Part shown: one piece after another, positions 1 through 64,000 of the stretch
Position numbering within the stretch: position 1 is the first letter of the stretch
Layout: each line of letters opens with the position of its first letter
Origin: Arcobacteraceae bacterium
GTDB lineage: Bacteria > Campylobacterota > Campylobacteria > Campylobacterales > Arcobacteraceae
Direction of reading: 5' to 3'
DNA: 64,000 bases
Assembly (NCBI GenBank): GCA_021107755.1
Contig: JAIOSF010000003.1
Span: 1 to 64,000 of the forward strand
Made by a program: the position numbers and the translations under genes
Notes under the pieces: model-generated
Database searches by the model: none
Seen by the model: only the letters and a program-made list of their open reading frames with translations
Told to the model about the DNA's origin: nothing

Positions 1-46
1 ATTTCTTTGCTGTATATGCTTTATTTTGTTAAAAATAATTTTATGT

Positions 47-74
47 TTGAATTTAAAAGTAAAACATGTATAAT
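47..74 (+). promoter_or_regulatory. Putative sigma70 promoter for the zinc-finger pseudogene
   Basis: TTGAAT at 47-52 and a perfect TATAAT at 69-74 are separated by 16 bp, which would start transcription near 81, about 20 bases before the TTG at 100. Only sequence match supports this; in such AT-rich DNA TATAAT also occurs by chance, but the paired -35 makes it better than average. Confidence 0.45.
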
Positions 75-99
75 CGGAAGATAAAAAACTGTTTTTGGA

Positions 100-1252
100 T
101 TGAGACTGTTGGTTATTTCACAGTCTCAGGAGAGGTGGAACGAGAAGAATAAAGGATTAATTATCTATACAGATGAAATGATTGATTTACTAAATATATT
201 TGAAGAATTTCCATTTATCCAAGGTATATTAATAGATGATTATTTTTCTAATTTACCTGAAGAAAAAAATAATATAGTTAGAATTACTTTACAAAACTTT
301 ATAGAGAAAGAAAAAAAACAATTGTATAGGTGTGAACACAATGGCTGTAATAAAGCAGTTATCAATTCCCATGAAATATCAGAAACAGCATTTTTAAAAA
401 AAATTGCAAATGATAATCAAAAACTATTTGTTATAAAAAATGATTTTAAAAATAATTCATTTTCATATCATTTTAAATACAAAAAGTATTTCTATATTTC
501 CTGGCTTCTGTAAAGAGCATGATAAAAATCTTTTTGAAGAATTAGATAGTTTTTCAGGTACATTTGATAGCACTTTTATAAATAAACAAGCTTTAAGAAC
601 TACAAAAAAGGCAATTGTTGAACATTATAAAACAATTTCTATAGTAGAAGAATTAAAAAAAGATTTAGAGAACATTCCATCTATTGAGTCAACTGATTAT
701 TACATTGATTTTGTAGAAAAAATAAAAACTCAAAAAGAACGATTTGATCGATTAAAAATCATTTATCAGAAAATATTTGATGGATTAGAGACTAATGGAC
801 ATCAAATAGTCTACAAGATATTTAATATACGACCAATGCAATATTTTTTTAGTATAGTCATGGATTTATCACAAAACAATGATAGTTTAGCCCCTATTTT
901 TATCTATAAACTTGAACATGAAAACAAGTCAAAATTGATAATTGGGTATTTTGACAACCACGATTCAACTACTCTAATTAATGAACTCCTTGATAGTGAT
1001 TTCTTAATACATAAGTTAATTTATGAAGAAAAAAAGAAACTAGTTATTTCTACACAATTTTTGAATAATTTAACAGAAATAGCAAAAGATATATTATTAA
1101 AAAATGAAGAATTACATGAATTTGGTATAGCAGAATATTTAATCTTAAAAGAAGAATTTGGACTAGCTGAGTTTAACAAATCATTGGAGAGAAATAGAAC
1201 AAAAAAAATTACCACTTGTAAATCACAAACTACACTTCATTTTATGTCATAA
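100..1252 (+). pseudogene. Frameshifted hypothetical protein with treble-clef-like Cys/His cluster
   Basis: Two overlapping reading frames make one protein of about 380 residues. The 5' part (100 to about 490) carries a CEHNGC...SHEIS pattern. The 3' part (about 490-1252), one frame over, continues with FPGFCKEHDKNLFEEL. Together they form a C-x4-C...H...C-x2-H zinc cluster seen in poorly characterised HNH/treble-clef-like proteins. The switch lies near the AAAAA run at about 481-485: removing one A there restores a single frame. The start is uncertain: TTG at 100 has a weak ribosome site and ATG at 178 is an alternative. Either the gene is inactivated, or there is homopolymer slippage or a sequencing error. 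The downstream part is Lys/Glu-rich and helical with no motif I recognise. Function unknown. Confidence 0.6.
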
Positions 1253-1266
1253 AAATTTAATATAAA

Positions 1267-1423
1267 TATCTAAAAAGAAATAATTAAATATAAAATATAG
1301 ATATAAATATCTTAAAACAGATAATTATATACAATATTAGTAAAAAAGTAAATATTATGATATAATTATTTAAAAACAAATAATTATATATATTAATATA
1401 ATTTAAATATCTAAAAAGGAATA
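1267..1423 (+). promoter_or_regulatory. Array of four HipB-type operators upstream of hipBA
   Basis: Four 16-bp elements of the form TAT(C/T)T-N6-(A/G)(A/G)ATA lie at 1267-1282, 1308-1323, 1367-1382 and 1408-1423. The second is a perfect TATCT/AGATA inverted repeat; the third has seven-base perfect arms (ATTATTT/AAATAAT). Start-to-start spacings are 41, 59 and 41 bp, a symmetric layout. The last element covers the hipB ribosome-binding site (AAGGA) and ends three bases before its ATG. E. coli HipB binds four TATCC-N8-GGATA operators before hipBA, so by analogy these are autoregulatory sites. The N6 rather than N8 spacer is a difference. Binding is inferred. Confidence 0.72.
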
Positions 1424-1426
1424 ATA

Positions 1427-1738
1427 ATGATTGAATTTCTTACAACATTTGATATCATGGAAAAATTTGTTTCTATGATTGAAAAAGAACGAATCAGAAA
1501 AAATATGACACAAAAAGATTTATATAAAGCTTCCGGTTTATCTGCAAGCGCCTATCGTTTTTTTATGGATACAAAAAATACAAAATTTGAAAATATAGTA
1601 AATCTATTATTTGCATTAGATTTAACTTCAAAGCTTGAGGAACTCATAAAATTAGAAGAGTTCACTTCATTAGATGAGATTAGAAATGAGAAAAATAAAA
1701 AAGTACCAAAAAGAGTAAGAAAGGGTAAAAATGACTGA
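1427..1738 (+). CDS. hipB: HipB-like antitoxin, XRE-family HTH repressor
   Basis: This 103-residue protein is the presumed antitoxin and autorepressor of the downstream kinase. Residues about 20-66 form a Cro/C1-type helix-turn-helix (ERIRKNMTQKDLYKASGLS, then a second helix with FENIVNLLFALDL). The Lys/Arg-rich tail (KKVPKRVRKGK) could contact DNA or HipA. The ATG at 1427 follows AAGGA and lies directly after the fourth operator repeat. The stop overlaps the hipA start by 8 bp, implying translational coupling. Family membership rests on the HTH, size and the partner gene. Confidence 0.85.
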   Translation: MIEFLTTFDIMEKFVSMIEKERIRKNMTQKDLYKASGLSASAYRFFMDTKNTKFENIVNLLFALDLTSKLEELIKLEEFTSLDEIRNEKNKKVPKRVRKGKND

Positions 1739-2981
1739 AATTGATGCGTACATTTATGGTAAAAAAATAGGCACTCTTTTAGAGCACAAAGGAAGTATAT
1801 TTTTTCAATATGATAAAGACTTCATAACTGGTGGAGTTCAAATATCCCCTATTAGGCTTCCTTTGAAAGATGCTCTTTATACAAACAACGATCACAAATC
1901 TTTATATCATGGTATGGCTGGTGTATTTTTTGATTCATTGCCTGATATTCATGGTATGACTTTTATTGATAGATATTTTGAAAGACAGGGATTAAAAACC
2001 CATGAGATTACTTTACTTCATAAACTTAGCTTTATAGGAGATAGAGGTATGGGGGCAATTGAGTATTTACCCAAAGAGCATGATAATAATGTTTTAAACT
2101 CATATGTAATCAATGCTAAAGATACCTATGAGAAAATCAAAAAGAACATTGATGATAACAATTCATCAATTGAAGACTTAATGAATATTCTTGATAGTGT
2201 TTCCCCTATAGGTGGTGGAAGACCTAAAATGCTTGTGCAGTATGATAAAAGTACCAAAACTATTAAGATAAATACAAAAAAGTTAGAAAAAGGGTACAAA
2301 AGAGCAATCATTAAATTTGATGAAGTTTATGAGGGTGTTGGAAGTATCGGACTTACAAAGTTAGAGTTTATAATGATGAGTATGGCTAACGAAGTAGGAA
2401 TTACAACAGCCAAGTTTGAACTAATAGAAGAAAATGGCTTGCATCATTTATTAGTAGAGAGATTTGATAGAACCCAAGATGATGAAAAGATTCATATGTG
2501 TACTGCATCTGGTCTTATGCATATTGATATCTCTATTTCACAAGCTACAACATATGAGCATCTATTTATGCTAACAAAAAAAATATCTAAAAGCCAAGAA
2601 AATATAGTGGAACTATTTAAGAGAATGGTTTTAAATGTATTGGTATTTAACTTTGATGATCACGCTAAGAACTTTGCCTTTTTAATGGATAAGTCTGGTA
2701 AGTGGAGTTTATCACCTGCATATGATATTACATATTCAAAAGGTCTTGCTACGCAGCATATTACAACTATTTGTGGTAAGACTTTAGATATTACGAGAGA
2801 TGATATTTTAAAAATCGCAACTTCACATTCTATCAAACCTACAGTTGCAAACAAAATTATTGATGAGTGTATTAAAGTTGCTGCAACTTTTAAAGAACGA
2901 GCAAAGGCTTTAGGACTTAAAGATGATGATATTGAAGAGTATAGGAGTGATATAGATAGTCAAATTAAGCTTTTATCATAA
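1731..2981 (+). CDS. hipA: HipA-family serine/threonine kinase toxin
   Basis: 416 residues, close to E. coli HipA (440). HipA kinases of this class phosphorylate aminoacyl-tRNA synthetases (GltX in E. coli) and trigger growth arrest. Visible elements: an N-terminal HipA_N domain (about 5-105); the P-loop-like SPIGGGRPK (158-166), where Ser158 matches the autophosphorylated serine region; a putative ATP-binding Lys in AIIKF (about 195); the catalytic loop FNFDDHAKN (306-314); and the metal-binding PAYD (329-332). All key kinase residues appear present, so the toxin looks active. It forms an operon with hipB. The substrate in this organism is unknown. Confidence 0.92.
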   Translation: MTEIDAYIYGKKIGTLLEHKGSIFFQYDKDFITGGVQISPIRLPLKDALYTNNDHKSLYHGMAGVFFDSLPDIHGMTFIDRYFERQGLKTHEITLLHKLSFIGDRGMGAIEYLPKEHDNNVLNSYVINAKDTYEKIKKNIDDNNSSIEDLMNILDSVSPIGGGRPKMLVQYDKSTKTIKINTKKLEKGYKRAIIKFDEVYEGVGSIGLTKLEFIMMSMANEVGITTAKFELIEENGLHHLLVERFDRTQDDEKIHMCTASGLMHIDISISQATTYEHLFMLTKKISKSQENIVELFKRMVLNVLVFNFDDHAKNFAFLMDKSGKWSLSPAYDITYSKGLATQHITTICGKTLDITRDDILKIATSHSIKPTVANKIIDECIKVAATFKERAKALGLKDDDIEEYRSDIDSQIKLLS

Positions 2982-3002
2982 AATTAATGTAAATATACTC
3001 TG

Positions 3003-3590
3003 TTACTTCATCACCCTTATATTATCAGGTAATAATTTCATAATAGGTTTTCTTTGAGGTTTATTCTCAAACCAATTTTTATAAATCTCTAAGATTTTTT
3101 CTTTAGGAATATCTGTTGGTTGGCTTTTTGTTAAAGAAAATGATTCTAAAAGCCGTCTTTTTGTTACAATATTTTTCTGAGCTGCAATAAAACTTGATTC
3201 TATATTATTTTGATTTTGAAGTATATTTTTTATAAAAGTTTCACATTTTCCAACTTTATTATAAGTTGAAACAGAGAGATTATTAAAATTTTTATATTCT
3301 TGCTCTAATCTTCCTAGATAGGTAGATTGTAATTTTGATATATCTCTAGGTGTTGCCTCTTTTTTATATAACTCTTTGTAGTATAACTTTGCAAAGATAT
3401 TAGCTAATAGTTTAGCTTCTTTATAGGTACTTGCTATTGCTGTATCTTGTGATTTTGATAATATAAAAAAGTTAGCACTACAAAACCCAAAGCCATTGAG
3501 ATTATCCTCATAGAACTTTGGATCTGCAAATAATGCAGAAACAATGAAAAGATATACTATTAGTAACTTTTTTATCAATTTTACTTCCAA
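3003..3590 (-). CDS. Hypothetical exported protein
   Basis: 195 residues beginning with a signal-peptide-like segment (KLIKKLLIVYLFIVSALFA) with a likely signal-peptidase I cut after ALFA. The mature part is mostly helical and polar, with two cysteines (about 37 and 115) that could form a periplasmic disulfide; no domain is recognised. The start overlaps the end of dapE by 10 bp, so the two are probably cotranscribed. A TTG four codons in is an alternative start that would give a tighter signal peptide. Function unknown. Confidence 0.7.
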   Translation of the reverse strand: MEVKLIKKLLIVYLFIVSALFADPKFYEDNLNGFGFCSANFFILSKSQDTAIASTYKEAKLLANIFAKLYYKELYKKEATPRDISKLQSTYLGRLEQEYKNFNNLSVSTYNKVGKCETFIKNILQNQNNIESSFIAAQKNIVTKRRLLESFSLTKSQPTDIPKEKILEIYKNWFENKPQRKPIMKLLPDNIRVMK

Positions 3591-4684
3591 TTATTTATTA
3601 AATCAACAAAAACACCACAAAGCATCTCTACTTCTTTTACAGTTGTTCTTTCATCTACTGCGTGAATTGTATCGTTTATCACACCAAATTCAACTGTAGG
3701 TATCTTAAACTGCCCAAAAAAGCGTGCATCACTAGTTCCACCAGCAGTACTAAGCTTTGTTTCCATATTACAAATATTTTTTATACTCTTTTGTATATTT
3801 TTTACAACTCGTGTATTTGAATCAGTTACAAAAGGATATGAGCCTTGAGTAAGGCGTAAACTATAATCTAGGTGTTTAAAATTCTCTTCTATATAGTTTG
3901 TGATAGTCGCTTGTGTTGTTTTTGTAGAATTTCGTACATTAAACATCATATTAAGTTTATTTGGAGTTACATTTGTTACTTCCATACCTGCTCTTATATC
4001 TGTAATCACTAATTGACTAGGGGCAAAAAACTCATCTCCATTATCAAGATTGTATCCTGCTATTTTTGAAAGTATCGGAGCTATTTGATGTACAGGATTA
4101 ATAGCTTTTTGTGGATATGCGGCATGACCTTGCTTCCCTTTGAGTTCAAGATACCCATTGATACTACCTCGACGCCCCACTTTTATAGCATCTCCAAATA
4201 TCTCTTCACAAGTTGGCTCGGCAACTACTGCTGATGTTGGTAAAAATTTTATCTCTCGTAAATATTCCAAAACCTTCACAGTACCGTTTATCGCATCACC
4301 CTCTTCATCTGAAGTTAATAAAATAGATAAAGTACCGTTAAATTCTTTTGTGTTTTTACAAGCATAAAGAAAACTTGCCACTCCACTTTTCATATCTTGT
4401 GCACCTCGTGCTGTAATAACACCGTTCACAATATCTGCAACAAATGGATCTACACTCCACCCTTCACCTGTAGGAACTACATCTATATGTCCTGCAAAAC
4501 AAAGATGCTCATCACCAGAAGAAAATTTTTTATAATAAAATCTATTTGTAACATCTTCTATATCTAATTTTATACAACTCCATTCATATCCTAGATACTC
4601 ATCTATAAAATCATAAATACCTGCATCATGCGGTGTTATTGATTTATACTGTAACAGTTTTTGAAATAAAGGTATAATTTGCAT
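3581..4684 (-). CDS. dapE: Succinyl-diaminopimelate desuccinylase
   Basis: DapE hydrolyses N-succinyl-LL-diaminopimelate to LL-diaminopimelate in lysine and peptidoglycan precursor synthesis, in the cytoplasm. The 367-residue length fits the family. M20 metallopeptidase motifs are present: the metal ligand in GHIDVVPTG, the bridging Asp in GAQDMKSG, the catalytic and metal Glu pair in TSDEEGDA, the dimerisation-domain segment GRRGSINGYLELKG followed by HAAYPQ, the DapE-typical TAGGTSDARFF and the final His ligand in DTIHAVDE. The ATG at 4684 has an AT-rich promoter region upstream, shared divergently with the gene at 4757. Confidence 0.95.
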   Translation of the reverse strand: MQIIPLFQKLLQYKSITPHDAGIYDFIDEYLGYEWSCIKLDIEDVTNRFYYKKFSSGDEHLCFAGHIDVVPTGEGWSVDPFVADIVNGVITARGAQDMKSGVASFLYACKNTKEFNGTLSILLTSDEEGDAINGTVKVLEYLREIKFLPTSAVVAEPTCEEIFGDAIKVGRRGSINGYLELKGKQGHAAYPQKAINPVHQIAPILSKIAGYNLDNGDEFFAPSQLVITDIRAGMEVTNVTPNKLNMMFNVRNSTKTTQATITNYIEENFKHLDYSLRLTQGSYPFVTDSNTRVVKNIQKSIKNICNMETKLSTAGGTSDARFFGQFKIPTVEFGVINDTIHAVDERTTVKEVEMLCGVFVDLINNWK

Positions 4685-4756
4685 AGTGTTCCTATTTTAT
4701 TTTTTGCTAATTTTAGCTAAACTAAACTTTTAAAATTAAAAATAAGGAAAATATAT

Positions 4757-5095
4757 ATGCATATTGACATTACACCAGAAGTGATAGTAACTCAACTAGA
4801 TTTAGGTCACGGAGAGGCAACTTTAGAGCAAACCAAAACAGCTATAAACAATACAAAAGATTTTGATAAATTCTCAAAACACATTATAAGTTTAAATGAT
4901 AAATTAAAACATATGCAAGGATATATTGCTCTTTCAAATAGTGCACCATATTTTAAAATAAAATGTGACAATATAGAAAGTGATGAGATATTAAAAGAAT
5001 TTATAGATGAGCTTAACCACTGGAGTGATAAATATGATGTAGAACTAAAAAAAGTTGACAATAAAGATGTTTATTATATCTTAGGAAAAAACTAA
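4757..5095 (+). CDS. Hypothetical small cytoplasmic protein
   Basis: 112 residues, acidic to neutral, no signal peptide, no cysteine cluster apart from one Cys. It has a good ribosome site (AAGGA, about 8 bases before ATG). The predicted pattern is mixed alpha/beta with amphipathic helices. No family recognised. It is transcribed divergently from dapE and convergently with the carbonic-anhydrase-like gene. It resembles short lineage-specific proteins of Campylobacterota, but that is an impression rather than a search result. Confidence 0.7.
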   Translation: MHIDITPEVIVTQLDLGHGEATLEQTKTAINNTKDFDKFSKHIISLNDKLKHMQGYIALSNSAPYFKIKCDNIESDEILKEFIDELNHWSDKYDVELKKVDNKDVYYILGKN

Positions 5096-5112
5096 ACCTT
5101 CATATTTAAAGT

Positions 5113-5646
5113 TTAAGAGGAGTGGTGATATTCACTCTTAAACTTCACATACCTAGCGGCATGTTCAATCAAACTATCTACTTCATCTTGTGTTAAAGTT
5201 TTAATAACTTTTGCAGGACTTCCCATAATCAAACTGTGTGGTGGAAATACTTTATTTGATGTGACTAAAGAGTGAGCCCCTACAATACTTCCCTCTCCTA
5301 TAACTGCACCATCTAAAATAGTAGCACTCATACCAATCAAACAACCGTTCTCTATAGTACAGCCATGTAACATAACTTTATGCCCTATTGTTACATCATC
5401 TCCTATAATTGTAGGGTGACCATCTTTCATATCCTCTTGTTTGTAATGTGTCACATGAATCATTGAGAGATCTTGAATAGAAGTTCTTTTCCCTATTCGA
5501 ATCTTATGAACATCACCTCTTATAACAGTTCCAAACCACACAGAACTATCTTGACCTATTTTTACATTTCCTATAACATCTGCACTTGGTGCTACCCATG
5601 CTGATTTTTTTATTTTTGGAAACCATTTTTTAAATTTTAGTATCAT
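5113..5646 (-). CDS. Gamma-carbonic anhydrase-like left-handed beta-helix protein
   Basis: 177 residues made of hexapeptide repeats (VIGNVKIGQDSSVWFGTVI and following turns) that fold as a left-handed beta-helix. The three zinc/iron-ligand histidines of the family are visible in MIHVTH (about 84) and IGHKVMLHGC (about 107 and 112), so it could be a gamma carbonic anhydrase or a metal-dependent YrdA/PaaY-type protein. The C-terminal helix (DEVDSLIEHAARYVKF) is typical. It overlaps the start-distal end of the carboxypeptidase gene by 17 bp and is probably cotranscribed with it. Enzymatic activity cannot be assigned from sequence. Confidence 0.85.
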   Translation of the reverse strand: MILKFKKWFPKIKKSAWVAPSADVIGNVKIGQDSSVWFGTVIRGDVHKIRIGKRTSIQDLSMIHVTHYKQEDMKDGHPTIIGDDVTIGHKVMLHGCTIENGCLIGMSATILDGAVIGEGSIVGAHSLVTSNKVFPPHSLIMGSPAKVIKTLTQDEVDSLIEHAARYVKFKSEYHHSS

Positions 5647-8227
5647 TTTTTTCTACCTTATATTCAATAATAACTGGCTCACTATAGTTTGGTACATTGT
5701 CATAAGTAAATACACTATAGTACTTACAAATTTTTATATTTCCAAAATCATCATAAGTATAATTATCTGGACCAGCGTAAAGTTTATCTCCATCTAAGTG
5801 ATTTTTTGGAGGATGAAATCTATTTCTAACTACAAAAACTCCTACAAAATCCTTATCCTTTGGATTTTCCCAAGTAAGTTTTACTTTATTTTTATCAATT
5901 GTATATCCTAAGTTTGTAACCTCTGAAACTGGTTCTCTTCTTCTTTGGATATATTTTACAACAAGTTTAACACTATCTTCAACATCTTTACCACACCATT
6001 CAACTATATGATTTTTTATATCTGAAGATGTTGGTTTTATGACAAACTTTGCTTTTTCATTCTCTCTATGTACATTTTCTAAAGCTAAACGAGAGTAATA
6101 GTCAAAAATAAACTTATGTGTTTTTTGTTTTTGAATATCTGCACGACTCACCTCATATCCAATAAACTCTATTCTATCTCTATTTTGTATATTATCGTAA
6201 GTGATCTCTTCAACATCAACAAATTCAACATTGTATCTAATATCTTGTGCTGTTTTTGGCGCTTTTTTATTTTTAATTTGAATATAACTATCTGTAATAA
6301 CTGTTTCATTTGGATTTGGTAATTGTTCTAAATCAAACTCCATCACACCATATATTTTATAGTTATTAGCATCAAATCCACATATTAATTTTGACTCATC
6401 TATAGTATCTTGTGATACTGAAGCAACTTTTGAAGACTCAAGTACAACCTTTGTACTAGGTATTGTATACTTTATATCAATTCTTGGTCGATAGTGTAAT
6501 CCTCCACCAAAATTTCCATACCCTAAATCAAACATCATCATTTGACTATCTCTCCCTACTGGAAGCTCTGTAGGTCCAGAAATTTTAAATAATACTTTTT
6601 TACTTTCAAGTTGATTTTGTAAAATATCTCTTTCACTACTATTAAAATTCCAGTGACTCCAAATACCTTGTGTTAATTTTTCAGATGGTATATTGTTTCC
6701 AAGTGTTTCAATTACTATTGCATTATCTATTTGATCAAAGTCACTTAATTCTGCAACGCTTTGTTTATCTACGAACGAGATAGACCACTCTCCATATTTT
6801 TCTATTTTAGCATTAACCCTATTAAGTGGATAAAGAGATATCTTAGCATCAAGAATAGTTGCATTTGCAGGGATATTATCAAGGCTAAATTGCATCACAC
6901 CATAACTTACACCTTTTGTTTCATTTACACCAATAAAAAGTGAATTGTAACCAAAATGTTTTCTATTTGTTTCAATAGTCTTTTTAGCTACATACCCTAC
7001 TTCACTAGGTAATGGAAAGATTGTTTTACTAAATTCATCCGGCTCTAATAGTGTCTTAATATTAGTTCTTGGAGCAAAGGGAGATTTTACCCTTGTAAGG
7101 TTGTTGACTGCTCGTATGTAATAATAATATGCTGTTCCACTTTCTAACTGGATATCGGTAAAACTTGTATTAAAGGTTTCGCATATTAAATTTGATTCGT
7201 TACAAGCTTCTTTATCCTCTTTATTTCTGAAAATTTGGAAATAGATATCTTTATTAACCTCGTAATCCCAACTTAGTGTAACTTCATTGTAACTATAAGA
7301 CTCAATATGGAAATTCTCTACTCTTTTAGGAGCATGCACTGAGTAGTTTTGTGCTTCACCCAATGTTCTTAATAGTGCGGGAATATTTTCATCAATACTC
7401 TCTTTCATATTTTGCATAAAATCAGGTATATTTCTAGTACCAACTTCAACAACAGCTGCAATTATCCCTTTGCTATAGTAGTACTCCCGTCCACTTCCAC
7501 TAATAAGTTTGGTTGGTGGTTTTCCTCTGTGAATACCATATTTTCGTCCTGTTATCTTTTGTATCTCAAAATTCATATTGGCACAAATTGTATTTAGATC
7601 AGTTCCATCAACTTCCATCTCATGATTAAACTTATGTGCTGGAAAAAAAACATTTCCTTGACTATGATAATCAAATGCAATAGTGATATTTTCATGAGTA
7701 TCTACAAAATTTTTCATTGCCATTGTTTCAGGTTCACTAAATGGAGCTGGTCCACTATAAACATTGGAAGCAGTATCTTTGATTTTTTGATATCCGACAC
7801 TAAAGTTTCTATTTAAATCAACTCCAAAAGTTCCATCACCATTATCTCTTCTATTTTTTCTCCAAAAAGAAAAGTGAGATTTACTATATTCAAAGCCATC
7901 AGGATTTACACATGGGACAATATATAATGTGTTTCGCCTAAGTGTTCTTAATATTTTTGGATTTGTATTGTAGTTTTTTAGTAAATAATCTATGAAAGAA
8001 ACAGCTAGTTCATTCCCAATCCACTCTCGTGCATGGATTGTCCCAGTATAAAGCATTGCAGGTTTTAAATCAGCATTTTCAACATTTAATGAAATTGTTG
8101 CTATTAAAATATCTCTATCTTCCCAAGTTTTACCTAAAGATTTAACAGAAACAATATCTGGATAATTTTTTACACACTCTTGTAAAAAATCGCAAGTTTG
8201 AGAATAAGATTTATATTGTTGTTTCAT
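5630..8227 (-). CDS. Large M14-family zinc carboxypeptidase with FN3 and DNRLRE-like repeats
   Basis: 865 residues. The N-terminal ~300 residues are an M14 carboxypeptidase: zinc ligands H65 and E68 in THAREW, the VNPDGFEY and VDLNRNF motifs, third zinc His188 in DYHSQG, and catalytic Glu261 in VVEVGTRN. An FN3-like domain (about 305-395) follows, then two related beta-rich segments (about 400-590 and 600-760) resembling DNRLRE/CBM96-type modules of adhesive cell-surface enzymes (YGVMQFSLDNIP and YGVMEFDLEQLP mark equivalent strands), then a second FN3-like domain to the end. No signal peptide or sorting tail is visible, which is odd for such an architecture. A promoter-like TATAAT lies about 45 bp upstream. 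Confidence 0.85.
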   Translation of the reverse strand: MKQQYKSYSQTCDFLQECVKNYPDIVSVKSLGKTWEDRDILIATISLNVENADLKPAMLYTGTIHAREWIGNELAVSFIDYLLKNYNTNPKILRTLRRNTLYIVPCVNPDGFEYSKSHFSFWRKNRRDNGDGTFGVDLNRNFSVGYQKIKDTASNVYSGPAPFSEPETMAMKNFVDTHENITIAFDYHSQGNVFFPAHKFNHEMEVDGTDLNTICANMNFEIQKITGRKYGIHRGKPPTKLISGSGREYYYSKGIIAAVVEVGTRNIPDFMQNMKESIDENIPALLRTLGEAQNYSVHAPKRVENFHIESYSYNEVTLSWDYEVNKDIYFQIFRNKEDKEACNESNLICETFNTSFTDIQLESGTAYYYYIRAVNNLTRVKSPFAPRTNIKTLLEPDEFSKTIFPLPSEVGYVAKKTIETNRKHFGYNSLFIGVNETKGVSYGVMQFSLDNIPANATILDAKISLYPLNRVNAKIEKYGEWSISFVDKQSVAELSDFDQIDNAIVIETLGNNIPSEKLTQGIWSHWNFNSSERDILQNQLESKKVLFKISGPTELPVGRDSQMMMFDLGYGNFGGGLHYRPRIDIKYTIPSTKVVLESSKVASVSQDTIDESKLICGFDANNYKIYGVMEFDLEQLPNPNETVITDSYIQIKNKKAPKTAQDIRYNVEFVDVEEITYDNIQNRDRIEFIGYEVSRADIQKQKTHKFIFDYYSRLALENVHRENEKAKFVIKPTSSDIKNHIVEWCGKDVEDSVKLVVKYIQRRREPVSEVTNLGYTIDKNKVKLTWENPKDKDFVGVFVVRNRFHPPKNHLDGDKLYAGPDNYTYDDFGNIKICKYYSVFTYDNVPNYSEPVIIEYKVEKNDTKI

Positions 8228-8300
8228 ATTTTTTATAATCCTGTAAAATGTATATTATTTTTTAAAGGACTATTATAGCTAAGTTTTATTAGATGAGTCC

Positions 8301-9260
8301 TTAGCTTATGTATTGATTTTTTCTTAATAAGTCTTTCACATCTTTAGATGTAATTAACTTCATACAATCATGATGTTTTAAAGGACAAACTCTTTTCATA
8401 CAAGGGCTACATTCTAACTCTTTTCTTAAAAGCATCTCATGATTATTTTGCCATTGATGTGTCTCAATGTATCTTGTTGGTCCAAAAATAGCAACGGTTG
8501 GTATAGAAAAAGCTGCTGCTACATGCATAGGTCCAGAATCATTGGTTATAAATAAGTCAAGTTGTGAAATCTCTTCTATAAGCTCGTCAATAGAAGTTTT
8601 TCCAGATAAATTTTGATAGTTTGTAATATTTGCCTTTTGAAGCTCGTTTTCAATATCTAAAGCTATATCAACTTCACCCGGTCCACCAAATATTTTAATA
8701 TCATACTGTAGAGACAACTCAATTGCTGTTTTAGCAAACTCTTGTGGATACCATCTTTTAGCACTTCCATAGGTTGCCCCTGGATTAATACCTAATATTA
8801 ATTTTAAATTATCTTTTTTTGACCCTGAAGATGATTTTGTATATATCTTTAATTTTTTTGGATCAGTTGATAACTCTAAACTTCTATTTACAAAGTCATT
8901 ATATCTTATCACCTGATGTATATCTAACTTTTTATCTAATCTTGTATAGATAAATTTTTCTTTAGCAGTTAAAAAATAAAATAGAAATTTAGTAGTGAAG
9001 TTTTTTCGAAAACTAAATGCCAAATCTACATCAATATCTTTGGAAACTTTATATAAATTTAAATATCGGAATCCCTCTTTTCTTGTTTCATCAATAATGA
9101 TTTTTTTAACATTTGGATGGTATTTAAAAAGTGATGTTGATACAAAAGAACCAAAAATTATTAGCTTTGCATTTGGATACTTTTCGATAATATTCTCAAT
9201 AGCAGGTGTCGCCATAACAGCATCACCTAACCAAGTAGGTATTTCTATGAATATGTTCAA
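8301..9260 (-). CDS. waaF: ADP-heptose:LPS heptosyltransferase II
   Basis: A GT9 enzyme that adds the second L,D-heptose to the inner core of lipooligosaccharide at the cytoplasmic face of the inner membrane. 319 residues. The N-terminal IPTWLGDAVMATPAIENI and the WaaF signature GINPGATYGSAKRWYP are present, as are TNDSGPMHVAAAFSIPTVAIFGPT (donor site, about 240-265) and the CSPCMKRVCPLKHHDCM cysteine-rich tail of Campylobacterota WaaF. It is the last gene of the minus-strand LOS operon and lies 3 bp after hldE, so its substrate is made by the two genes before it. Confidence 0.95.
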   Translation of the reverse strand: MNIFIEIPTWLGDAVMATPAIENIIEKYPNAKLIIFGSFVSTSLFKYHPNVKKIIIDETRKEGFRYLNLYKVSKDIDVDLAFSFRKNFTTKFLFYFLTAKEKFIYTRLDKKLDIHQVIRYNDFVNRSLELSTDPKKLKIYTKSSSGSKKDNLKLILGINPGATYGSAKRWYPQEFAKTAIELSLQYDIKIFGGPGEVDIALDIENELQKANITNYQNLSGKTSIDELIEEISQLDLFITNDSGPMHVAAAFSIPTVAIFGPTRYIETHQWQNNHEMLLRKELECSPCMKRVCPLKHHDCMKLITSKDVKDLLRKNQYIS

Positions 9261-9263
9261 CTC

Positions 9264-10706
9264 TTATAGACCTTTTTGACTATTACAACATTGAATTTTT
9301 TCAATTGTTTTTGTTGTGCTCTTACCATCTACAAACTGTACTAGCTTTACCTCTTTAGCAATATCACTACCAACTACTTCTTTACCTTCATAATCACCAC
9401 CCTTTACAAGTATATCAGGTTGCACAATTTGTATAAGACTTAAAGGGGTATTATCATCAAAAATTACTACATAATCAACACTCTCTAAAGCTGCAAGTAT
9501 ATATGCTCTGTCATCTTGAGTATTTATAGGTCTGTTATCCCCCTTTAAAGCTTTTACACTACTGTCAGAATTGAGACCTAAAATCAACACATCACCAAAT
9601 GATTTTGCCTTATCTAAATACTGTACATGCCCCTTATGCAAGATATCAAAACACCCATTTGTAAAGACTATTTTTTTGTTTTGTTTTTTGAGTCTTTCAA
9701 CTGTATTTTCAATCTCTTTAAAAGTTTTAATATGTGATTCAATACTACTTTTATGAAGACTACTTTTATACTCTTCTATCTCTTCTAAAGTTGCTGTTGC
9801 ACTTCCTATTTTTCCAACAACAACACCAGCTGCAAGATTTGCGAACTCCATCGCTTCTACTATATTATCATCTTTAGCAAGACAATACCCCAAACTCGCT
9901 AATACAGTATCTCCTGCACCTGTAACATCATATACTTCTCTAGCAACTGTTGGTTTTTTTATAACATTATTGTTTTCATCAAGTATAGCAATACCATCTT
10001 CACTTAATGTTATCATTGGTACTTGCAAACAAGCTGTATTATGAAGTTTTTTTAATGCTACTTTTAAACTTGCATCATCATTTATCTCCATTTTTGTTGC
10101 TATCTGAGCCTCTTTCTTATTCGGTGTAAGAAGATAACTTCCAATATATTTACTATAATCATCACCTTTAGGATCAACTAAAACTTTTACATCATTACCT
10201 GAAGCACAAAAGTTTATTTTTCCCATTAACGAATCTGTAATTACCCCTTTACCATAATCAGAAACAAGTATTACTTCGAATTGGTCTATGATATTTAATA
10301 ACCCTGTTGTTATAAGAGCTTCACTCTCTTGCGAAATATCTTCTTTTGACTCATGATCATATCGGACAACTTGTTGGTGCGATGCTATTATTCTACTTTT
10401 CTTAGTTGTTTTTCTATTTTCATCACATATAAGATAGTGTTTTACTTTTATACTTTCAAGCATTTGTGTAATCTCATCACCATTTTTATCTTCACCAACT
10501 ACAGACATAACCATAACATCAGCGCCAAGAGCTACAAGATTGTTTACAACATTTCCAGCTCCTCCTAGTACTATAGTCTCTTTTTCTACTTCTACTACTT
10601 GAACAGGGGCTTCGGGTGATATCCTATTCACATTTCCCCACAAATAGTGATCTATCATTAAATCACCTATAACTAAAATGTTTGGCTTCTTTATCTCTTC
10701 CATCAT
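9264..10706 (-). CDS. hldE: Bifunctional D-glycero-beta-D-manno-heptose-7-phosphate kinase / 1-phosphate adenylyltransferase
   Basis: 480 residues, full length for HldE. The first ~320 residues are a PfkB-type kinase (IGDLMIDHYLWG; GGAGNVVNN; anion hole and base in VTGAGDTVLA). The C-terminal ~140 residues are a nucleotidyltransferase (FTNGCFDILHKGHVQYL with the HxGH motif, and LKGDNRP). It makes ADP-heptose for WaaC/WaaF and sits between hldD and waaF. Tandem ATGs mark the start, overlapping the hldD stop by 4 bp. The other pathway genes, gmhA and gmhB, are not in this window. Confidence 0.96.
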   Translation of the reverse strand: MMEEIKKPNILVIGDLMIDHYLWGNVNRISPEAPVQVVEVEKETIVLGGAGNVVNNLVALGADVMVMSVVGEDKNGDEITQMLESIKVKHYLICDENRKTTKKSRIIASHQQVVRYDHESKEDISQESEALITTGLLNIIDQFEVILVSDYGKGVITDSLMGKINFCASGNDVKVLVDPKGDDYSKYIGSYLLTPNKKEAQIATKMEINDDASLKVALKKLHNTACLQVPMITLSEDGIAILDENNNVIKKPTVAREVYDVTGAGDTVLASLGYCLAKDDNIVEAMEFANLAAGVVVGKIGSATATLEEIEEYKSSLHKSSIESHIKTFKEIENTVERLKKQNKKIVFTNGCFDILHKGHVQYLDKAKSFGDVLILGLNSDSSVKALKGDNRPINTQDDRAYILAALESVDYVVIFDDNTPLSLIQIVQPDILVKGGDYEGKEVVGSDIAKEVKLVQFVDGKSTTKTIEKIQCCNSQKGL

Positions 10707-11710
10707 TTAACCTCTTGCTCAAACAATCTTTTTATTTCAGGTATGTATTTCTTGATACCCTCTTCCATAGAGTACTTTGGTTCATATCCTAAGTTTTCTT
10801 CTGTTGTCTCAATATTTGCTTGGGTAAAAAACTGATAAGATCCTACAAATGGATTAGGAATATACTCTTTTCCATTGTCAATATCTAACTCTTTTTGAAG
10901 AATATTCACAATATCTTCAAAACTACGAGCTTTTCCTGTTCCTACATTGTATATACCACTTTTTTTAGGACTACAGCCAAGTATATTAGCTTGTATAATA
11001 TCTTCTATATAGATAAAGTCTCTTAATATTTTATCGCTCCCCTCAAATAATTTTGGTGTAAGACCTTTAAGGACTTGATGTCCAAACTGAACCACCATAG
11101 ATGATGTTTTATTTTTAAAAAACTCTCTTGGTCCATATACATTAAAGTATTTAAGCCCTACAATAGAGATATCTAAATCTTTTTTTAAATACTCATAAGT
11201 GATATTATCCATCATAACTTTACTAAATCCATAAGCATTATTTGGTTGTTCAAAGCCAACTTCAAATCTATCACTATCTCCATATGTTGCAGCACTTGAA
11301 GCATATATCATATTTGCACCATGATTGATAGCAATTTTTAGTAAATCTTCATATGCATTTACATTTGTTTTCATCATTAAGTCTTGCTCTTGTACTGTTG
11401 TATCAGAGATAGCTGCTTGATGAAATATAAAATCAAATTTATAATTATGCTCTAACTCTTTTAATGCTTTTTTATCTGTAATATCTCCACTAATAACAAC
11501 TCCATTAAATCCAAGAAGATTTTTAAAGTGTCCAAAACTTTTAAGATTTCCATTTGAAAAGGTTTCACCACTTCTGAACATATCAAATGCAACTACAGTC
11601 GCATCTGGGTAATTTTCTTGAAAATAAAAAGCCAAATTAGAGCCAATAAATCCAGCTGCTCCTGTAATTAGTATTGTTTTATTATTAAAGTCATATTCAC
11701 TATATTTCAT
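10703..11710 (-). CDS. hldD: ADP-L-glycero-D-manno-heptose-6-epimerase
   Basis: Epimerises ADP-D,D-heptose to ADP-L,D-heptose, the donor used by WaaC and WaaF. 335 residues, an extended SDR with the NAD-binding GAAGFIGSNLA near the N-terminus, a catalytic Ser in YASSAATYG, the Tyr-x3-Lys pair in YGFSKVMMD, and YFNVYGPRE, all typical of HldD. It overlaps hldE by 4 bp and is separated from msbA by about 50 bp. Confidence 0.95.
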   Translation of the reverse strand: MKYSEYDFNNKTILITGAAGFIGSNLAFYFQENYPDATVVAFDMFRSGETFSNGNLKSFGHFKNLLGFNGVVISGDITDKKALKELEHNYKFDFIFHQAAISDTTVQEQDLMMKTNVNAYEDLLKIAINHGANMIYASSAATYGDSDRFEVGFEQPNNAYGFSKVMMDNITYEYLKKDLDISIVGLKYFNVYGPREFFKNKTSSMVVQFGHQVLKGLTPKLFEGSDKILRDFIYIEDIIQANILGCSPKKSGIYNVGTGKARSFEDIVNILQKELDIDNGKEYIPNPFVGSYQFFTQANIETTEENLGYEPKYSMEEGIKKYIPEIKRLFEQEVK

Positions 11711-11763
11711 CTCTATTCTACTCCATTTATATTATTTAGATATTTTACCATAAAAAGTTTTGT

Positions 11764-13473
11764 TTACATACTAGCATGAGCATGAAGCCTTTTATACTCT
11801 TCACACCCTTCTAGTAAGCTTTCTTCATTACCTTTACAAATTATTTGACCATCTTTAAATACTATTATTTTATCTGCATTTTTAATAGTACTTAATCTAT
11901 GTGCAATAACGAATGTAATTTTATCAGCACTCACTTCATCTAAAACTTTTGTAATAATAGACTCAGATTCATTATCTAAAGCACTTGTCGCTTCATCAAA
12001 TATTAATATTTGTGGTTTTTTATATAGTGCCCTAGCAATAGCAATTCTTTGTCGTTGACCACCACTTAAATTTGAACCAAATTCATCTAGATTTGTATAA
12101 ATACCATTTTCTAATTTTTCCACAAATGCTAAAGCATGAGCTTGTTCTAAAGCATCTTTTACCTTTTTCTCATCCATAACCTCACCAAATGCAATATTAT
12201 TTGCAACTGTATCATTAAATATATAAACTCTTTGAGTTACAATAGATATATTATCTCGAAGACTTTTAAAAGTAAATGTTGAAATATCTTTATTATTAAA
12301 ATACAACACACCATTATACGGATCATAAAACCTTAATATCAAGTTTACTAGTGAACTTTTACCACCTCCACTATCTCCAACAAGCGCGATTTTTTCACCT
12401 TTATTTGCAATTAAGTTAATATCTTTTAGGGCAATTTTATCCCCATATTTTAAAGCGATATTTTCAAATGATATAGTTTGAATATCCTCTTGTAAATTAT
12501 CTTTACCTTCAATAATCTCATTTTTTTGAGAGAATATATCATTTATTCTTTCATTTGCAGCTATTGCACCTTGAAACTTATTATACACTGTAGATAATCT
12601 TTTTATTGGAGTATATAACATAAATAAAGCTGTCATAAAAGAGAAAAATGAACCAACTGTCATATTCCCTTTTATTACTTCCATCCCCCCAATAGCTATA
12701 ACAGTTGCAGCTGCCATTGCTCCAACTATCTCCATAAGTGGTGATACTAAGGCATTTGTTTTGACACCTTTTATCCCTATTTGAAAATACTCTTTATTAA
12801 TTTTTTGAAAATCTTCTGATTGTTTTTTTTGTGAATTATTTGCAATAATTATCTCAACATTATTAAATATTTCACTTAAAATAGAAGTAAGTAATGATAC
12901 TTTCTCCTGTGTTTCATGGGAAAGTTTTTTCATTTTTTTTGCCAAGAGAGAAAGAGGATAAATAATCACTGGTAAAATAACTAACCCATAAAATGCTAAC
13001 ATAGGACTTTGATATATTACAACAAAAACCAAAGCTATAATTGTAAATATTTCCATAATTATAACTGCTATATGGCTAGATACTGCTGCTTGAATAGCGC
13101 TTATATCATTTGTAACTCTACTTAAGAGTTCTCCACCATGTTTTTCATGGAAAAATTTAATATCTTGTACTAAAATATGTGAAAGAAATTTATCCCTCAC
13201 AACTCTTATAATGTCAGAACCTATAAAAGATATATAATAGGTTTGAATATATCCCCCAAAACCTTTTAACGCATATAAAAATACTACAACTAATGGTAAA
13301 ACTTGAAGCATAGTTTCATCTTTATTAATAAATATCTCATCAAGTACTGGTTTAATCACATATGCAGTACCACTAGTTCCTAGTGCTACCATAATCATAC
13401 CAATCAATGCAAAGAAAAATTGTCTTTTGTAGTTTTTATAATATGGAATATACTGTTTAAAAAATTGTTTCAA
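11764..13473 (-). CDS. msbA: MsbA-type lipid A/LOS flippase, ABC transporter
   Basis: A 569-residue half-transporter: six predicted transmembrane helices within residues ~20-300, then a nucleotide-binding domain with Walker A (GDSGGGKSS), Q-loop (VTQRVYIFNDT), signature LSGGQRQRIAIARAL, Walker B (ILIFDEATSALD) and H-loop (AHRLSTI). Its place inside the LOS core locus and its length suggest it flips lipid A-core across the inner membrane. A PglK/WlaB-type oligosaccharide flippase is the main alternative, but no N-glycosylation genes are nearby. It starts immediately after the stop of the GT4 gene upstream of it. Confidence 0.82.
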   Translation of the reverse strand: MKQFFKQYIPYYKNYKRQFFFALIGMIMVALGTSGTAYVIKPVLDEIFINKDETMLQVLPLVVVFLYALKGFGGYIQTYYISFIGSDIIRVVRDKFLSHILVQDIKFFHEKHGGELLSRVTNDISAIQAAVSSHIAVIIMEIFTIIALVFVVIYQSPMLAFYGLVILPVIIYPLSLLAKKMKKLSHETQEKVSLLTSILSEIFNNVEIIIANNSQKKQSEDFQKINKEYFQIGIKGVKTNALVSPLMEIVGAMAAATVIAIGGMEVIKGNMTVGSFFSFMTALFMLYTPIKRLSTVYNKFQGAIAANERINDIFSQKNEIIEGKDNLQEDIQTISFENIALKYGDKIALKDINLIANKGEKIALVGDSGGGKSSLVNLILRFYDPYNGVLYFNNKDISTFTFKSLRDNISIVTQRVYIFNDTVANNIAFGEVMDEKKVKDALEQAHALAFVEKLENGIYTNLDEFGSNLSGGQRQRIAIARALYKKPQILIFDEATSALDNESESIITKVLDEVSADKITFVIAHRLSTIKNADKIIVFKDGQIICKGNEESLLEGCEEYKRLHAHASM

Positions 13474-14517
13474 TTAATTTTCCTTTATTTGTTCAATCAC
13501 TGCAAGTGTTTTTTCTACATTCTTTTCAATAGTAAAATTTTTTACTATTTGTAAATTATCTAATTTTATTTTATCTATTTTTTCTTGATTGATAAGTAAA
13601 TCATCTATTTTTTCTACTATTGTATAATCATCTGGTCTTGTCATTGTATATTTATCATTCATTATTTCACTTGCACCATTTTGTTTTGTTGTTATCACTA
13701 CATTTGAATAATTCATCGCTTCAAGTACCACATTTGAAAAAGGCTCATAACGAGTAGGAAATAAAAAGATATCAGAAACTGTATAAAAATCTTTTACATC
13801 ATTTCTAGGTCCAGTAAAAATTACTTTAATTTCTAAGTTTAGTTCTTTTGCCAAATTTTTATAATATTCAATCTTTTTCTCTTTCCCTATAATAAAAGCT
13901 TTAAAATTTTGAAATTTTAGTTTTGAGAGTATAATTAAAAACTCTTCTACCCCTTTTCTTTTAAAACCACTTCCTACATATAAAAATATTTTCTGTCCAG
14001 TACTTTTATCAATAGAAAACTCTTTTAGAATATGTGCATAAGATTCTTTAAAATTTGGTTTTTCCAACACTATACCATTATAAATAACTTCTATCTTCTT
14101 TTCGTCAATTCCATAGGTATCTATGATTTGCTGTTTAATCATATTTGAATTTGCTACAATTTTTTTTGCATTATTAAAACATCTCTCTTCTAAATATATA
14201 TATACTTTATGCAGTGGATTAATCTTTGACTTATTCTCAACTTCAACAAATACTTTATGAACACCATCCCCTGCCCTATAAATATCCGGACAACTTATTC
14301 TTTCTAAAGAAAAATAGATATCATCTTTTTTATTAACACATACTTGCATATTAAATAAAAGAACCCTCAACCAAGATGGCAAAATTTTTGGGATATTAGA
14401 ATATATAAGTTCGTGAGAAGTATCAAGCCTTTCTAATTGTTGTAATAATCTTGATAGATAAACTTCAGCACCACCAAATTTTGTTTTATTTGCTCGGATG
14501 AATTTAATTTGTTTCAA
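13474..14517 (-). CDS. GT4-family glycosyltransferase, WaaG-like
   Basis: 347 residues with a GT-B fold: N-terminal FGGAEVYLSRLL glycine loop, a linker with VEVIYNGIVLEKPNF-type donor-domain start, GSGFKRKGVEEFL, and the EX7E-type segment PTRYEPFSNVVLEAMNYSNVV near the C-terminus. The RAGDGVHKVFVE region recalls WaaG (LPS glucosyltransferase I), so a core-glucose transferase is plausible. Acceptor and donor cannot be read from sequence. It overlaps the O-antigen ligase-like gene by 14 bp and abuts msbA. Confidence 0.8.
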   Translation of the reverse strand: MKQIKFIRANKTKFGGAEVYLSRLLQQLERLDTSHELIYSNIPKILPSWLRVLLFNMQVCVNKKDDIYFSLERISCPDIYRAGDGVHKVFVEVENKSKINPLHKVYIYLEERCFNNAKKIVANSNMIKQQIIDTYGIDEKKIEVIYNGIVLEKPNFKESYAHILKEFSIDKSTGQKIFLYVGSGFKRKGVEEFLIILSKLKFQNFKAFIIGKEKKIEYYKNLAKELNLEIKVIFTGPRNDVKDFYTVSDIFLFPTRYEPFSNVVLEAMNYSNVVITTKQNGASEIMNDKYTMTRPDDYTIVEKIDDLLINQEKIDKIKLDNLQIVKNFTIEKNVEKTLAVIEQIKEN

Positions 14518-15793
14518 GGTACTGTTCTTTTGTTTTTAAATAAAGAGCTAAAGTAATACCATAAAGTAGATAAAAATATATTTTTTCACTATCCCCAAAA
14601 AAACTACCAAACATCATAGAAGACATATATCCTATAGTACCTAAAAATGTAAATACTGCAAATGCTTTATAATCAGAACTATGTATAAAGATATAATATA
14701 ATATTTTTAATAAATAAGCAAAAAGTGCCAAAAAAAACAATAACCCAATCATACCTAAACTAAAAAATATTGTCATATAATCATTGTGTGCCTGAGAAAA
14801 AATCATATATGGTATATTTTCTTTTTCATTCTCATATATTTTCGAAATACTCTTTCCATACAAAAACCTACCATACCCTTGGGGTGTAAATAAATCTTCC
14901 CCCCTATACAAAAAGACAGATTTCCACATTGCTAGTCTAGCTGTAGTAGAATGTTCTAAACTATGTTCTGTAACTAACTTATCATACTCACTTGGACTAT
15001 AACTATCCATGTGTTTTATTGCAGATACTACATTAAAAGCATTGTATCGTGTTTCAAAATTTTTTGAGTATATTATAAAAGAGATAATTGATAAGGTTAT
15101 AAGTGTGATAATACTATATTTGAATATTTTATTTTTATAAAAAATAAAAAAATAAAAAAATAATATCATTATCATTCCTATAAATGTTGCCCTTGTATTA
15201 TTCCCAATAATTGAAATTAGAGATAGTAGAAAAAATAAAATTGCTATTTTTTTATATTTAGTAAAGAATAATGCAATTGCCATGGATAAAGAATATGTAG
15301 TCCAAATACCAAAGCGTTCCCCTCCACCACTATCTAAAAGTCCTCCAGCTCTAAAAGGCCATAGCCCATTGTCAATCCAAATATAAATATTTAATAATGT
15401 ATGAAAAAATAATGCTGCAAATAAAATGAAAAATATCTTTTTAATCTTATTGTCATCAAAGACATAGATAAATAAAAAAACAATAAGAGATAGCACAAAA
15501 GGCTTAATTAACTCACCTCTAATTTCACTTATAGTTTCTTTGGGCTCAATTGAAAAATACACTGAAATAATAGAGGTTACAACTAAACCTAAAATAATCA
15601 TCAAATATATTCGTAATGATATAACTTCTTTATATTGAATATCTTTTGAGACTATAAAACATACAATAAAGAACAACACTAATGAAATATTTTGGACAGC
15701 CGTAACACCAGCAATTGGTAGTGAAAATAAAAGTACACTTAAAAAAAATAAATCTAAAAAATATCTATTATTTATATCTTCGATCTTAGTCAA
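14504..15793 (-). CDS. O-antigen ligase/polymerase-like membrane protein (WaaL/Wzy superfamily)
   Basis: 429 residues with about ten hydrophobic segments, one large loop (about residues 235-310) and Arg/His-containing positions (SQAHNDYMTIFFSLGMIG) characteristic of the O-antigen ligase domain. These integral membrane enzymes join or polymerise undecaprenyl-linked glycans at the periplasmic face. In a LOS core locus the ligase function is more likely, but no Wzx/Wzy pair is seen to settle it. It lies at the edge of the variable part of the locus, next to an inverted gene. Confidence 0.78.
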   Translation of the reverse strand: MTKIEDINNRYFLDLFFLSVLLFSLPIAGVTAVQNISLVLFFIVCFIVSKDIQYKEVISLRIYLMIILGLVVTSIISVYFSIEPKETISEIRGELIKPFVLSLIVFLFIYVFDDNKIKKIFFILFAALFFHTLLNIYIWIDNGLWPFRAGGLLDSGGGERFGIWTTYSLSMAIALFFTKYKKIAILFFLLSLISIIGNNTRATFIGMIMILFFYFFIFYKNKIFKYSIITLITLSIISFIIYSKNFETRYNAFNVVSAIKHMDSYSPSEYDKLVTEHSLEHSTTARLAMWKSVFLYRGEDLFTPQGYGRFLYGKSISKIYENEKENIPYMIFSQAHNDYMTIFFSLGMIGLLFFLALFAYLLKILYYIFIHSSDYKAFAVFTFLGTIGYMSSMMFGSFFGDSEKIYFYLLYGITLALYLKTKEQYLETN

Positions 15794-15839
15794 CTAATAA
15801 AACCTCGTTCTTAAGTAACATTGTAATAAAATACAAATT

Positions 15840-16925
15840 ATGATTTATTATATTATATTTTTACTTTTATATCCATTACTTTTTATCTTATCATTTTTTA
15901 GAAAAAAAACTAATCAAAACTTAATTATTCAAACAGCAAAGATTGGAGATTATGTTAATACTTCTGTTATGTTTGAGCCTTTAGAAAAACTAGATGTAGT
16001 AATCGATAAAATAAATACTCCTTTTTCTCAACATGACTCTAGAATTAATCAAATTTTTATTATCAATGATTATAAATCTACTTTATTTACAAAATTACAA
16101 CTTGCATTTATAATATTTACAACTAATTACAAAAATGTATATATCATGATGCCTAATAGTTATAATCTATTTTTAGGACAAATGAGTTTTTCTCACAATA
16201 AAGTTACTCTATCTACATACTCAGATAAATGGTATAATAAGCTTTTTTCTTTTGGAATAAAAAAAATAAAACATACAAAAGAAGATTTGACAATAAAAAG
16301 TTATCTTACTATGATTTCAAGTGACCTAGAACCAGATATATGTTGGAAAAAGATACAAGAACCATTATACATACCAAAACAATCTATTCTCAATCAAAAT
16401 TCCCATTTTAAAATTGGTATTAGTTTAACTGCTGGAAATAAATTAAAAACTATCGACTTAGATACTTGGCTTAAAATATTTAAATTACTTGATAATTTTG
16501 ATTGTGAAGTGTATATATTTGGTCTAGCTAAGGAAGTAGATATTTTGAAAAATTTGCAATTTCATTTAAATCTATATAAAGTTCAAATCATTTCATTGCT
16601 TGGAAAAATTAATCTTGATGAATTACCATATTATACTTCAAAAATGAATTTATACATATCTTCAGATACTGGAAATAGTTATATTGCTGATAGCTTTAAA
16701 ATACCATTAATTAACTTCGCTGGACCATGCTATATGAAAGAACAAAGACCCATTGGGAATAATGTTTTAATTATTAATTCAAATGCTGATTATGTTCCAT
16801 TTTCTTTTATATTTAAAGCACCATATAACACTAATTGTAAAAATTTATATAAAATAACTACTGAACAAGAAAAAATAATTTTAAATTTTACAACATCTGT
16901 TTATAATAATTATATACAGCACTAA
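15840..16925 (+). CDS. GT9-like glycosyltransferase, inverted relative to the locus
   Basis: 361 residues with an N-terminal hydrophobic helix (about 2-20), then IIQTAKIGDYVNTSVMFEPL, equivalent to the GT9 N-terminal GD motif, and the donor-domain pair GISLTAGNKLKTIDLDTW and SSDTGNSYIADSFKIPLINFAGP. Similarity to WaaF/WaaC is clear in pattern but the sequence is divergent. It is the only plus-strand gene between 8.3 and 28 kb. Its last 38 bp overlap the 3' end of the facing GT4 gene. The isolated orientation suggests it arrived as a separate cassette; a heptose or related sugar donor is inferred only from family. Confidence 0.75.
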   Translation: MIYYIIFLLLYPLLFILSFFRKKTNQNLIIQTAKIGDYVNTSVMFEPLEKLDVVIDKINTPFSQHDSRINQIFIINDYKSTLFTKLQLAFIIFTTNYKNVYIMMPNSYNLFLGQMSFSHNKVTLSTYSDKWYNKLFSFGIKKIKHTKEDLTIKSYLTMISSDLEPDICWKKIQEPLYIPKQSILNQNSHFKIGISLTAGNKLKTIDLDTWLKIFKLLDNFDCEVYIFGLAKEVDILKNLQFHLNLYKVQIISLLGKINLDELPYYTSKMNLYISSDTGNSYIADSFKIPLINFAGPCYMKEQRPIGNNVLIINSNADYVPFSFIFKAPYNTNCKNLYKITTEQEKIILNFTTSVYNNYIQH

Positions 16926-18012
16926 CATAATTTTCTAGTGAAAAAACTTGTTTAATATTTAAATCAACCTCTTTATGATTAACCGGTTTTAAATCCATTA
17001 AACACATCTCCAAACTATGACTTTCTCTTGGTAAGATTGTATAAACATTTTGATTTAATAGTAATTTTTTAATTTCAAAACTAACTTCATAGTTTGAAGT
17101 AATAATATGACAACCCCGCATAAGTCCCTCTACAACAGTTCTAGGTAAACCTTCATTTTGTGAAAATGACAATACATAATCAGAAATTTGATAATATTTA
17201 TCAATATCGTCAATAAAGCCTAACTCGACAAGCTTATTGTCTTTAATTAATTTATCTTTTAAACTATTTGTCTGAATATCAAATGAACCACTTCCAGCTA
17301 AATATACTTTTATATCTTCTCTTGATATATTATCTAAAGCTTGAAAAACTAACTTATGACCTTTATTTTCTAAATAGTTTGCAGGCATAAATATTTTAAC
17401 TACATTATTATTGACATTTATATTTGTTTCTAATTCTTTTAATTTTAATGGGAAAGGATTATATATCACATTATTATCAATAGATAATTGTCTATTATAA
17501 AACTGATAAGTTGCCTTAGATACACTAATAGTTCTAAAACTAAGACCTTTTAATAATTTTAACTGATAATGGGATAATAAAGAATTTTTTCTTAAATGTT
17601 GAATTACTGGTATTTTTAAATTATTTGCACTAATAATATATTCTAAGTTCGTTCCAAAATGATTATTTAAATGTATTATATCAAAATGATTTGATTGTAA
17701 AACTTGTTCTGCAAATTTAATTTTATGCTGAATTTCTTTTTTTTGAAGAAGACTTTTAGAAATTAATCTATATATCTCTTTTTGTATTTTAGAAATTTTT
17801 TTACAATAAAAATTATTTTTTATAACATTAACTTTTAAACTCTTTAAATACTGATTAACAGTTTTATTATTACTTATAAAATAATTATGTTCAAAAAATA
17901 CATAAAAATTATATTGATCGGAATACTTTTGCAACCCTTCTAATAAATAAAGAAAACTTTTTGTACCTCCACCATATTCAAATCCAGTATCGATAAACAA
18001 TATATTTTTCAT
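16888..18012 (-). CDS. GT4-family glycosyltransferase
   Basis: 374 residues. The N-terminal DTGFEYGGGTKSFLYLLEGL is the acceptor-side glycine loop; the C-terminal half has VKIFMPANYLENKGHKLVF, a YLAGSG strand, and SFSQNEGLPRTVVEGLMRG, the EX7E-type donor motif. Codon use is strongly A/T-ending. It abuts the SGNH hydrolase gene (0-base gap) and overlaps the inverted GT9 gene tail-to-tail by 38 bp. It is part of the variable LOS middle; specificity unknown. Confidence 0.8.
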   Translation of the reverse strand: MKNILFIDTGFEYGGGTKSFLYLLEGLQKYSDQYNFYVFFEHNYFISNNKTVNQYLKSLKVNVIKNNFYCKKISKIQKEIYRLISKSLLQKKEIQHKIKFAEQVLQSNHFDIIHLNNHFGTNLEYIISANNLKIPVIQHLRKNSLLSHYQLKLLKGLSFRTISVSKATYQFYNRQLSIDNNVIYNPFPLKLKELETNINVNNNVVKIFMPANYLENKGHKLVFQALDNISREDIKVYLAGSGSFDIQTNSLKDKLIKDNKLVELGFIDDIDKYYQISDYVLSFSQNEGLPRTVVEGLMRGCHIITSNYEVSFEIKKLLLNQNVYTILPRESHSLEMCLMDLKPVNHKEVDLNIKQVFSLENYVSAVYNYYKQML

Positions 18013-18723
18013 TTATATTATATTTCTTAATTTAGATACCCAAATCATTGAAGTATTTTCTTGAGATTGATGATGATCAACTTTATCTTTTATAATAAAT
18101 TTATCATCAACTAAGCTAGTGTCTTTATTTATTGTTTCTTCTGTAATATCAATATAATCTAGATTGTACTTTATTGCAATTAGTTTTAATTGTTCATTAA
18201 ATTCTAAAACCAAAGTTGTTCTATCTTCTTGAGTAGCAGAAATAGTATCTCGTAATGGAACTTCATTACTATTTTTTTGTCCATTCTTTACTGTTGGTAA
18301 AATAACACCTGTAATAATAATTTTTTTATTATATATCATTAGTTTTCTAATTAAAGATTCATACCCTTTAATAGAAATAGATATATTATCCCTTGCACTA
18401 TTACAATAATCTTTTGCTTTTTTCCATAATATATACGCACAATCAACTTCACCCAATTGTATGATTATTGTATTATAATTTTTAAACCTTTTCACCTCTG
18501 TTAAAAATTTATTTATTGCTTGACTTGATGAATTATTATTATTTAAACCATAAGCTGTTGAACCATCAGCAATTTTAACATTAATTATGTGAGGTAACAT
18601 TAAATTATTATCATTGATATATTCAAATACACCACTATGAGAATCACCTAAAACTAAAATCTTTTCACCTTTTTGTATATAGTTAATTAGTTCACGATAT
18701 CTCTTTTGTAATGATTTTTTAAT
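18013..18723 (-). CDS. SGNH-family hydrolase/acyl-esterase with no standard start codon before its catalytic block
   Basis: The frame shows an SGNH fold: block I GDSHS at 18637-18648 with the nucleophile Ser, block III-like QLGEVDCAYI, and a C-terminal D-x-x-H-like KVDHHQS. The first ATG (18598-18600) lies after GDSHS, so starting there would remove the nucleophile. Reading upstream, the frame stays open to a stop at 18736-18738 but contains no ATG, GTG or TTG. An ATT at 18721-18723, overlapping the stop of the upstream GT9 gene and preceded by AGGGAAG, is the best start candidate and gives about 236 residues. Rare ATT initiation by translational coupling, a mutated start or a sequence error are the options. 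Likely role: adding or removing acyl groups on the LOS glycan. Confidence 0.62.
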   Translation of the reverse strand: MKKSLQKRYRELINYIQKGEKILVLGDSHSGVFEYINDNNLMLPHIINVKIADGSTAYGLNNNNSSSQAINKFLTEVKRFKNYNTIIIQLGEVDCAYILWKKAKDYCNSARDNISISIKGYESLIRKLMIYNKKIIITGVILPTVKNGQKNSNEVPLRDTISATQEDRTTLVLEFNEQLKLIAIKYNLDYIDITEETINKDTSLVDDKFIIKDKVDHHQSQENTSMIWVSKLRNII

Positions 18724-19828
18724 CTTCCCTAAAATCTAAAATCCTTTCTGTTAAGTTTAACACTTCTTTTACTGTAATTTGTAACATACACTCTTGATAT
18801 TTACAGTTTTTAGCAATACATATATCACATGTTTTTTCTTTTTGAATATATAAATGGATATCCTGATCATAACAAGCATTACTTCCAATATGATTAGCAA
18901 CTACAAAAAAACCTATTGTCGGTACTTTCAATGCTATTGCAATATGTAAAGGTCCTGTATCAGGAGTAATCAATATATCTAATGAACCAATTAAAGCTGC
19001 GGCACTACCTAATTGAAATTTTCCAGCTAAATTAAATACTCTAGAACTATTAATTCCCTCTTCTACTTCATTTGTTAACTCTATTTCATTTGGTGCACCT
19101 GTAAGAACTATAATAGCATTTGGATATTTCAATAATATATTTTTACCTAACTCTACCCATTTATCATTAAACCACATCCTACTTATAGTTGATGCTCCTA
19201 TTTGAAAACCAATTAAAATACTATCACCATCTATATTTTGAGTGGACAAATAATCTAAAATTTCATTTTTCCAACTATCTTTTAATACTATATCCATATG
19301 AGGATCATTTTCGAATATATTTCCATATTCAAGTTGTTTTAATCTATCAAAAGTACCATGTCTATCTCCATATGAACTTATTGGTACATTGGTATGAAAT
19401 CTATTATATTCATTTTTATCATTTGGTATTTTAATAATATATTTTGAATTAGATAGTAATGCTAATGGTGTTGCTTGTGGTTCATTCGAGTGTAAGATAA
19501 ATGTAGTATCAATTTTTTTAGTTTTTAATACTTTTAAGACTTGAAAAAATTTCTTCCATTTTCCATCATATAAAACAATTTCATCAATATATTTATTTGT
19601 TTCAAATAATTTATAATTTGCAGGATTTAATAATACAATAAGTTTTTTAGTTGGATAATGTAATTTTAGACTTCTAAATACTGGTGTATTAAAAAGAGTA
19701 TCACCAATTGCAGTATTGGACATTAATAAAATATTATGAACACTATCCATAGGTATATGTTCTAATTTATCAACCCTTTTATTTTTTATTAAAAAATTAA
19801 CTAAAAAAGCAAATATGTCTAGTTTCAT
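18719..19828 (-). CDS. GT9-family heptosyltransferase-like protein
   Basis: 369 residues. Visible GT9 elements are LLMSNTAIGDTLFNTPVFRSL near residue 35, GFQIGASTISRMWFNDKW in the donor domain, and ITPDTGPLHIAIALKVPTIGFF, followed by a Cys-rich tail (CDICIAKNCKYQECM) as in WaaF. An N-terminal extension of about 25 residues is hydrophobic. The stop overlaps the probable ATT start of the SGNH gene, and its own start overlaps the next GT9 gene by 4 bp. It probably adds a heptose or related residue to LOS; the exact acceptor is unknown. Confidence 0.82.
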   Translation of the reverse strand: MKLDIFAFLVNFLIKNKRVDKLEHIPMDSVHNILLMSNTAIGDTLFNTPVFRSLKLHYPTKKLIVLLNPANYKLFETNKYIDEIVLYDGKWKKFFQVLKVLKTKKIDTTFILHSNEPQATPLALLSNSKYIIKIPNDKNEYNRFHTNVPISSYGDRHGTFDRLKQLEYGNIFENDPHMDIVLKDSWKNEILDYLSTQNIDGDSILIGFQIGASTISRMWFNDKWVELGKNILLKYPNAIIVLTGAPNEIELTNEVEEGINSSRVFNLAGKFQLGSAAALIGSLDILITPDTGPLHIAIALKVPTIGFFVVANHIGSNACYDQDIHLYIQKEKTCDICIAKNCKYQECMLQITVKEVLNLTERILDFRED

Positions 19829-20778
19829 GCTTTTTTAATACCATCAACAATAAATTCTGGTTTGATATTATTAGCAATTTTACTATCATCTTGTATAACT
19901 AGATCCTTATATCCCCAAGGAGCCCATTTAATCATGTCTGTTTTACCACCAATTGATATCGTCTTTGTACCAACTGCTGGAGCCAAATGCATCGCTCCAC
20001 CGTCAAGAGTAATAAATAATTTTACATTTTTAATTAAACCACCTAAGTCTTGAAGTGATGATGTTTTTATAAATTTAGCTTTTGTATTTTGTTCCAACCA
20101 AATTGCAGATTCAAAATCATCTGGTTCTGCACTTATTAAAATATTATAATCATCTAATTGTTCAAAAACTTGTTTGAATTTTTCTTTATCATATTTATTT
20201 TCTTGTATTCTTGATGATATATGAAAAAGGATATGTTCATTATATTGTGTATATTTATCACTTAATTCTTGATCAATATGGTATAAAGTATTTTCATCAT
20301 TATACTCAACACCAAATTCCTTTAAACAATCAAAACAAAATAAAACTTCATGTTGGTTATAGTTTAGTTTAACATGATGTGTAAAATTATCTTTCCCTTT
20401 TTGATTTTGAACTCCTATTTTATATTGAGCATTTGTAATATTTGCAAAAAGTTCTGCAGACTTTGAATAACCACTTCTAAATATAACAACTACATCATAA
20501 TTTTGTTTTCTTATATTTATTAAAATTCTTAATTTACCGAAAGCAGCTTTTATTTTTTCTAATAAACTCTTTCTATGTTTAGGTTTTGTGTAACAGTATA
20601 TTTTATCTACAAATGGGTTTTTATATATTGCATCATAGTTATAAGAGTTTACAACTATATCTATTTGATTATTTGGATATCTTTTTCTTAAAGCTTCAAT
20701 AGCTGGTGTTGTACATATAAGATCACCAACATTATCATTTCGAACAAGCAGTATCTTTTTATTTTCAATATCTGTCAC
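19825..20778 (-). CDS. GT9-family glycosyltransferase
   Basis: 317 residues: ILLVRNDNVGDLICTTPAIEAL at the N-terminus and TLDGGAMHLAPAVGTKTISIGG in the donor domain mark a GT9 heptosyltransferase-like enzyme. The usual DTGP motif is DGGA here, a variation seen in non-core GT9 enzymes. It overlaps its neighbours on both sides by 4 bp, so it is within a tightly coupled operon with the deacetylase upstream and another GT9 downstream. Sugar specificity unknown. Confidence 0.82.
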   Translation of the reverse strand: MTDIENKKILLVRNDNVGDLICTTPAIEALRKRYPNNQIDIVVNSYNYDAIYKNPFVDKIYCYTKPKHRKSLLEKIKAAFGKLRILINIRKQNYDVVVIFRSGYSKSAELFANITNAQYKIGVQNQKGKDNFTHHVKLNYNQHEVLFCFDCLKEFGVEYNDENTLYHIDQELSDKYTQYNEHILFHISSRIQENKYDKEKFKQVFEQLDDYNILISAEPDDFESAIWLEQNTKAKFIKTSSLQDLGGLIKNVKLFITLDGGAMHLAPAVGTKTISIGGKTDMIKWAPWGYKDLVIQDDSKIANNIKPEFIVDGIKKA

Positions 20779-21539
20779 TGAGGCTTAACCTTTGCATATA
20801 TATACCCTAAAAAACTATTTGAAAAAATTAATAAGTTTTTTTTCAACCATTTAGCATCTTTCTTTACTGCTATTCTTTTTATCTCTGTCATCTTATTATC
20901 AGGGAGATTTACCCCTCTTTTAGTAGTAAAAAGTATATCAAAATTTTCATTATTTGCTTCTTTTATTAACTCTTCAGAATAAATACCTCTAGGCCAACAA
21001 AGATAGCTATCTTCAAAACCTAAATTTTCTTGGATAAATTTTTTTGATTCCGTAAACTCATCTTTCCAACTTATATCTGAAAAATAATTATCCCTATGAG
21101 TGTGGGTATGAGAGTGTATATCAAAAATATCATTCATCTGTTTCAACTCATCCCAACTACAAACTACACTTCTTGGATTTGTTGACACTAGTTTTTTACA
21201 CTCACTATGTTTTTTTTCTATATATTCACAGTCATTTACTTTAGAAGCTTCATCTATCCATTGAGTAACCACAAAAAGTGTTGCTTTTAAGTTATATTTT
21301 TTTAAGATGGGATAGGCATAGACAAAATTATCTCTCCAACCATCATCGAAGGTTATCAATACAGATTTTTTAGGAACTTGTAATTTTCCTTGTTTAAATT
21401 GATAAAATTCTTCACTTGTAAGTGTTTTCCAACCATTATCAAATAAAAACTTCATTTGTTCTTCAAAATTCTTTACACTACTAGCTATAAAACTATCACT
21501 AGAAAGTATATGATGATACATTAAAACTGGTACACTCAT
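20775..21539 (-). CDS. Polysaccharide deacetylase (CE4/NodB family)
   Basis: 254 residues. CE4 motifs: YHH near the N-terminus, TFDDGWRDN (motif 1 with the catalytic base and metal Asp), HSHTHTHRD (motif 2, metal histidines) and a WPRG motif 3. No signal peptide is seen, and residues 1-30 are not strongly hydrophobic, so it probably acts in the cytoplasm on a lipid-linked or LOS intermediate, removing N- or O-acetyl groups. It lies between a GT4 gene and a GT9 gene in the LOS operon. Confidence 0.88.
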   Translation of the reverse strand: MSVPVLMYHHILSSDSFIASSVKNFEEQMKFLFDNGWKTLTSEEFYQFKQGKLQVPKKSVLITFDDGWRDNFVYAYPILKKYNLKATLFVVTQWIDEASKVNDCEYIEKKHSECKKLVSTNPRSVVCSWDELKQMNDIFDIHSHTHTHRDNYFSDISWKDEFTESKKFIQENLGFEDSYLCWPRGIYSEELIKEANNENFDILFTTKRGVNLPDNKMTEIKRIAVKKDAKWLKKNLLIFSNSFLGYIYAKVKPQ

Positions 21540-21542
21540 ACC

Positions 21543-22595
21543 TTATCCTACTAATTCTTTATAAAGTTTTTGTGTATCTTCCATCATTTTTTTTACTGAA
21601 AAGGTTTTCAATATAAAAGCTCTTGCATTTGATTTTAATTCTAAAAGTTTTGTTTCGTCTGTTAAAATATCATTTAATTGTTTCTCGAATATATCAAAAT
21701 CATCAAATAGATAACCCGTTTTTCCTTCTTTCAATGCTTCTGGTATTCCACCTACATTAGAAGCAACTACAGGGACACCACAACTTTGTGCTTCAAGTAA
21801 ACTTGTTCCCAAAGCTTCATGTCTAGAAGCTAAAACAAATAAATCAAAATTTGGTAATATTTTATCTATATCATCTCTATGCCCCAACATTATAACTTTA
21901 TCATTCACATTATATTCAATAATAGTTTTATTAATTTCATCTTTCATTGGTCCATCACCAACAATAATTAATTTAGCATCTATATGAATTTTTGAAAATG
22001 TTTTTATAAGTTCTTTATGTCTTTTTGCACCTCTCAAAACTGCTACACAACCTATAAGTTTAGTATCTTCAGGTATATTCAATTCTTCTCTTAAATCATA
22101 TACTAATGTATCACTAAATTTTTGTGTATCTATCCCTGTATAAATATTAACAAGTTTCTCTTTTTTTACACCAGCACTTATCAAGTAATCTTTAACTTGA
22201 TTACTTACAGTCACAACTTTTGTTGCTAAATTATAACTAAAAGGTTTTACGGGAACTATAAGATGTCGAACTCGAACAACTTTAGTATTTGTAAATAATC
22301 CCACAATATTCCCAATCCAAGCATCTTTTCCTGAATGTGTTGAGATAATATCTATCTTATTTTCATTTACAAATTTACATAGTTTATAAATTGTTTTTAG
22401 ATTATATATTTTATTAAGTTTTATAGTGAAAAATTCAGCATTAATTTCATCTCTTTTCTCATAAAGTGTACTATCCTCTTCCACCGCCCAAAATACTTTA
22501 TATTCATCACTGGGTAGATTATTAACAAGTCTAACAGTTCGTTTTTCTTGTCCACCCCATCCTCTTGAACTTTCCATCTCTAATATATTAATCAT
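21543..22595 (-). CDS. GT4-family glycosyltransferase
   Basis: 350 residues: SSRGWGGQEKRTVRLVNNL (acceptor loop), a VNIYTGIDTQKF hinge, GCVAVLRGAKRHKELI with the donor-phosphate Arg/Lys, IIVGDGPMKDEI and ASRHEALGTSLLEAQSCGVPVVAS with the EX7E motif. A cytoplasmic retaining transferase of LOS synthesis. It overlaps the WaaQ-like gene by 8 bp. Pattern resembles core GT4 enzymes next to waaQ-type genes; acceptor unknown. Confidence 0.85.
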   Translation of the reverse strand: MINILEMESSRGWGGQEKRTVRLVNNLPSDEYKVFWAVEEDSTLYEKRDEINAEFFTIKLNKIYNLKTIYKLCKFVNENKIDIISTHSGKDAWIGNIVGLFTNTKVVRVRHLIVPVKPFSYNLATKVVTVSNQVKDYLISAGVKKEKLVNIYTGIDTQKFSDTLVYDLREELNIPEDTKLIGCVAVLRGAKRHKELIKTFSKIHIDAKLIIVGDGPMKDEINKTIIEYNVNDKVIMLGHRDDIDKILPNFDLFVLASRHEALGTSLLEAQSCGVPVVASNVGGIPEALKEGKTGYLFDDFDIFEKQLNDILTDETKLLELKSNARAFILKTFSVKKMMEDTQKLYKELVG

Positions 22596-23697
22596 TATTC
22601 ATCTGCTTTATATTTTCTTTTATAAAATTTATATCTAACTTCATTAGACAATCACTTATCTTACTACCCTCGCAACCATCTTTTCCACAAGGTACACAGT
22701 CCCAATTTTCTTGAATCACTCTATGTTTTCCCATGGTTCTATATCCTCGTCTCGTAGTATATTCAGACTCCATCAAGTCATTATCCCAAGGACCCCAATG
22801 ATCTGCACCACTAGGTCCAAAAAAAGCTAAAACTGGGATATTATTTGCAGCACTAATATGCATAATAGCAGTATCAACACCTATAAAGAATTTCGCAGCA
22901 CTATTAAGATATGCTGTTTGTTTTAAAGTAAGTTTTCCAGCAAAATTTAAAGGTTCACTTTTAGATAATGATAAAATACTCTCTAATCTTTCTAACTCTT
23001 GTTTAACTGGTGCAGCTGTAAGAACTACTTTTACCTCTAATTGTTCTTGACAATAATCTATAATAGTAGCCATAGTTTGATCATTGATACATTTAAACAT
23101 CCATCTTGAAACTGCATGAATATGTATAAAACTTAATCTGTTCAAATTTTCTTGGTTTAAAAGTAAATCTACTTTTTGTTTATCTTCATCACTCCAAAAT
23201 ATTTCAGATTTTTTTTCCGTAATAGGTAAATTTAACACTTTTAAAGTATCTAAATCCATCTCTAAAGTATGTCGTAAACCTTGATTTGGTAAAAGATAGT
23301 CAAATACATTTTGTGTTAAAAAATTTTTACCACTTTTATATCCGATTTTAATACCCGCACCACTCAAAAGTGCAATTTGAGCACCTCTATCACCTTTTGT
23401 AGTATTTATAACTATATCATACTTATTTTTCCGTATTTTCCATGCAAATTTAATCTCTACAATAATGCGTTGAAAAGAGGATAAGCTTTTTATATACTCC
23501 CTATCATAAATTAAAACTTCATTGATATTTGGATTTAAAGTTACCATCTCTTGGGTACCTTTATTTACAGCGATATCTATTAATGCATCAGGATAATTAA
23601 GTTTCAAGTTTTTAATCAAAGGTGTTGTAAGTAGAACATCACCAATATTTCGAAACTTCATGATAAGTATTTTTTTAGGTTCTTTTATTCTATTCAT
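22588..23697 (-). CDS. LPS heptosyltransferase III-like (WaaQ family)
   Basis: 369 residues of GT9 type: KILIMKFRNIGDVLLTTPLI at the N-terminus is typical of the WaaQ subfamily; FIHIHAVSRWMFKCIND replaces the PGA signature; GVDTAIMHISAANNIPVLAFFGPSG and HWGPW follow, and a Cys pair (DCVPCGKDGCEGS) lies near the end. WaaQ adds the branching third heptose. Assignment to subfamily is by motif, so waaQ is not given as a firm symbol. It overlaps waaE by 4 bp. Confidence 0.82.
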   Translation of the reverse strand: MNRIKEPKKILIMKFRNIGDVLLTTPLIKNLKLNYPDALIDIAVNKGTQEMVTLNPNINEVLIYDREYIKSLSSFQRIIVEIKFAWKIRKNKYDIVINTTKGDRGAQIALLSGAGIKIGYKSGKNFLTQNVFDYLLPNQGLRHTLEMDLDTLKVLNLPITEKKSEIFWSDEDKQKVDLLLNQENLNRLSFIHIHAVSRWMFKCINDQTMATIIDYCQEQLEVKVVLTAAPVKQELERLESILSLSKSEPLNFAGKLTLKQTAYLNSAAKFFIGVDTAIMHISAANNIPVLAFFGPSGADHWGPWDNDLMESEYTTRRGYRTMGKHRVIQENWDCVPCGKDGCEGSKISDCLMKLDINFIKENIKQMNND

Positions 23698-24404
23698 TTA
23701 ATATATTTCCAAAATGTATATTGTGCATAAAGTTTTGAAATAACAAAACCATGCCATCCATCGAGGAATCCTCTTTTTAGTATAAATAATTTAAAAAATG
23801 TCCAATATGGATTGATAATTGCTTTTATCATATTTCTTTTTTTATGATTTAAAGTTGAGTAGTTATTTTGTTTTGTTATAAACTCTTCAATTGAATCATA
23901 GGCTAAATGGATTATATCATTTTTTAGATGTGAAGTATTTGTTATTTGTACACTTTCATGGACCTCTACCTCACTAAACTTTCCTTTTTGTCTATTAAAA
24001 AGTCTAATTGTGTAGTCTGGATATAGACCACAAGTTTTTATATCTTTTCCAAAAAAATTATTTAGTCTTGGAATAAAATATCCATCAAATTTTGGATTTT
24101 GTAACTCTTGGAGAATTTCATCTTGTAATTTATGAGAAATTCTTTCATCACTATCAAGAACAAATACCCAGTCATTAGAAGCTAACTCAACAGCTTTTTG
24201 TTTTTGTTTTCCAAACCCTAACCACTCTTGTTGAAAAACTTTTCCTCCAAGCTCTTTTGTAATACTTACAGTATCATCAGTAGAGCCACTATCAAGTATT
24301 AAGACTTCATCTGCAAATAAACTCGATTTAATAGCATCAGCTATAAATTTTTGCTCATTTTTTGTGATAATTACAATTGAAAGCTTATTTGTAGAGGTGT
24401 TCAT
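23694..24404 (-). CDS. waaE: GT2-family LPS core glycosyltransferase, WaaE/KdtX-like
   Basis: A GT-A inverting transferase. LSIVIITKNEQKFIADAI, LILDSGSTDDTVSI (UDP-binding), EWLGFGKQKQKAVELA and LDSDERIS (the DxD-like metal site) are the WaaE hallmarks; WaaE adds a glucose to heptose I in many bacteria. I take the ATG at 24404, which follows GGAAG at 7 bases and starts MNTSTNKLSIV. A longer frame to 24458 would run further into lpxL and adds a residue stretch unlike the family. It overlaps lpxL by 20 bp. Confidence 0.85.
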   Translation of the reverse strand: MNTSTNKLSIVIITKNEQKFIADAIKSSLFADEVLILDSGSTDDTVSITKELGGKVFQQEWLGFGKQKQKAVELASNDWVFVLDSDERISHKLQDEILQELQNPKFDGYFIPRLNNFFGKDIKTCGLYPDYTIRLFNRQKGKFSEVEVHESVQITNTSHLKNDIIHLAYDSIEEFITKQNNYSTLNHKKRNMIKAIINPYWTFFKLFILKRGFLDGWHGFVISKLYAQYTFWKYIK

Positions 24405-25275
24405 ATTGATTCTTCCATCTTTGGTGAAGCCAAAACCACTCTTCTGGTTTTTTCTCAATCACTTTTTGTGTAATGTTAGCTTGTTGCTGTACACAATTAA
24501 GAATATCTTTCTCTTTATCCCCTGTATCTACAAATTTAAACGGTTCATAAAATTCTATTGTATATTTTTCATAATCATCTGTAGTTATATAAGCTGGGAT
24601 AATAACTGCATCAAATCTTTTTGCTATAAGGGCTACGCTTGGAGTGTGACGCGCTTTTTTACCAAAAAAATCTATCAGTATACCCTCTTCATTTTTTGTA
24701 TTTTGATCTACTAAAATTCCAACAGCTTCATCTTTTTTCAATGCTTGAATCATCCCTTTCATAGCACCATGTTTACTTATAACATTCATATTATGCTGCT
24801 TTCTATTTGCTTCTAGTATCTCATTCATCACTTCACTATCAAGCTCTCTTCCAACTGTAGTCATAGGTATAAACTTTGCTGATATCCCTAAACCTAAAAG
24901 TTCCCAATTACCATAATGTGCTGCTAGGATAATTATTTTTTGTTTATTTTTAATAGCTTGAGTAAGGTATTCTTCATGTTTAAAATCAACTTTTGTAAGA
25001 AGTTCTTCTCTTGAGATTCCTTGATTTTTTACAAAATCTGCAAGTGTATGAGTAAGATTCTTATAACATTTTTTGATGATGTTTTCTTTTTTTGATTCTT
25101 CTAATTTATTTCCAAATGCTAACTCTAGATTTACCTTAGCTATTTTTTTATGTTTTTTATCTAGCTTATAAATTATCCAAGATAAACTATCTAATAAAAA
25201 ATTTAAAATTACTTTTGGAGTATATTTAATAAAAAACTTAAAAATATAAAATGTATATAAATAAACTCTATCCAA
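24385..25275 (-). CDS. lpxL: Lipid A late acyltransferase (LpxL/HtrB family)
   Basis: 296 residues with an N-terminal hydrophobic anchor and the H-x4-E catalytic motif in AAHYGNWELLG, plus GILVDQNTKNEEG and the late WFWLHQRWK segment typical of LpxL. It transfers a secondary acyl chain to (Kdo2-)lipid IVA at the inner membrane. It overlaps waaC by 8 bp and waaE by 20 bp, the usual arrangement in Campylobacterota LOS loci. Only one late acyltransferase is present in the window, so acyl-chain choice is open. Confidence 0.92.
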   Translation of the reverse strand: MDRVYLYTFYIFKFFIKYTPKVILNFLLDSLSWIIYKLDKKHKKIAKVNLELAFGNKLEESKKENIIKKCYKNLTHTLADFVKNQGISREELLTKVDFKHEEYLTQAIKNKQKIIILAAHYGNWELLGLGISAKFIPMTTVGRELDSEVMNEILEANRKQHNMNVISKHGAMKGMIQALKKDEAVGILVDQNTKNEEGILIDFFGKKARHTPSVALIAKRFDAVIIPAYITTDDYEKYTIEFYEPFKFVDTGDKEKDILNCVQQQANITQKVIEKKPEEWFWLHQRWKNQYEHLYK

Positions 25276-26260
25276 CTAATAATTCCTTTGCTATATGGTA
25301 TATATCTTTTGCTTTTATCTCTTTGATACTAAAATCATTTTTATCTAACTTTAGAGGGTTTACATAACTATCTGACTTTATCACTTTATTAATATCTGTT
25401 ATGTAAGTATTTCTATATTCTGGAGTATTTCCAAAAATTGTAATTGATGGTATATTTACAGCCCAAGCTATATGTGTAGGACCTGTATCTGCTCCTATTA
25501 CTAACTTAGCATTAGTTATTATACCTATTAAGTCATTTAGACTCCCTTTAGGGGCTATTTGTATCTGTTTATTTTGTTCATTTAACCAATTAACAATAGC
25601 ATATTCTTCATCATTTCCCCACACAGCCAAAATATTTTTATCTAATCTTTGTGATAATTCTAAAAAATTTTCTTTAGGATATATTTTATTTTCTTTTGAC
25701 GCCCCCACTACAAAAACTATATCATATGTAAGTTCAACTGTAGATGTAGAAAATAAAAAAGCTTTTTTTTCTAAAATATCTTTTTTTGTAATAGTTATAT
25801 TAAGAGCTTTTGAGATAAGTTTACAATTTCTATCGATTACATTTTTTTCATAACCTATATTTACTTTTTCATCGTAAAACCAGCTAGCAACACTCTCACG
25901 AATAGAATCTTTATCAAATCCAACTATTTTGCTTCCTACAATTCTTCTACCAACAATTACAGATACTATTGCAGATTTTAGAAGCCCTTGTGCATCTATT
26001 ACGATATCATAATTATTTTTTGCATAGATATTTAGTAATTTTATTTGCTCAAATATTGCTAATTTGTTTTTTTTAATAGATTTAAGATTTATTGGTAAAA
26101 TATTATCTATATCTGGATGATTTTCTAAAATTCCCTTAAATGACTCTTCTACTATCCAATCTATTTGAATTTGAGGTAACTGTTGTTTTATAAATTGTAA
26201 AACAACTTGTGAATGGATAATGTCACCCATTGCAGATAACTTAACAATACAAATTTTCAT
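25268..26260 (-). CDS. waaC: LPS heptosyltransferase I
   Basis: A 330-residue GT9 enzyme that adds the first heptose to Kdo. MKICIVKLSAMGDIIHSQVV is the WaaC N-terminus (KLSxxGD), IVIDAQGLLKSA is a WaaC signature strand, and GADTGPTHIAWAVNIPSITIFGNTP the donor loop. It is first of the LOS genes after ppx, separated from it by one base, and overlaps lpxL. Confidence 0.95.
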   Translation of the reverse strand: MKICIVKLSAMGDIIHSQVVLQFIKQQLPQIQIDWIVEESFKGILENHPDIDNILPINLKSIKKNKLAIFEQIKLLNIYAKNNYDIVIDAQGLLKSAIVSVIVGRRIVGSKIVGFDKDSIRESVASWFYDEKVNIGYEKNVIDRNCKLISKALNITITKKDILEKKAFLFSTSTVELTYDIVFVVGASKENKIYPKENFLELSQRLDKNILAVWGNDEEYAIVNWLNEQNKQIQIAPKGSLNDLIGIITNAKLVIGADTGPTHIAWAVNIPSITIFGNTPEYRNTYITDINKVIKSDSYVNPLKLDKNDFSIKEIKAKDIYHIAKELLVG

Positions 26261-26261
26261 T

Positions 26262-27740
26262 TTAATCTAGTTCTACAACTATATCTTGTGGTACTTCTAT
26301 CTTAAAAAGATCACTTTTTACTAAATGATTTTCATCTTGGGAACTTACTCTTAAAATATTATCTTCAAGTATAAAATCATATTTTATTTTTCCGTATTCT
26401 GTATTTAAAGTTAAATTTAAAGTCATCATAAAATTTAACCAATGTATTGTTTCAATAGATGGTAATAAGTTCCCAAATTGATTTATATCATCAACTTTTG
26501 GAAGTGCTTTTCCACTGTACTTTGCAACTATTGAGATTAAAACTTTTTCTTCATGGGAAAATCCATAGTTTAAGCCATTTAAGATAAACCAAAAAGAGTT
26601 CTCTTGTGTTTTATAAAAGTTCAGTGATTGACCTATCAATTGTAACTTTGAAGCTATTACAAGGATTGAACTGTATTTTGATTCAAGATTATGTAGTGGT
26701 TGTAAAATATCAAATATTTTTTTTGCATTATTACCTAAATAAGCACTTTGTGTTTGATCGTCTACAAATCTATCTAACAAACTTCTTACACTTGGATTAA
26801 AATTAGCTGGAAACTTATGATTTGAAGTTCTAAGTATATCAGATAAATAAACACCTTCTCTAACTCCAACACCACTTGTAATAACATTTTGAACTTGAAA
26901 ATACTCTAAAATTGTTTTAAAAATAAATGTACCTGTAGCAATAGTATCAAATCTATCTTTTCGTACTCCTGCTTGTTTTAACTCTTTTTTAGTTTGTGCA
27001 TTTATGATAGTTTCAAATAAGCTCATATTTTCTTTTACAACATAAGTAAACCCATGTAAAGTATCTATAGGATGTTTTGTATTTTGTATCACACAACGAC
27101 TTAAAGCTCTTGCTGTTCCACCAAGCCCAACTATATACTTAAAAAGATAATAATAGTTTGTAAAAATCTCTTTATTATTCTCAATTTGCGCAATGATAAA
27201 ATTCTTTGCACCTTCAAAATCATTTTTATTAAAAAACAATTCTTGAATTCTCACTGTTCCAATATTTAAAGAGATCGTTTCAACCATATTTTGCTCTTTG
27301 ACAAATGCAAACTCTGTACTACCACCACCTATATCCATAGTTACAAAATCATTACACTTTAAAAGATTAAGAGCAGCAACACCACCATAATAAGCCTCTT
27401 TTTGTCCATTAATTACTTTTATATTGAGTTTTAATTCTTTTGAAACTCGACTTAAAAATAATTTTGCATTTGGGGCATCTCTCAGTGCTGAAGTTGCTAC
27501 ACAAAGTATTTTTCTTGATTTTAAATTTTTTGCAATATTAAGAAATGATTTTAGAGCATCGTAAGCTCTTTGCATTGGAAGTTCTTGAAGGTTACCACTA
27601 TTTTCATAACAACCTTCACTGATTTTTACTTTTGATTTTGATTCATTGATTAGATGAAAAGCATATCGACTGGTCTTTTTAAAAACAACCATCCGCATTG
27701 AGTTAGAACCAATATCGATGACGGTTGTTATTTTTGCCAT
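26262..27740 (-). CDS. ppx: Exopolyphosphatase / pppGpp phosphohydrolase (Ppx/GppA family)
   Basis: 492 residues. Actin-fold phosphatase motifs: VIDIGSNSMRMVVF at the N-terminus, TSALRDAPN, the catalytic Glu region INGQKEAYYGG, and DIGGGSTEFAF (phosphate 2), then an HD-like C-terminal half. The family removes phosphate from polyphosphate and from pppGpp; which substrate dominates cannot be told. One base separates it from ferredoxin upstream and from waaC downstream, so stress-nucleotide metabolism and LOS genes appear to share an operon. Confidence 0.92.
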   Translation of the reverse strand: MAKITTVIDIGSNSMRMVVFKKTSRYAFHLINESKSKVKISEGCYENSGNLQELPMQRAYDALKSFLNIAKNLKSRKILCVATSALRDAPNAKLFLSRVSKELKLNIKVINGQKEAYYGGVAALNLLKCNDFVTMDIGGGSTEFAFVKEQNMVETISLNIGTVRIQELFFNKNDFEGAKNFIIAQIENNKEIFTNYYYLFKYIVGLGGTARALSRCVIQNTKHPIDTLHGFTYVVKENMSLFETIINAQTKKELKQAGVRKDRFDTIATGTFIFKTILEYFQVQNVITSGVGVREGVYLSDILRTSNHKFPANFNPSVRSLLDRFVDDQTQSAYLGNNAKKIFDILQPLHNLESKYSSILVIASKLQLIGQSLNFYKTQENSFWFILNGLNYGFSHEEKVLISIVAKYSGKALPKVDDINQFGNLLPSIETIHWLNFMMTLNLTLNTEYGKIKYDFILEDNILRVSSQDENHLVKSDLFKIEVPQDIVVELD

Positions 27741-27992
27741 TTAGTCTTCTTTTTCTAGTTGATCAAATTTAAACTGTAGCTCTTCCATAGTTTCTTGATT
27801 ATCTGGGTCTAAAACAATACAATCAACAGGACAAACCTCTATACATTGAGGTTCATCAAAACTCCCTACACACTCCGTACATAGATCCGAATCTATTATA
27901 TAAATTGGATCACCCTCTTCTATAGCGATATTTGGACACTCTTCTCTACAAGCATCACAAGCAATACACTCATCTGTTATCATTAGTGACAT
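27741..27992 (-). CDS. 2x[4Fe-4S] ferredoxin, YfhL-type
   Basis: 83 residues. First cluster motif CIACDACREECPN, second CTECVGSFDEPQCIEVCPVDC with the seven-residue insert between the second and third cysteines that marks the YfhL/Alv-type low-potential ferredoxins. A short acidic helix (METLQ-like, MEELQFKFDQLEKED) ends it. Cytoplasmic electron carrier; partner unknown. It heads the ppx-waaC minus-strand transcript. Confidence 0.95.
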   Translation of the reverse strand: MSLMITDECIACDACREECPNIAIEEGDPIYIIDSDLCTECVGSFDEPQCIEVCPVDCIVLDPDNQETMEELQFKFDQLEKED

Positions 27993-28094
27993 ATAAACTT
28001 TCCTATTATAATTAAATTTAATGGATTTATAACCTAATTTCCTTTAATAAATCTTTAACCATAAATAAGTGTTTATAATTTTCACCTTTATAAA

Positions 28095-28736
28095 TTAACT
28101 TGCTAATACATCTTCACCAAATACATCTTCTCTAATATGTCTTTTTTTCACATAGTTATTAAGCCCGATATGATTGTTATAACCAAGAACTTTTGCTATT
28201 TTTCTTACACTTAATCCAACACTCAATAGCTCTTCAATTTTATCTCTTTGTTGATCAAACTTTGATTTTTGAATTGTACCTTTTGGTTTTCCTAAAGATA
28301 CACCATCTAGTTTTTTTGCAGTTAGTGCTTCTTTTGTTCTTAAACTCATTAAATCTTTTTCAAGATTTATAGTCATACCAATCACACCAAGAATCATTTT
28401 TGTAAGCATATCATCACTACTAACAAAATCTAAATTTTGAGATACACTAATAATTCTTACCCCATGACTTAATAAAAACTTTATATTTTTTAATATAGAA
28501 GCAGTTGTTCTTCCAAAGACATTAATATCATATACAACAACCACACAACCATTTTTACATGTTTCTAATATCTTTTGAATATTTGTTTCTTCATCTGGAA
28601 TACTCACTTCAACTTCGATATTTTTATCTAATTGTAGCTTACGCTCTTTGATGTATTTTGCAATTCCTATTGCTTGTGCATCAGTATATTCATCATTATT
28701 TTTATTTACCCTTATAAAACTTACAACTTTTTCCAT
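28095..28736 (-). CDS. Serine-recombinase-like protein lacking the catalytic serine
   Basis: 213 residues. The N-terminal ~140 residues follow the resolvase/invertase fold (VVSFIRVNKNN; VVVVYDINVFGRTT; GVRIISVSQNL; an E-helix with TKEALTAKKLDGVSLGKPKG), and the C-terminus has a Hin-like helix-turn-helix (LSVGLSVRKIAKVLGYN). At the position of the nucleophile in YxRVST the sequence is RVNK, and one of the two conserved arginines of DRLxR is lost (DINVFGR). It therefore probably binds DNA without cutting, perhaps as a regulator. No inverted repeat pair flanks an invertible segment that I can see. Confidence 0.72.
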   Translation of the reverse strand: MEKVVSFIRVNKNNDEYTDAQAIGIAKYIKERKLQLDKNIEVEVSIPDEETNIQKILETCKNGCVVVVYDINVFGRTTASILKNIKFLLSHGVRIISVSQNLDFVSSDDMLTKMILGVIGMTINLEKDLMSLRTKEALTAKKLDGVSLGKPKGTIQKSKFDQQRDKIEELLSVGLSVRKIAKVLGYNNHIGLNNYVKKRHIREDVFGEDVLAS

Positions 28737-28898
28737 GAGATATCCTTATATATTTTGTATTATTTAAATATATATAATAATACAATTTTTATTAGTTTTA
28801 ATTTAAAACTTATACAAAATGTTAACATTTATATTCTTAAACTAATATTAAGAATTGTTTAAATTAACTTAAAAATCTATTCAAAAGTGCTTTTTAGC

Positions 28899-28930
28899 TA
28901 AAATACAAAAAAATAAAGGTTTAAAAGTTG
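28899..28930 (+). promoter_or_regulatory. Putative extended -10 promoter and TTG start of ubiX
   Basis: TAGC-TAAAAT (-10 hexamer 28899-28904) is the form common before genes in this window. Transcription would start near 28911, leaving a short leader with AAAGG (28915-28919) ahead of the TTG at 28928. The adjoining 190-bp region is otherwise featureless AT-rich DNA shared with the divergent recombinase-like gene. Confidence 0.4.
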
Positions 28931-29506
28931 AATAATCAAAACAGCATAAAGAGATTAGTTGTTGGAATATCAGGTGCGTCAGGAGTACAGTTAGGATTGA
29001 AATTTATTGATTTCATCCCTAATGATATAGAGATTTATCTAGTATTATCAAAAAGTGCTAAATATACTTTATCTTTAGAATCAAAAGATAATGATTTTTT
29101 TCATTACTCCTCAAACAAAAATATCACTGTGTATGAGGATACTGAGCTAGGAGCTCCTGTATCCTCTGGTTCTTTTCAAACAGATGCTTTTATAATAGTT
29201 CCTTGTAGTATGAATACTTTAGCCAAATGTACAGTTGGAATATCAGACACACTTATCACAAGAGTATTTAGTGTTATGCTAAAAGAGAAACGTAATATTG
29301 TTATAGCACCTCGTGAAATGCCATACAATACAATACAACTAGAAAACATGTCAAAGCTTTCATCTCTTGGTGTTACTATAGCACCTCCTGTTATTGGATA
29401 TTATAGTGATCAACAAACTTTAGAAGATATGGAGAAATTTATCATTGGAAAATGGTTTGATTTACTTCATATAAAGCATAATTTATTTAAAAGATGGGGA
29501 GAATAA
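28928..29506 (+). CDS. ubiX: Flavin prenyltransferase UbiX
   Basis: 192 residues of the UbiX/Pad1 type. RLVVGISGASGVQLGL is the FMN-binding start, VPCSMNTLAKCTVGISDTLITR is the conserved SMNTLA region, KRNIVIAPREMPYN and VTIAPPVIGYYS complete the active site. It prenylates FMN with dimethylallyl phosphate to supply the cofactor of UbiD-type decarboxylases in quinone synthesis. TTG start after AAAGG. It is followed by coaD and tmk in the same direction. Confidence 0.94.
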   Translation: MNNQNSIKRLVVGISGASGVQLGLKFIDFIPNDIEIYLVLSKSAKYTLSLESKDNDFFHYSSNKNITVYEDTELGAPVSSGSFQTDAFIIVPCSMNTLAKCTVGISDTLITRVFSVMLKEKRNIVIAPREMPYNTIQLENMSKLSSLGVTIAPPVIGYYSDQQTLEDMEKFIIGKWFDLLHIKHNLFKRWGE

Positions 29507-29511
29507 AGAGT

Positions 29512-30006
29512 ATGGGTCATACAAATAGAAGAGCAATATATAGTGGTACATTTGATCCTATAACAAATGGTCACATGGATATATTAAAAAGGGGATTAAA
29601 GGTATACGATGAGATTATTATTGCTGTTGCGACATCTAGCTCAAAAAGACCAATGTTTAACCTTAATAGTAGAGTAAAACTTATACAAGAAGCGATTAAA
29701 GACCTAGATGGACTTACCGTTGAGTCATTTGATACTCTCATTGTTGACTTTGCAAAAAAGAAAAATGTGTATAATATTATAAGAGGTTTAAGAACTAACA
29801 CTGACTTTGAATATGAACTTCAAATGTCTTATGCTAATAGCTCTTTAGATAAAGATATCGATACAGTATTTTTAATGCCAGCTTTAAAAAATGCATTTGT
29901 AAGTTCCTCTATTGTTAGAGAACTTATACGATTCAATGGTGACTATTCGCATCTAGTCCCAACAAATATACAAGATCAAATAAAGGAAGAAGTAAAATGT
30001 ATGTAA
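29512..30006 (+). CDS. coaD: Phosphopantetheine adenylyltransferase
   Basis: Makes dephospho-CoA from phosphopantetheine and ATP. The nucleotidyltransferase motif YSGTFDPITNGHMDI (TxGH as TNGH), SSSKRPMF, NIIRGLRTNTDFEYE and the late SSSIVRELIRFNGD are all CoaD signatures. I choose ATG 29512 (164 residues, MGHTNRRAIYSG), which is closer to family length and follows a GGGAG/AAAGAG stretch; an in-frame ATG at 29494 would add six residues and overlap ubiX. It overlaps tmk by 10 bp. Confidence 0.95.
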   Translation: MGHTNRRAIYSGTFDPITNGHMDILKRGLKVYDEIIIAVATSSSKRPMFNLNSRVKLIQEAIKDLDGLTVESFDTLIVDFAKKKNVYNIIRGLRTNTDFEYELQMSYANSSLDKDIDTVFLMPALKNAFVSSSIVRELIRFNGDYSHLVPTNIQDQIKEEVKCM

Positions 30007-30584
30007 TCATAGAAGGTATAGACACAGCTGGAAAATCAACACAACTAGACATATTACAACAAAAATATCCAGAGGCAATCTTCACCAAAGAACCAGGTGG
30101 TACAGACATTGGTATAAAGATAAGAGAGATGGTACTAAATGGTGAAGCTAAATCAAAAGTAGCTGAGATGTTTTTATTTTTAGCTGATAGAGCTGAGCAT
30201 AGTTATGAGATTGTTAAAAAGCATAAAGATGAGATTGTTATAAGTGATAGAGGGTTTTTAAGTGGTATTGCTTATGCAAAAACTGCCCCACTAGAGATTG
30301 CTATTAGCCTTAATATTATGGCTTTAAATGGTGCTATGCCAAGCAAAATAATAATACTTGAGTTAACAAAAGAGGAACTAGAATATAGACTTTCGCAAAA
30401 ACAAGCAGATAGTATAGAAAAAAGAGGTAGTGCTTACCTACTTGAGATACAACAAAGAATGATAGATGCAATTGAGATGATCAATAGTATGGGGCAAGTA
30501 AGAATTGATCTTTTAAGAGTTGATGCAAGACAGCCTATTGATACTATAGCAACTCAAATAGAGAACTTTTTAGAGAAAAGCTAA
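29997..30584 (+). CDS. tmk: Thymidylate kinase
   Basis: 195 residues. Walker A in EGIDTAGKSTQ, the DR motif TKEPGGTDIG, RAEHSYEIV and ISDRGFLSGIAY (dTMP-binding) identify Tmk, which makes dTDP from dTMP. It starts inside the coaD stop region and is the last gene of the ubiX-coaD-tmk run, ending three bases before the facing EAL gene. Confidence 0.95.
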   Translation: MYVIIEGIDTAGKSTQLDILQQKYPEAIFTKEPGGTDIGIKIREMVLNGEAKSKVAEMFLFLADRAEHSYEIVKKHKDEIVISDRGFLSGIAYAKTAPLEIAISLNIMALNGAMPSKIIILELTKEELEYRLSQKQADSIEKRGSAYLLEIQQRMIDAIEMINSMGQVRIDLLRVDARQPIDTIATQIENFLEKS

Positions 30585-30587
30585 TAG

Positions 30588-32207
30588 TTAGAAAGAGGTT
30601 AATGAGGGTTTAGGTATAGGTGCTGAAAAATGGTACCCTTGAGAATAAGTAGTCCCTAGATCTTTTGTTATTTGAAAGATCTCTTCACTTTCAACATATT
30701 CTGCTATTGTTTTGAGATTTAAACTTTTTGCAAATTCAATAATTGTTTTAACCACTTTATAACTATTTTCATCATGTGCTATATTTTTTATTAAAGAAGC
30801 GTCTATCTTTAAATAATCTACATTCATTTTTAATAGGTGTTCAAAATTTGAATATCCACTTCCAAAATCATCAATTGCTACTTTACAACCAAGAGCTTTT
30901 ACCTCTTTTATAAAGTCAAATAATAGATCATAGTTTTTAATACCTTCATCCTCTAGTATCTCCCAAACAACCCTACTTGCAACATCATATTTCTGTAGTT
31001 TTTCTTTTACAAAATCTATAAAATCACTATCTTGAATATCTTCATAAGAAACATTAATTGAAAATTCAAAATCTAAATTTTCAAACTGTTGAAATGATTT
31101 TTCTATCACTATTTTGGTAATATTTGCATACTGGTTTGCTTTTTTAGAAACTTCTAAAAAGAAAAAGGGTGCTATAACTTTCCCCTCATCTAACATTCTT
31201 ACTAAACACTCATACTTATCAACTTTCATCGTTTCATTGTTTACTAAAGGTTGAAAATAGACAATTATATTATCGCTATCCATAGCTTTTTTAAGCTTTT
31301 TAGTCCATAACATATTTTTTTCATATTCTCTTATATTATCAAGCTCTTCATAAAATACTAAATAATTTTTATGTTGCTGCTTTGCTGCATGTAAAGCTAA
31401 ATCAGCAGTGATAAGCTTATTGTTTTTTGGTGAAAATGTTATTCCTGCTGTTGCTCGTATATCAATCTCATGTTCACCTTCATAAATCACATTACTTTCG
31501 ATAGAACCTAAGGTAAACATTACCATATCTTTAAAATCTTGCTTAGTTAAACCTACATTTGCTAAACAATATACATCTGCTGAGAATTTATAAAGGATAA
31601 TTTTGTCTTTTACAAACTTAATCATCTCGTTAATAATACCAACAACTTTTTTTAAAATAACATCCCCTATTCTATGTCCAAAAAAATCATTAATCTCTTT
31701 AAAAGAATTAATATCAATTACTGCTAATGCATTTATTCCTAAATCGGCATTTTGTACATCATGAATTAGTTTTGCTCTATTTGGTAATTGTGTAAGATTA
31801 TCTATGTAAAGAAGTTTTTTTATATTACTTTCATGTTCTAACTCTTTTTGATACAACATCTTACAAAACTTTATTTTGTTAAATACTATATATTCATATT
31901 GTTTTATATCAATAATATCATAAATTAACAGATGGTTAAATTGTTCAAGATTATCATACTCGCCAACGAGTAAAATTGGTATTTCATCAGATTTTGTATT
32001 ATGTTTTAATTGTAATTCATTTAAAATATCTAATCTAAAATAATTAGTATTTACAATGATTATATGTATATTATAAGACTCTAGATACTTTTTAATTGCA
32101 TCTTGATTATGCCCATGGTAAATTGCCTTGTCACTTATTGATGCCAAGATATCTGTTGTAAGATAAAAATTAGAATTATCATCAATCAGTAATATATTAT
32201 AAATCAT
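30588..32207 (-). CDS. EAL-domain c-di-GMP phosphodiesterase with degenerate receiver and GGDEF domains
   Basis: 539 residues. Residues 1-~110 look like a receiver fold (LLIDDN near the start), but the phosphorylation site position reads VNTN, with Asn for Asp. A GGDEF-like domain follows (IDNLTQLPNRAKL at its start), but the signature is FSADVYC, so cyclase activity is lost. The EAL domain (about 290-539) keeps its essentials: ECLVRM, Asn in INVSYED, Glu in VWEILE, DDFGSGYSN, LKID and AEYVES. It should degrade c-di-GMP; the dead domains may sense a ligand or allosterically control it. It converges on tmk with almost no space between. Confidence 0.88.
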   Translation of the reverse strand: MIYNILLIDDNSNFYLTTDILASISDKAIYHGHNQDAIKKYLESYNIHIIIVNTNYFRLDILNELQLKHNTKSDEIPILLVGEYDNLEQFNHLLIYDIIDIKQYEYIVFNKIKFCKMLYQKELEHESNIKKLLYIDNLTQLPNRAKLIHDVQNADLGINALAVIDINSFKEINDFFGHRIGDVILKKVVGIINEMIKFVKDKIILYKFSADVYCLANVGLTKQDFKDMVMFTLGSIESNVIYEGEHEIDIRATAGITFSPKNNKLITADLALHAAKQQHKNYLVFYEELDNIREYEKNMLWTKKLKKAMDSDNIIVYFQPLVNNETMKVDKYECLVRMLDEGKVIAPFFFLEVSKKANQYANITKIVIEKSFQQFENLDFEFSINVSYEDIQDSDFIDFVKEKLQKYDVASRVVWEILEDEGIKNYDLLFDFIKEVKALGCKVAIDDFGSGYSNFEHLLKMNVDYLKIDASLIKNIAHDENSYKVVKTIIEFAKSLNLKTIAEYVESEEIFQITKDLGTTYSQGYHFSAPIPKPSLTSF

Positions 32208-32251
32208 ATAGAATTATACATAATTAGTTATTAATCCTACTTAATCTTTTT

Positions 32252-33046
32252 CTAGCTAATGATTGCACTTAAATAACCAACAACACGACTTTTGTCACCG
32301 CTAGTGTCAGCACTTGTTCTATAATCAATAATTTTTGTTTTTAAAGTAAGTTCTTTTGCAACTTTTAACATAGCTTTAATACCAATCATACCGCAGGCCT
32401 CACAACCTTCATTCAATAATTTAATATCTTTTTTCTGTATAGCTTCTACACAAATACTATCTTTTACTTTTGCTTCTTCTAGGGTATAAAAATGGCTTAG
32501 ATCACTACTAATTACAACTAAATTTTTTTCATCTTTCATCAAATACTCAATAACTTTAGCAATATTGTTAAAATCACAATCGCTATAAACCATCTCCACA
32601 ACTTCCACATTACCAGCATAATATTTTATAAAAGGAAATTGCGTTTCTGTTGAGTGTTCACAATGTACTTTATCATCAAATCCTAAAAAGTCAAATTTAT
32701 CTATAAGTTTCTGGGTTAACTTTCTATTTATAACTAAGTCTCCAAAAGGTGTAGGATAACTATCATATAAAGCAACACTTGCACCACTAAATGCAAACTT
32801 ATGGGAAGGTCCAATCACTATAATATTTTTTATATCTTGTGGTATATATCTATAGACCATATTTGCAGTAAACCCACTATAGATATATCCAGCATGTGGT
32901 ACTATTATCGCTTTTGAGTCTATTGTTGTATCTGTTGTAATATTATTCTTTTCTAATACTTGATTAAAATGCTCTATATATCTTGCAACTTCATCTTTAT
33001 CATTTGGATAAAAAGTACCTGATACTGCCAATTTTCTCTCACTCAT
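32252..33046 (-). CDS. AmmeMemoRadiSam system protein B (MEMO1 family)
   Basis: 264 residues with the MEMO fold of the LigB dioxygenase superfamily: AVSGTFYPND, IIVPHAGYIYSGFTA (first metal-like His), GPSHKFAFSGA (second), CEHSTETQFPF (third), and ISSDLSHF. The conserved histidines are all present. It lies in an operon with the radical SAM and AMMECR1 proteins (4-bp overlap). Human MEMO1 has been linked to metal handling and redox, but the bacterial reaction is not established; the three-gene association is the named AmmeMemoRadiSam set. Confidence 0.92.
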   Translation of the reverse strand: MSERKLAVSGTFYPNDKDEVARYIEHFNQVLEKNNITTDTTIDSKAIIVPHAGYIYSGFTANMVYRYIPQDIKNIIVIGPSHKFAFSGASVALYDSYPTPFGDLVINRKLTQKLIDKFDFLGFDDKVHCEHSTETQFPFIKYYAGNVEVVEMVYSDCDFNNIAKVIEYLMKDEKNLVVISSDLSHFYTLEEAKVKDSICVEAIQKKDIKLLNEGCEACGMIGIKAMLKVAKELTLKTKIIDYRTSADTSGDKSRVVGYLSAIIS

Positions 33047-33909
33047 AATAACCCTCCTACATTTCCTAAATAGATATTTTTCAATCCTGCACGATATCCT
33101 ATCTCTCTTGCTTTTTTTAGAATCTCTATTGATGTTCTAGGCAAATCCATCTCTTTATAATCTGGATGAAAAGCTGAAATATGCCAAACTATATCAGATC
33201 CTAGTTCATTTGCAATAAAAGATGCAATCTCTTCTAACTCCTTTTCACTGTCATTTTGTGTAGGGACAATAAGTGTGGTAATCTCTGTATGGATACCCTT
33301 TTTTACAAAGAACTTGAGATTATCCAAGATAACATCAAGCTTTCCTCCAAGATTTTTTTTATAATATTTCTCATCAAATGATTTTAAATCAACATTAAGA
33401 GCATCTATAAGCCCAACCATTGAAGTTCTTACTTCAGATGATTCAAAACCATTGGTTACCATAATATTTTTTAAGCCATTGTGATGTGCTAAATTAGCTA
33501 TATCTTTAATATATGGAAAAAATATTGTTGGTTCATTGTAAGTATATGAGATAGATTCACATTTATAATGTAAAGCAAGATCTACTATATTTTGTGGAGA
33601 ATAGTATTGTTTTTTATTTATTTTATCTGTTTGGGAGAGTTGCCAGTTCTGACAAAAAGAGCAATGAAAGTTACATCCAACTGTCCCTATAGAAAAAGTT
33701 TTTGTTTGAGGCAAAAAATGGTACAAAGGTTTTTTCTCAATTGGATCAATATTTATGGCATTTGGATACCCATATACTAAACACTCTATTTTGTCCCCTA
33801 CATTTTTATTTACTTTACAAAGTCCAACCTGTCCTTCGTTTATATTACAATAGTGTCCACATAAAAGACACTTTATTTTATCGTTTGAAGTTGGTTCATA
33901 AAAATTCAT
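33043..33909 (-). CDS. amrS: AmmeMemoRadiSam system radical SAM enzyme
   Basis: 288 residues. An N-terminal Cys cluster (CLLCGHYCNI..GQVGLCKV) is followed by the radical SAM CX3CX2C motif in GCNFHCSFCQNWQLS, a SYTYNEPTIFF segment and MVTNGF, as in PflA-like activases. It binds a [4Fe-4S] cluster and S-adenosylmethionine; substrate unknown. Its stop overlaps the MEMO gene start by 4 bp and AMMECR1 lies one base upstream. Symbol follows the common AmrS name for this subfamily. Confidence 0.92.
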   Translation of the reverse strand: MNFYEPTSNDKIKCLLCGHYCNINEGQVGLCKVNKNVGDKIECLVYGYPNAINIDPIEKKPLYHFLPQTKTFSIGTVGCNFHCSFCQNWQLSQTDKINKKQYYSPQNIVDLALHYKCESISYTYNEPTIFFPYIKDIANLAHHNGLKNIMVTNGFESSEVRTSMVGLIDALNVDLKSFDEKYYKKNLGGKLDVILDNLKFFVKKGIHTEITTLIVPTQNDSEKELEEIASFIANELGSDIVWHISAFHPDYKEMDLPRTSIEILKKAREIGYRAGLKNIYLGNVGGLL

Positions 33910-33910
33910 T

Positions 33911-34474
33911 TTATTGCTCCATAATTTTATCTACTTTATAGGTAAATATCTCCGGTGCCTCTTCAACTTTTGCTGGGTCTAGTCCAGCTTTTTGAAAAAG
34001 ATGTACCATAAAACTATCAAAATCAGGAAGCTGTTCCCATACTTGTGGTAAAAAGGTTCCTTGATGTTCTCCTAATCTTAAAATAACACCATCTTCACCT
34101 GCTACTATTTTTGTTCGTAAATCATCAAAACCATTGTAAACAACCTTTTTTATAGGTCCAATAATAGATATCTCAATTTTAATCTGCTCAAATTCCTCTT
34201 TTGTTAAAGGGCTAAATCGAGGATCTTCAAATGCGGCTTTTCTAGCATTTGTAGTTAAATCATCAAATAGTGTTGTATGAGGAACAAGTGAACCAATACA
34301 TCCCCGTAAATTTCCATCTTTAGTGATAGTTACAAAAGTTGCGCCCATCTTAGAAAAATTTGGAAGTTTCTTTAAGAAGTCCTCTTTTTTTAATGTTTGC
34401 TTATCATTCAAGTTATCAAATATGGTAATCCTAACTAAATCTATTAATAATTTTCCAACAGTTTCTATCTCCAT
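33911..34474 (-). CDS. AmmeMemoRadiSam system protein A (AMMECR1 family)
   Basis: 187 residues. The family-defining LRGCIGS motif is present (NLRGCIGSLV), with FVTITKDG before it and the Cys-independent C-terminal FLPQVWEQLPD segment. AMMECR1 proteins are conserved from archaea to humans but have no established reaction; the Cys in the motif has been proposed as functional. First gene of the three-gene operon, divergent from metG. Confidence 0.92.
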   Translation of the reverse strand: MEIETVGKLLIDLVRITIFDNLNDKQTLKKEDFLKKLPNFSKMGATFVTITKDGNLRGCIGSLVPHTTLFDDLTTNARKAAFEDPRFSPLTKEEFEQIKIEISIIGPIKKVVYNGFDDLRTKIVAGEDGVILRLGEHQGTFLPQVWEQLPDFDSFMVHLFQKAGLDPAKVEEAPEIFTYKVDKIMEQ

Positions 34475-34548
34475 TACTACAACCTTTTCTAATTTAGTTT
34501 ATTATAGCAAATAATAATCATTTCATCAATCTATAAAAAAAATTTAGA

Positions 34549-34590
34549 TATAATCGCGGATAATAATATAAAGAATAAAGAAATTCAAGG
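34549..34590 (+). promoter_or_regulatory. Putative metG promoter and ribosome site
   Basis: TTTAGA-TATAAT with the -10 at 34549-34554 predicts a start near 34561. AAGGA at about 34586-34590 precedes the metG ATG (34598) by 7 bases. The divergent AMMECR1 gene begins at 34474, so this 120-bp gap serves both. Confidence 0.5.
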
Positions 34591-34597
34591 AACACAA

Positions 34598-36559
34598 ATG
34601 TCAGATTCATGTAAAAAAGTATATATAACAACCCCTATCTATTATGTTAATGATGTAGCGCACATAGGTCACGCTTACACAACTATAATTGCAGATATGT
34701 TAGCGAGATATTCACGACTTGTGGGGTATGATACTTTTTTCTTAACAGGTACTGACGAACATGGTCAAAAAATAGCAGACAGTGCAACATCTAGAGGGAA
34801 AACTCCAAAAGAATATGCAGATGAAGTTAGTGGAAAATTTAAACAACTTTGGGATGATTTTGATATCTCTTATGACAAATTTATACGAACTACAGATGAA
34901 GAACATAAAATAGGTGTACAAAAAGCATTCGAAAAGATGTATGCAAAAGGTGACATATACAAAGGTCACTATGAGGGTAACTACTGTGTAAGTTGTGAGA
35001 CTTTTTTTACAGAAGCTCAACTTATGGATGGGGAGGGGTGTCCTGATTGTGGAAAACCTACAACTGTTGTAAAAGAGGAGAGTTACTTTTTCAAACTTAC
35101 TAACTATGAAGATAAACTTCTTGAGCTTTATAAAAATAACCCAGAGTTTATACTCCCAAAAGCAAAAGCAAAAGAGATAGTAAACTTTGTAAGTGGTGGA
35201 CTAAATGACCTTTCTATTTCAAGAACAAGTTTTGATTGGGGTATAAAACTACCTGAATCTATGAACGATGATAAACATGTAATGTATGTATGGCTTGATG
35301 CACTTTTAAACTATATTACAGGACTGGGATATGGAACAGATGAAAAAAATATGCAATACTGGCCAGCAAAAGTACAACTTGTAGGAAAAGATATCCTTAG
35401 ATTTCACTCTATTTTTTGGCCAGCATTTTTAATGAGTCTTGATTTACCACTTCCTGATCATATTGCAGCTCATGGTTGGTGGACAAGAGATGGTGAAAAG
35501 ATGTCAAAATCAAAAGGAAATGTAGTAGACCCAAAAGAGGTAGCTGATGCTTACGGACTTGATGCATTTAGATATTTTATGCTTAGAGAAGTTCCTTTTG
35601 GTCAAGATGGTGACTTCTCTCAAAGAGCTTTAATGGATAGAATCAACTCCGACTTAGGAAATGACTTAGGAAATTTACTAAACAGAATCCAAGGGATGAG
35701 TGGAAAATATTTTGATTTTAAAGTTACTAGTAAAGATGTGGCAAAATATCATCAAAAAGAGTTAGATGATGTAGATACATTATTAGAAAATGCAGAACCA
35801 CTTATCTATAATATGCAAATCAATAGATATCTTGAAGAGATTTGGAAAGTACTAACTATAGCTAACAAAGCAATAGGAGACTATGAGCCTTGGACTATGA
35901 TGAAAAATGGACGAGAAGAGGAAGCTATGGCTTTGGTGGCACTTATTACAAATATCATGGCAAAAGTTTCACTACTACTTGATAGTGTTATGCCAGAAAA
36001 AATTTCTAAAATTGCATCTTCATTAGGTATTGAAATCTCAACAGAAAACTATAATAAACTTCTAAAAAATAAAGAGTTAATAGCTGATACAACTATCACT
36101 AAAATTGATGCCCTATTCCCAAGAATTGAAGAGGAGTTAATAGCAACAGCAGATGTACAAAAAACAGAATCTGTAGTTGAAAAACCTCGAAAAGAAGCTG
36201 CAAAGCAAGAGGAAAAAACAGAAGAACCAGACAATCTTATCACTATTGATCAGTTTTTTGAAACAACATTAAAAATAGGTACAATTGTAGAGGCCCAAGA
36301 GGTTCCAAAGTCAAAAAAACTTTTAAAACTTCAAGTTGATGTGGGTGAAGCAAACCCTCGACAAATACTTGCAGGTATCAAAGAGTTTTATAGTGCTGAG
36401 TCTTTAGTGGGAACACAAGCTTGTGTGGTAGCTAACCTAAAACCAGCAAAACTAATGGGTATGGTAAGTGAAGGTATGCTTCTTGCAGCAAAAGATGAAA
36501 ATGGACTACACTTATTAAGACCCGAAGCATCTAAAATAGCTGGAACTAAAGTAAGCTAG
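34598..36559 (+). CDS. metG: Methionyl-tRNA synthetase
   Basis: A 653-residue class I synthetase charging tRNA-Met. TTPIYYVNDVAHIGHAYTT contains HIGH; a zinc knuckle CVSCETFF..CPDC follows; EKMSKSKGN is the KMSKS loop; a C-terminal tRNA-binding domain (ITIDQFFETTLKIGTIVEAQ to the end, about 545-653) provides dimerisation and tRNA binding. The Glu/Lys-rich linker (about 520-545) is typical. Single-zinc type, as in Campylobacterota. Confidence 0.97.
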   Translation: MSDSCKKVYITTPIYYVNDVAHIGHAYTTIIADMLARYSRLVGYDTFFLTGTDEHGQKIADSATSRGKTPKEYADEVSGKFKQLWDDFDISYDKFIRTTDEEHKIGVQKAFEKMYAKGDIYKGHYEGNYCVSCETFFTEAQLMDGEGCPDCGKPTTVVKEESYFFKLTNYEDKLLELYKNNPEFILPKAKAKEIVNFVSGGLNDLSISRTSFDWGIKLPESMNDDKHVMYVWLDALLNYITGLGYGTDEKNMQYWPAKVQLVGKDILRFHSIFWPAFLMSLDLPLPDHIAAHGWWTRDGEKMSKSKGNVVDPKEVADAYGLDAFRYFMLREVPFGQDGDFSQRALMDRINSDLGNDLGNLLNRIQGMSGKYFDFKVTSKDVAKYHQKELDDVDTLLENAEPLIYNMQINRYLEEIWKVLTIANKAIGDYEPWTMMKNGREEEAMALVALITNIMAKVSLLLDSVMPEKISKIASSLGIEISTENYNKLLKNKELIADTTITKIDALFPRIEEELIATADVQKTESVVEKPRKEAAKQEEKTEEPDNLITIDQFFETTLKIGTIVEAQEVPKSKKLLKLQVDVGEANPRQILAGIKEFYSAESLVGTQACVVANLKPAKLMGMVSEGMLLAAKDENGLHLLRPEASKIAGTKVS

Positions 36560-36569
36560 TAACCCTCTT

Positions 36570-37526
36570 ATGCAAATAACTGCACTTACAGATATAGTTG
36601 AGGGGAAACTTTTAAATACCCCCTCAATTTCTTTCGTAACACAAATACATACAAATCTTGCAAAAGTCAATGAGGGAGATGCTTTTTTTGCTACTGAAGT
36701 AGAGGATATTCCAAAAGCGATAGAAAAAGGTGCTTTTGCCATAATATATGAGTTTGAAACTGATATTGTAGACAATGAAATAGCTTGGATACAAGCTGAT
36801 AATATAGAAAAAGCTATATGTAATATTTTAAGATTTAATCTTCTAAAACATAATATTAAATATATCCATACAAATAAAGTATTTTTCAAACTCTTAAATA
36901 CTTTTAAATCAAAAGAGCTTTCATATATAGTAACTTTAAAAGATAATTTGTTTTCAGACTTTGAGCTTTTAAATAGTATCATTGAAGATAAAATAGTTTT
37001 TGGTACAAACTATGATTTTCTTGAACTTATTGGTGCAGATATACTCTCTTTGGAAAATAAGATTTATAATGTAAAAAACCTTACAAGTCACTCTCTATTT
37101 GAAACCTCTTTCTCTTATAAAGACAAATTTTTTGATAAGATAAAAATACCAACTGTATATATCAATGACCTGTTACAACAACTAGAACTTTTTGAGTACA
37201 AAGTTGACTTAAAACGCCTCAATAGTTTTAATCTCTTTAAACCTATTTTTATCAATAAAAGTAACCAAATAGTACAATTTGGTCAAACAAATAGATTTAT
37301 CATAGCAAATGAAGATAAAGATATTTGTGACATAGAGATAAGCTATCTCAAAGAACACTATAGCTACGCCAATATAAAAGTTATCGATACAACATATTAT
37401 GATGAAGATGCAATCTTTAATTATATAAAAAACAATAACTTTAATGCCTTGTATCTTTGTGGTACAAATCATAAAACAATTATAAGAATTCTTGAAAACA
37501 ACTATGATGACAATAGACTTTTGTAA
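36570..37526 (+). CDS. Protein with a Mur-ligase N-terminal-like domain
   Basis: 318 residues. The start resembles the UDP-sugar-binding domain of MurE/MurF: VNEGDAFFATEV, then AIEKGAFAIIYE, but the central ATP-binding GTNGKT loop of Mur ligases is missing. The rest (FGTNYDFLELIGADILSL; YLKEHYSYANIKVIDT) is unlike the ligase core. It may be a truncated, non-catalytic paralogue that binds a nucleotide sugar, or another fold altogether. It begins 10 bp after metG and is followed closely by a repeat protein, so all three may be cotranscribed. Function not assigned. Confidence 0.6.
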   Translation: MQITALTDIVEGKLLNTPSISFVTQIHTNLAKVNEGDAFFATEVEDIPKAIEKGAFAIIYEFETDIVDNEIAWIQADNIEKAICNILRFNLLKHNIKYIHTNKVFFKLLNTFKSKELSYIVTLKDNLFSDFELLNSIIEDKIVFGTNYDFLELIGADILSLENKIYNVKNLTSHSLFETSFSYKDKFFDKIKIPTVYINDLLQQLELFEYKVDLKRLNSFNLFKPIFINKSNQIVQFGQTNRFIIANEDKDICDIEISYLKEHYSYANIKVIDTTYYDEDAIFNYIKNNNFNALYLCGTNHKTIIRILENNYDDNRLL

Positions 37527-37538
37527 AAAGAAAAAAAT

Positions 37539-38936
37539 ATGAATATAAAAAATAAAAAGATATATTTTTCTGGTCGTGGTGAAAAAATAGACAAAGAGGA
37601 ATTACTCAAATACTTTATTCAAAATGAAGCAATAATAGTTGAAAATGTAACTGAATCAGATATCATAATTCAAGGATATATGACATCAACCTATGATGAA
37701 GATAAGTTTTACCTTCTTTCAAAAGAGGGAAAAGAACTTTTTACTATTGAGGAAGTTGAAAAAGAGTTTAGTAAAAACTTAGATATAAATTCAATTTTAA
37801 TGGCTATTAAAATCTCAAAAGAGAAACAAAGAATTATAAATCTTTTGAAAAATAGATATTTTAGTGATGAAATTTTTGTCAAAATCCTCAAATACTACGA
37901 TTGGGAAAATACAGGCATCTATGATAATGATGAGAACAGAGATGTAGCTACTGCTATAACTCAAAGGTTTTGTAGCTTAGTTGAATCAAACCATAATATC
38001 CAACACTCACCAATAGGTATCTATTATACAGCTTTAGAAACAACCAATGAAAAGCTTCTTGAAGTCATATACAATATGCCTGATTATTCAATAAGCGATA
38101 AAAATGCACAAGAAAACCAACCTCTGACACTCAAAGAGGTAGTAGCTCTCAATCCAAATACACCAAAACCAGTATTGATGCAGATATTTAAAGATAATAA
38201 AAACGAAGAATTAAAATTTCTAGCACAAAATCAATCACTTAATAAATTTCTCAAAACAAAACTATTTGAACTTGAAGATATTACAATTACTAAAAGTCTT
38301 ATCCTAGCAAATAATATAGAATTAGAAAAAATTGATACTATACTAAAAAACAGTGAACTAAAAATAGAACTTTTAAAACATATCATACTAGATGAAACTA
38401 TTTTCAATAAACTTCTAATATCAAATTTAAGTGATGTGGAATATATCTATCTCTCATCTAACCCTACTCTAAACTCAAATCAAATAGAACAATTATTTGA
38501 AAAGCAAATAGAAAATGCAAATATAAATCTACTAAAAAATCCAAACTGTAGTGAAGAAAAAATCAAAGAATTTTTAGCTCTAAATGACAAAATATACAAC
38601 ATAGCAATAGCACACAATGAAAACTTATCAAGTAGTATTTTCGAACAGCTAATAAGTCAAGATGATATAGATATAAATCTAAGCCTCGGATATAACCAAG
38701 CTACACCAAAAGAGATTTTAACACAACTCTATAGTAAAAATATCCATGAACTCAACGAAGCACTAAGTCAAAATATCAACACCCCTATTCATATTCTTAT
38801 GCAACTTCAAGTAGATACAAGGTACAACACCCTGGTATCAAATAATCAAACATATAAAGAATTTTCAAAGAATAACTTAGGAATAATAGAGAATAATAAT
38901 AATTTTAAACGCAATACTTATATGGATACTATCTGA
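37539..38936 (+). CDS. Protein with an N-terminal BRCT-like segment and leucine-rich-repeat-variant-like helical repeats
   Basis: 465 residues. Residues ~5-75 (KIYFSGRGEKIDKEELLKYF, a buried strand, and SDIIIQGY) have the look of a BRCT domain. From ~190 there are repeated units starting with an Asn-x-Asn/Thr-Pro-type helix cap: LNPNTPKPVLMQIF, SSNPTLNSNQIEQLF, LKNPNCSEEKIKEFL, AHNENLSSSIFEQLI, YNQATPKEILTQLY and SQNINTPIHILMQL. That resembles the LRV class of alpha-solenoids and suggests a scaffold or protein-binding role. Domain assignment is by eye. No signal peptide or membrane segment. Confidence 0.55.
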   Translation: MNIKNKKIYFSGRGEKIDKEELLKYFIQNEAIIVENVTESDIIIQGYMTSTYDEDKFYLLSKEGKELFTIEEVEKEFSKNLDINSILMAIKISKEKQRIINLLKNRYFSDEIFVKILKYYDWENTGIYDNDENRDVATAITQRFCSLVESNHNIQHSPIGIYYTALETTNEKLLEVIYNMPDYSISDKNAQENQPLTLKEVVALNPNTPKPVLMQIFKDNKNEELKFLAQNQSLNKFLKTKLFELEDITITKSLILANNIELEKIDTILKNSELKIELLKHIILDETIFNKLLISNLSDVEYIYLSSNPTLNSNQIEQLFEKQIENANINLLKNPNCSEEKIKEFLALNDKIYNIAIAHNENLSSSIFEQLISQDDIDINLSLGYNQATPKEILTQLYSKNIHELNEALSQNINTPIHILMQLQVDTRYNTLVSNNQTYKEFSKNNLGIIENNNNFKRNTYMDTI

Positions 38937-38941
38937 TTTTA

Positions 38942-39001
38942 TCTTCTTCAAATTTGGATATTCTAGTATAGTTTAGAGTATACATTCTAGCATGAAGAAG
39001 A
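38942..39001. other. Inverted repeat between convergent genes, possible bidirectional terminator
   Basis: Nine-base perfect arms TCTTCTTCA (38942-38950) and TGAAGAAGA (38993-39001) enclose a 42-base centre that holds smaller repeats (ATTCTAG twice; GTATA/TATAC). The genes on either side end at 38936 (plus) and 39033 (minus). There is no clear T-run, so it could be a weak bidirectional terminator or an incidental structure. Confidence 0.3.
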
Positions 39002-39032
39002 GATGAAGCAAGTAAATCTTTAACGCTTCTCT

Positions 39033-39947
39033 CTATGCTTTCGCTTCAAAAGTAGAGATACTAGTAGTTTGAACTGATGAATAACCAGTTGAAATAGAAG
39101 TACCATTTTCATTTGATTCTATATTTAAATATGAAGACTCAGCTTTAGACTCAGCAAAGAAAATACCAAAACCATCTTTTTGAGCAGAAACCAATTGATA
39201 CTCTTCTTCATTTTTACTCATATATACTTGATAGTTATCCATTGTTTTTTCTTGTGATTTTTCTAATAAAGATTCCATATACTCTCTACGCTCTTGTAAA
39301 GATTCCAATAATTGTGCAAAAAAATTTTTTTGATCATTTTGATTCTCCTCTTCAGGAGTATTTTCAAATCGAAGATTGATTGAGTTTAAACCTTTTAAAT
39401 TCTCATTATATTCTTCAAGTTCTATCTGTAGTGGGCTTTGTAAGTTTTCATTTGCCATATTAACAAAGGTTTCATTTTTTTCATAGAACTCTTGTGTATA
39501 AGAAAGGTTTAATTCTATATTATATTCACCCTCTGGGGTTATAATTTTTATCTCTCCACTAAAATCAAAAGTTGTTTTTTCATAATACTCACTACTTGAA
39601 GTATAAACTAAGCCATTAGGAAGTTGTGATTGATTTGTATAGGCTTGAATCTCCTCAGGTATCTCTTCACTATTTGTAGTTTTTATATTAGGAAAAAGAG
39701 TTTGACTTGAATTTGTTGCTGAGTATTGAGAATATGTTGCTTCTAAAATCAATTTACTTAACATTTCAGAACTGTTTAAATTATCTTCACTCATGTAAAC
39801 AACATGAAGATTTGCTTCACTTATTTCACTATTCTCTTCTAGTAACTCTGTATTTGTTTTACTAGTATCAACTTTTGATAGTGACATATCATAAGAAAGT
39901 TGTGTTTTTTGGTATTGTGTATTTAGTGCATATCCATTTACATTCAT
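39033..39947 (-). CDS. Hypothetical Ser/Thr/Gln/Glu-rich protein
   Basis: 304 residues, acidic and rich in Ser, Thr, Asn, Gln and Glu, without signal peptide or membrane helix. The beginning (MNVNGYALNTQYQKTQLSY) is like that of flagellum-associated or secreted proteins of Campylobacterota, which often start with short NVNG/INSQ segments; this is only a resemblance. Central beta-like part IKIITPEGEYNIELNLSYTQ and a coiled-coil-prone segment (FFAQLLESLQERREYMESLLEKSQEK). Function unknown. Confidence 0.6.
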   Translation of the reverse strand: MNVNGYALNTQYQKTQLSYDMSLSKVDTSKTNTELLEENSEISEANLHVVYMSEDNLNSSEMLSKLILEATYSQYSATNSSQTLFPNIKTTNSEEIPEEIQAYTNQSQLPNGLVYTSSSEYYEKTTFDFSGEIKIITPEGEYNIELNLSYTQEFYEKNETFVNMANENLQSPLQIELEEYNENLKGLNSINLRFENTPEEENQNDQKNFFAQLLESLQERREYMESLLEKSQEKTMDNYQVYMSKNEEEYQLVSAQKDGFGIFFAESKAESSYLNIESNENGTSISTGYSSVQTTSISTFEAKA

Positions 39948-40019
39948 AATTAAGCCCTTTTTAATTAAATATTAAGAATTGTATAATAGTTTACTTGAAA
40001 GTTAATTAAAAAGAAAAAA

Positions 40020-40736
40020 CTATAAAGCACCAACTGATTGAGAAAATTGTTTTTCTAATCCTTTTGAATCTTTTTCTAATCCCTCTTTTATAGACCTTGA
40101 AAAATCATCTGGATAAACTTCTTCTTGATTTGTTTGTAGCCCTTTTATAATCTCAACTACAATATCTTTTGGTGATGCTTTTGGCATACTTTCATCTAGT
40201 GTCATTTTTGTATCAATAGGTCCTGGCAGTACTTCAAGTACTTGAATAGATTTTGAACTCAGCTCTGCTCTTATTGCTTGAGTCAATGAATGTAAGGCAC
40301 TTTTTGAAGCACAATATAGTCCCATAATAGGTAAGTTACAAAGTGCTAATATAGAAGTGATATTTATTATTGCACCATCTTTATTTATCTTGTTTGATAA
40401 TAGTTGTGTTACTTTTAGTGTCCCTTGCACATTAATAGTAAAATCACTATTTTCATCATCAAATACTCTTTTGCCACTATTTACCCCTGCATTATTGATA
40501 AGTAAATCTATATTTTCTATCTTTTTCATATTTGTTTCTAACATCGTATGATTTGATAAATCTAATTCTATTAAAACAATTTTATTTGATAACTCTTCTA
40601 AAAATTTAGCTTTTTGAGTATCTCTAACACCACAATATATTTTTCCTATATTATTTTCTAGAAATTCTTTTACAATAGCAACACCAAGTCCACCATTTGC
40701 TCCTGTTACAAGTGCTATTTTATTTTTTAAATCCAC
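40020..40736 (-). CDS. Short-chain dehydrogenase/reductase
   Basis: About 238 residues in a classical SDR fold: NAD(P)-binding ALVTGANGGLGVAI, LLINNAGVNSG, catalytic Ser in INITSILAL and YCASKSAL with Tyr-x3-Lys, then PGPIDTKM. I use GTG at 40736, preceded by AAGGA; the longer frame to 40868 would run through the divergent promoter region and adds a leader unlike SDRs. It is divergent from a MarR-family gene, its likely regulator. Substrate unknown. Confidence 0.88.
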   Translation of the reverse strand: MDLKNKIALVTGANGGLGVAIVKEFLENNIGKIYCGVRDTQKAKFLEELSNKIVLIELDLSNHTMLETNMKKIENIDLLINNAGVNSGKRVFDDENSDFTINVQGTLKVTQLLSNKINKDGAIINITSILALCNLPIMGLYCASKSALHSLTQAIRAELSSKSIQVLEVLPGPIDTKMTLDESMPKASPKDIVVEIIKGLQTNQEEVYPDDFSRSIKEGLEKDSKGLEKQFSQSVGAL

Positions 40737-40824
40737 AATTTTTCCTTTTATTAACTTATTTATCATTTCGTGATATACTTTGAAATTATAGAATAAAATA
40801 AAATTTATGTCAACTAGGTTTACA

Positions 40825-41241
40825 ATGTCTTTATGTTTTTTATCATTAGAATCAGGAAAAGTGTTCAATAAAGTTATCTTAGAAAGATTACAAAAAAAAG
40901 GTTTTCAAGGACTTAGTGAAGCTCTCATTGTTCTTTTCCCATATATTGACCAAGCACAAAATATCTCTATTTCTGAACTTTCACGACAAGTTGGATACTC
41001 AAGACAAGCTATGCATAAAAATATTAAAAAACTTAAAGAGCTAGGATATATTACCCTCTCTTTAGAAAATCAAAAAGAGAAAACTGTACATTTTACTTCT
41101 AAAAGTAAACAGCTTATGATTGAAGCAAATAAGATTATACAAGAGATTGAAAGCGAATTAAGTTCACTTCTTGGAAAAGAGGAATTAGATAGTTATAGGA
41201 TAAATCAAGAGAAGATTTACAACTATTTAACCTCTTTATAG
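40825..41241 (+). CDS. MarR-family transcriptional regulator
   Basis: About 138 residues with a winged helix: ISISELSRQVGYSRQAMHKNIKKLKELGYI (helix-turn-helix), a wing (LENQKEKTVHFTSKSK) and terminal dimerisation helices. ATG at 40825 follows AGG by 6 bases; an upstream in-frame ATG at 40807 has no ribosome site. Sharing an 88-bp divergent region with the SDR gene suggests it controls that gene and itself in response to a small ligand. Confidence 0.82.
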   Translation: MSLCFLSLESGKVFNKVILERLQKKGFQGLSEALIVLFPYIDQAQNISISELSRQVGYSRQAMHKNIKKLKELGYITLSLENQKEKTVHFTSKSKQLMIEANKIIQEIESELSSLLGKEELDSYRINQEKIYNYLTSL

Positions 41242-41315
41242 TAAACTCGTCACTTAACACAACTTTAAATCATCTTCGCTAAAATCCATTCATATATAAT
41301 AATTATGGATAAAAT

Positions 41316-42320
41316 ATGATAGCAATAGACTTAAAAGAAGCCCTTATACCACTTATTGATTCACAAATACCAACTTTCGTTTGGGGAAGTCCAGGTGTTG
41401 GAAAGTCTTCACTTGTGGCACAAATAGCCCAGCAAAAAGAGATGAAATTTATAGATTTACGACTTTCACTTCTTGACCCTACAGATTTACGAGGGATTCC
41501 TTTCTTTGCAAAAGAGGAGAAGAAAGCTGTCTGGGCTAAGCCTGAGTTTTTACCTGATACAGACTCTACAGATTTTGGAATACTCTTTTTAGATGAGATA
41601 AACTCTGCACCCCCTACTATTCAAGCGGCTGCTTATCAGCTTATCTTAGATAGAAAAATAGGAGAATATGTTTTACCTAAAAATTATTCAATCATAGCTG
41701 CTGGAAACTATGAGACAGATAGAGGTGTAACCTATCGTATGCCTACACCTTTAGCAAATAGATTTGTCCATCTTAACTTTGATTTAGACTTTGAGAGTTG
41801 GAAGCTTTGGGCATATAAAAACAATATGGATAAACGAATTATCTCATATCTTAGCTACAAACCTAGTGACCTTTTTATGTTTGATCCAAAATCTCCAAAT
41901 AAATCATTTGCAACTCCTAGAAGTTGGAAATTTGTGGATGATATACTCAAATCAAAGGTAACTGAAAAACTACTTGAAAATGTAATAAGTGGAGCAATTG
42001 GAATTGAAACTGCACAAGAGTTTTTAAACTACACAAAAGTAATGGATGAACTTCCAGACATAGATGAGATACTAGTAGGTAATGAAGTAGAGATACCTAC
42101 AAAAAATTCTGCACTTTATGCCCTTTGTATTGGAATTGTATATGCATTAAAAGATAATTTTTCTACACAAAATCTTACAAATGTGTTAAATTTCTCTCTT
42201 AAACTTGATGGAGAATTTACAATTTTGTTAATTCGTGATATGCAAAAAGATGGAATAGATGTGGAAAGTAGCCCGGCTTGGAGAGGCTGGGTAGACGAGC
42301 ATATTTTTTTAGTAAGCTAA
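41316..42320 (+). CDS. MoxR-type AAA+ ATPase
   Basis: 334 residues. Walker A GSPGVGKSS, LRLSLLDPTDLRG and FLDEINSAPPTIQAAAYQLIL (Walker B and sensor) match MoxR ATPases, with AAGNYETDRG as sensor 1 and the C-terminal lid containing ATPRSWKFVDD. MoxR ATPases work with a VWA-domain partner in protein or metal-cofactor maturation. The partner here is probably the DUF2201-type gene at 44351, but a chemoreceptor gene lies between them. Confidence 0.88.
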   Translation: MIAIDLKEALIPLIDSQIPTFVWGSPGVGKSSLVAQIAQQKEMKFIDLRLSLLDPTDLRGIPFFAKEEKKAVWAKPEFLPDTDSTDFGILFLDEINSAPPTIQAAAYQLILDRKIGEYVLPKNYSIIAAGNYETDRGVTYRMPTPLANRFVHLNFDLDFESWKLWAYKNNMDKRIISYLSYKPSDLFMFDPKSPNKSFATPRSWKFVDDILKSKVTEKLLENVISGAIGIETAQEFLNYTKVMDELPDIDEILVGNEVEIPTKNSALYALCIGIVYALKDNFSTQNLTNVLNFSLKLDGEFTILLIRDMQKDGIDVESSPAWRGWVDEHIFLVS

Positions 42321-42352
42321 AAAAATAAAATGCTATAAATAAGCTATTAAGT

Positions 42353-42379
42353 TATAATATAATTTCATCCTTAAAAGGA
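42353..42379 (+). promoter_or_regulatory. Putative promoter and ribosome site of the chemoreceptor gene
   Basis: TATAAT at 42353-42358 and AAAAGGA at 42373-42379, 7 bases before the ATG at 42387. No good -35 is seen. This suggests the chemoreceptor gene is transcribed separately from the MoxR gene upstream. Confidence 0.45.
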
Positions 42380-42386
42380 TTATTAT

Positions 42387-44309
42387 ATGAACACACTCAA
42401 GTCAAAGTTATTGGCAACCTCAGTATTACCCTTAATTATATCTATGGTATTAATAAGTATGGTAAGTTTGTTTACTTTTATCTCAAGCAATAAAGAGATG
42501 TCAAAGTTCTATGAAGATGATATGATTCAAGAAAAACAACAACTTATTAAAAATCAAATATTAACAGCAAGAAGTGTAGTAGACTCTGTTTTATCTAAAT
42601 ATGACAACAAAGAGGAAGCAAAAAATGAAATTATAAATATACTTTCACAAATGAGATATCTATCAAATAAAAGTGGTTACTTTTTTGCTTATGAGAAAAA
42701 AGGTGAAGATTTTTATTTTGCTTTTCATGGTACTAAAGCTAAATTAAATGGTAAAAAAACAAATATTACTGCTCCTGATATAAAAGGATATGCTTTTAGG
42801 AAAGCTCTTATAGATAGTGGAACTAGTGATAAATTCATCACTTATTACTATCAAAAACCAAAAACTGACAAAGTATTAAAAAAAATCGCTTATGCTCAGT
42901 ATATTCCAGAGATAAAATGGACACTTGTTACAGGGATTTATGTAGATGATGTATATAAACAAATAGAAAAATTAGAACGAAATAGTAAAAGCGTATTAAA
43001 TACGACAATTACAAAGTTTGTAATTTTATCCATAATTTTATCTATAATTTCAGCATTACTGATTATATTCGTTATTACAAATATCTTCAATAAACCACTA
43101 TTAGCATTTGAAGAAGGTATTAATGGATTTTTTAAATACTTAAATCAAGAGACAAATACTGTTACATCCCTAGATGATACAAGAAACGATGAATTAGGAA
43201 AAATGTCTAAAGTTGTAAATGACAACATAAATAAAACTAAAATCAAAATAGATGAAGATAGACAAGTTATAGACAAAACTATCGCTGTTTTAGCTGAATT
43301 TGAAAAAGGTGATTTATCACAAAGAGTTGCAGTAAATACATCAAATCCAGCACTACAAGAGTTAACAAACTTACTAAATAAAATGGCAAATCATCTTGAA
43401 AAAAATATAGGTAATGTTTTAAAAGTACTTGAAGAATATACTAATTACAATTATTTAAATACAGTTGATACACATGATATCAAAGAGCATCTTTTAAGAC
43501 TTGCAAGTGGAGTAAACTCTTTAGGAAACTCTATCACTCACATGTTAGTTGATAATAAACACAATGGATTAACACTACAGGATAGTTCAACAACACTTTT
43601 AAGTAATGTTGAAACATTAAATATTTCATCAAATGAAGCAGCTGTATCTTTAGAAGAAACTGCTGCTGCACTTGAAGAGATTACTTCAAATATATCTAGT
43701 AATACTCAAAATGTAATACAGATGGCACAATATGCAAATGAAGTAACACAATCTGTAAATACTGGGCAAACTCTTGCAAATCAAACAACAACATCGATGG
43801 ATGATATTAACAATGAGGTGATTTCTATTCATGAAGCGATAACTGTTATTGACCAAATTGCGTTCCAAACAAATATTCTATCTCTTAATGCAGCTGTTGA
43901 AGCAGCTACTGCCGGTGAAGCTGGAAAAGGCTTTGCTGTTGTTGCTCAAGAGGTTAGAAATCTGGCTTCAAGAAGTGCTGATGCAGCAAATGAGATCAAA
44001 AATCTTGTAGAAAAAGCTACAACAAAAGCAAATGAAGGAAAAAATATCGCTACAAAAATGATAGATGGATATACACACCTTAATGAAAGTATTTCAAAAA
44101 CTATCGAACTAATCTCAAATGTTGAAAATGCAAGTAAGGAGCAACAAACAGGTATTATTCAAATAAATAATGCAATTAATCTACTTGACCAGCAAACACA
44201 AAAAAATGCTTCAGTAGCAAGCAATACTAAAACAATTGCAATCCAAACACAAACAATTGCAAATACTGTTGTAGATAATGCAAACAACAAACAATTCAAG
44301 GGAAAATAA
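42387..44309 (+). CDS. Methyl-accepting chemotaxis protein with a Cache sensor
   Basis: 640 residues: N-terminal transmembrane helix (about 10-30); a periplasmic single-Cache domain ([13 protein letters not shown] to about 200, with GYFFAYEK and [13 protein letters not shown]); a second transmembrane helix (about 208-232); HAMP-like linker; and the signalling hairpin with [20 protein letters not shown] and [18 protein letters not shown]. It binds CheW/CheA and couples a small-molecule signal to flagellar rotation. Ligand unknown. It sits between two genes of a different system (MoxR and VWA), so it looks like an insertion. Confidence 0.95.
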
Positions 44310-44331
44310 ACTATTATTTTCTCTTAGGTTA

Positions 44332-44350
44332 AATAGATATAATATCTATT
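44332..44350 (+). promoter_or_regulatory. Perfect palindrome containing the -10, immediately before the VWA gene ATG
   Basis: AATAGATAT-A-ATATCTATT is a 19-bp perfect palindrome ending one base before ATG 44351. TATAAT occupies 44338-44343, which places the transcript start at about 44350-44351, i.e. at or next to the AUG. No ribosome-binding sequence lies closer than 20 bases (TTAGG at about 44325-44329). It may be a leaderless start with an operator over the -10. Confidence 0.45.
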
Positions 44351-45454
44351 ATGACAAATCAACAACTTATAGAACAACGAATCAAACAAGCTAAGGCTAA
44401 CCTTCTATTAGAACAACCCTACTTTGGGAGCGTTGCGATGCTACAAAAACCAAAACTAAATGAAGATATACAAACATTTGTTTCAACACCTGAACACTTT
44501 GAATACAATGATGACTATGTAGAATCTTTGAATGATGAAGAGTTAAGTTTTCTTCTAACAAATTCTGCTATGCACCAAGCTTTAGGATACTCAAACCGTA
44601 AAGAAGGAAGGATGGATTGGCTTTGGACTATGGCACAAGATTATACCATAAACTCACTTCTTGTAAACAATGGACTTAAGCTACCCGACCTTCTACTCTA
44701 TGATGAAAGATTTGATACTTTAAGTGCAGAAGCTATATACAAAATACTTGAAGATGAGATAGATGAAGATAAACACACCCCAAAAGAGGTGGAAAATATC
44801 CGCTATGAAAAGATGCCAGAAGTCAATGAATATGACCAAGACCCTATAGATTTTGAAGATATGAATCAACAACTTTTAAATAAAGCAAAACTTCAGGGGG
44901 ATTTACCTCTTGGTATTGAGATATTAGTACCTAGTTTAGATAATGCAACCATAACTTGGGAAGATGAGCTTTATACTATTATAGAAAATAGTGTAAAATT
45001 TGACTACTCACTATTTCCTCCAAATAAACGCTATATATCACAAGATATGGCACTGCCAAGTTTAAGTGGAACTCGTACAAAACTTGTCATAGCTATAGAT
45101 AGTTCTGGTTCTATTGATGGGGCACTTTTGGGGAAATTTTTGAGTGAAGTTGAGTCTATCATGAATACCTTTGTGGACTTTGAGATAGATTTACTTATAG
45201 CAGATGCTAAAGTACAGGAACATCATATTTTATATGCAGGAGATGAACTAGAATACACCATCAAAGGTGGTGGAGGTACAAATTTTGAAGAAACTTTCAA
45301 ATACTGTGACGAAAATATTGATAATGTCACACTCTTTTTATACTTCACAGATGGCTTTGGAAAAATGCCACAAGAGGAACCAATGTATGATGTAGTTTGG
45401 GTCTGTGATAACAATGAAGCAACTTTTCCTTTTGGTAGAGTTTTATCTTTATAA
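44351..45454 (+). CDS. VWA-like domain protein (DUF2201 family), MoxR partner
   Basis: 367 residues. An N-terminal metallopeptidase-like segment (LTNSAMHQALGYSNRKEGR, then WLWTMAQDYTINSLLV) leads to a C-terminal VWA domain with the MIDAS motif AIDSSGSI and GGTNF. These proteins typically accompany MoxR ATPases in complexes of unclear role. The first part lacks a full HExxH zinc motif. The chemoreceptor gene separates it from its ATPase. An HD-domain gene follows 21 bp later. Confidence 0.8.
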   Translation: MTNQQLIEQRIKQAKANLLLEQPYFGSVAMLQKPKLNEDIQTFVSTPEHFEYNDDYVESLNDEELSFLLTNSAMHQALGYSNRKEGRMDWLWTMAQDYTINSLLVNNGLKLPDLLLYDERFDTLSAEAIYKILEDEIDEDKHTPKEVENIRYEKMPEVNEYDQDPIDFEDMNQQLLNKAKLQGDLPLGIEILVPSLDNATITWEDELYTIIENSVKFDYSLFPPNKRYISQDMALPSLSGTRTKLVIAIDSSGSIDGALLGKFLSEVESIMNTFVDFEIDLLIADAKVQEHHILYAGDELEYTIKGGGGTNFEETFKYCDENIDNVTLFLYFTDGFGKMPQEEPMYDVVWVCDNNEATFPFGRVLSL

Positions 45455-45475
45455 GAGTTTAGATACAATTCCACT

Positions 45476-45943
45476 ATGGTATTATCAACTATAGACAACT
45501 CTATTTTTTCAAAAATATTTTGGATAACATTATTATCCAAACAAAATAAATACCATAAATATGGGATACTTTTACATACTTTAAAAGTTGTGATTGGAGT
45601 CTTAAAAGCAAAAGATTTTAAGTTTTTAGCAGCTGCTTTTTTTCACGATATTGGTAAGCCTTTTGTAGCATATCAAGATGATGAAGATATATTAGTAGAT
45701 GAATACTCTTTTACAGATCACGAAGAGAGAAGTTATCAAATAGTTAAAAACTGGTTTTTTTTAAGTGATTGGACAAAAGATGTAATACGATACCACTATA
45801 TTATAAGAGATATTCAAAACTCAAAAAGAAAAGGCTTATTTGATAGACTTGAAAGACTTGAAAAGGCGTATGCCACTTTAGATGATAATTTTATAAAAGA
45901 GTTAGAGAAGTTTTTACTCTATGATGATTATGGAAAACAATAA
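45476..45943 (+). CDS. HD-domain protein, putative phosphohydrolase
   Basis: 155 residues. The metal-binding HD signature is FFHDIGKPF, with an upstream His in LLHTLKVV and downstream FTDHEERSYQIV and IRYHYIIRD, giving the H...HD...H...D pattern of HD phosphohydrolases. Small single-domain enzyme, likely acting on a nucleotide or phosphoester; substrate unknown. Its position after the VWA gene and 15 bp before the cobT-like gene could be operonic. Confidence 0.8.
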   Translation: MVLSTIDNSIFSKIFWITLLSKQNKYHKYGILLHTLKVVIGVLKAKDFKFLAAAFFHDIGKPFVAYQDDEDILVDEYSFTDHEERSYQIVKNWFFLSDWTKDVIRYHYIIRDIQNSKRKGLFDRLERLEKAYATLDDNFIKELEKFLLYDDYGKQ

Positions 45944-45957
45944 AAAAGGAACCAACA

Positions 45958-47016
45958 TTGATAAAAAATATTACAGGGAATATTGACTTTTGTGAACATT
46001 TACGAGGTAAAAATGCCACTTTTATGTTGGCATTATCAAATACAAATACAGCTAAAATAGAGGGGATTACTCAAGCGGGAATTCCTGGACTTATCCACTT
46101 AACTCCTACACTTGATAGTGAATTTTTATGTACAGGAGAGGTAAGAAGTTTAGATAATATAGCTGAAACACCAAAAGGTGTACCAACTCCAGCTCTTATA
46201 ACAAGAGCAATTCACCTTTTACATCCATATAATAATATTGGACTTCTTAACTTAGGATTAGAAGTAACACCACAACTACAATACTTCACAACATATAATT
46301 TTGATATAAATCCAAGTGGTAGTATCGACACTGGGGCTTCTATAGATGCACAAACTATTTTTCAAAAAGCCTTAGAATTTGGACAAAATTATGAAACTTC
46401 AAATGAATATATCATTTTGGGAGAATCAGTTCCAAGTGGTACTACAACAGCAACAGCAACGGCTCTTGCATTAGGATATGATTGTAAAAATATGTTTAGT
46501 AGCAGTTTTAAAAATGTTCCAAACAGTATAAGAGAAACTACTATAAATAAAGCCCTAGAAAATATCAATAAAGAGGATGATATATTTACAATTTTAAATC
46601 AAGTATCTGATAATATGCTTATCTTTACAGCAGGATTTATACTAGGACTTAATAATAAAATACCACTTGTTTTAGCAGGTGGTACACAAATGGCTTGTTC
46701 ACTTCTTATTGTAAATAAAATATTAGAAGAGATGGGTGGAGAATTTGAAACTTCAAATCTTAGTTTAACAACTACAAAGTGGGTAGCTAATGATACAAAT
46801 AGTGATATAAAAGCAATTTTAGAGATGCTTAGTTTCCCTATTAATAGTTATTATGTAGATTTTGATTTTGCACTTTCAACTCATCCAGCTTTAAAACTCT
46901 ACGATGAAGGGGAAGCAAAAGAAGGTGTTGGTGCTGGTGGTGCTTTATTTTATGGAGTACTGAATGGTTTAAATAAACAACAAATTACAACAAAAGTTGA
47001 AGAGTTTTTACCATAA
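45958..47016 (+). CDS. cobT: Nicotinate mononucleotide-dependent phosphoribosyltransferase CobT
   Basis: 352 residues, TTG start. The pattern (FMLALSNTNTAKIEGITQAGI; GESVPSGTTTATATALALG; VLAGGTQMA; DEGEAKEGVGAGGALF) fits the archaeal/cyanobacterial-type CobT that activates the lower-ligand base for cobalamin, rather than the enteric form. Start sequence is preceded by AAAGGA. It is followed by cobU and cobS with no gap, forming a nucleotide-loop assembly operon. Confidence 0.85.
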   Translation: MIKNITGNIDFCEHLRGKNATFMLALSNTNTAKIEGITQAGIPGLIHLTPTLDSEFLCTGEVRSLDNIAETPKGVPTPALITRAIHLLHPYNNIGLLNLGLEVTPQLQYFTTYNFDINPSGSIDTGASIDAQTIFQKALEFGQNYETSNEYIILGESVPSGTTTATATALALGYDCKNMFSSSFKNVPNSIRETTINKALENINKEDDIFTILNQVSDNMLIFTAGFILGLNNKIPLVLAGGTQMACSLLIVNKILEEMGGEFETSNLSLTTTKWVANDTNSDIKAILEMLSFPINSYYVDFDFALSTHPALKLYDEGEAKEGVGAGGALFYGVLNGLNKQQITTKVEEFLP

Positions 47017-47511
47017 ATGAAGATACTCTATTTCGGTGGTCAAAAATCCGGTAAATCAAACTTAGCTGAACAAAAAGCTATTACATTAGCTAATGAGAAA
47101 AAACCATACTATATAGCTACTTATGATAATAGTTATGGAGATAATGAGATGCAAAAAAGAGTTGAAAAACATCAACTTCAAAGAGTTAATAACTTTCATA
47201 CTATTGAAGAAACTCATAATTTAAATTCAGTTATACAAGATGGCGAAACTTATCTTATAGATTGTGTTTCTATGTGGATTTTAAATAATATAGAAGTAGA
47301 TGAAACTGCATTACTAGAACAATTCGAAATTTTAAGTAAAAAAAATGCCAATATAGTTTTTGTACTCAATGATGTAAGTTCTGGTGTAATTCCACTTGAT
47401 AGTTTAAGTCGTAAATATGTTGATTTATCAGGTATCATAGGACAAAAGCTAGCTTCATTTTGTGATGAAGTTTATGAAGTAAAACTTGGCTTGGAGATCA
47501 AACTCAAATGA
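47017..47511 (+). CDS. cobU: Adenosylcobinamide kinase / guanylyltransferase
   Basis: 164 residues. Walker A GGQKSGKSN, KKPYYIATYDN, the covalent-GMP His region EKHQLQRV and VSMWILNN with the Walker B-like DCVS are typical of CobU/CobP. It phosphorylates and then GMP-caps cobinamide for CobS. Directly abuts the cobT stop and overlaps cobS by 4 bp. Confidence 0.92.
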   Translation: MKILYFGGQKSGKSNLAEQKAITLANEKKPYYIATYDNSYGDNEMQKRVEKHQLQRVNNFHTIEETHNLNSVIQDGETYLIDCVSMWILNNIEVDETALLEQFEILSKKNANIVFVLNDVSSGVIPLDSLSRKYVDLSGIIGQKLASFCDEVYEVKLGLEIKLK

Positions 47512-48194
47512 AAAATATGATTGATGGTTTAAAATATGGTATCTCCTACTTTTCAATACTCCCTATAAAAGTTGGGAAATTTGAAGCCAACAAAGAGTTT
47601 TATAGAGGTGTGATATATAGTTTGCCTCTTGTTGGAGTACTAATATCGCTTATACTTATTGTTCTTTTTTTACTACTTCCATTTCCACTTTTATATAAAG
47701 CGATATTTTGTTCTATTCTCTATCTTTTTTTATATGGGTTTATTCATCTTGAAGCAGTTGCTGATACAATAGATGGTTACTTCGCAAGTTTATCCAATAA
47801 AGATGTACATAATGTAATGAAAGAGCCACAAATTGGGGCTATTGGGGCTATTGGAACTTTTTGTTTCATACTGTTAAAACTATTAGCTCTTTCATATCTT
47901 TTCTATTATGAACACTATATTTTTATAGCATTAGCCCTTTTTTTAAGTAGAAGTTCACTCTTTTTTGCTTTGGATTTAGAGTATCATGAAAGCAGCCACT
48001 TTATCAATAGTTTAAAAGAGTCATTTCAAACTCCAAAAACTATACGACTTCTATTTTTACCTTTTAATATCTTAACAAAAATTATACTTAACACACTCAA
48101 AAAACATCTAGGCTTTTTAAATGGAGATACTCTAGGCTTTACTATAGAACTTCAAGAGATAGTTTTACTTAATATTGCTATTTTGTTTTGCTAA
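47508..48194 (+). CDS. cobS: Adenosylcobinamide-GDP ribazoletransferase (cobalamin synthase)
   Basis: 228 residues, integral membrane. The FSILPIKVG start, EAVADTIDGYFAS with the aspartate-rich metal site, and EPQIGAIGAIGTFCF are CobS signatures. It joins adenosylcobinamide-GDP to alpha-ribazole to finish the coenzyme. Its last 17 bases overlap the stop of the histidine kinase remnant on the other strand. Confidence 0.92.
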   Translation: MKNMIDGLKYGISYFSILPIKVGKFEANKEFYRGVIYSLPLVGVLISLILIVLFLLLPFPLLYKAIFCSILYLFLYGFIHLEAVADTIDGYFASLSNKDVHNVMKEPQIGAIGAIGTFCFILLKLLALSYLFYYEHYIFIALALFLSRSSLFFALDLEYHESSHFINSLKESFQTPKTIRLLFLPFNILTKIILNTLKKHLGFLNGDTLGFTIELQEIVLLNIAILFC

Positions 48195-48590
48195 ATATTA
48201 TTCTAAAAATATTTTGATTGTTTTTATAACTATATTCCAAAGTAGAATTATGATGTTCTAATACTCTTTTTACTATATTTAATCCTAAACCATACCCTTT
48301 TATATTTCTACTGTTATTATATTGTGTGAAAGTAAGATTTTTATCAAGTTTTTAACAGTAGTACCTAAATCAATATTATAACAACTAGTACAAGATACTT
48401 TTTCATCTTTTTTCTCTATAATGTGAAGTTGTAAATATTTTTTCACCCTCTTTTATACTAAAGTCCACAAAACCACTATTTTCTTTTTTTACCTCTTTTT
48501 TTAGATTATTATATAGTTGCATTAAAGTGTGCCCCAAATATATTATTTGTAAAAACTAACATTATACTTATAGCTATTTTAATCTTTCAT
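48178..48590 (-). pseudogene. Deletion scar: 5' end of a DUF1924-like cytochrome c gene fused to a histidine kinase 3' end
   Basis: Read on the minus strand, 48590 to about 48350 gives, in three frames, a hydrophobic leader (KIAISIMLVF), then LYNNLKKEVKKENSGFVDF, EGEKIFTTSHYREK and EKKDEKVSCTSCYNIDLG, with the haem-type CxxC at 48381-48392 (Tyr in place of the haem His). That is the pattern of DUF1924-type c-type cytochromes. From about 48345 to the TAG at 48178-48180 another frame gives NIKGYGLGLNIVKRVLEHH, the G2 box and end of a histidine kinase. Several frameshifts separate the parts. The two ends of a cytochrome/two-component locus seem to have been joined by deletion. The remaining bases to 48846 show no further gene. 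Confidence 0.62.
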
Positions 48591-48846
48591 TTTTAGTATT
48601 CTAACTTTACTATTAATTTGTAAAATAAAATAATACATCTCTTTATAATTTCTTTACAATTAAAGCTAATTTAAAAATATAATATAGTAAACTTAAAGAA
48701 TTTTTTCTTATAAATAGGTATAAGATAGGTATATTCTATACATCATAAGTTGTTAAGCAATATAAAATAATGAATTATACAATGAAATTAGCAGGTAGTT
48801 AATAACAAAATTGTATTGTCATAATTACATTATAAAAAGGTCATTA

Positions 48847-50889
48847 ATGATTCCAAAAGATTTAATCAATTTAAAATCACAAGAAGCATTACAATTTATA
48901 GTTGATGGAATTGATGCTATTATTTATATAATCGATATAGAAAACTACGAAATATTATATGCAAATAAACACTGTTTAGAACAATTTGGATCTATAGTTG
49001 GAAAAACTTGCTATAGTGTTTTACAAAAAGATAAAAAACAACCTTGTGATTACTGTGATCTTTTAGATAATAAATACCCTAAAGAGGTAGGTTCAACTTA
49101 TAAATGGGAACATCAAAATACTTTAAACAATAAACACTATATTTTTAGTGATAAAATAACTCTCATAAATGATAGAAAAGTCAAAGTTCAAATTGGAATA
49201 AATATCACTAAACAAAAAGAGTTAGAAACAAAAATTCTCGAACAAAAAACTAAAAACATAGAAACATTTGAAGCTTTATCAAACTCTACAATAGAGGGAT
49301 TAATCATTTATGATGAAAATAAAAAATGTATTAGCACAAATAGTGTAGCACCTGAACTATTTGGGTACAAAGCTCAAGAGATGATAGGAAAAAATGCTTT
49401 TGAATTTATAGCATATGAATCGATAAATCATATAAAAAATGTAATAAATAATCAAAACCAAGAACCTTATGAATCTATCATGTTGAGAAAAGATGGTTCA
49501 AAATTTCCTGCAATATTAAGAGGAAGAGATATTCAACTTGAAGGTAAAAACATAAGAGTTTCTGCTGTAATGGATATAACTAAAATAAAAGAGAAAGAGG
49601 AAGAGATATTACAACTTGCTTATTTTGATTCATTAACAACTCTTCCCAATAGAACTTTGTTAGAAGATAGAGCAAGTAGGCTTATAAATAAAAACAATAG
49701 AAATAAAAACTACGGTGCTTTAATGTTTATAGATTTAGACAATTTTAAAAATATCAATGATACAAAAGGGCATATTGTAGGAGATAAAATCTTAGTTGAG
49801 TGTGCAAAAAACCTTTCTAAAACAATAAGAAAATATGATACTGTAGCCAGATTTGGTGGAGATGAATTTGTTGTACTTATTGATACCCAACATGTTGATA
49901 AAAACTCTGCTGTAAAAAGCATAAGAACTGTTGCAAATAATATTTTAAGACGAATATCACAACCATTAACTATAAAAAATGTAGAGTATCAGTTGACTGC
50001 TAGTATAGGTATATCAATTTTTAATGACAATATTACTTTTGATGAACTAATGAAACGAGCAGATAGTGCTATGTACCATTCAAAAGATAAAGGGAAAAAC
50101 AGTTTTAGCTTTTTTGACCCTAAGCTTCAAAAAGAGATAGAAAGAAAAACAATTATTGCAGAAAAACTAAGGGGTGCAATAAAAAATAACAAAATAAAAA
50201 TACACTATCAAAAACAGCTTAACCAAAATCAAAAAGTAGTTGGGGTAGAAGCACTTTTAAGATGGACTGACAAAACACTAGGATATGTAAGTCCTGTTGA
50301 ATTTATAGCAATTGCAGAAGAAAGTGATCTTATTTTAAAACTAGGAAATTATGTTATAGAAGAATCTATAAAACTTATTAGTAGTTGGGAAAAAGATAAA
50401 ATAAAAAAAGATTGGAAAATCTCTATAAATATCAGTATCAAACAATTTGAAAAAGATAATTTTGCTAAAATAATTGAAAAACATATATACCAATATAATA
50501 TAGTACCAAATAAACTACGACTAGAATTTACAGAAAGCTTACTTTTAAAAAATACAGAAAAAACTCTCGAAAAAATTAATTATCTTAAAAAATTAGGGTT
50601 GACATTTTCTATTGATGATTTTGGTACTGGTTATTCTTCATTATCATACTTAAAAAAACTTCCAATAGATGAACTAAAAATTGATAAATCATTTATAGAT
50701 GATATCTTAACAGATGAAAATGATGAGACAATTGTACTAGCAATACTTGAGATTGGTAATAAATTTGGTTTTGAGGTTATAGCTGAAGGCGTTGAAACAA
50801 AAGAGATGTATGAAAAACTTTTAACTTTAGGTTGTAAATATTTCCAAGGCTACTATTTTGCTAAGCCCATTCCAGAAAAAGAACTCTAA
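48847..50889 (+). CDS. PAS-GGDEF-EAL c-di-GMP turnover protein
   Basis: About 680 residues: two PAS-like domains (about 1-125, with a CDYC pair, and about 145-255), a GGDEF domain with intact RFGGDEF and the usual LTTLPNRTLLEDR start, and an EAL domain with VEALLRW, Asn in SINIS, DDFGTGYSS, LKIDKSF and AEGVETKEM. Both catalytic sets look intact, so it may make or degrade c-di-GMP. I choose ATG 48847 because AAAAGG precedes it by 7 bases; an upstream TTG adds an unlikely leader. It separates cobS from cobQ. Confidence 0.92.
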   Translation: MIPKDLINLKSQEALQFIVDGIDAIIYIIDIENYEILYANKHCLEQFGSIVGKTCYSVLQKDKKQPCDYCDLLDNKYPKEVGSTYKWEHQNTLNNKHYIFSDKITLINDRKVKVQIGINITKQKELETKILEQKTKNIETFEALSNSTIEGLIIYDENKKCISTNSVAPELFGYKAQEMIGKNAFEFIAYESINHIKNVINNQNQEPYESIMLRKDGSKFPAILRGRDIQLEGKNIRVSAVMDITKIKEKEEEILQLAYFDSLTTLPNRTLLEDRASRLINKNNRNKNYGALMFIDLDNFKNINDTKGHIVGDKILVECAKNLSKTIRKYDTVARFGGDEFVVLIDTQHVDKNSAVKSIRTVANNILRRISQPLTIKNVEYQLTASIGISIFNDNITFDELMKRADSAMYHSKDKGKNSFSFFDPKLQKEIERKTIIAEKLRGAIKNNKIKIHYQKQLNQNQKVVGVEALLRWTDKTLGYVSPVEFIAIAEESDLILKLGNYVIEESIKLISSWEKDKIKKDWKISINISIKQFEKDNFAKIIEKHIYQYNIVPNKLRLEFTESLLLKNTEKTLEKINYLKKLGLTFSIDDFGTGYSSLSYLKKLPIDELKIDKSFIDDILTDENDETIVLAILEIGNKFGFEVIAEGVETKEMYEKLLTLGCKYFQGYYFAKPIPEKEL

Positions 50890-50975
50890 ATAGTACTTAT
50901 TGATTTAAATTTATAAGTATAGTTAAACACAGAATATTGTAAACTCCTTGAAATTTTATCAGAGTTAAGGCTACA

Positions 50976-52316
50976 ATGAAAAATATCAGTATATTTGGTA
51001 CAAGTTCCGATGCAGGAAAATCAACACTCACTTTTGTAATAGCTAAAATCATCCAAGAGTTAGGCTATAGTGTAGTCCCTTTTAAAGCACAAAATGTCTC
51101 AAATAACTCAAAAGTATGCGATGATAACAGTGAAATAGCAATAGCACAACACTTTCAAGCAGAAGTTCTTGGAGTTAAAACTTCTTATCATCTTAACCCT
51201 GTTTTACTCAAATCTGGTCGTGGAAACTCTGCTTCACTTATTGTTGAGGGGAAAGTAGTTCAAGATAAAGATGTACGAGAGTATTATCGAGATTTGGACT
51301 TACTAAAGCCAGCAGTGAAGAGATGTTTTAAATATCTTGACAGCAAATATGACTGTGTCGTGTGTGAAGGTGCGGGAAGTCCTGTTGAGCTAAATCTTAT
51401 GGATAAAGACCTATCAAATATCTATATAGCAAATACCTATGATACAAAAATAATCCTTGTAGCAGATATACAAAAAGGCGGTGTATTTGCTTCTATTTGG
51501 GGTGTATATAATCTTCTTCCAGAAAAATTAAGAGCTAATGTAATAGGTGTGATTGTCAACAAGTTTCAAGGGGATATGAGTCTATTTGATGAGGGTGTGA
51601 GAATTATACAAGAGGATTTTGGTATACCAGTTCTTGGAGTATTGCCGTATATGCCATTTAACTTAGGATTTGAAGATAGCGAAAGCTTAAAGAATTTTAC
51701 TCAAAACTGTAAAAATGCTACAAAAAAAGTAGCAGTTATCAACTATCCATATATGAGTAACTACAACGATTTTGAACCATTAATTGCAGATGAGAATATC
51801 TGTTTAGAGTTTATAACTTCAAATGTGGACTTAAATAAATTTGATTTAGTGATACTTCCTGGAAGTAAACTTGTGATTCAAGATTTACAATGGCTCAAAA
51901 AAAATGGTTTATTTGAACAACTGCAAACTACAAAAGTGGAACTTTTTGGTATTTGTGGTGGTTATGAGATGATGTTTGAAAACCTTAGAGATGAACTTTG
52001 TATTGAAAATACCTCACCAACAGTAGAGGTTGGACTTGGTTTTATTGATGATGATATTATATTTCAAAATGACAAAGTGCTCAAAAGAGAATTATACAGA
52101 ATGTTTAAGAATGATTACGAAGGTTTTGAGATACACCAAGGCATTAGCAAAAAATATCCACTGTTTTTTGAGAAAGATAATATTAAAGGGACTTTTGTTC
52201 ATGGGTTATTTGATGATGAAAAGTTTAAAACTTATAAGAAAAAAACAATTGATCAATTTGTACAAACTATGAAAGAGAAGTTAGATATGAATAAGATTAT
52301 ATCTAGTATAATATAG
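50976..52316 (+). CDS. cobQ: Adenosylcobyric acid synthase (glutamine-hydrolysing)
   Basis: 446 residues. N-terminal P-loop amidation domain (GTSSDAGKSTL; FKAQNVSNNS; CEGAGSPVELNL) and C-terminal class I glutamine amidotransferase (GICGGYEMMF with nucleophile Cys, VHGLFDDEKF with the His). It amidates the b, d, e and g side chains of adenosylcobyrinate diamide. Slightly shorter than most CobQ (about 490). The RND transporter gene starts two bases after its stop. Confidence 0.93.
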   Translation: MKNISIFGTSSDAGKSTLTFVIAKIIQELGYSVVPFKAQNVSNNSKVCDDNSEIAIAQHFQAEVLGVKTSYHLNPVLLKSGRGNSASLIVEGKVVQDKDVREYYRDLDLLKPAVKRCFKYLDSKYDCVVCEGAGSPVELNLMDKDLSNIYIANTYDTKIILVADIQKGGVFASIWGVYNLLPEKLRANVIGVIVNKFQGDMSLFDEGVRIIQEDFGIPVLGVLPYMPFNLGFEDSESLKNFTQNCKNATKKVAVINYPYMSNYNDFEPLIADENICLEFITSNVDLNKFDLVILPGSKLVIQDLQWLKKNGLFEQLQTTKVELFGICGGYEMMFENLRDELCIENTSPTVEVGLGFIDDDIIFQNDKVLKRELYRMFKNDYEGFEIHQGISKKYPLFFEKDNIKGTFVHGLFDDEKFKTYKKKTIDQFVQTMKEKLDMNKIISSII

Positions 52317-52317
52317 T

Positions 52318-55300
52318 ATGATAAAATCACTAATAAAATTTGGTTTAGAAAAACCAATCCTTAACTATATGCTTCTATTTTTTATATTTGTACTCTCAGT
52401 ATTTTCATACCTTAAAATACCAAAAGAGATATTTCCTCCATCTAATCTTGATGCTATCTCTATTACTGGAAACTATGCGGGTGCTAGTAGTGATATACTT
52501 GATTTAATGGCCGTATCAAAAATAGAAGATGAACTAGCAAATTTAAGTGAAGCAGATACTATAACAACTGTTGTAAAAACAGGATATTTTAGTATTCGAA
52601 TCGATTTAAAAGAGGGAAACAATCTTTCAAAACTTTTAGATGATGTAAAAGATATTGTTACAAAAACTCGTTCAGATTTACCAAGTGATATGGATGAACC
52701 TATAGTAAAAGAGGTGAGTTTTTCATTTCCACTTATTACTATTGCTGTATTTGGTGATAAATCAAATGAGGAGTTACTCCAAATTTCAGATGATATTAAA
52801 TCAAAGATAAACACTCTGGGAGATTTAAGTGATATAACTATCTGGGGAGATAGTGACAAAGAGTTACTTATAACTTTTGATGAAACAAAAATTGATGCCT
52901 TTGGATTAAATAAAAATGCCGTTATAAGTGCCATTGCAGCTACTAGTTCTATTTTCCCTGCAGGGATTATAAAAGATAAAGGGACACACTACTATCTTAG
53001 TAGTCAAAATGGGGAAAAAGATATTCAAAAACTTTTAAATATGATTATCAAAATTGGTGATACCTCTATTTACCTCAAAGATATTGCAACCGTAGAATAT
53101 AAACTAGCTGATGTAAATACAATTTCACATTTTAATGGTCAAAAAAATATCTCAATAGGTGTCAATAAAAGTGAAACTGGAGATAGTATCGCCCTAGTTA
53201 AACAAATAAAACAGATACTAAAAGAGGAACAAAAAAACTATAGTGATATAAAATTTGACACCTATACAGACACCTCAGTATGGATAAAAAATAGACTTAA
53301 TACTGTGGTGTCAAATATACTTTTTGGACTTATACTGCTTACTATTGCCCTATTTTTCTTTATCAATGCAAGGATAGCTTTTGTAGTTGCTGTTGGTATT
53401 CCTACAAGTTTTATGATAGGACTTATTGGTGCTGAACAACTTGGATATAGTCTTAATATGCTCTCACTTCTAGGAGCACTTCTTGCCCTTGGTATGCTTG
53501 TAGATGAAGCTATTGTTGTGGGGGAAAATATCTATAGACATCTCGAGATGGGAAAAGATAAGATGAGTGCAGCTCTAGATGGTGCAGTGGAGATGTATCC
53601 TGCTGTTTTAACTGCAACTGCTACTACTGTATTTGCATTTTTACCAATATTGCTTATGAGTGGAGAAACGGGGGTATTTATGAGAATACTTCCTATTATG
53701 ATAACTATCTTACTTCTAAGTTCATTAGTGGAAGCATTTTTCTTTCTACCACTTCATGCAAAACATATACTTCAAGTAAATCATAGTGAAAAAAAATCAG
53801 AAACTATCTGGGAGTGGAACAAAAGCCTTTATAAAACTATCTTAGATTTTGTGTTAAAGTGGAAATATCTTTCCCCTATAATTCTTACAGTTTTTATCAT
53901 CATAGCAACAATATTTTTTGCAAAAATTTTAAAGTTTGAGTTTATGCCAGAGTTTGATACAACACAAGTTTATATTAATGGGTCCGTTGGTGTAGGACAT
54001 GATATCAAAGAGACTGAGCAAAAGATTTATGAACTAGAAAAAAAGATACTTGAAAACTTTGAGTTAGGAAATGAAATAGATAGTATCAGTTCCGTTATAG
54101 GGATGAAACTAGATGGAAAACAACTCCCTCAAAATGAAGAATTCTACTTTCAAATCTTTGTAAACCTTCAAGAAAGAGCTGCTTCAAATGTATTTGATAA
54201 ATATATCAATCCATATTTAAGTCCAAAATATGATGATACAGATATGACCCGAGTTGAAGCTGCAAAAACTATCTCAAACAATATCTCAAAACTTATAAAC
54301 AGTGGTGATATAAAAAAAGAGTTTGAGGATATAAATGTTTATGTCCCAGGTGCAGGAATAGTAAAATACGATATAGAGATAAGTCTCAGTGGAGATAATG
54401 ACAAAGAGTTAAGTGAGGCTATAAAAACTATCAAAACAGAACTAGAAAATATAAAAGGGGTAAAAAATATCGCCGATGATATACTTCTTGGAAACCTAGA
54501 TTTGAAATTTTCTATCAATCCTTATGGGCAATCTTTAGGGTTTAGTGAAACTGATGTTGTGAACTTACTTAAACCTTATTATTTCAAAGGGAGTTTCTCT
54601 AAAATGTATGATGATACGGGTGTGGTTGATATAGTGTTTCAAAGTGTCAACAAAGATATCAAAAAATCTCTTGATAATTTTGAAATTATAATACCAAATA
54701 GTGACAAAAAAGTCCTTCTAAATGATATAGTAGATTTCAAAACAAAATCAAGCCTTAGTCAAATCTTCAAAGAGGATGGAGTAGCGATACAAACTATCAC
54801 AGCTTCGCTAGATGGAATAACTAGTACTGAACTCTACACACAACTAGATCCTATCTTAGATAGTTTAAAAGATAAAGTAACTATAGATATCAAAGGGGAA
54901 CAAAAAGAGAACCAAAAAGTACAGATGGAGATGGGACAAGCTTTTATCATAGCACTTATTCTTATCTTTATCTCTTTGGTATGGATGTTTGATAGTTTAG
55001 TAAAATCTCTCATCATCCTAAGTACCATCCCTCTTTCAGTTTTAGGTGTTCTGGTTGGACATTTTATCATGGGATTGAATCTTACAATGCCTGGACTTAT
55101 AGGTATGGTTGGACTTGCTGGGGTTATTGTAAATGATGGGATTATTATGATGGATTTTATCCAAAAATCTAAAAATATAGAAGAGATGAAACAATACGCA
55201 CTTTTAAGACTCCGCCCTATTCTTCTTACTTCGCTTACAACTATTTTAGGTCTTAGTACCTTGATGTTTTTTGCTTCTGGTCAATCTTTGATATTACAAC

Positions 55301-55401
55301 CAATGGCTGTAGCTTTAGGATTTGGGATACTTTGGGCTACGATTTTGAATTTGTATTATGTTCCTATGTTGTATAGGATTATTTATTTGAGGAAAGAGTA
55401 A
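52318..55401 (+). CDS. RND-family efflux transporter, inner membrane subunit
   Basis: 1027 residues with AcrB-like topology: first helix at ~15-35, large periplasmic loops, LGALLALGMLVDEAIVVGENIYRH (proton-relay Asp region), TATATTVFAFLPILLMSG, and the second-half GLIGMVGLAGVIVNDGIIMM. It should export substrates by proton antiport. No membrane-fusion or outer-membrane channel gene lies beside it, which is unusual for RND pumps. Its 3' end occurs again, decayed, at 59345-59455. Substrate unknown. Confidence 0.9.
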   Translation: MIKSLIKFGLEKPILNYMLLFFIFVLSVFSYLKIPKEIFPPSNLDAISITGNYAGASSDILDLMAVSKIEDELANLSEADTITTVVKTGYFSIRIDLKEGNNLSKLLDDVKDIVTKTRSDLPSDMDEPIVKEVSFSFPLITIAVFGDKSNEELLQISDDIKSKINTLGDLSDITIWGDSDKELLITFDETKIDAFGLNKNAVISAIAATSSIFPAGIIKDKGTHYYLSSQNGEKDIQKLLNMIIKIGDTSIYLKDIATVEYKLADVNTISHFNGQKNISIGVNKSETGDSIALVKQIKQILKEEQKNYSDIKFDTYTDTSVWIKNRLNTVVSNILFGLILLTIALFFFINARIAFVVAVGIPTSFMIGLIGAEQLGYSLNMLSLLGALLALGMLVDEAIVVGENIYRHLEMGKDKMSAALDGAVEMYPAVLTATATTVFAFLPILLMSGETGVFMRILPIMITILLLSSLVEAFFFLPLHAKHILQVNHSEKKSETIWEWNKSLYKTILDFVLKWKYLSPIILTVFIIIATIFFAKILKFEFMPEFDTTQVYINGSVGVGHDIKETEQKIYELEKKILENFELGNEIDSISSVIGMKLDGKQLPQNEEFYFQIFVNLQERAASNVFDKYINPYLSPKYDDTDMTRVEAAKTISNNISKLINSGDIKKEFEDINVYVPGAGIVKYDIEISLSGDNDKELSEAIKTIKTELENIKGVKNIADDILLGNLDLKFSINPYGQSLGFSETDVVNLLKPYYFKGSFSKMYDDTGVVDIVFQSVNKDIKKSLDNFEIIIPNSDKKVLLNDIVDFKTKSSLSQIFKEDGVAIQTITASLDGITSTELYTQLDPILDSLKDKVTIDIKGEQKENQKVQMEMGQAFIIALILIFISLVWMFDSLVKSLIILSTIPLSVLGVLVGHFIMGLNLTMPGLIGMVGLAGVIVNDGIIMMDFIQKSKNIEEMKQYALLRLRPILLTSLTTILGLSTLMFFASGQSLILQPMAVALGFGILWATILNLYYVPMLYRIIYLRKE
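55285..55400 (+). repeat. Direct repeat copy A: 3' end of the RND gene
   Basis: These 116 bp match 59345-59454 (110 bp) with one 6-bp deletion and roughly ten substitutions near the 5' side; the last 60 bases are nearly identical. The two copies flank the peroxidase/cytochrome/DsrE/Crp module. Confidence 0.85.
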
Positions 55402-55471
55402 AGAGTATTTACCAAATTTATAATGTAAAGTTAGTCTGTATAACTTTACATATTTAGAACTATTAACCTTA

Positions 55472-56740
55472 TTATTTATTTGATATATCTATAAGTTGCC
55501 CATTAACTGCTTTTAAAAACTTTACAATTTTTTCAATCTCCTCATCAGTTAAATTTTTTCTCGCCTGATGTGTCCCCATCATTTTTATAGCATCTTCTAT
55601 TTTTTCAACACTTCCATTATGAAAGTATGGAGCAGTGCTTACTACATTTCGTAAAAGTGGTACTCTAAAATGTTTTAAATGTTTTTCATCTCCTAAAAAG
55701 CCACCTTTATTTTCAAATGGAAATGAAATAGTTGATAATAAGTTTCTATTAATCCTATTTGTTTTTTTATCATGACAATGTATACATCCTTTTGTAGTCA
55801 TCACTTTATATACTTCATCTTTGTTATATAAGTTAAAAAAACCTTTTTCTAGCAGTTCTAAGTTTTTTGTCCCAAAAGCTGATAATAAATAATTATATCT
55901 TTTTTTATCATCATTAAATTTTATTTGAAAATATTTTCTATCTTCATTTAGTGTTTCTAAAAATTGTTCATATAGCTTTTTTAATTCATTAATTGATTGT
56001 ATATCACTCATACTCCAGATAGGATGATAAGAAAGTGGAAATTTTCTAAGTTTTTGACCACCTAGTGCAATACCATTGTGACAGCCTACACAACTTTTTG
56101 TAATAAATAATTTTAAACCTTCTTTTTCTTCTTTATTTAATGCAGTTAAATCACCTTCAAGAAACTCATCATATCGACTTCTTGTCACTAAAGTTTTTTC
56201 ATACTCGCCTATTGCTTCAGTGATTTTATCAAATGTAATTTTATTACTCTCAAAAGCATTTAAAAACATTTGATTATATTCACTATTTTGTTTTACCCTT
56301 TCCTCTGCAAGTTTTGGAGTAATAGACATCTCAAAAGTTGCTTGAAGAGGACCTTGAGCTTGATCTTTTAATGTATGGCTTGAACCATTCCAAAATAGAT
56401 GCTTTGAAAATGCTGTATTTAACACAGTTGGTGAATTTAGATGAGATGGATTTTTTTGATTTTTATGACCAATTGCTGTAGGTATCCCATCTGCTCCACC
56501 TTTTTTGAAGTCATGACAAGATGCACAGCTAATATCTTTATTTAATGATAAATTTTTATCAAAAAAAAGTTTTTTACCTAGTGTAATTTTTTCTTTAGAA
56601 GTTATTTTCACAATATTCTTTAAAGTTATTAAATTATTCGGTGCTGGTTTTAATCCATAACTATAAGCTTGAATCAATAACTTCTCATCCTCATTGGCGT
56701 ATAGATTTACTACCATTAATATTATTAGAAAATATTTCAT
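55472..56740 (-). CDS. Cytochrome c peroxidase/MauG-like protein with three haem motifs
   Basis: 422 residues with a 15-residue signal peptide (MKYFLIILMVVNLYA). Haem-binding CxxCH motifs are at 72-76 (CASCH), 217-221 (CVGCH) and 319-323 (CIHCH). The first and second fit the normal di-haem peroxidase; RVPLLRNVVSTAPYFHNGSV follows at ~365-385. The third lies in an insertion of about 100 residues between the second haem site and that motif, which is not standard and not at the N-terminus as in YhjA. It probably reduces peroxide or oxidises a partner in the periplasm. It is divergent from the dihaem cytochrome and shares its palindromic operator. Confidence 0.88.
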   Translation of the reverse strand: MKYFLIILMVVNLYANEDEKLLIQAYSYGLKPAPNNLITLKNIVKITSKEKITLGKKLFFDKNLSLNKDISCASCHDFKKGGADGIPTAIGHKNQKNPSHLNSPTVLNTAFSKHLFWNGSSHTLKDQAQGPLQATFEMSITPKLAEERVKQNSEYNQMFLNAFESNKITFDKITEAIGEYEKTLVTRSRYDEFLEGDLTALNKEEKEGLKLFITKSCVGCHNGIALGGQKLRKFPLSYHPIWSMSDIQSINELKKLYEQFLETLNEDRKYFQIKFNDDKKRYNYLLSAFGTKNLELLEKGFFNLYNKDEVYKVMTTKGCIHCHDKKTNRINRNLLSTISFPFENKGGFLGDEKHLKHFRVPLLRNVVSTAPYFHNGSVEKIEDAIKMMGTHQARKNLTDEEIEKIVKFLKAVNGQLIDISNK

Positions 56741-56766
56741 ATTTTTCTCCTCATTTTTATACAGAA

Positions 56767-56836
56767 ATCATAGTAAATATTGATTTTTTCTTATGTGATT
56801 TGGCTCACATAAATAATTTATAGATACAAGTATATT
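56767..56836. promoter_or_regulatory. Divergent Crp/Fnr-type promoter: TTATGTGA-N6-TCACATAA with a -10 on each side
   Basis: A perfect eight-base-arm palindrome at 56791-56812 contains TGTGA-N6-TCACA (56794-56809, centre 56801.5). On the plus side TATATT (56831-56836) begins 21 bp after TCACA; on the minus side TATGAT (56772-56767) begins 21 bp after its half-site. The predicted starts are near 56843 and 56760, placing the centre at -41.5 for both, the class II activator position. The leaders would be about 28 and 19-20 bases, each including a GGAG ribosome site. Regulator binding is inferred. Confidence 0.72.
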
Positions 56837-56870
56837 TCTATATAGATTTTATAATAGAGGAGAAAATAGT

Positions 56871-57482
56871 ATGAAGTATATAATAATAGGAGTCATACTT
56901 ATTATGACATTGTTGGTATCTAAGCTTTTTGTAGCTCTTGACTTGCTACATTTTAATAAATACACTACTAGACTTGATTCAAATAAACAAAATAGTAAGT
57001 TAAATCAATTAGAGAAAACTGGAAAATCCTTATATTTAGTTTATTGTTCCTCTTGCCATGGTTATGATGGAAAAGGAAATAAAGAAAAAGCACAAGACCA
57101 TACACATAGAATGTCTAAAAAATCGATAATAGATGTTATCAATAATGGTGCAAATAATTTTAAATCTTTATATCCCTCAGGTATGCCATCAGGATTGATA
57201 AATCAAGATGAAGCAGAGAAAGTAGCTACATTTATGGTAAATGGTTTTAAAGGTCCTGCACCAAAATCTTGGATAATATGTGCATCTTGTCATGATAATA
57301 CGGGTGAAGGGATTCCTCTTATAGCTCCCAATATTAAAACATATAGTGATGAATTAGTTGAAACAGTTTTAAAAAATGGGAAACAAGGAGTTATTGGAGT
57401 TATGCCAAGTGATTTTAAACATAGACTTAATAAAAATCAAATGAAAGCAATTGCTGCCTATATTAGAAGTTTAGGAAAATAA
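56871..57482 (+). CDS. Membrane-anchored dihaem cytochrome c
   Basis: 203 residues. A hydrophobic N-terminal anchor (about 3-25) leads to two class I-type cytochrome domains: CSSCH at 59-63 with GYDGKG and Met105 in SGMPSG, and CASCH at 137-141 with Met in GVMPSDF as likely sixth ligand. The pattern resembles the dihaem end of cbb3-type CcoP and other electron carriers. It probably passes electrons in the periplasm, perhaps to or from the peroxidase gene divergent from it. The ATG follows GAGGAG. Confidence 0.88.
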   Translation: MKYIIIGVILIMTLLVSKLFVALDLLHFNKYTTRLDSNKQNSKLNQLEKTGKSLYLVYCSSCHGYDGKGNKEKAQDHTHRMSKKSIIDVINNGANNFKSLYPSGMPSGLINQDEAEKVATFMVNGFKGPAPKSWIICASCHDNTGEGIPLIAPNIKTYSDELVETVLKNGKQGVIGVMPSDFKHRLNKNQMKAIAAYIRSLGK

Positions 57483-57491
57483 ATTTTGCTT

Positions 57492-57534
57492 TGTGATTCA
57501 CATCACAGAACTAAACCCTAAATTCTTTTATAAT
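57492..57534 (+). promoter_or_regulatory. Crp/Fnr-type promoter of the DsrE-like gene
   Basis: TGTGA-TTCACA-TCACA at 57492-57507 (centre 57499.5) is followed, after exactly 21 bp, by TATAAT at 57529-57534. Predicted start about 57541, giving -41.5 spacing as in the divergent promoter 700 bp away, and a 25-base leader with AAAGGAG before ATG 57566. Confidence 0.75.
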
Positions 57535-57565
57535 TCGTATGCATTCAAAACAAAAGGAGTAAAAT

Positions 57566-58000
57566 ATGCAAATCAGTAAAAAAATCTTAGGTAGTTGGGT
57601 CTTCCTATTGTTATTAACAATATCAGCACAAGCTTCAGAAGGATATAAAAATCTTTTTGTAACAATTACTACAGACAATTTAAAACAATCAGGTATGGGT
57701 GTAGCAATTGCTAGTGCATTTCAAAATGCAGGGGTAAATACTACAGTGCTTGTTGGTGCAAATGCATCAAAATTAGTGTTGAAAAAAGGAAAGCAAGAAT
57801 TATTTGGACCAACTGGTGTTTCCATAAGAGATATGTTAGTTGGATTAACAAAAAAAGGTGGTACAGTTATGCTTTGTGGAATGTGTGCAAAGTTTGGTGA
57901 AATAACAAAAAATGATGTAGCATATGGTGTAAAAATAGTAACACCAAATGATGTAGCAAGAGCACTTTTAGCACCCTCGACTCAAACATTATCATTTTAG
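57566..58000 (+). CDS. Exported DsrE/DsrF-like protein
   Basis: 144 residues with a signal peptide (ending SAQAS, cut about residue 23). The mature part has the DsrE-like alternating fold: NLFVTITTDN, GMGVAIASAFQNAGVNTTVLVG, and MLCGMCAKFG with a C-x2-C pair. DsrE-family proteins bind or transfer sulfur or nitric-oxide-type ligands through a cysteine. Periplasmic location and the cytochrome neighbours suggest a role in periplasmic sulfur or redox chemistry, but the reaction is not known. It has its own Crp-type promoter and precedes the regulator gene. Confidence 0.82.
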   Translation: MQISKKILGSWVFLLLLTISAQASEGYKNLFVTITTDNLKQSGMGVAIASAFQNAGVNTTVLVGANASKLVLKKGKQELFGPTGVSIRDMLVGLTKKGGTVMLCGMCAKFGEITKNDVAYGVKIVTPNDVARALLAPSTQTLSF

Positions 58001-58008
58001 TAAATTAA

Positions 58009-58038
58009 ATATCATATGGGTAAAATCCCATATGATAT
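58009..58038. other. Perfect 12-bp inverted repeat between the DsrE-like gene and the Crp/Fnr gene
   Basis: ATATCATATGGG (58009-58020) and CCCATATGATAT (58027-58038) enclose TAAAAT. No T-run follows, so it is not a typical terminator. As RNA it could form a strong hairpin just before the regulator's ribosome site (AAAGGA at 58043-58048), perhaps processing or stabilising the transcript, or as DNA it could be an operator over TATAAT (58036-58041). Confidence 0.6.
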
Positions 58039-58053
58039 AATTAAAGGAAAAAT

Positions 58054-58671
58054 ATGGAACTTCTAGACTATCATTGTTTTAACAACTTATCAAAAACAGA
58101 AAAAGAGAAAGTTTTAAATAGTGCAAAAAAAGTTATGTTACCATCTGAACAAATACTTTATTATACAGGTGATATATGTGAAGATGTACTATTTTTAAAA
58201 AGTGGAACAGTAAAAGTATATATCCAACCAAAAGAGATAGGGAGTGAAGAGATGACTCTTTATGAACTACAAAAAGGGAGTCAATGTGTAGTAAATCTTT
58301 TTAGTACAATATCATCATCTCCAACATTAGCAACTGCACAAACAATCACTCCAATAGAGGGGTGGATAGTATCAAAAGATACAATAACATGGCTAATTCA
58401 TAACTCTGATTCATTTAGAGAATTTAAAATGGATATAGTGGGCAAAAGAATGAGTTCACTGATAAATATTTTATCGGAAGTAAAGTTCTCTAATATTGAG
58501 CAACAATTGTTAAACTGGCTTTATGTACAAGGTCTAAATAGTATTAAAATAACCCATGATAAAATTGCTTCTACAATAGGAGTTACAAGAGAAACTATTA
58601 GTAGAAACTTAAAAAAACTGGAGCAAAAAGGTCATATAAAACTTAGTCGAGGGATGATTTCAATTAATTAA
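58054..58671 (+). CDS. Crp/Fnr-family transcriptional regulator
   Basis: 205 residues: an N-terminal cyclic-nucleotide-binding-like beta barrel (about 15-110) without an Fnr-type Cys cluster, a dimer helix (about 125-150), and a winged helix with KITHDKIASTIGVTRETISR. The recognition-helix residues R-E-x-x-x-R match E. coli CRP Arg180, Glu181 and Arg185, which read TGTGA. That agrees with the two TGTGA-N6-TCACA sites upstream of adjacent genes. The signal is unknown; cyclic-AMP-binding residues are not evident. It converges with the transglutaminase-like gene, overlapping by 4 bp. Confidence 0.88.
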   Translation: MELLDYHCFNNLSKTEKEKVLNSAKKVMLPSEQILYYTGDICEDVLFLKSGTVKVYIQPKEIGSEEMTLYELQKGSQCVVNLFSTISSSPTLATAQTITPIEGWIVSKDTITWLIHNSDSFREFKMDIVGKRMSSLINILSEVKFSNIEQQLLNWLYVQGLNSIKITHDKIASTIGVTRETISRNLKKLEQKGHIKLSRGMISIN

Positions 58672-59246
58672 GTAATTGTATTGATATCAGGAAAATTATT
58701 TACCATTTCATCATAAGTTGTATATTTCTCTAATGCTTTAATTACTTCATTGAGTGGTTTAGAGTAAATATCTGGTAAGTCAAATTCATCTTCTTCAATG
58801 TCAAATGCCAACTTTTCAAAGGGTGGATTAAACTGTGCATCTACTCCCTCTTTATTTCCTCGTGCATCAACTTTATACCAACCATAATCTTTTAAATAAA
58901 TAGCATTTAATCCATGTAAACAATATTTATCTTTTTTATATTCAGAACACTTAAGTCTTTGGTAACAAAATCCTGTAGGAATATTGTTTGCTCTTAGTAA
59001 AGCAGCTAAAAGATGTATCTTAGAATAGCACCATCCCATTTTATATTTTAAAACATCACTTGCTTTAATTGTTGAAATATCACTTTTAGAATCTCCAGTA
59101 TGATTAATATTATCTCTTACATACAGAAAGCATTTTTTTGCAATATCTGTATCTGATTTACAATTCTGAGATAAATTTTTTGCCAGTTTTTGTATATTAT
59201 CATTTGAATAGTTTATAATACTTGTCTCTTCTAAATATTCTTTCAT
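58668..59246 (-). CDS. Transglutaminase-like cysteine protease superfamily protein
   Basis: 192 residues, no signal peptide. The catalytic triad pattern is GWCYSKIHLLAALLR (Cys), CLHGLNAIYL (His) and KVDARGN (Asp), as in the transglutaminase-like (TGc) fold. Such cytoplasmic proteins are putative proteases or peptide-modifying enzymes. It converges on the Crp/Fnr gene, with a 4-bp overlap. Role in the module unknown. Confidence 0.82.
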   Translation of the reverse strand: MKEYLEETSIINYSNDNIQKLAKNLSQNCKSDTDIAKKCFLYVRDNINHTGDSKSDISTIKASDVLKYKMGWCYSKIHLLAALLRANNIPTGFCYQRLKCSEYKKDKYCLHGLNAIYLKDYGWYKVDARGNKEGVDAQFNPPFEKLAFDIEEDEFDLPDIYSKPLNEVIKALEKYTTYDEMVNNFPDINTIT

Positions 59247-59344
59247 ATTTTATTTACCTTATAGTTAAATATACCTAATATTATAATATTATTACTATAA
59301 CATCTAACTTGTTTCAATAGTATAGTATTGCATTTCATCTTCTT

Positions 59345-59455
59345 TCTTTGATATTGCAACCTATGGCTTTAGAATCTGGAATACTTTGGGCTACTATTTT
59401 GAATTTGTATTATGTTCCTATGTTGTATAGGATTATTTATTTGAGGAAAGAGTAG
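59345..59455 (+). pseudogene. Decayed remnant of an RND transporter 3' end (direct repeat copy B)
   Basis: The reading frame SLILQPMALESGILWATILN continues to a TAG at 59453-59455. It repeats the last ~38 codons of the RND gene (55285-55401), missing two codons and with a few changes, but with an almost identical end. No gene body precedes it. The rest of the 370-bp gap (59247-59615) holds no gene: a 14-codon frame at 59481-59525 and AT-rich DNA only. The pair of copies flanks a 4-kb module. Confidence 0.85.
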
Positions 59456-59615
59456 TGGAAAATTTTATAGTAGACTACCGATGAAAATCAATAGTCAATC
59501 AGCTTTATTGTCAGAATTAAAGTAAATGAATTAAATGATAATAACAACAAGAATAGCCATTAAAATATAACAATGTCACATCTAGTGTCATAAATTTTAA
59601 AATTTTTATTGATTT

Positions 59616-59897
59616 TTATAAAGGCTTATTCTGATTAAATATATTTAAAATGATTATCATATTACGATTTACATCAATCTCATAATTTATAGTATATTTT
59701 TTAAATATCATATCTCTTATGTTTTCATCATTAAAATAGACTGATTTTCTATGTTTGTATGGAATGTTTGAAATATTTTTTATTTGCTCAAACAACTCTT
59801 TTTTGAACTTTTTTGAAGCAGATAATTTATCTTTTGCAATATACTCAAAAATTAAATTGAAGTGTTTTTCAAATTTAATATCAAGTTTAATTTGCAT
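59616..59897 (-). CDS. ParE/RelE-superfamily toxin
   Basis: 93 residues with the short alpha2-beta4 plan of RelE/ParE toxins: a helix pair (KFEKHFNLIFEYIAKDKLSA, then SKKFKKELFEQIKNI), PYKHRKSVYF, and IRDMIFKKYTINYEI. The Arg/Lys-rich strands are as in ParE, so gyrase or ribosome attack cannot be told apart. The start overlaps the antitoxin stop by 11 bp, the order antitoxin-toxin being standard. Confidence 0.8.
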   Translation of the reverse strand: MQIKLDIKFEKHFNLIFEYIAKDKLSASKKFKKELFEQIKNISNIPYKHRKSVYFNDENIRDMIFKKYTINYEIDVNRNMIIILNIFNQNKPL

Positions 59898-60144
59898 ATT
59901 GTTTTTCTAGCTCTTTTTCAAATGCATCTACATTATTCTCAAAATCTTCAAATGATATTAACTCACTTTTCCCACTTTTTATATCATCTCGTATCTGATG
60001 AAGTTCTTTTTGTCTTTCATAAAAGTATGGGTCTAATTCTAAGTTTTTATCTTTTGTGATTTGTATACTAGCGCTATGCTCATTTACATAGTTCATAAAA
60101 CTCTGTATATAATTATCTTGAACTTCTAATGTTACAGTTTGCAT
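59887..60144 (-). CDS. Antitoxin of the ParE/RelE-type pair
   Basis: 85 residues: a short beta-strand start (MQTVTLEVQDNYIQSFMNYV), as in RelB/ParD-like or other antitoxins, and an acidic C-terminal helix (FENNVDAFEKELEKQY) suited to wrapping a toxin. AGGAGGA lies just before the ATG. It directly overlaps the toxin gene. Subfamily not assigned. Confidence 0.78.
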   Translation of the reverse strand: MQTVTLEVQDNYIQSFMNYVNEHSASIQITKDKNLELDPYFYERQKELHQIRDDIKSGKSELISFEDFENNVDAFEKELEKQYAN

Positions 60145-60206
60145 GCTATCCTCCTGTAAGTTTCATATAAATTTATTTTAGCAAAATATTTATAAATATA
60201 GAACAC

Positions 60207-60443
60207 TTAAACAGTTTTCTTAAAATATTTCCAAACACCATATGCACTTATAACTATCCAAAATATTTCGATAATAATAGAAGCTAAGTTCCAATTATAC
60301 ATCAAAGAATACATTATCAAAACAGCACCAAAAAGATTTAAAAATGAGTACCAAAACCCTTTTGAATCAATCTTTTCAACTTGTAAAAGATAGTAAGTAA
60401 TCAGTACAAACGATACACCAACTACACCTATAATATCTTCCAT
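60207..60443 (-). CDS. Small membrane protein, CBU_0592-like
   Basis: 78 residues with three hydrophobic helices (about 4-20, 32-49 and 52-70) and polar KxxKKTV end. The LNLFGAVLIMYSLMYNWNLASIIIE pattern, in two pieces here, matches small CBU_0592-type membrane proteins of unknown role. The DUF234 gene ends 4 bp upstream of its start in the same direction. Confidence 0.72.
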   Translation of the reverse strand: MEDIIGVVGVSFVLITYYLLQVEKIDSKGFWYSFLNLFGAVLIMYSLMYNWNLASIIIEIFWIVISAYGVWKYFKKTV

Positions 60444-60447
60444 ATTT

Positions 60448-61302
60448 CTAGATAAGTGCTTTCAAACTTTTTGCTGTAAAAAGTCTTAACTCTTCGCTTT
60501 TTAAAGACTTTAATTCACTACTAAATCCACTCTTTGCAAAAAGTACAAAAATATCTACTGGAAGTTGGATATCTTCACACTCTTTTTTTAAATTTGTTAG
60601 AACTGATTTTTTCATCTTAGCATTTGTATATTTACAACTACCTGCTATAATTTTTCCTGATGTTGTTTTGGCTACTAGTTCTATCTCGCCCTCATCATCC
60701 CAATATCTACCGTCACTATAGATAGTATCTTCTTGAAACTGTTTCTTTACATACTCATGACAAAGTTGCTCGAAAATGTAGTTTTGGAATTCCTCTTTTT
60801 GATTTTTGAAGTTTGTGAAAAACTCTTTGTAATCCCCATCTCGTATCCCTTTGAATATAGGAGATACAAACGCAAACCAAAATCGTAAAAATGGTGTAGT
60901 GATGATAAGTTTTTTAGATATATCCCCTTGATTTGCTTGGTTTGTGAGGTGGTGCATAGTTGACTCCACTTTTAATACACCCATATCCCTTAATTCATCT
61001 ACACACTCCATACCATTTTTAAAAGAAACTTGTGCTCTTCTAAATGCAGAGTTTGTTCTTCTATCACCAAGTGCAACACCACTTAAAATAGCTTGTAATA
61101 ATGGATCTGAAGTACAAAGGTCAGCTACTTGGTTTCTATAATATTTATACTCATCTAAAATTAACTCTTCAATTGATTTTTCTATAGGAATAGTTGTATC
61201 TATTTGTTCATCAAGTCCACCAAACACGGTAAAATATTCGATAGCTTGCTCCATATCTTTGAAGTGGTTTTTGTTACAAAATGTTGAAAATTGCTCTTGC
61301 AA
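60448..61302 (-). CDS. DUF234-type protein with a PD-(D/E)xK-like core and no ATPase domain
   Basis: 284 residues. A winged-helix-like segment (about 50-115) precedes the DUF234 region, where GEIELVAKTTSGKIIAGSCK has the E...x-C-K arrangement of a PD-(D/E)xK nuclease core. In most relatives this follows an archaeal-type AAA ATPase domain, which is absent here. TTG at 61302 has no good ribosome site; AAGGA is 28 bases upstream, so the start is uncertain. It may be a stand-alone form or a truncated gene. Confidence 0.7.
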   Translation of the reverse strand: MQEQFSTFCNKNHFKDMEQAIEYFTVFGGLDEQIDTTIPIEKSIEELILDEYKYYRNQVADLCTSDPLLQAILSGVALGDRRTNSAFRRAQVSFKNGMECVDELRDMGVLKVESTMHHLTNQANQGDISKKLIITTPFLRFWFAFVSPIFKGIRDGDYKEFFTNFKNQKEEFQNYIFEQLCHEYVKKQFQEDTIYSDGRYWDDEGEIELVAKTTSGKIIAGSCKYTNAKMKKSVLTNLKKECEDIQLPVDIFVLFAKSGFSSELKSLKSEELRLFTAKSLKALI

Positions 61303-61417
61303 TGTTTGGTCTATTGAAATTATAATCTATCCTTTTTTGTCTCTAAATTGTAATAATTATACCATAATATTATAATATCTTTGATACAATCCAAAGAGTA
61401 AAAAACAAAGGCAAATT

Positions 61418-61696
61418 ATGAAAAAATGTGATGTACAATTAAAAGAACTTATAGAAACTGTTGTATTACCAGATATTGAAGATAGTATTGATTATATATT
61501 TGAACAAATAGCGGAGAAAAAAGATGCAAGTGAAGAGCTTAACAAAGAGTTAGCACAAATGCATGAGATGAGAGATGATTTCAATGAAATTTTAAAAGAT
61601 ATTGAAAACAGAGAATTAGACAAAGAGGAGTGTCAAGAGCTTTATGAAGGTATCAAAGCTATGATTGATGATATGGAGCTTGATGACGAAATTTAG
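61418..61696 (+). CDS. Hypothetical acidic helical protein
   Basis: 92 residues, very acidic, almost entirely heptad-like (LKELIETVVLPDIEDSIDYIF and EMRDDFNEILKDIEN), so probably a coiled coil. One Cys near the start and one near the end. ATG follows AAAGGC. It converges with the Fur-family gene, 5 bp between stops. Function unknown. Confidence 0.65.
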   Translation: MKKCDVQLKELIETVVLPDIEDSIDYIFEQIAEKKDASEELNKELAQMHEMRDDFNEILKDIENRELDKEECQELYEGIKAMIDDMELDDEI

Positions 61697-61700
61697 TTAA

Positions 61701-62060
61701 CTAAAAACAGGTTTTACACTTGCCGTTAACTATTACATTATTTATAAGATATCCATCAAGAGTGATATCTAAATCTTCTAAACACTCAACCTTATTGCAC
61801 TCTATACATACAAAATGGGCATGAGGTTTGAGTTTGAGTTCAAAATATCTTTTTTTGTCATTTGATTCAAAAGAGTTTATTATCCCCTCCTCTTCAAAGA
61901 GCGAAATATTTCTATAAAAAGTTGCTTTATCCATAGATATATGAAGTTTTATATCTTCATAACTTAAAGGTTGTTTTGCATTTTTAAATATCTCAATAAG
62001 AGCGATTCTTGCAGTTGTTAATTTAATGTTTTTCTTTTTTATTTTATCTTCTAAAGTCAT
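61701..62060 (-). CDS. Fur-family transcriptional regulator
   Basis: 119 residues: N-terminal winged helix (KLTTARIALIEIFKNAKQPLSYEDI; MDKATFYRNISLFEEEGII) and a short dimer domain with the HAHFVCIEC and CKTC zinc cysteines. It lacks the longer C-terminal part of classical Fur, so it may be a Zur- or PerR-like form, but the sensed metal or oxidant is not clear. It is divergent from bamD, with a 98-bp gap. Confidence 0.85.
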   Translation of the reverse strand: MTLEDKIKKKNIKLTTARIALIEIFKNAKQPLSYEDIKLHISMDKATFYRNISLFEEEGIINSFESNDKKRYFELKLKPHAHFVCIECNKVECLEDLDITLDGYLINNVIVNGKCKTCF

Positions 62061-62158
62061 AAATATATTATATCAAATTAATCTTATTGCATTATTTTTT
62101 CAATTTTAACTTTCATTTTGGAAATATTCGATAAAATCATACTTTTAAAAGGATAATA

Positions 62159-62809
62159 ATGAAACAAACAATTTTAAAATTACTGTTAATAGCAGTAGCT
62201 TCGTATAGTTTTATAGGATGTGCTCCTAAAAATGAAGTGAAAGAATATAATAAACCAGCAATTTATTGGTATAACAAAATGATAAAGCAAATTGCTGATT
62301 ATAACCTTGATGGTGCTGATGATACATTTACATCACTTGAATCAGAACATAGGAACTCACCATTTATCCCAGGTGCTATGATGATTATAGCAACTGCACA
62401 TATGGATGAAGAGGAATACGCTATGGCAAACTACTATCTTGATGAATATCTTAAAAGATTTAGTTTGAAAAGAGATGCTGATTATATTAGATATTTAAAA
62501 ATAAAATCGAACTTTTTAGCATTTGAGAGTCAATTTAGAGAACAAAATCTTTTAGATGAAACAATTATTAAAACAAATGAATTTTTAGAAAAATATCCAC
62601 ATTCAGAATATGTACATTTAGTACAAACTATGCAAGCAAGACTTCTTATGGCTCGAGCTATGTTTGATAAAGAGATAGCTGGATTATATGGTAGACTTGA
62701 TAAAGTAGAGGCAAAAAAATTCTACGAAAACAAAGCTTCACGAAATTGGAAAAATATAGAAGATATCAAAGAGGTTAATGTACCTTGGTATCGAGCTGTA
62801 TTTGAATAA
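62159..62809 (+). CDS. bamD: Outer membrane assembly lipoprotein BamD
   Basis: 216 residues. The signal peptide ends in the lipobox IGC (about residues 19-21: FIGCAPK), giving a lipidated Cys. Tetratricopeptide-like helices follow (YNKMIKQIADYNLDGADDTF; ATAHMDEEEYAMANYYLDEYLKRF; and ETIIKTNEFLEKYPHSEYV). It supports BamA in outer membrane protein folding. lon follows 13 bp later, a common order in Campylobacterota. Confidence 0.88.
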   Translation: MKQTILKLLLIAVASYSFIGCAPKNEVKEYNKPAIYWYNKMIKQIADYNLDGADDTFTSLESEHRNSPFIPGAMMIIATAHMDEEEYAMANYYLDEYLKRFSLKRDADYIRYLKIKSNFLAFESQFREQNLLDETIIKTNEFLEKYPHSEYVHLVQTMQARLLMARAMFDKEIAGLYGRLDKVEAKKFYENKASRNWKNIEDIKEVNVPWYRAVFE

Positions 62810-62822
62810 GGAATAAGATTAT

Positions 62823-64000
62823 ATGAAATTAGCAGATTACGACAGTTTCCCAGATAGGTTACCCATACTTGTAGAGCAATCAATGTTTTTATATCCATTT
62901 ATGATTGCACCTATTTTTATAGAAGATGAGCAAAATATCAACGCAGTTGAATATGCTATAAATAACAACAAACTTATAACAGTAGCTGTAAGTAAAGAGA
63001 AAACAGCAAGTGAATTTTATAATGTTGCAGTTGTAGGAAATATTATGAGAAAAATTACTCTACCAGATGGGAGAGTAAAAGTTTTATTTCAAGGATTAGA
63101 AAAAGTTGAGATAAAAGAGATTGTAAGTGGTTCACCACTTATGGGTATAGTTGATGTATTGCCAAATCTCCCTTTTGATGAAAAAGAGGTTCATGCTATA
63201 CTTGAAATTTTAAAATCAAATATCAACAGACTTTCAAAACTCAATCCAAAATTTCCTGCGGATTTAATCAAAACAATTCAAGAAAGCAGTGACCCTGTTA
63301 GAATTGCTGATTTAGTTTCCTCTGTAATACAAATCACTAATAAAGATGCGTATACTTTGTTTAAAGAGACAAATATTAGTACACGGCTTTTGGGTATTAT
63401 AGAGCATATAAAACAAGATATTGAAACTTTTAAACTTAAAAATGAAATTAATCAAAAAGTAAATACAAACCTAGATAAACACCAAAAAGATTATGTATTA
63501 AGAGAGCAGTTACGAACTATCCAAAAAGAGCTAGGTGGTGATACAAGTAAAGATAAAGAGATACTTGAGTTTAGAAAAAAACTCAAAGCTTTAAAACCAC
63601 ATATGCCAAAAGCTGGATATAAAGAGACAAAAAAACAAATAGATAAACTCAGTCGAATACACCCAGATAGTGGTGATGCTTCTACACTTCAGTCATATAT
63701 AGAAGCTGTTTTAGAGATACCTTTTGGAGAAAAAGTAAAAGAGAAGTTTGATGTAGCACATGTGGAAGACCAACTTAATATTGATCACTATGCACTTAAA
63801 GAGCCAAAAGATAGAATCATAGAGTATTTTGCAGTGAAACAACTTCTTGAACAAAGAGGGATAAAAACAGATAAAGACAATAGTACAGTTCTTTGTTTTG
63901 TAGGACCTCCTGGAGTTGGTAAAACAAGTCTAGCAAACTCAATAGCAAGTGCCCTTGACAGACCACTTGTGAGAATAGCTCTTGGTGGGATGGAAGATGT
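62823..64000 (+). CDS. lon: ATP-dependent protease Lon (N-terminal half, runs off the window)
   Basis: The first 392 codons are seen. ATG 62823 starts MKLADYDSFPDRLPILVEQ, the Lon substrate-binding domain; YVLREQLRTIQKELGGD is the coiled-coil signature; and GPPGVGKTSLANSIA is the Walker A of the AAA+ domain. The ATPase end and the Ser-Lys protease domain lie beyond the window. Lon degrades misfolded proteins and many toxin-antitoxin antitoxins. Confidence 0.95.
   Translation, partial: MKLADYDSFPDRLPILVEQSMFLYPFMIAPIFIEDEQNINAVEYAINNNKLITVAVSKEKTASEFYNVAVVGNIMRKITLPDGRVKVLFQGLEKVEIKEIVSGSPLMGIVDVLPNLPFDEKEVHAILEILKSNINRLSKLNPKFPADLIKTIQESSDPVRIADLVSSVIQITNKDAYTLFKETNISTRLLGIIEHIKQDIETFKLKNEINQKVNTNLDKHQKDYVLREQLRTIQKELGGDTSKDKEILEFRKKLKALKPHMPKAGYKETKKQIDKLSRIHPDSGDASTLQSYIEAVLEIPFGEKVKEKFDVAHVEDQLNIDHYALKEPKDRIIEYFAVKQLLEQRGIKTDKDNSTVLCFVGPPGVGKTSLANSIASALDRPLVRIALGGMED

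Follow-up and report, generated by a model that had tools for sequence, protein, structure and literature searches.

An intact AmmeMemoRadiSam operon from an Arcobacteraceae bacterium encodes a radical SAM enzyme without the C-terminal Cys4 module

AmmeMemoRadiSam is a known, named system, and the locus described here, which lies in a 64,000-nucleotide stretch of DNA from an Arcobacteraceae bacterium (the window), is an intact operon of that system with the gene order AMMECR1, radical SAM enzyme (rSAM) and MEMO, in which the rSAM lacks its C-terminal Cys4 module, a metal-binding tail. A trio-operon rSAM without Cys4, as a variant of the known system, is what is new here. Three intact open reading frames, all on the minus strand and free of stops and frameshifts, span positions 32252–34474. 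Each product scores above its curated NCBIfam cut-off, with 181.3 bits for AMMECR1 against TIGR04335 (cut-off 99), 313.7 bits for rSAM against TIGR04337 (cut-off 220) and 243.4 bits for MEMO against TIGR04336 (cut-off 26). Pfam agrees, bearing out the identity proposed in the initial annotation, and an NCBIfam search recovered the divergent metG that it had also named. That annotation described the genes as adjacent and overlapping; they are adjacent, but only MEMO and rSAM overlap, by the 4 bases (33043–33046) shared between the MEMO start and the rSAM stop, whereas rSAM and AMMECR1 are separated by a 1-base gap. It had further called the operon complete, with intact signature residues, which holds for the key residues of all three proteins but not for the C-terminus of rSAM. 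Throughout, "family" and "class" refer to taxonomic groupings of the genome sample around the window genome. The features are as follows.

33911–34474, minus strand: AMMECR1-family protein (AmmeMemoRadiSam protein A), 187 aa, first gene of the operon; TIGR04335, PF01871.
34298–34300, minus strand: codon of Cys59 within the conserved AMMECR1 motif LRGCIGS, from a column comparison with relatives.
33043–33909, minus strand: radical SAM enzyme, 288 aa, with a PFL-activase-like core and without the C-terminal Cys4; TIGR04337, PF04055.
33817–33870, minus strand: rSAM N-terminal CxxCxxxCx9C (C14, C17, C21, C31), from aligned relatives.
33652–33675, minus strand: rSAM radical SAM motif CxxxCxxC (C79, C83, C86), from alignment with relatives.
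33043–33066, minus strand: truncated rSAM end, GNVGGLL-stop; relatives extend about 45 residues further, with CxxC...CxxC.
32252–33046, minus strand: MEMO-family protein (AmmeMemoRadiSam protein B), 264 aa; TIGR04336, PF01875.
34475–34597, no strand assigned: intergenic region between AMMECR1 and the divergent metG, with a promoter-like TTGATG-N17-TATAAT at 34529–34501 on the minus strand.

The TTGATG-N17-TATAAT sequence is a weak candidate for the trio promoter, and promoter-like sites in this intergenic region show no excess (29 versus a shuffle mean of 28.4). The nearest named rSAM loci come from Arcobacter sp. and Campylobacterales assemblies, at no more than 66% identity. Horizontal import of the trio was considered and rejected, as trees of poor resolution group the window trio with early-branching members of its own family and of a neighbouring one. 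Beyond the trio, a GGDEF/EAL protein (30588–32207, minus strand) is encoded on the same strand 44 bp after MEMO and is possibly a fourth operon gene; the MEMO-EAL pair is also kept in the same-genus genome G249 (61% identity). Genes of the c-di-GMP type adjoin AMMECR1 elsewhere (HD/PAS regulators in L073 and L090, GGDEF in L130), and such genes are common. After metG, the gene at 36570–37526 (plus strand), initially called Mur-like, was not recognised as Mur, and its 318-aa product has no Pfam or NCBIfam match at E ≤ 0.001; G249 has a counterpart of the protein (58%), and L134 has a weakly similar one beside metG (30%). By eye, a 213-aa protein encoded at 28095–28736 (minus strand) looks serine recombinase-like.

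The window MEMO keeps 54 of the 55 columns that are at least 95% conserved in class-sample relatives, and AMMECR1 keeps 36 of 37 columns conserved to the same degree in 65 relatives, Cys59 among them. In a profile alignment built from 18 MEMO proteins, His51, His82 and Cys218 fall on His49, His81 and Cys244 of human MEMO1 (7kq8); the three residues are invariant in the 18 aligned relatives and constitute a predicted metal site. Conservation reaches past the three ligands, and the MEMO pocket as a whole is strictly conserved, as is LRGCIG of AMMECR1. Human counterparts exist for both AMMECR1 and MEMO, and in open-licence PMC papers we found no shared reaction for the two in print. Part of one report (PMC11081632) describes human MEMO1 as binding iron through H49/H81/C244, binding copper as well, and modulating iron homeostasis; for the substrates tried, that part gives no dioxygenase activity. 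Metal binding without a reaction, together with the metal-gene context of the family described below, would fit an AMMECR1-MEMO pair that buffers iron or copper rather than acting as an enzyme; rSAM would then be linked to it loosely, as a client requiring MEMO for iron only. We consider this very unlikely, as the strict conservation of the entire MEMO pocket and of LRGCIG argues against it, as do rSAM-MEMO fusions. As a separate observation, an AMMECR1 that occurs without MEMO and rSAM (L084:5818-6369, genome G207) reads LRGSFGS for LRGCIGS and has lost the conserved cysteine, a change seen in one of five AMMECR1-only rows examined.

The window rSAM keeps 85 of the 96 columns strongly conserved in class-sample relatives, and 85 of 90 within the core; six of the 11 departures are the missing C-terminal columns and five are core substitutions (G32K, I91L, Y131F, A134I and D163S). 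The N-terminal C14, C17, C21 and C31 are all kept in the aligned relatives, whether Cys4-bearing (147/147) or Cys4-less (5/5), and all seven N-terminal and radical-SAM cysteines are kept across the five Cys4-less proteins. The predicted structure (mean pLDDT 90.5) forms a complete barrel whose best solved match is PFL-AE (3cb8; Z 25.1, rmsd 2.2, 225 aligned residues, 16% identity), followed by NifB (Z 18.7). Foldseek placed the same three PFL-AE entries on top and a sequence profile search likewise returned PFL-AE first (E 2e-11), while the N-terminal 42 residues were hardly covered by PDB matches. PFL-AE acts on a protein glycine. A PFL-AE-like fold in the model does not establish the same reaction, and the score of 54 bits against the PFL-AE family TIGR02493 lies below the cut-off of 231.75.

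The rSAM also shows weak sequence similarity to TYW1, and RlmN-like folds are among its structure matches, consistent with a trio that modifies a nucleobase, a tRNA or a separate peptide, AMMECR1 binding the macromolecule and rSAM and MEMO acting in turn. An MnmC2-like gene adjoins AMMECR1 in G074 (L128), mnmC2 and mnmG lie near AMMECR1 in G013 (L130), and Burroughs and co-workers, in a 2019 study cited in PMC7159879, reportedly tied Memo systems to the modification of nucleotide bases and isoprenoids. Fusions of RiPP-recognition elements to Memo-like proteins are also mentioned in part of one paper (PMC12710340). However, the mnm neighbourhood was seen in two loci only, hemH and metal genes make up the context in the family, and the nearest solved relative of the rSAM acts on a protein; we regard a nucleobase, tRNA or peptide substrate of this kind as unlikely. 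Two further groups of rSAM relatives were seen. A second subtype (L076:7177-8202 plus a further 17 rows in the rSAM tree), about 47% identical and 337 aa long, forms a separate clade, has a tail with GHIGQYVTN and adjoins an alanine dehydrogenase gene in G293, while frames of about 600–700 aa in G209, G056, G206, G235, G248 and G123 match the rSAM family at 114–131 bits, below the cut-off, and represent a larger, distant relative. The recurrent operon neighbours of distant lone rSAMs form only small clusters of 2–4 loci and include methyltransferase, endonuclease III-like, archease and PCMT genes.

The window rSAM matches TIGR04337 from position 2 to position 286 of 349, and the missing module corresponds to approximately positions 287–349; the module is typical of the TIGR04337 family and lies outside its curated membership criterion. 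The C-terminal CxxC...CxxC is present in 73/73 other full-length rSAMs extracted from the class sample, leaving the window protein the sole exception among 74. Of 80 named rSAM loci, 74 carry the module. Four of the six that do not (L162, L167, L177 and L181) have a clean end at the GN[IV] boundary where the window protein stops, the tail of L158 is atypical and L176 runs off its contig; the latter two, with tails atypical or cut off, were excluded from the comparison of Cys4-bearing with Cys4-less proteins and from the loss tree. On that tree, built without the tail, the module must have been lost independently at least four times. In L162, L167, L177 and L181 the rSAM has neither AMMECR1 nor MEMO next to it, and the window holds the only Cys4-less rSAM within a trio operon among the loci examined. 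We also searched the window genome with a tail profile for a separate gene encoding the module; no credible copy was found (best E 0.34), and supply by another gene was rejected. Because L134, the sister of the window rSAM on the tree, keeps its tail and lies near metG, the tree suggests that the move into the metG neighbourhood preceded the loss of Cys4. One substitution, W207 to His, is found in 4/5 Cys4-less versus 13/147 Cys4-bearing rSAMs (Fisher p 0.0005, for a column picked from all columns), and three of four phylogenetically independent pairs are concordant (sign test p 0.25), which is suggestive only of W207H compensating for the loss; a tie between loss of D163 and loss of Cys4 was rejected, the position being variable. 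Such a natural Cys4-less rSAM offers a ready minimal enzyme for reconstitution. In the Clostridiales assembly at L181:5509-6860, a short gene of the LigB/Memo fold (PF02900, E 3e-17) comes after the lone Cys4-less rSAM, a further pairing of the rSAM family with the MEMO/LigB fold.

In the same-genus genome G249, EAL and MEMO come first, other genes then take up about 7.5 kb, and an rSAM remnant, an AMMECR1 remnant and metG follow in that order. Its rSAM and AMMECR1 each carry several frameshifts and stops, beside open frames on the same contig for MEMO (265 aa, 65% identical to that of the window), EAL (543 aa) and MetG (692 aa), and the rSAM remnant ends at GNIG, aligning only up to the end point of the window protein. 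The breaks may be an assembly fault confined to that stretch; the assembly is 84% complete, in 360 contigs. The genus is represented by two further assemblies, 85% and 61% complete, and neither gave a match to the AMMECR1, rSAM or MEMO families. Together with the missing Cys4, these remnants could mean that the window copy is decaying, with the truncation a first step and the sister species the next. This is improbable in our view: the window trio has no stop or frameshift, its strongly conserved columns are kept almost throughout (36/37 in AMMECR1, 54/55 in MEMO and 85/90 in the rSAM core), the rSAM is confidently modelled as a complete barrel, and the contrasting genome is itself incomplete and fragmented. 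The idea that the window's AMMECR1 and rSAM evolved faster than its MEMO was rejected, the MEMO branch being equally long (0.56) without G249.

Across 104 family genomes, AMMECR1 passed the cut-off in 76, MEMO in 71 and rSAM in 47. In the co-occurrence tally that follows, G249 was excluded from the AMMECR1 and rSAM counts, as was G331, a fragmented assembly with rSAM and AMMECR1 fragments below the cut-off and MEMO not found. All 49 rSAM genomes of the window's family (counting as rSAM the fragments below cut-off in G287 and G291) contain both MEMO and AMMECR1, and in the 58 class genomes outside the family that have rSAM, MEMO is found in 58/58 and AMMECR1 in 57/58. Conversely, rSAM is absent from 21 of the 70 family genomes that have AMMECR1 and MEMO, which then lie 15–30 bp apart. 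AMMECR1 stands alone in six family genomes, one of them cut by the contig start (AMMECR1 lies near a contig start in G294, G295, G291 and G336), and MEMO without an intact AMMECR1 is found in one, the congener G249. On the MEMO tree the presence of rSAM changes seven times, at least four of them on starred branches; rSAM has thus been lost or gained at least four to seven times. A single open frame of 592–605 aa encodes a fusion of rSAM with MEMO in 16 family genomes. No column at least 95% conserved with rSAM fell to 70% or less without it, either in AMMECR1 (59 versus 20 rows) or in MEMO (56 versus 20), a comparison in which G105, with AMMECR1 only, fell by default into the rSAM-bearing group. 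Since rSAM always occurs with MEMO, 21 genomes keep AMMECR1 and MEMO without rSAM, and no columns are relaxed there, rSAM depends on MEMO and not vice versa in these samples. Likewise, rSAM is dispensable for AMMECR1 and MEMO, because 21 of 70 genomes lack it and that of G249 is broken. The initial annotation had named loss of one component in close relatives as evidence against the set; such losses do occur, and they do not refute a functional set.

The main rival to our own reading casts rSAM as an activase whose target is a residue in MEMO or AMMECR1, for instance near the C-terminal RVVGY of MEMO, which we take to resemble the glycyl-radical motif RV[SC]GY. The PFL-AE-type core, whose nearest relative has a protein substrate, the RVVGY-like ends of MEMO, the rSAM-MEMO fusions and the fact that rSAM was never seen without MEMO in the family or the rest of the class all point in this direction. 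Yet VVGY is kept in genomes without rSAM, which leaves a glycyl-radical role for this end unsupported, and the absence of relaxed AMMECR1 or MEMO columns in those genomes is mildly against an activase, although a site conserved for other reasons would escape the comparison. On balance we give the activase a low probability.

AMMECR1 lies directly after hemH (ferrochelatase), within 200 bp, in 60 of 76 family genomes. The usual family order is P1B-type ATPase, FixS, cytochrome c, ABC ATPase, hemH, AMMECR1, rSAM where present and MEMO, followed by an ElyC/DUF218 protein, a metal ABC transporter, CvfB and thiol peroxidase, a neighbourhood of cbb3-oxidase-maturation and metal-transport genes. Where rSAM lies more than 5 kb from AMMECR1 or on another contig (G134, G278, G293, G332 and G335), AMMECR1 remains beside hemH in 5/5. 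In the window genome the part of this cluster that begins with the P1B ATPase and ends with hemH lies on another contig (L113), where hemH is followed by unrelated genes and the trio is absent. Thus the earlier statement that the context gives no obvious clue is right for the window genome but not for its relatives. In the same cluster (L113:7778-8952) the small cytochrome c appears to have expanded into a 273-aa protein of three repeats, and a copy of 99 aa lies next to it. Outside the family, hemH was within 200 bp of AMMECR1 in 0/46 genomes of the class (46 of 59, the 13 without hemH among the matches listed being excluded), and the neighbours there are pyruvate oxidoreductase, luxS, mnmC and mnmG genes and AraC regulators. 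Because the linkage is unseen outside the family and other families have other neighbours, it probably goes back to a single ancestral operon that many genera have retained. The linkage agrees with the iron role of human MEMO1 given in the part of PMC11081632 cited above. A literature search for AMMECR1 with ferrochelatase found no paper, and in the open-licence papers searched we found no discussion of the hemH linkage or of the one-way dependency.

The reading we favour, tentatively, is that AMMECR1 and MEMO form an iron-linked core, that a PFL-activase-like rSAM acts upstream of MEMO and that the set has a role in heme or iron supply. We infer the core, the step order (rSAM before MEMO), the heme or iron role, the docking role of Cys4 and the substrate as follows. 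AMMECR1 and MEMO would form the core, AMMECR1 as an obligate partner with a conserved cysteine and MEMO as a putative mononuclear iron protein (His51, His82, Cys218) with an extradiol-dioxygenase fold. The rSAM would be an add-on upstream of MEMO, using its PFL-activase-type core to cleave SAM at the C79/C83/C86 cluster and take a hydrogen from the substrate, and would hand its product to MEMO, its fusion partner in many relatives. In the window's family the AMMECR1 gene comes immediately behind that of ferrochelatase, and for this reason the pathway there would most likely serve iron or heme supply. The Cys4 module, lost independently at least four times, would be dispensable for the radical step and would probably dock a partner or the substrate, so that its loss could be tolerated.

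Several observations count against this heme/iron-supply reading. Only one family shows AMMECR1 adjacent to hemH, an arrangement that may represent a single inherited operon, and the neighbours in other families differ from hemH and metal genes. The nesting is broken in control genomes, as Haloferax volcanii matches AMMECR1 but not MEMO and Thermus composti has a MEMO match without AMMECR1, and MEMO stands alone in G249. Among distant named rSAM loci MEMO is nearby in 22/80 and many lack it. Finally, the part of PMC11081632 cited above gives no detected dioxygenase activity for human MEMO1 with the substrates tried. The one-way dependency and the hemH-AMMECR1 linkage make the favoured reading testable, through a heme or iron phenotype and through the order of rSAM before MEMO. 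In a bolder form, AmmeMemoRadiSam would be a heme/iron-supply pathway next to ferrochelatase with the Cys4 tail as a detachable docking module, whose repeated loss, here in a trio operon with W207H (4/5 Cys4-less), would mark an enzyme form of its own, working with a different partner or electron donor; this we regard as a long shot.

A search of open-licence PMC papers, which was not exhaustive, found no published reaction for the trio, in line with the initial annotation. Among known proteins, PFL-AE (3cb8) is the closest solved fold of the window rSAM core, and the likeness is one of fold only; the window rSAM falls short of the family cut-off, has an extra N-terminal Cys4 region, and no glycyl-radical enzyme was identified beside it. 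By alignment, the window MEMO would share the His/His/Cys site of human MEMO1 (7kq8), but the bacterial copy differs in sitting with an rSAM. Unlike LigB-type/class III extradiol dioxygenases, whose 2-His-1-Glu ligands are given in part of PMC11081632, the window MEMO has Cys218 instead of Glu. Archaeal AMMECR1-family structures (1zq7, 1wsc and 1vaj) match most of the window AMMECR1 (E 2e-21 to 4e-14). The AmmeMemoRadiSam system (TIGR04335, TIGR04336 and TIGR04337) is the closest likeness to the locus as a whole: all three parts exceed the curated cut-offs within a single operon, and the order AMMECR1-rSAM-MEMO recurs in other families of the class, whereas the window locus differs in its rSAM without the C-terminal Cys4 module and in adjoining metG rather than hemH.

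Follow-up and report, generated by a model that had tools for sequence, protein, structure and literature searches.

Gene Organization and Operators of the Module

The window, i.e., the whole 64,000-nucleotide stretch of Arcobacteraceae DNA that was analyzed, contains a compact module in which genes for redox proteins lie next to a regulator gene. A gene for a triheme bacterial cytochrome c peroxidase (CcP) is located on the minus strand (55472–56740; Pfam CCP_MauG, with solved CcP relatives of which 1iqc is the best). On the plus strand are the divergent gene for a diheme c-type cytochrome, which has an N-terminal membrane anchor and the motifs CSSCH and CASCH (56871–57482; Pfam and alignment), and the genes for a DsrE/YchN-fold protein (57566–58000; Pfam DsrE, alignment, AlphaFold and Foldseek) and a Crp/Fnr-type regulator, a presumed activator and autoregulator (58054–58671; Pfam, alignments, Foldseek matches to CRP structures and a tree).

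Two operators, neither assigned to a strand, are located between these genes. Operator 1, TGTGATTTGGCTCACA (56794–56809), is common to the divergent peroxidase and cytochrome genes, and operator 2, TGTGATTCACATCACA (57492–57507), serves dsrE and the regulator gene. Both are exact TGTGA-N6-TCACA palindromes, and lie where the preliminary description had placed them. The -10 hexamers that it had named are also present: TATGAT for the peroxidase gene (56767–56772, minus strand) and TATATT for the cytochrome gene (56831–56836, plus strand), both paired with operator 1, and TATAAT (57529–57534, plus strand), paired with operator 2. At three of three promoters the gap between the TCACA half-site and the -10 hexamer is exactly 21 bp. 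A site with the CRP core and a 21-bp gap to the -10 hexamer is centered at -41.5. The arrangement is thus that of class II promoters, i.e., a site near -41.5 with a good -10 hexamer, the start sites themselves being predicted. When two mismatches are allowed, the window holds no excess of sites (34 versus 36 expected), indicating that it is the exact palindromes and their geometry that carry the signal.

The regulator consists of a cNMP-type sensor domain followed by a Crp-type helix-turn-helix, which places it in the Crp/Fnr superfamily. Its recognition helix is R179-E180-T-I-S-R184, the RETISR helix that had been read from the translation. An RExxxR helix and TGTGA-N6-TCACA operators are therefore both present in the sequence, as expected of CRP-type specificity, and binding of the regulator to these sites is predicted. 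Foldseek matches of the regulator are CRP structures, with DNR among them; the predicted model (pLDDT 80, pTM 0.59) supports the fold only.

Conservation of Operator, Spacing and Recognition Helix

The 2.62-Mb genome contains four exact TGTGA-N6-TCACA palindromes, and the two outside the module are both within coding genes. The extended pattern TGTGAN6TCACAN21TANNNT has exactly three matches in the 2.62 Mb, namely the three promoters of the module, and its reversed control has none; the genome scan for the site at the same spacing, which had been proposed as a check, thus finds the claimed promoters and nothing else. Across the genome, one-mismatch sites are no more frequent than matches to the control (67 versus 90). 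A wider regulon in this genome was rejected by this criterion, as both one-mismatch sites and fixed-spacing matches with two mismatches are at the control level.

A search of 299 genomes of the order, using a threshold of at least 43% identity to the regulator, yielded nine genomes with an ortholog in addition to the source genome. G001 was left out, as its match of 43% is partial and belongs to a protein with an RVVVSR helix that falls in a sister clade in the tree. The fixed-spacing pattern is present in each of the 10 ortholog genomes, as opposed to 17 of the 389 others (Fisher 3.4e-13). The latter matches are taken as background because the reversed control pattern gives 26 matches across 399 genomes; among the loci read, most sites in the non-ortholog genomes are inside genes. 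In two genomes without an ortholog, fixed-spacing TGTGA sites were seen beside different Crp-like genes (L163 in G358 and L171 in G095).

At the ortholog loci, exact sites lie ahead of dsrE, peroxidase or cytochrome genes, and operators in relatives are located between the same gene pairs as in the window. The picture is the same in named relatives from Arcobacter, Sulfurovum, Sulfurimonas and Sulfuricurvum. One genome (G168) encodes two such regulators, the second of which (L052/L071) has a one-mismatch site only.

The spacing is conserved as well. With the window excluded, 28 promoter sides remain in other genomes, and their mean match to the -10 hexamer is 4.32 of 6 at a gap of 21 bp versus 2.14 (sd 0.32) at other gaps; this is a single peak, and the value does not exceed 3.18 in 2000 shuffles. 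Exceptions are L076 and part of L069, in which a gap of 22 bp or another position gives the best -10 hexamer; a few hexamers also score poorly. The site at 6740 of L077, ahead of a gene for 351 amino acids, has no good -10 hexamer and was omitted.

Presence of the operator follows the type of recognition helix. All 10 regulators with an RExxSR helix have the operator, whereas none of 20 homologs with other helices does (Fisher 3e-8); for the latter, which carry RVVxSR, RPFxSK or REVISK, no operator was found within about 1.5 kb. In two of the ten (L014 and L015), the exact site is just beyond the short locus and is visible in the longer one. The RExxSR regulators form one clade (support 100/99) found in several families. 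The statistic hence counts genomes rather than independent events; a single joint change of helix and operator may lie behind the pattern, and the tests are not fully independent.

The protein–site pairing is sequence-based and the genome encodes six proteins with a cNMP-type domain, so the palindromes could in principle have arisen by chance or be the sites of an unrelated Crp protein, with the regulator acting elsewhere. This is very improbable given the conservation of the sites, their fixed spacing, their uniqueness in the genome and their tie to the helix type. In addition, four of the other five cNMP-type proteins do not share the RETISR helix: two Crp-like proteins on contig C6 have PETLSR helices, that on C21 has PTQLSR, and that on C16 is a short frame with no HTH helix. 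The fifth, also on C6, is 620 amino acids long. Taken together, the conserved site and spacing, the helix–operator match and the genome-wide uniqueness strongly support the self-contained Crp-type regulon of the preliminary description, and the module very probably is a conserved regulon of class II geometry.

Periplasmic Proteins and Sulfur Context

The peroxidase has 422 residues and three CXXCH motifs (72–76, 217–221 and 319–323), which are all invariant in seven orthologs. It aligns with solved CcPs over residues 50–235 and 347–418, and the third motif is located in an insertion of about 110 amino acids inside the CcP domain. The annotations given earlier for the genes of the module stand, with the refinement that this enzyme carries three CXXCH motifs and is probably CcP-like rather than MauG-like. 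MauG is marked by a tyrosine as the distal ligand of the second haem; this identity seems less likely in view of the catalytic Gln/Glu and Met388 pattern. Met388 is invariant and is aligned to the AVxxM segment of 1iqc, a position which we take to be that of the CcP methionine ligand. The protein shares with bacterial CcPs the P-haem and E-haem CXXCH motifs, the catalytic Gln/Glu and the position of the presumed Met ligand, and differs from the classical diheme enzymes, which have exactly two c-haem motifs. It also differs from YhjA, in which the third haem is in the N-terminal domain (PMC10301912), because the third motif here is internal, lying after the E-haem motif and ahead of the presumed Met ligand. 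The diheme cytochrome is the probable electron donor to the peroxidase.

The DsrE-like protein begins with what looks by eye like a signal peptide and, in the ortholog alignment, has one invariant cysteine, Cys104. Its AlphaFold model (pLDDT 86) matches YchN (E 1e-7) and DsrE in Foldseek. Fold and conserved cysteine are those of the DsrE/YchN sulfur carriers. Unlike these, the protein has a signal peptide and would be periplasmic, is encoded alongside a Crp-type regulator, and lacks adjoining DsrF/DsrH partners. A perfect 12-bp hairpin (58009–58038, plus strand; -16.9 kcal/mol, z -4.9) occupies the gap between dsrE and the regulator gene, and is perhaps an attenuator or a stability element. 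Hairpins of unrelated sequence were seen in the same gap at L066, L047, L068, L069 and L070.

In G253, genes for a flavocytochrome c sulfide dehydrogenase flavoprotein and a small partner diverge from dsrE across its operator. This, together with the fold and the single invariant cysteine of DsrE, tentatively favors a sulfur role. In line with this, two SoxY genes and a homolog of sulfide dehydrogenase are encoded in the source genome, away from the module. SoxY matches are missing from three ortholog genomes, however, of which G004 and G266 also lack a convincing sulfide-dehydrogenase homolog, suggesting that energy-yielding sulfide oxidation is no fixed companion of the module; Sox and sulfide dehydrogenase were rejected as such companions on this ground. 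The earlier wording, which spoke of an inducible redox system in the periplasm and left its substrate open, describes the module fairly, and the comparison leans to reactive sulfur.

Candidate Signals, Proposed Mechanism and Origin

The cAMP-dependent CRP is marked by an Arg/Ser pair (R82/S83) that holds the phosphate and by Glu72 that holds the ribose. The regulator has no arginine in residues 1–121, and its alignment with CRP shows no Arg/Ser pair, indicating that the cAMP pocket is absent; cAMP sensing was rejected because the phosphate-binding arginine is missing. FNR is marked by four conserved cysteines that hold a 4Fe-4S cluster. In the regulator only Cys78 is invariant and the FNR cysteines are absent, and FNR-type Fe-S sensing was likewise rejected. 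A 2019 review states that FNR or similar redox regulators are not known in Campylobacterota and that Arcobacter butzleri has no FNR/CRP homolog (PMC6682613).

Nitric oxide or nitrosative stress, with NO bound via haem or a thiol as in Nss/Dnr proteins, would be one candidate signal for the same regulon. Nss proteins, which have a Dnr-type DNA-binding domain and are homologous to NssR, a regulator of nitrosative stress, are the known Crp/Fnr regulators of Campylobacterota (PMC11539149), and they resemble the regulator in belonging to the same phylum and superfamily and in being local activators of redox genes. DNR is also among the structural matches, and one sister-clade regulator comes after an NnrS gene. 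However, Nss/NssR proteins act on nitrogen-oxide genes through TTGA-N6-TCAA (PMC11539149), whereas the genes here are those for DsrE and the peroxidase and the site is TGTGA-N6-TCACA. NnrS is beside that single sister-clade member and beside none of the RExxSR regulators examined, and DsrE and the sulfide dehydrogenase indicate sulfur. Nitrosative stress is thus an unlikely signal. The sister clade, with its one NnrS link and repeated YgaP-like TM proteins, is also compatible with nitrosative stress; its regulators without TGTGA sites (L056, L062, L063, L064, L059 and L060) have genes for YgaP-like TM proteins, NnrS or DsrE as neighbors.

In another reading the regulon is again the same, with peroxide or thiol oxidation at Cys78, or low oxygen, as the signal, the peroxidase as the main output and DsrE as an accessory. 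Several genomes indeed have the peroxidase and its cytochrome on a common operator, Cys78 is invariant across 14 aligned homologs, and SCO4226-like and ABM-type proteins are among the neighbors behind sites. On the other hand, six RExxSR loci (L053, L054, L055, L072, L074 and L077) have dsrE, the regulator and the site with no peroxidase in the region read, which makes dsrE the steadier partner, and Cys78 occurs also in sister-clade members that lack the TGTGA operator. This reading is rather unlikely, if slightly less so than nitrosative stress. A role of the module in handling reactive sulfur is tentatively preferred, at somewhat less than even confidence; the signal, maybe sensed via Cys78, and the sulfur substrate are guesses.

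Overall, a likely explanation is a portable regulon, with a class II activator that regulates its own gene and with a periplasmic redox chain. The regulator would be a dimeric protein of the Crp/Fnr family with no cAMP bound. We infer that, bound to TGTGA-N6-TCACA at -41.5, it would replace the -35 element and bring RNA polymerase to the three promoters, thereby switching on the peroxidase gene, the diheme cytochrome gene, and dsrE with the regulator gene. As the regulator gene is located downstream of its own operator, a positive feedback loop would result, and such autoregulation is quite likely. Electrons would pass from the membrane-anchored diheme cytochrome to the triheme peroxidase for the reduction of H2O2, and the periplasmic single-cysteine DsrE is probably a carrier or scavenger of persulfide sulfur. 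Of the roles considered, the most likely would be that the module responds to reactive sulfur and peroxide in the zone where sulfide and oxygen meet. The fuller picture of an undescribed clade of Crp-family activators that sense reactive sulfur by the invariant cysteine, and of a mobile module in which periplasmic DsrE and an internally triheme peroxidase handle sulfur and peroxide, is doubtful.

The regulator, the operator and the architecture are new in detail and known in kind. As in E. coli CRP at class II promoters, the module combines TGTGA-N6-TCACA, an RExxxR helix and, by spacing, a center at -41.5; unlike E. coli CRP, the regulator lacks the arginine that binds the cAMP phosphate, and it is a local rather than a global regulator, encoded within an operon predicted to be its own target. 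A literature search of open-licence papers on DsrE with Crp returned no paper describing the module. The module offers a concrete three-promoter regulon with predicted operators and start sites, and a regulator clade spread across several families. Once identified, its signal would indicate what bacteria living in sulfur-rich environments detect, and protect themselves from, in the periplasm.

The module was probably acquired horizontally, as suggested by a flanking repeat, by its absence from the congener G401 and by the different neighbors that it has in G244 and G253, two relatives from the Arcobacteraceae. The repeat is a direct 110-bp duplication: the left copy (55285–55400, plus strand; Pfam ACR_tran) is the 3' end of an intact RND transporter gene (52318–55401), the right copy (59345–59454, plus strand) is a remnant of this 3' end, and the copies are 94% identical over 94 nt. 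In G401, the genome of which is 61% complete, the transporter gene is followed after about 19 bp, inside one contig, by an ortholog of the 61418–61696 gene of the window, indicating that the module and the downstream stretch up to the 61418 gene are absent there. The flanking repeats also enclose a gene for a transglutaminase-like protein (58668–59246, minus strand; Pfam), and at L048, L049 and L076 relatives are encoded no more than 10 kb away from the regulator gene. Adjoining the repeat remnant are two small overlapping ORFs (59616–60144) that have, by eye, the look of a ParE-type toxin and its antitoxin.
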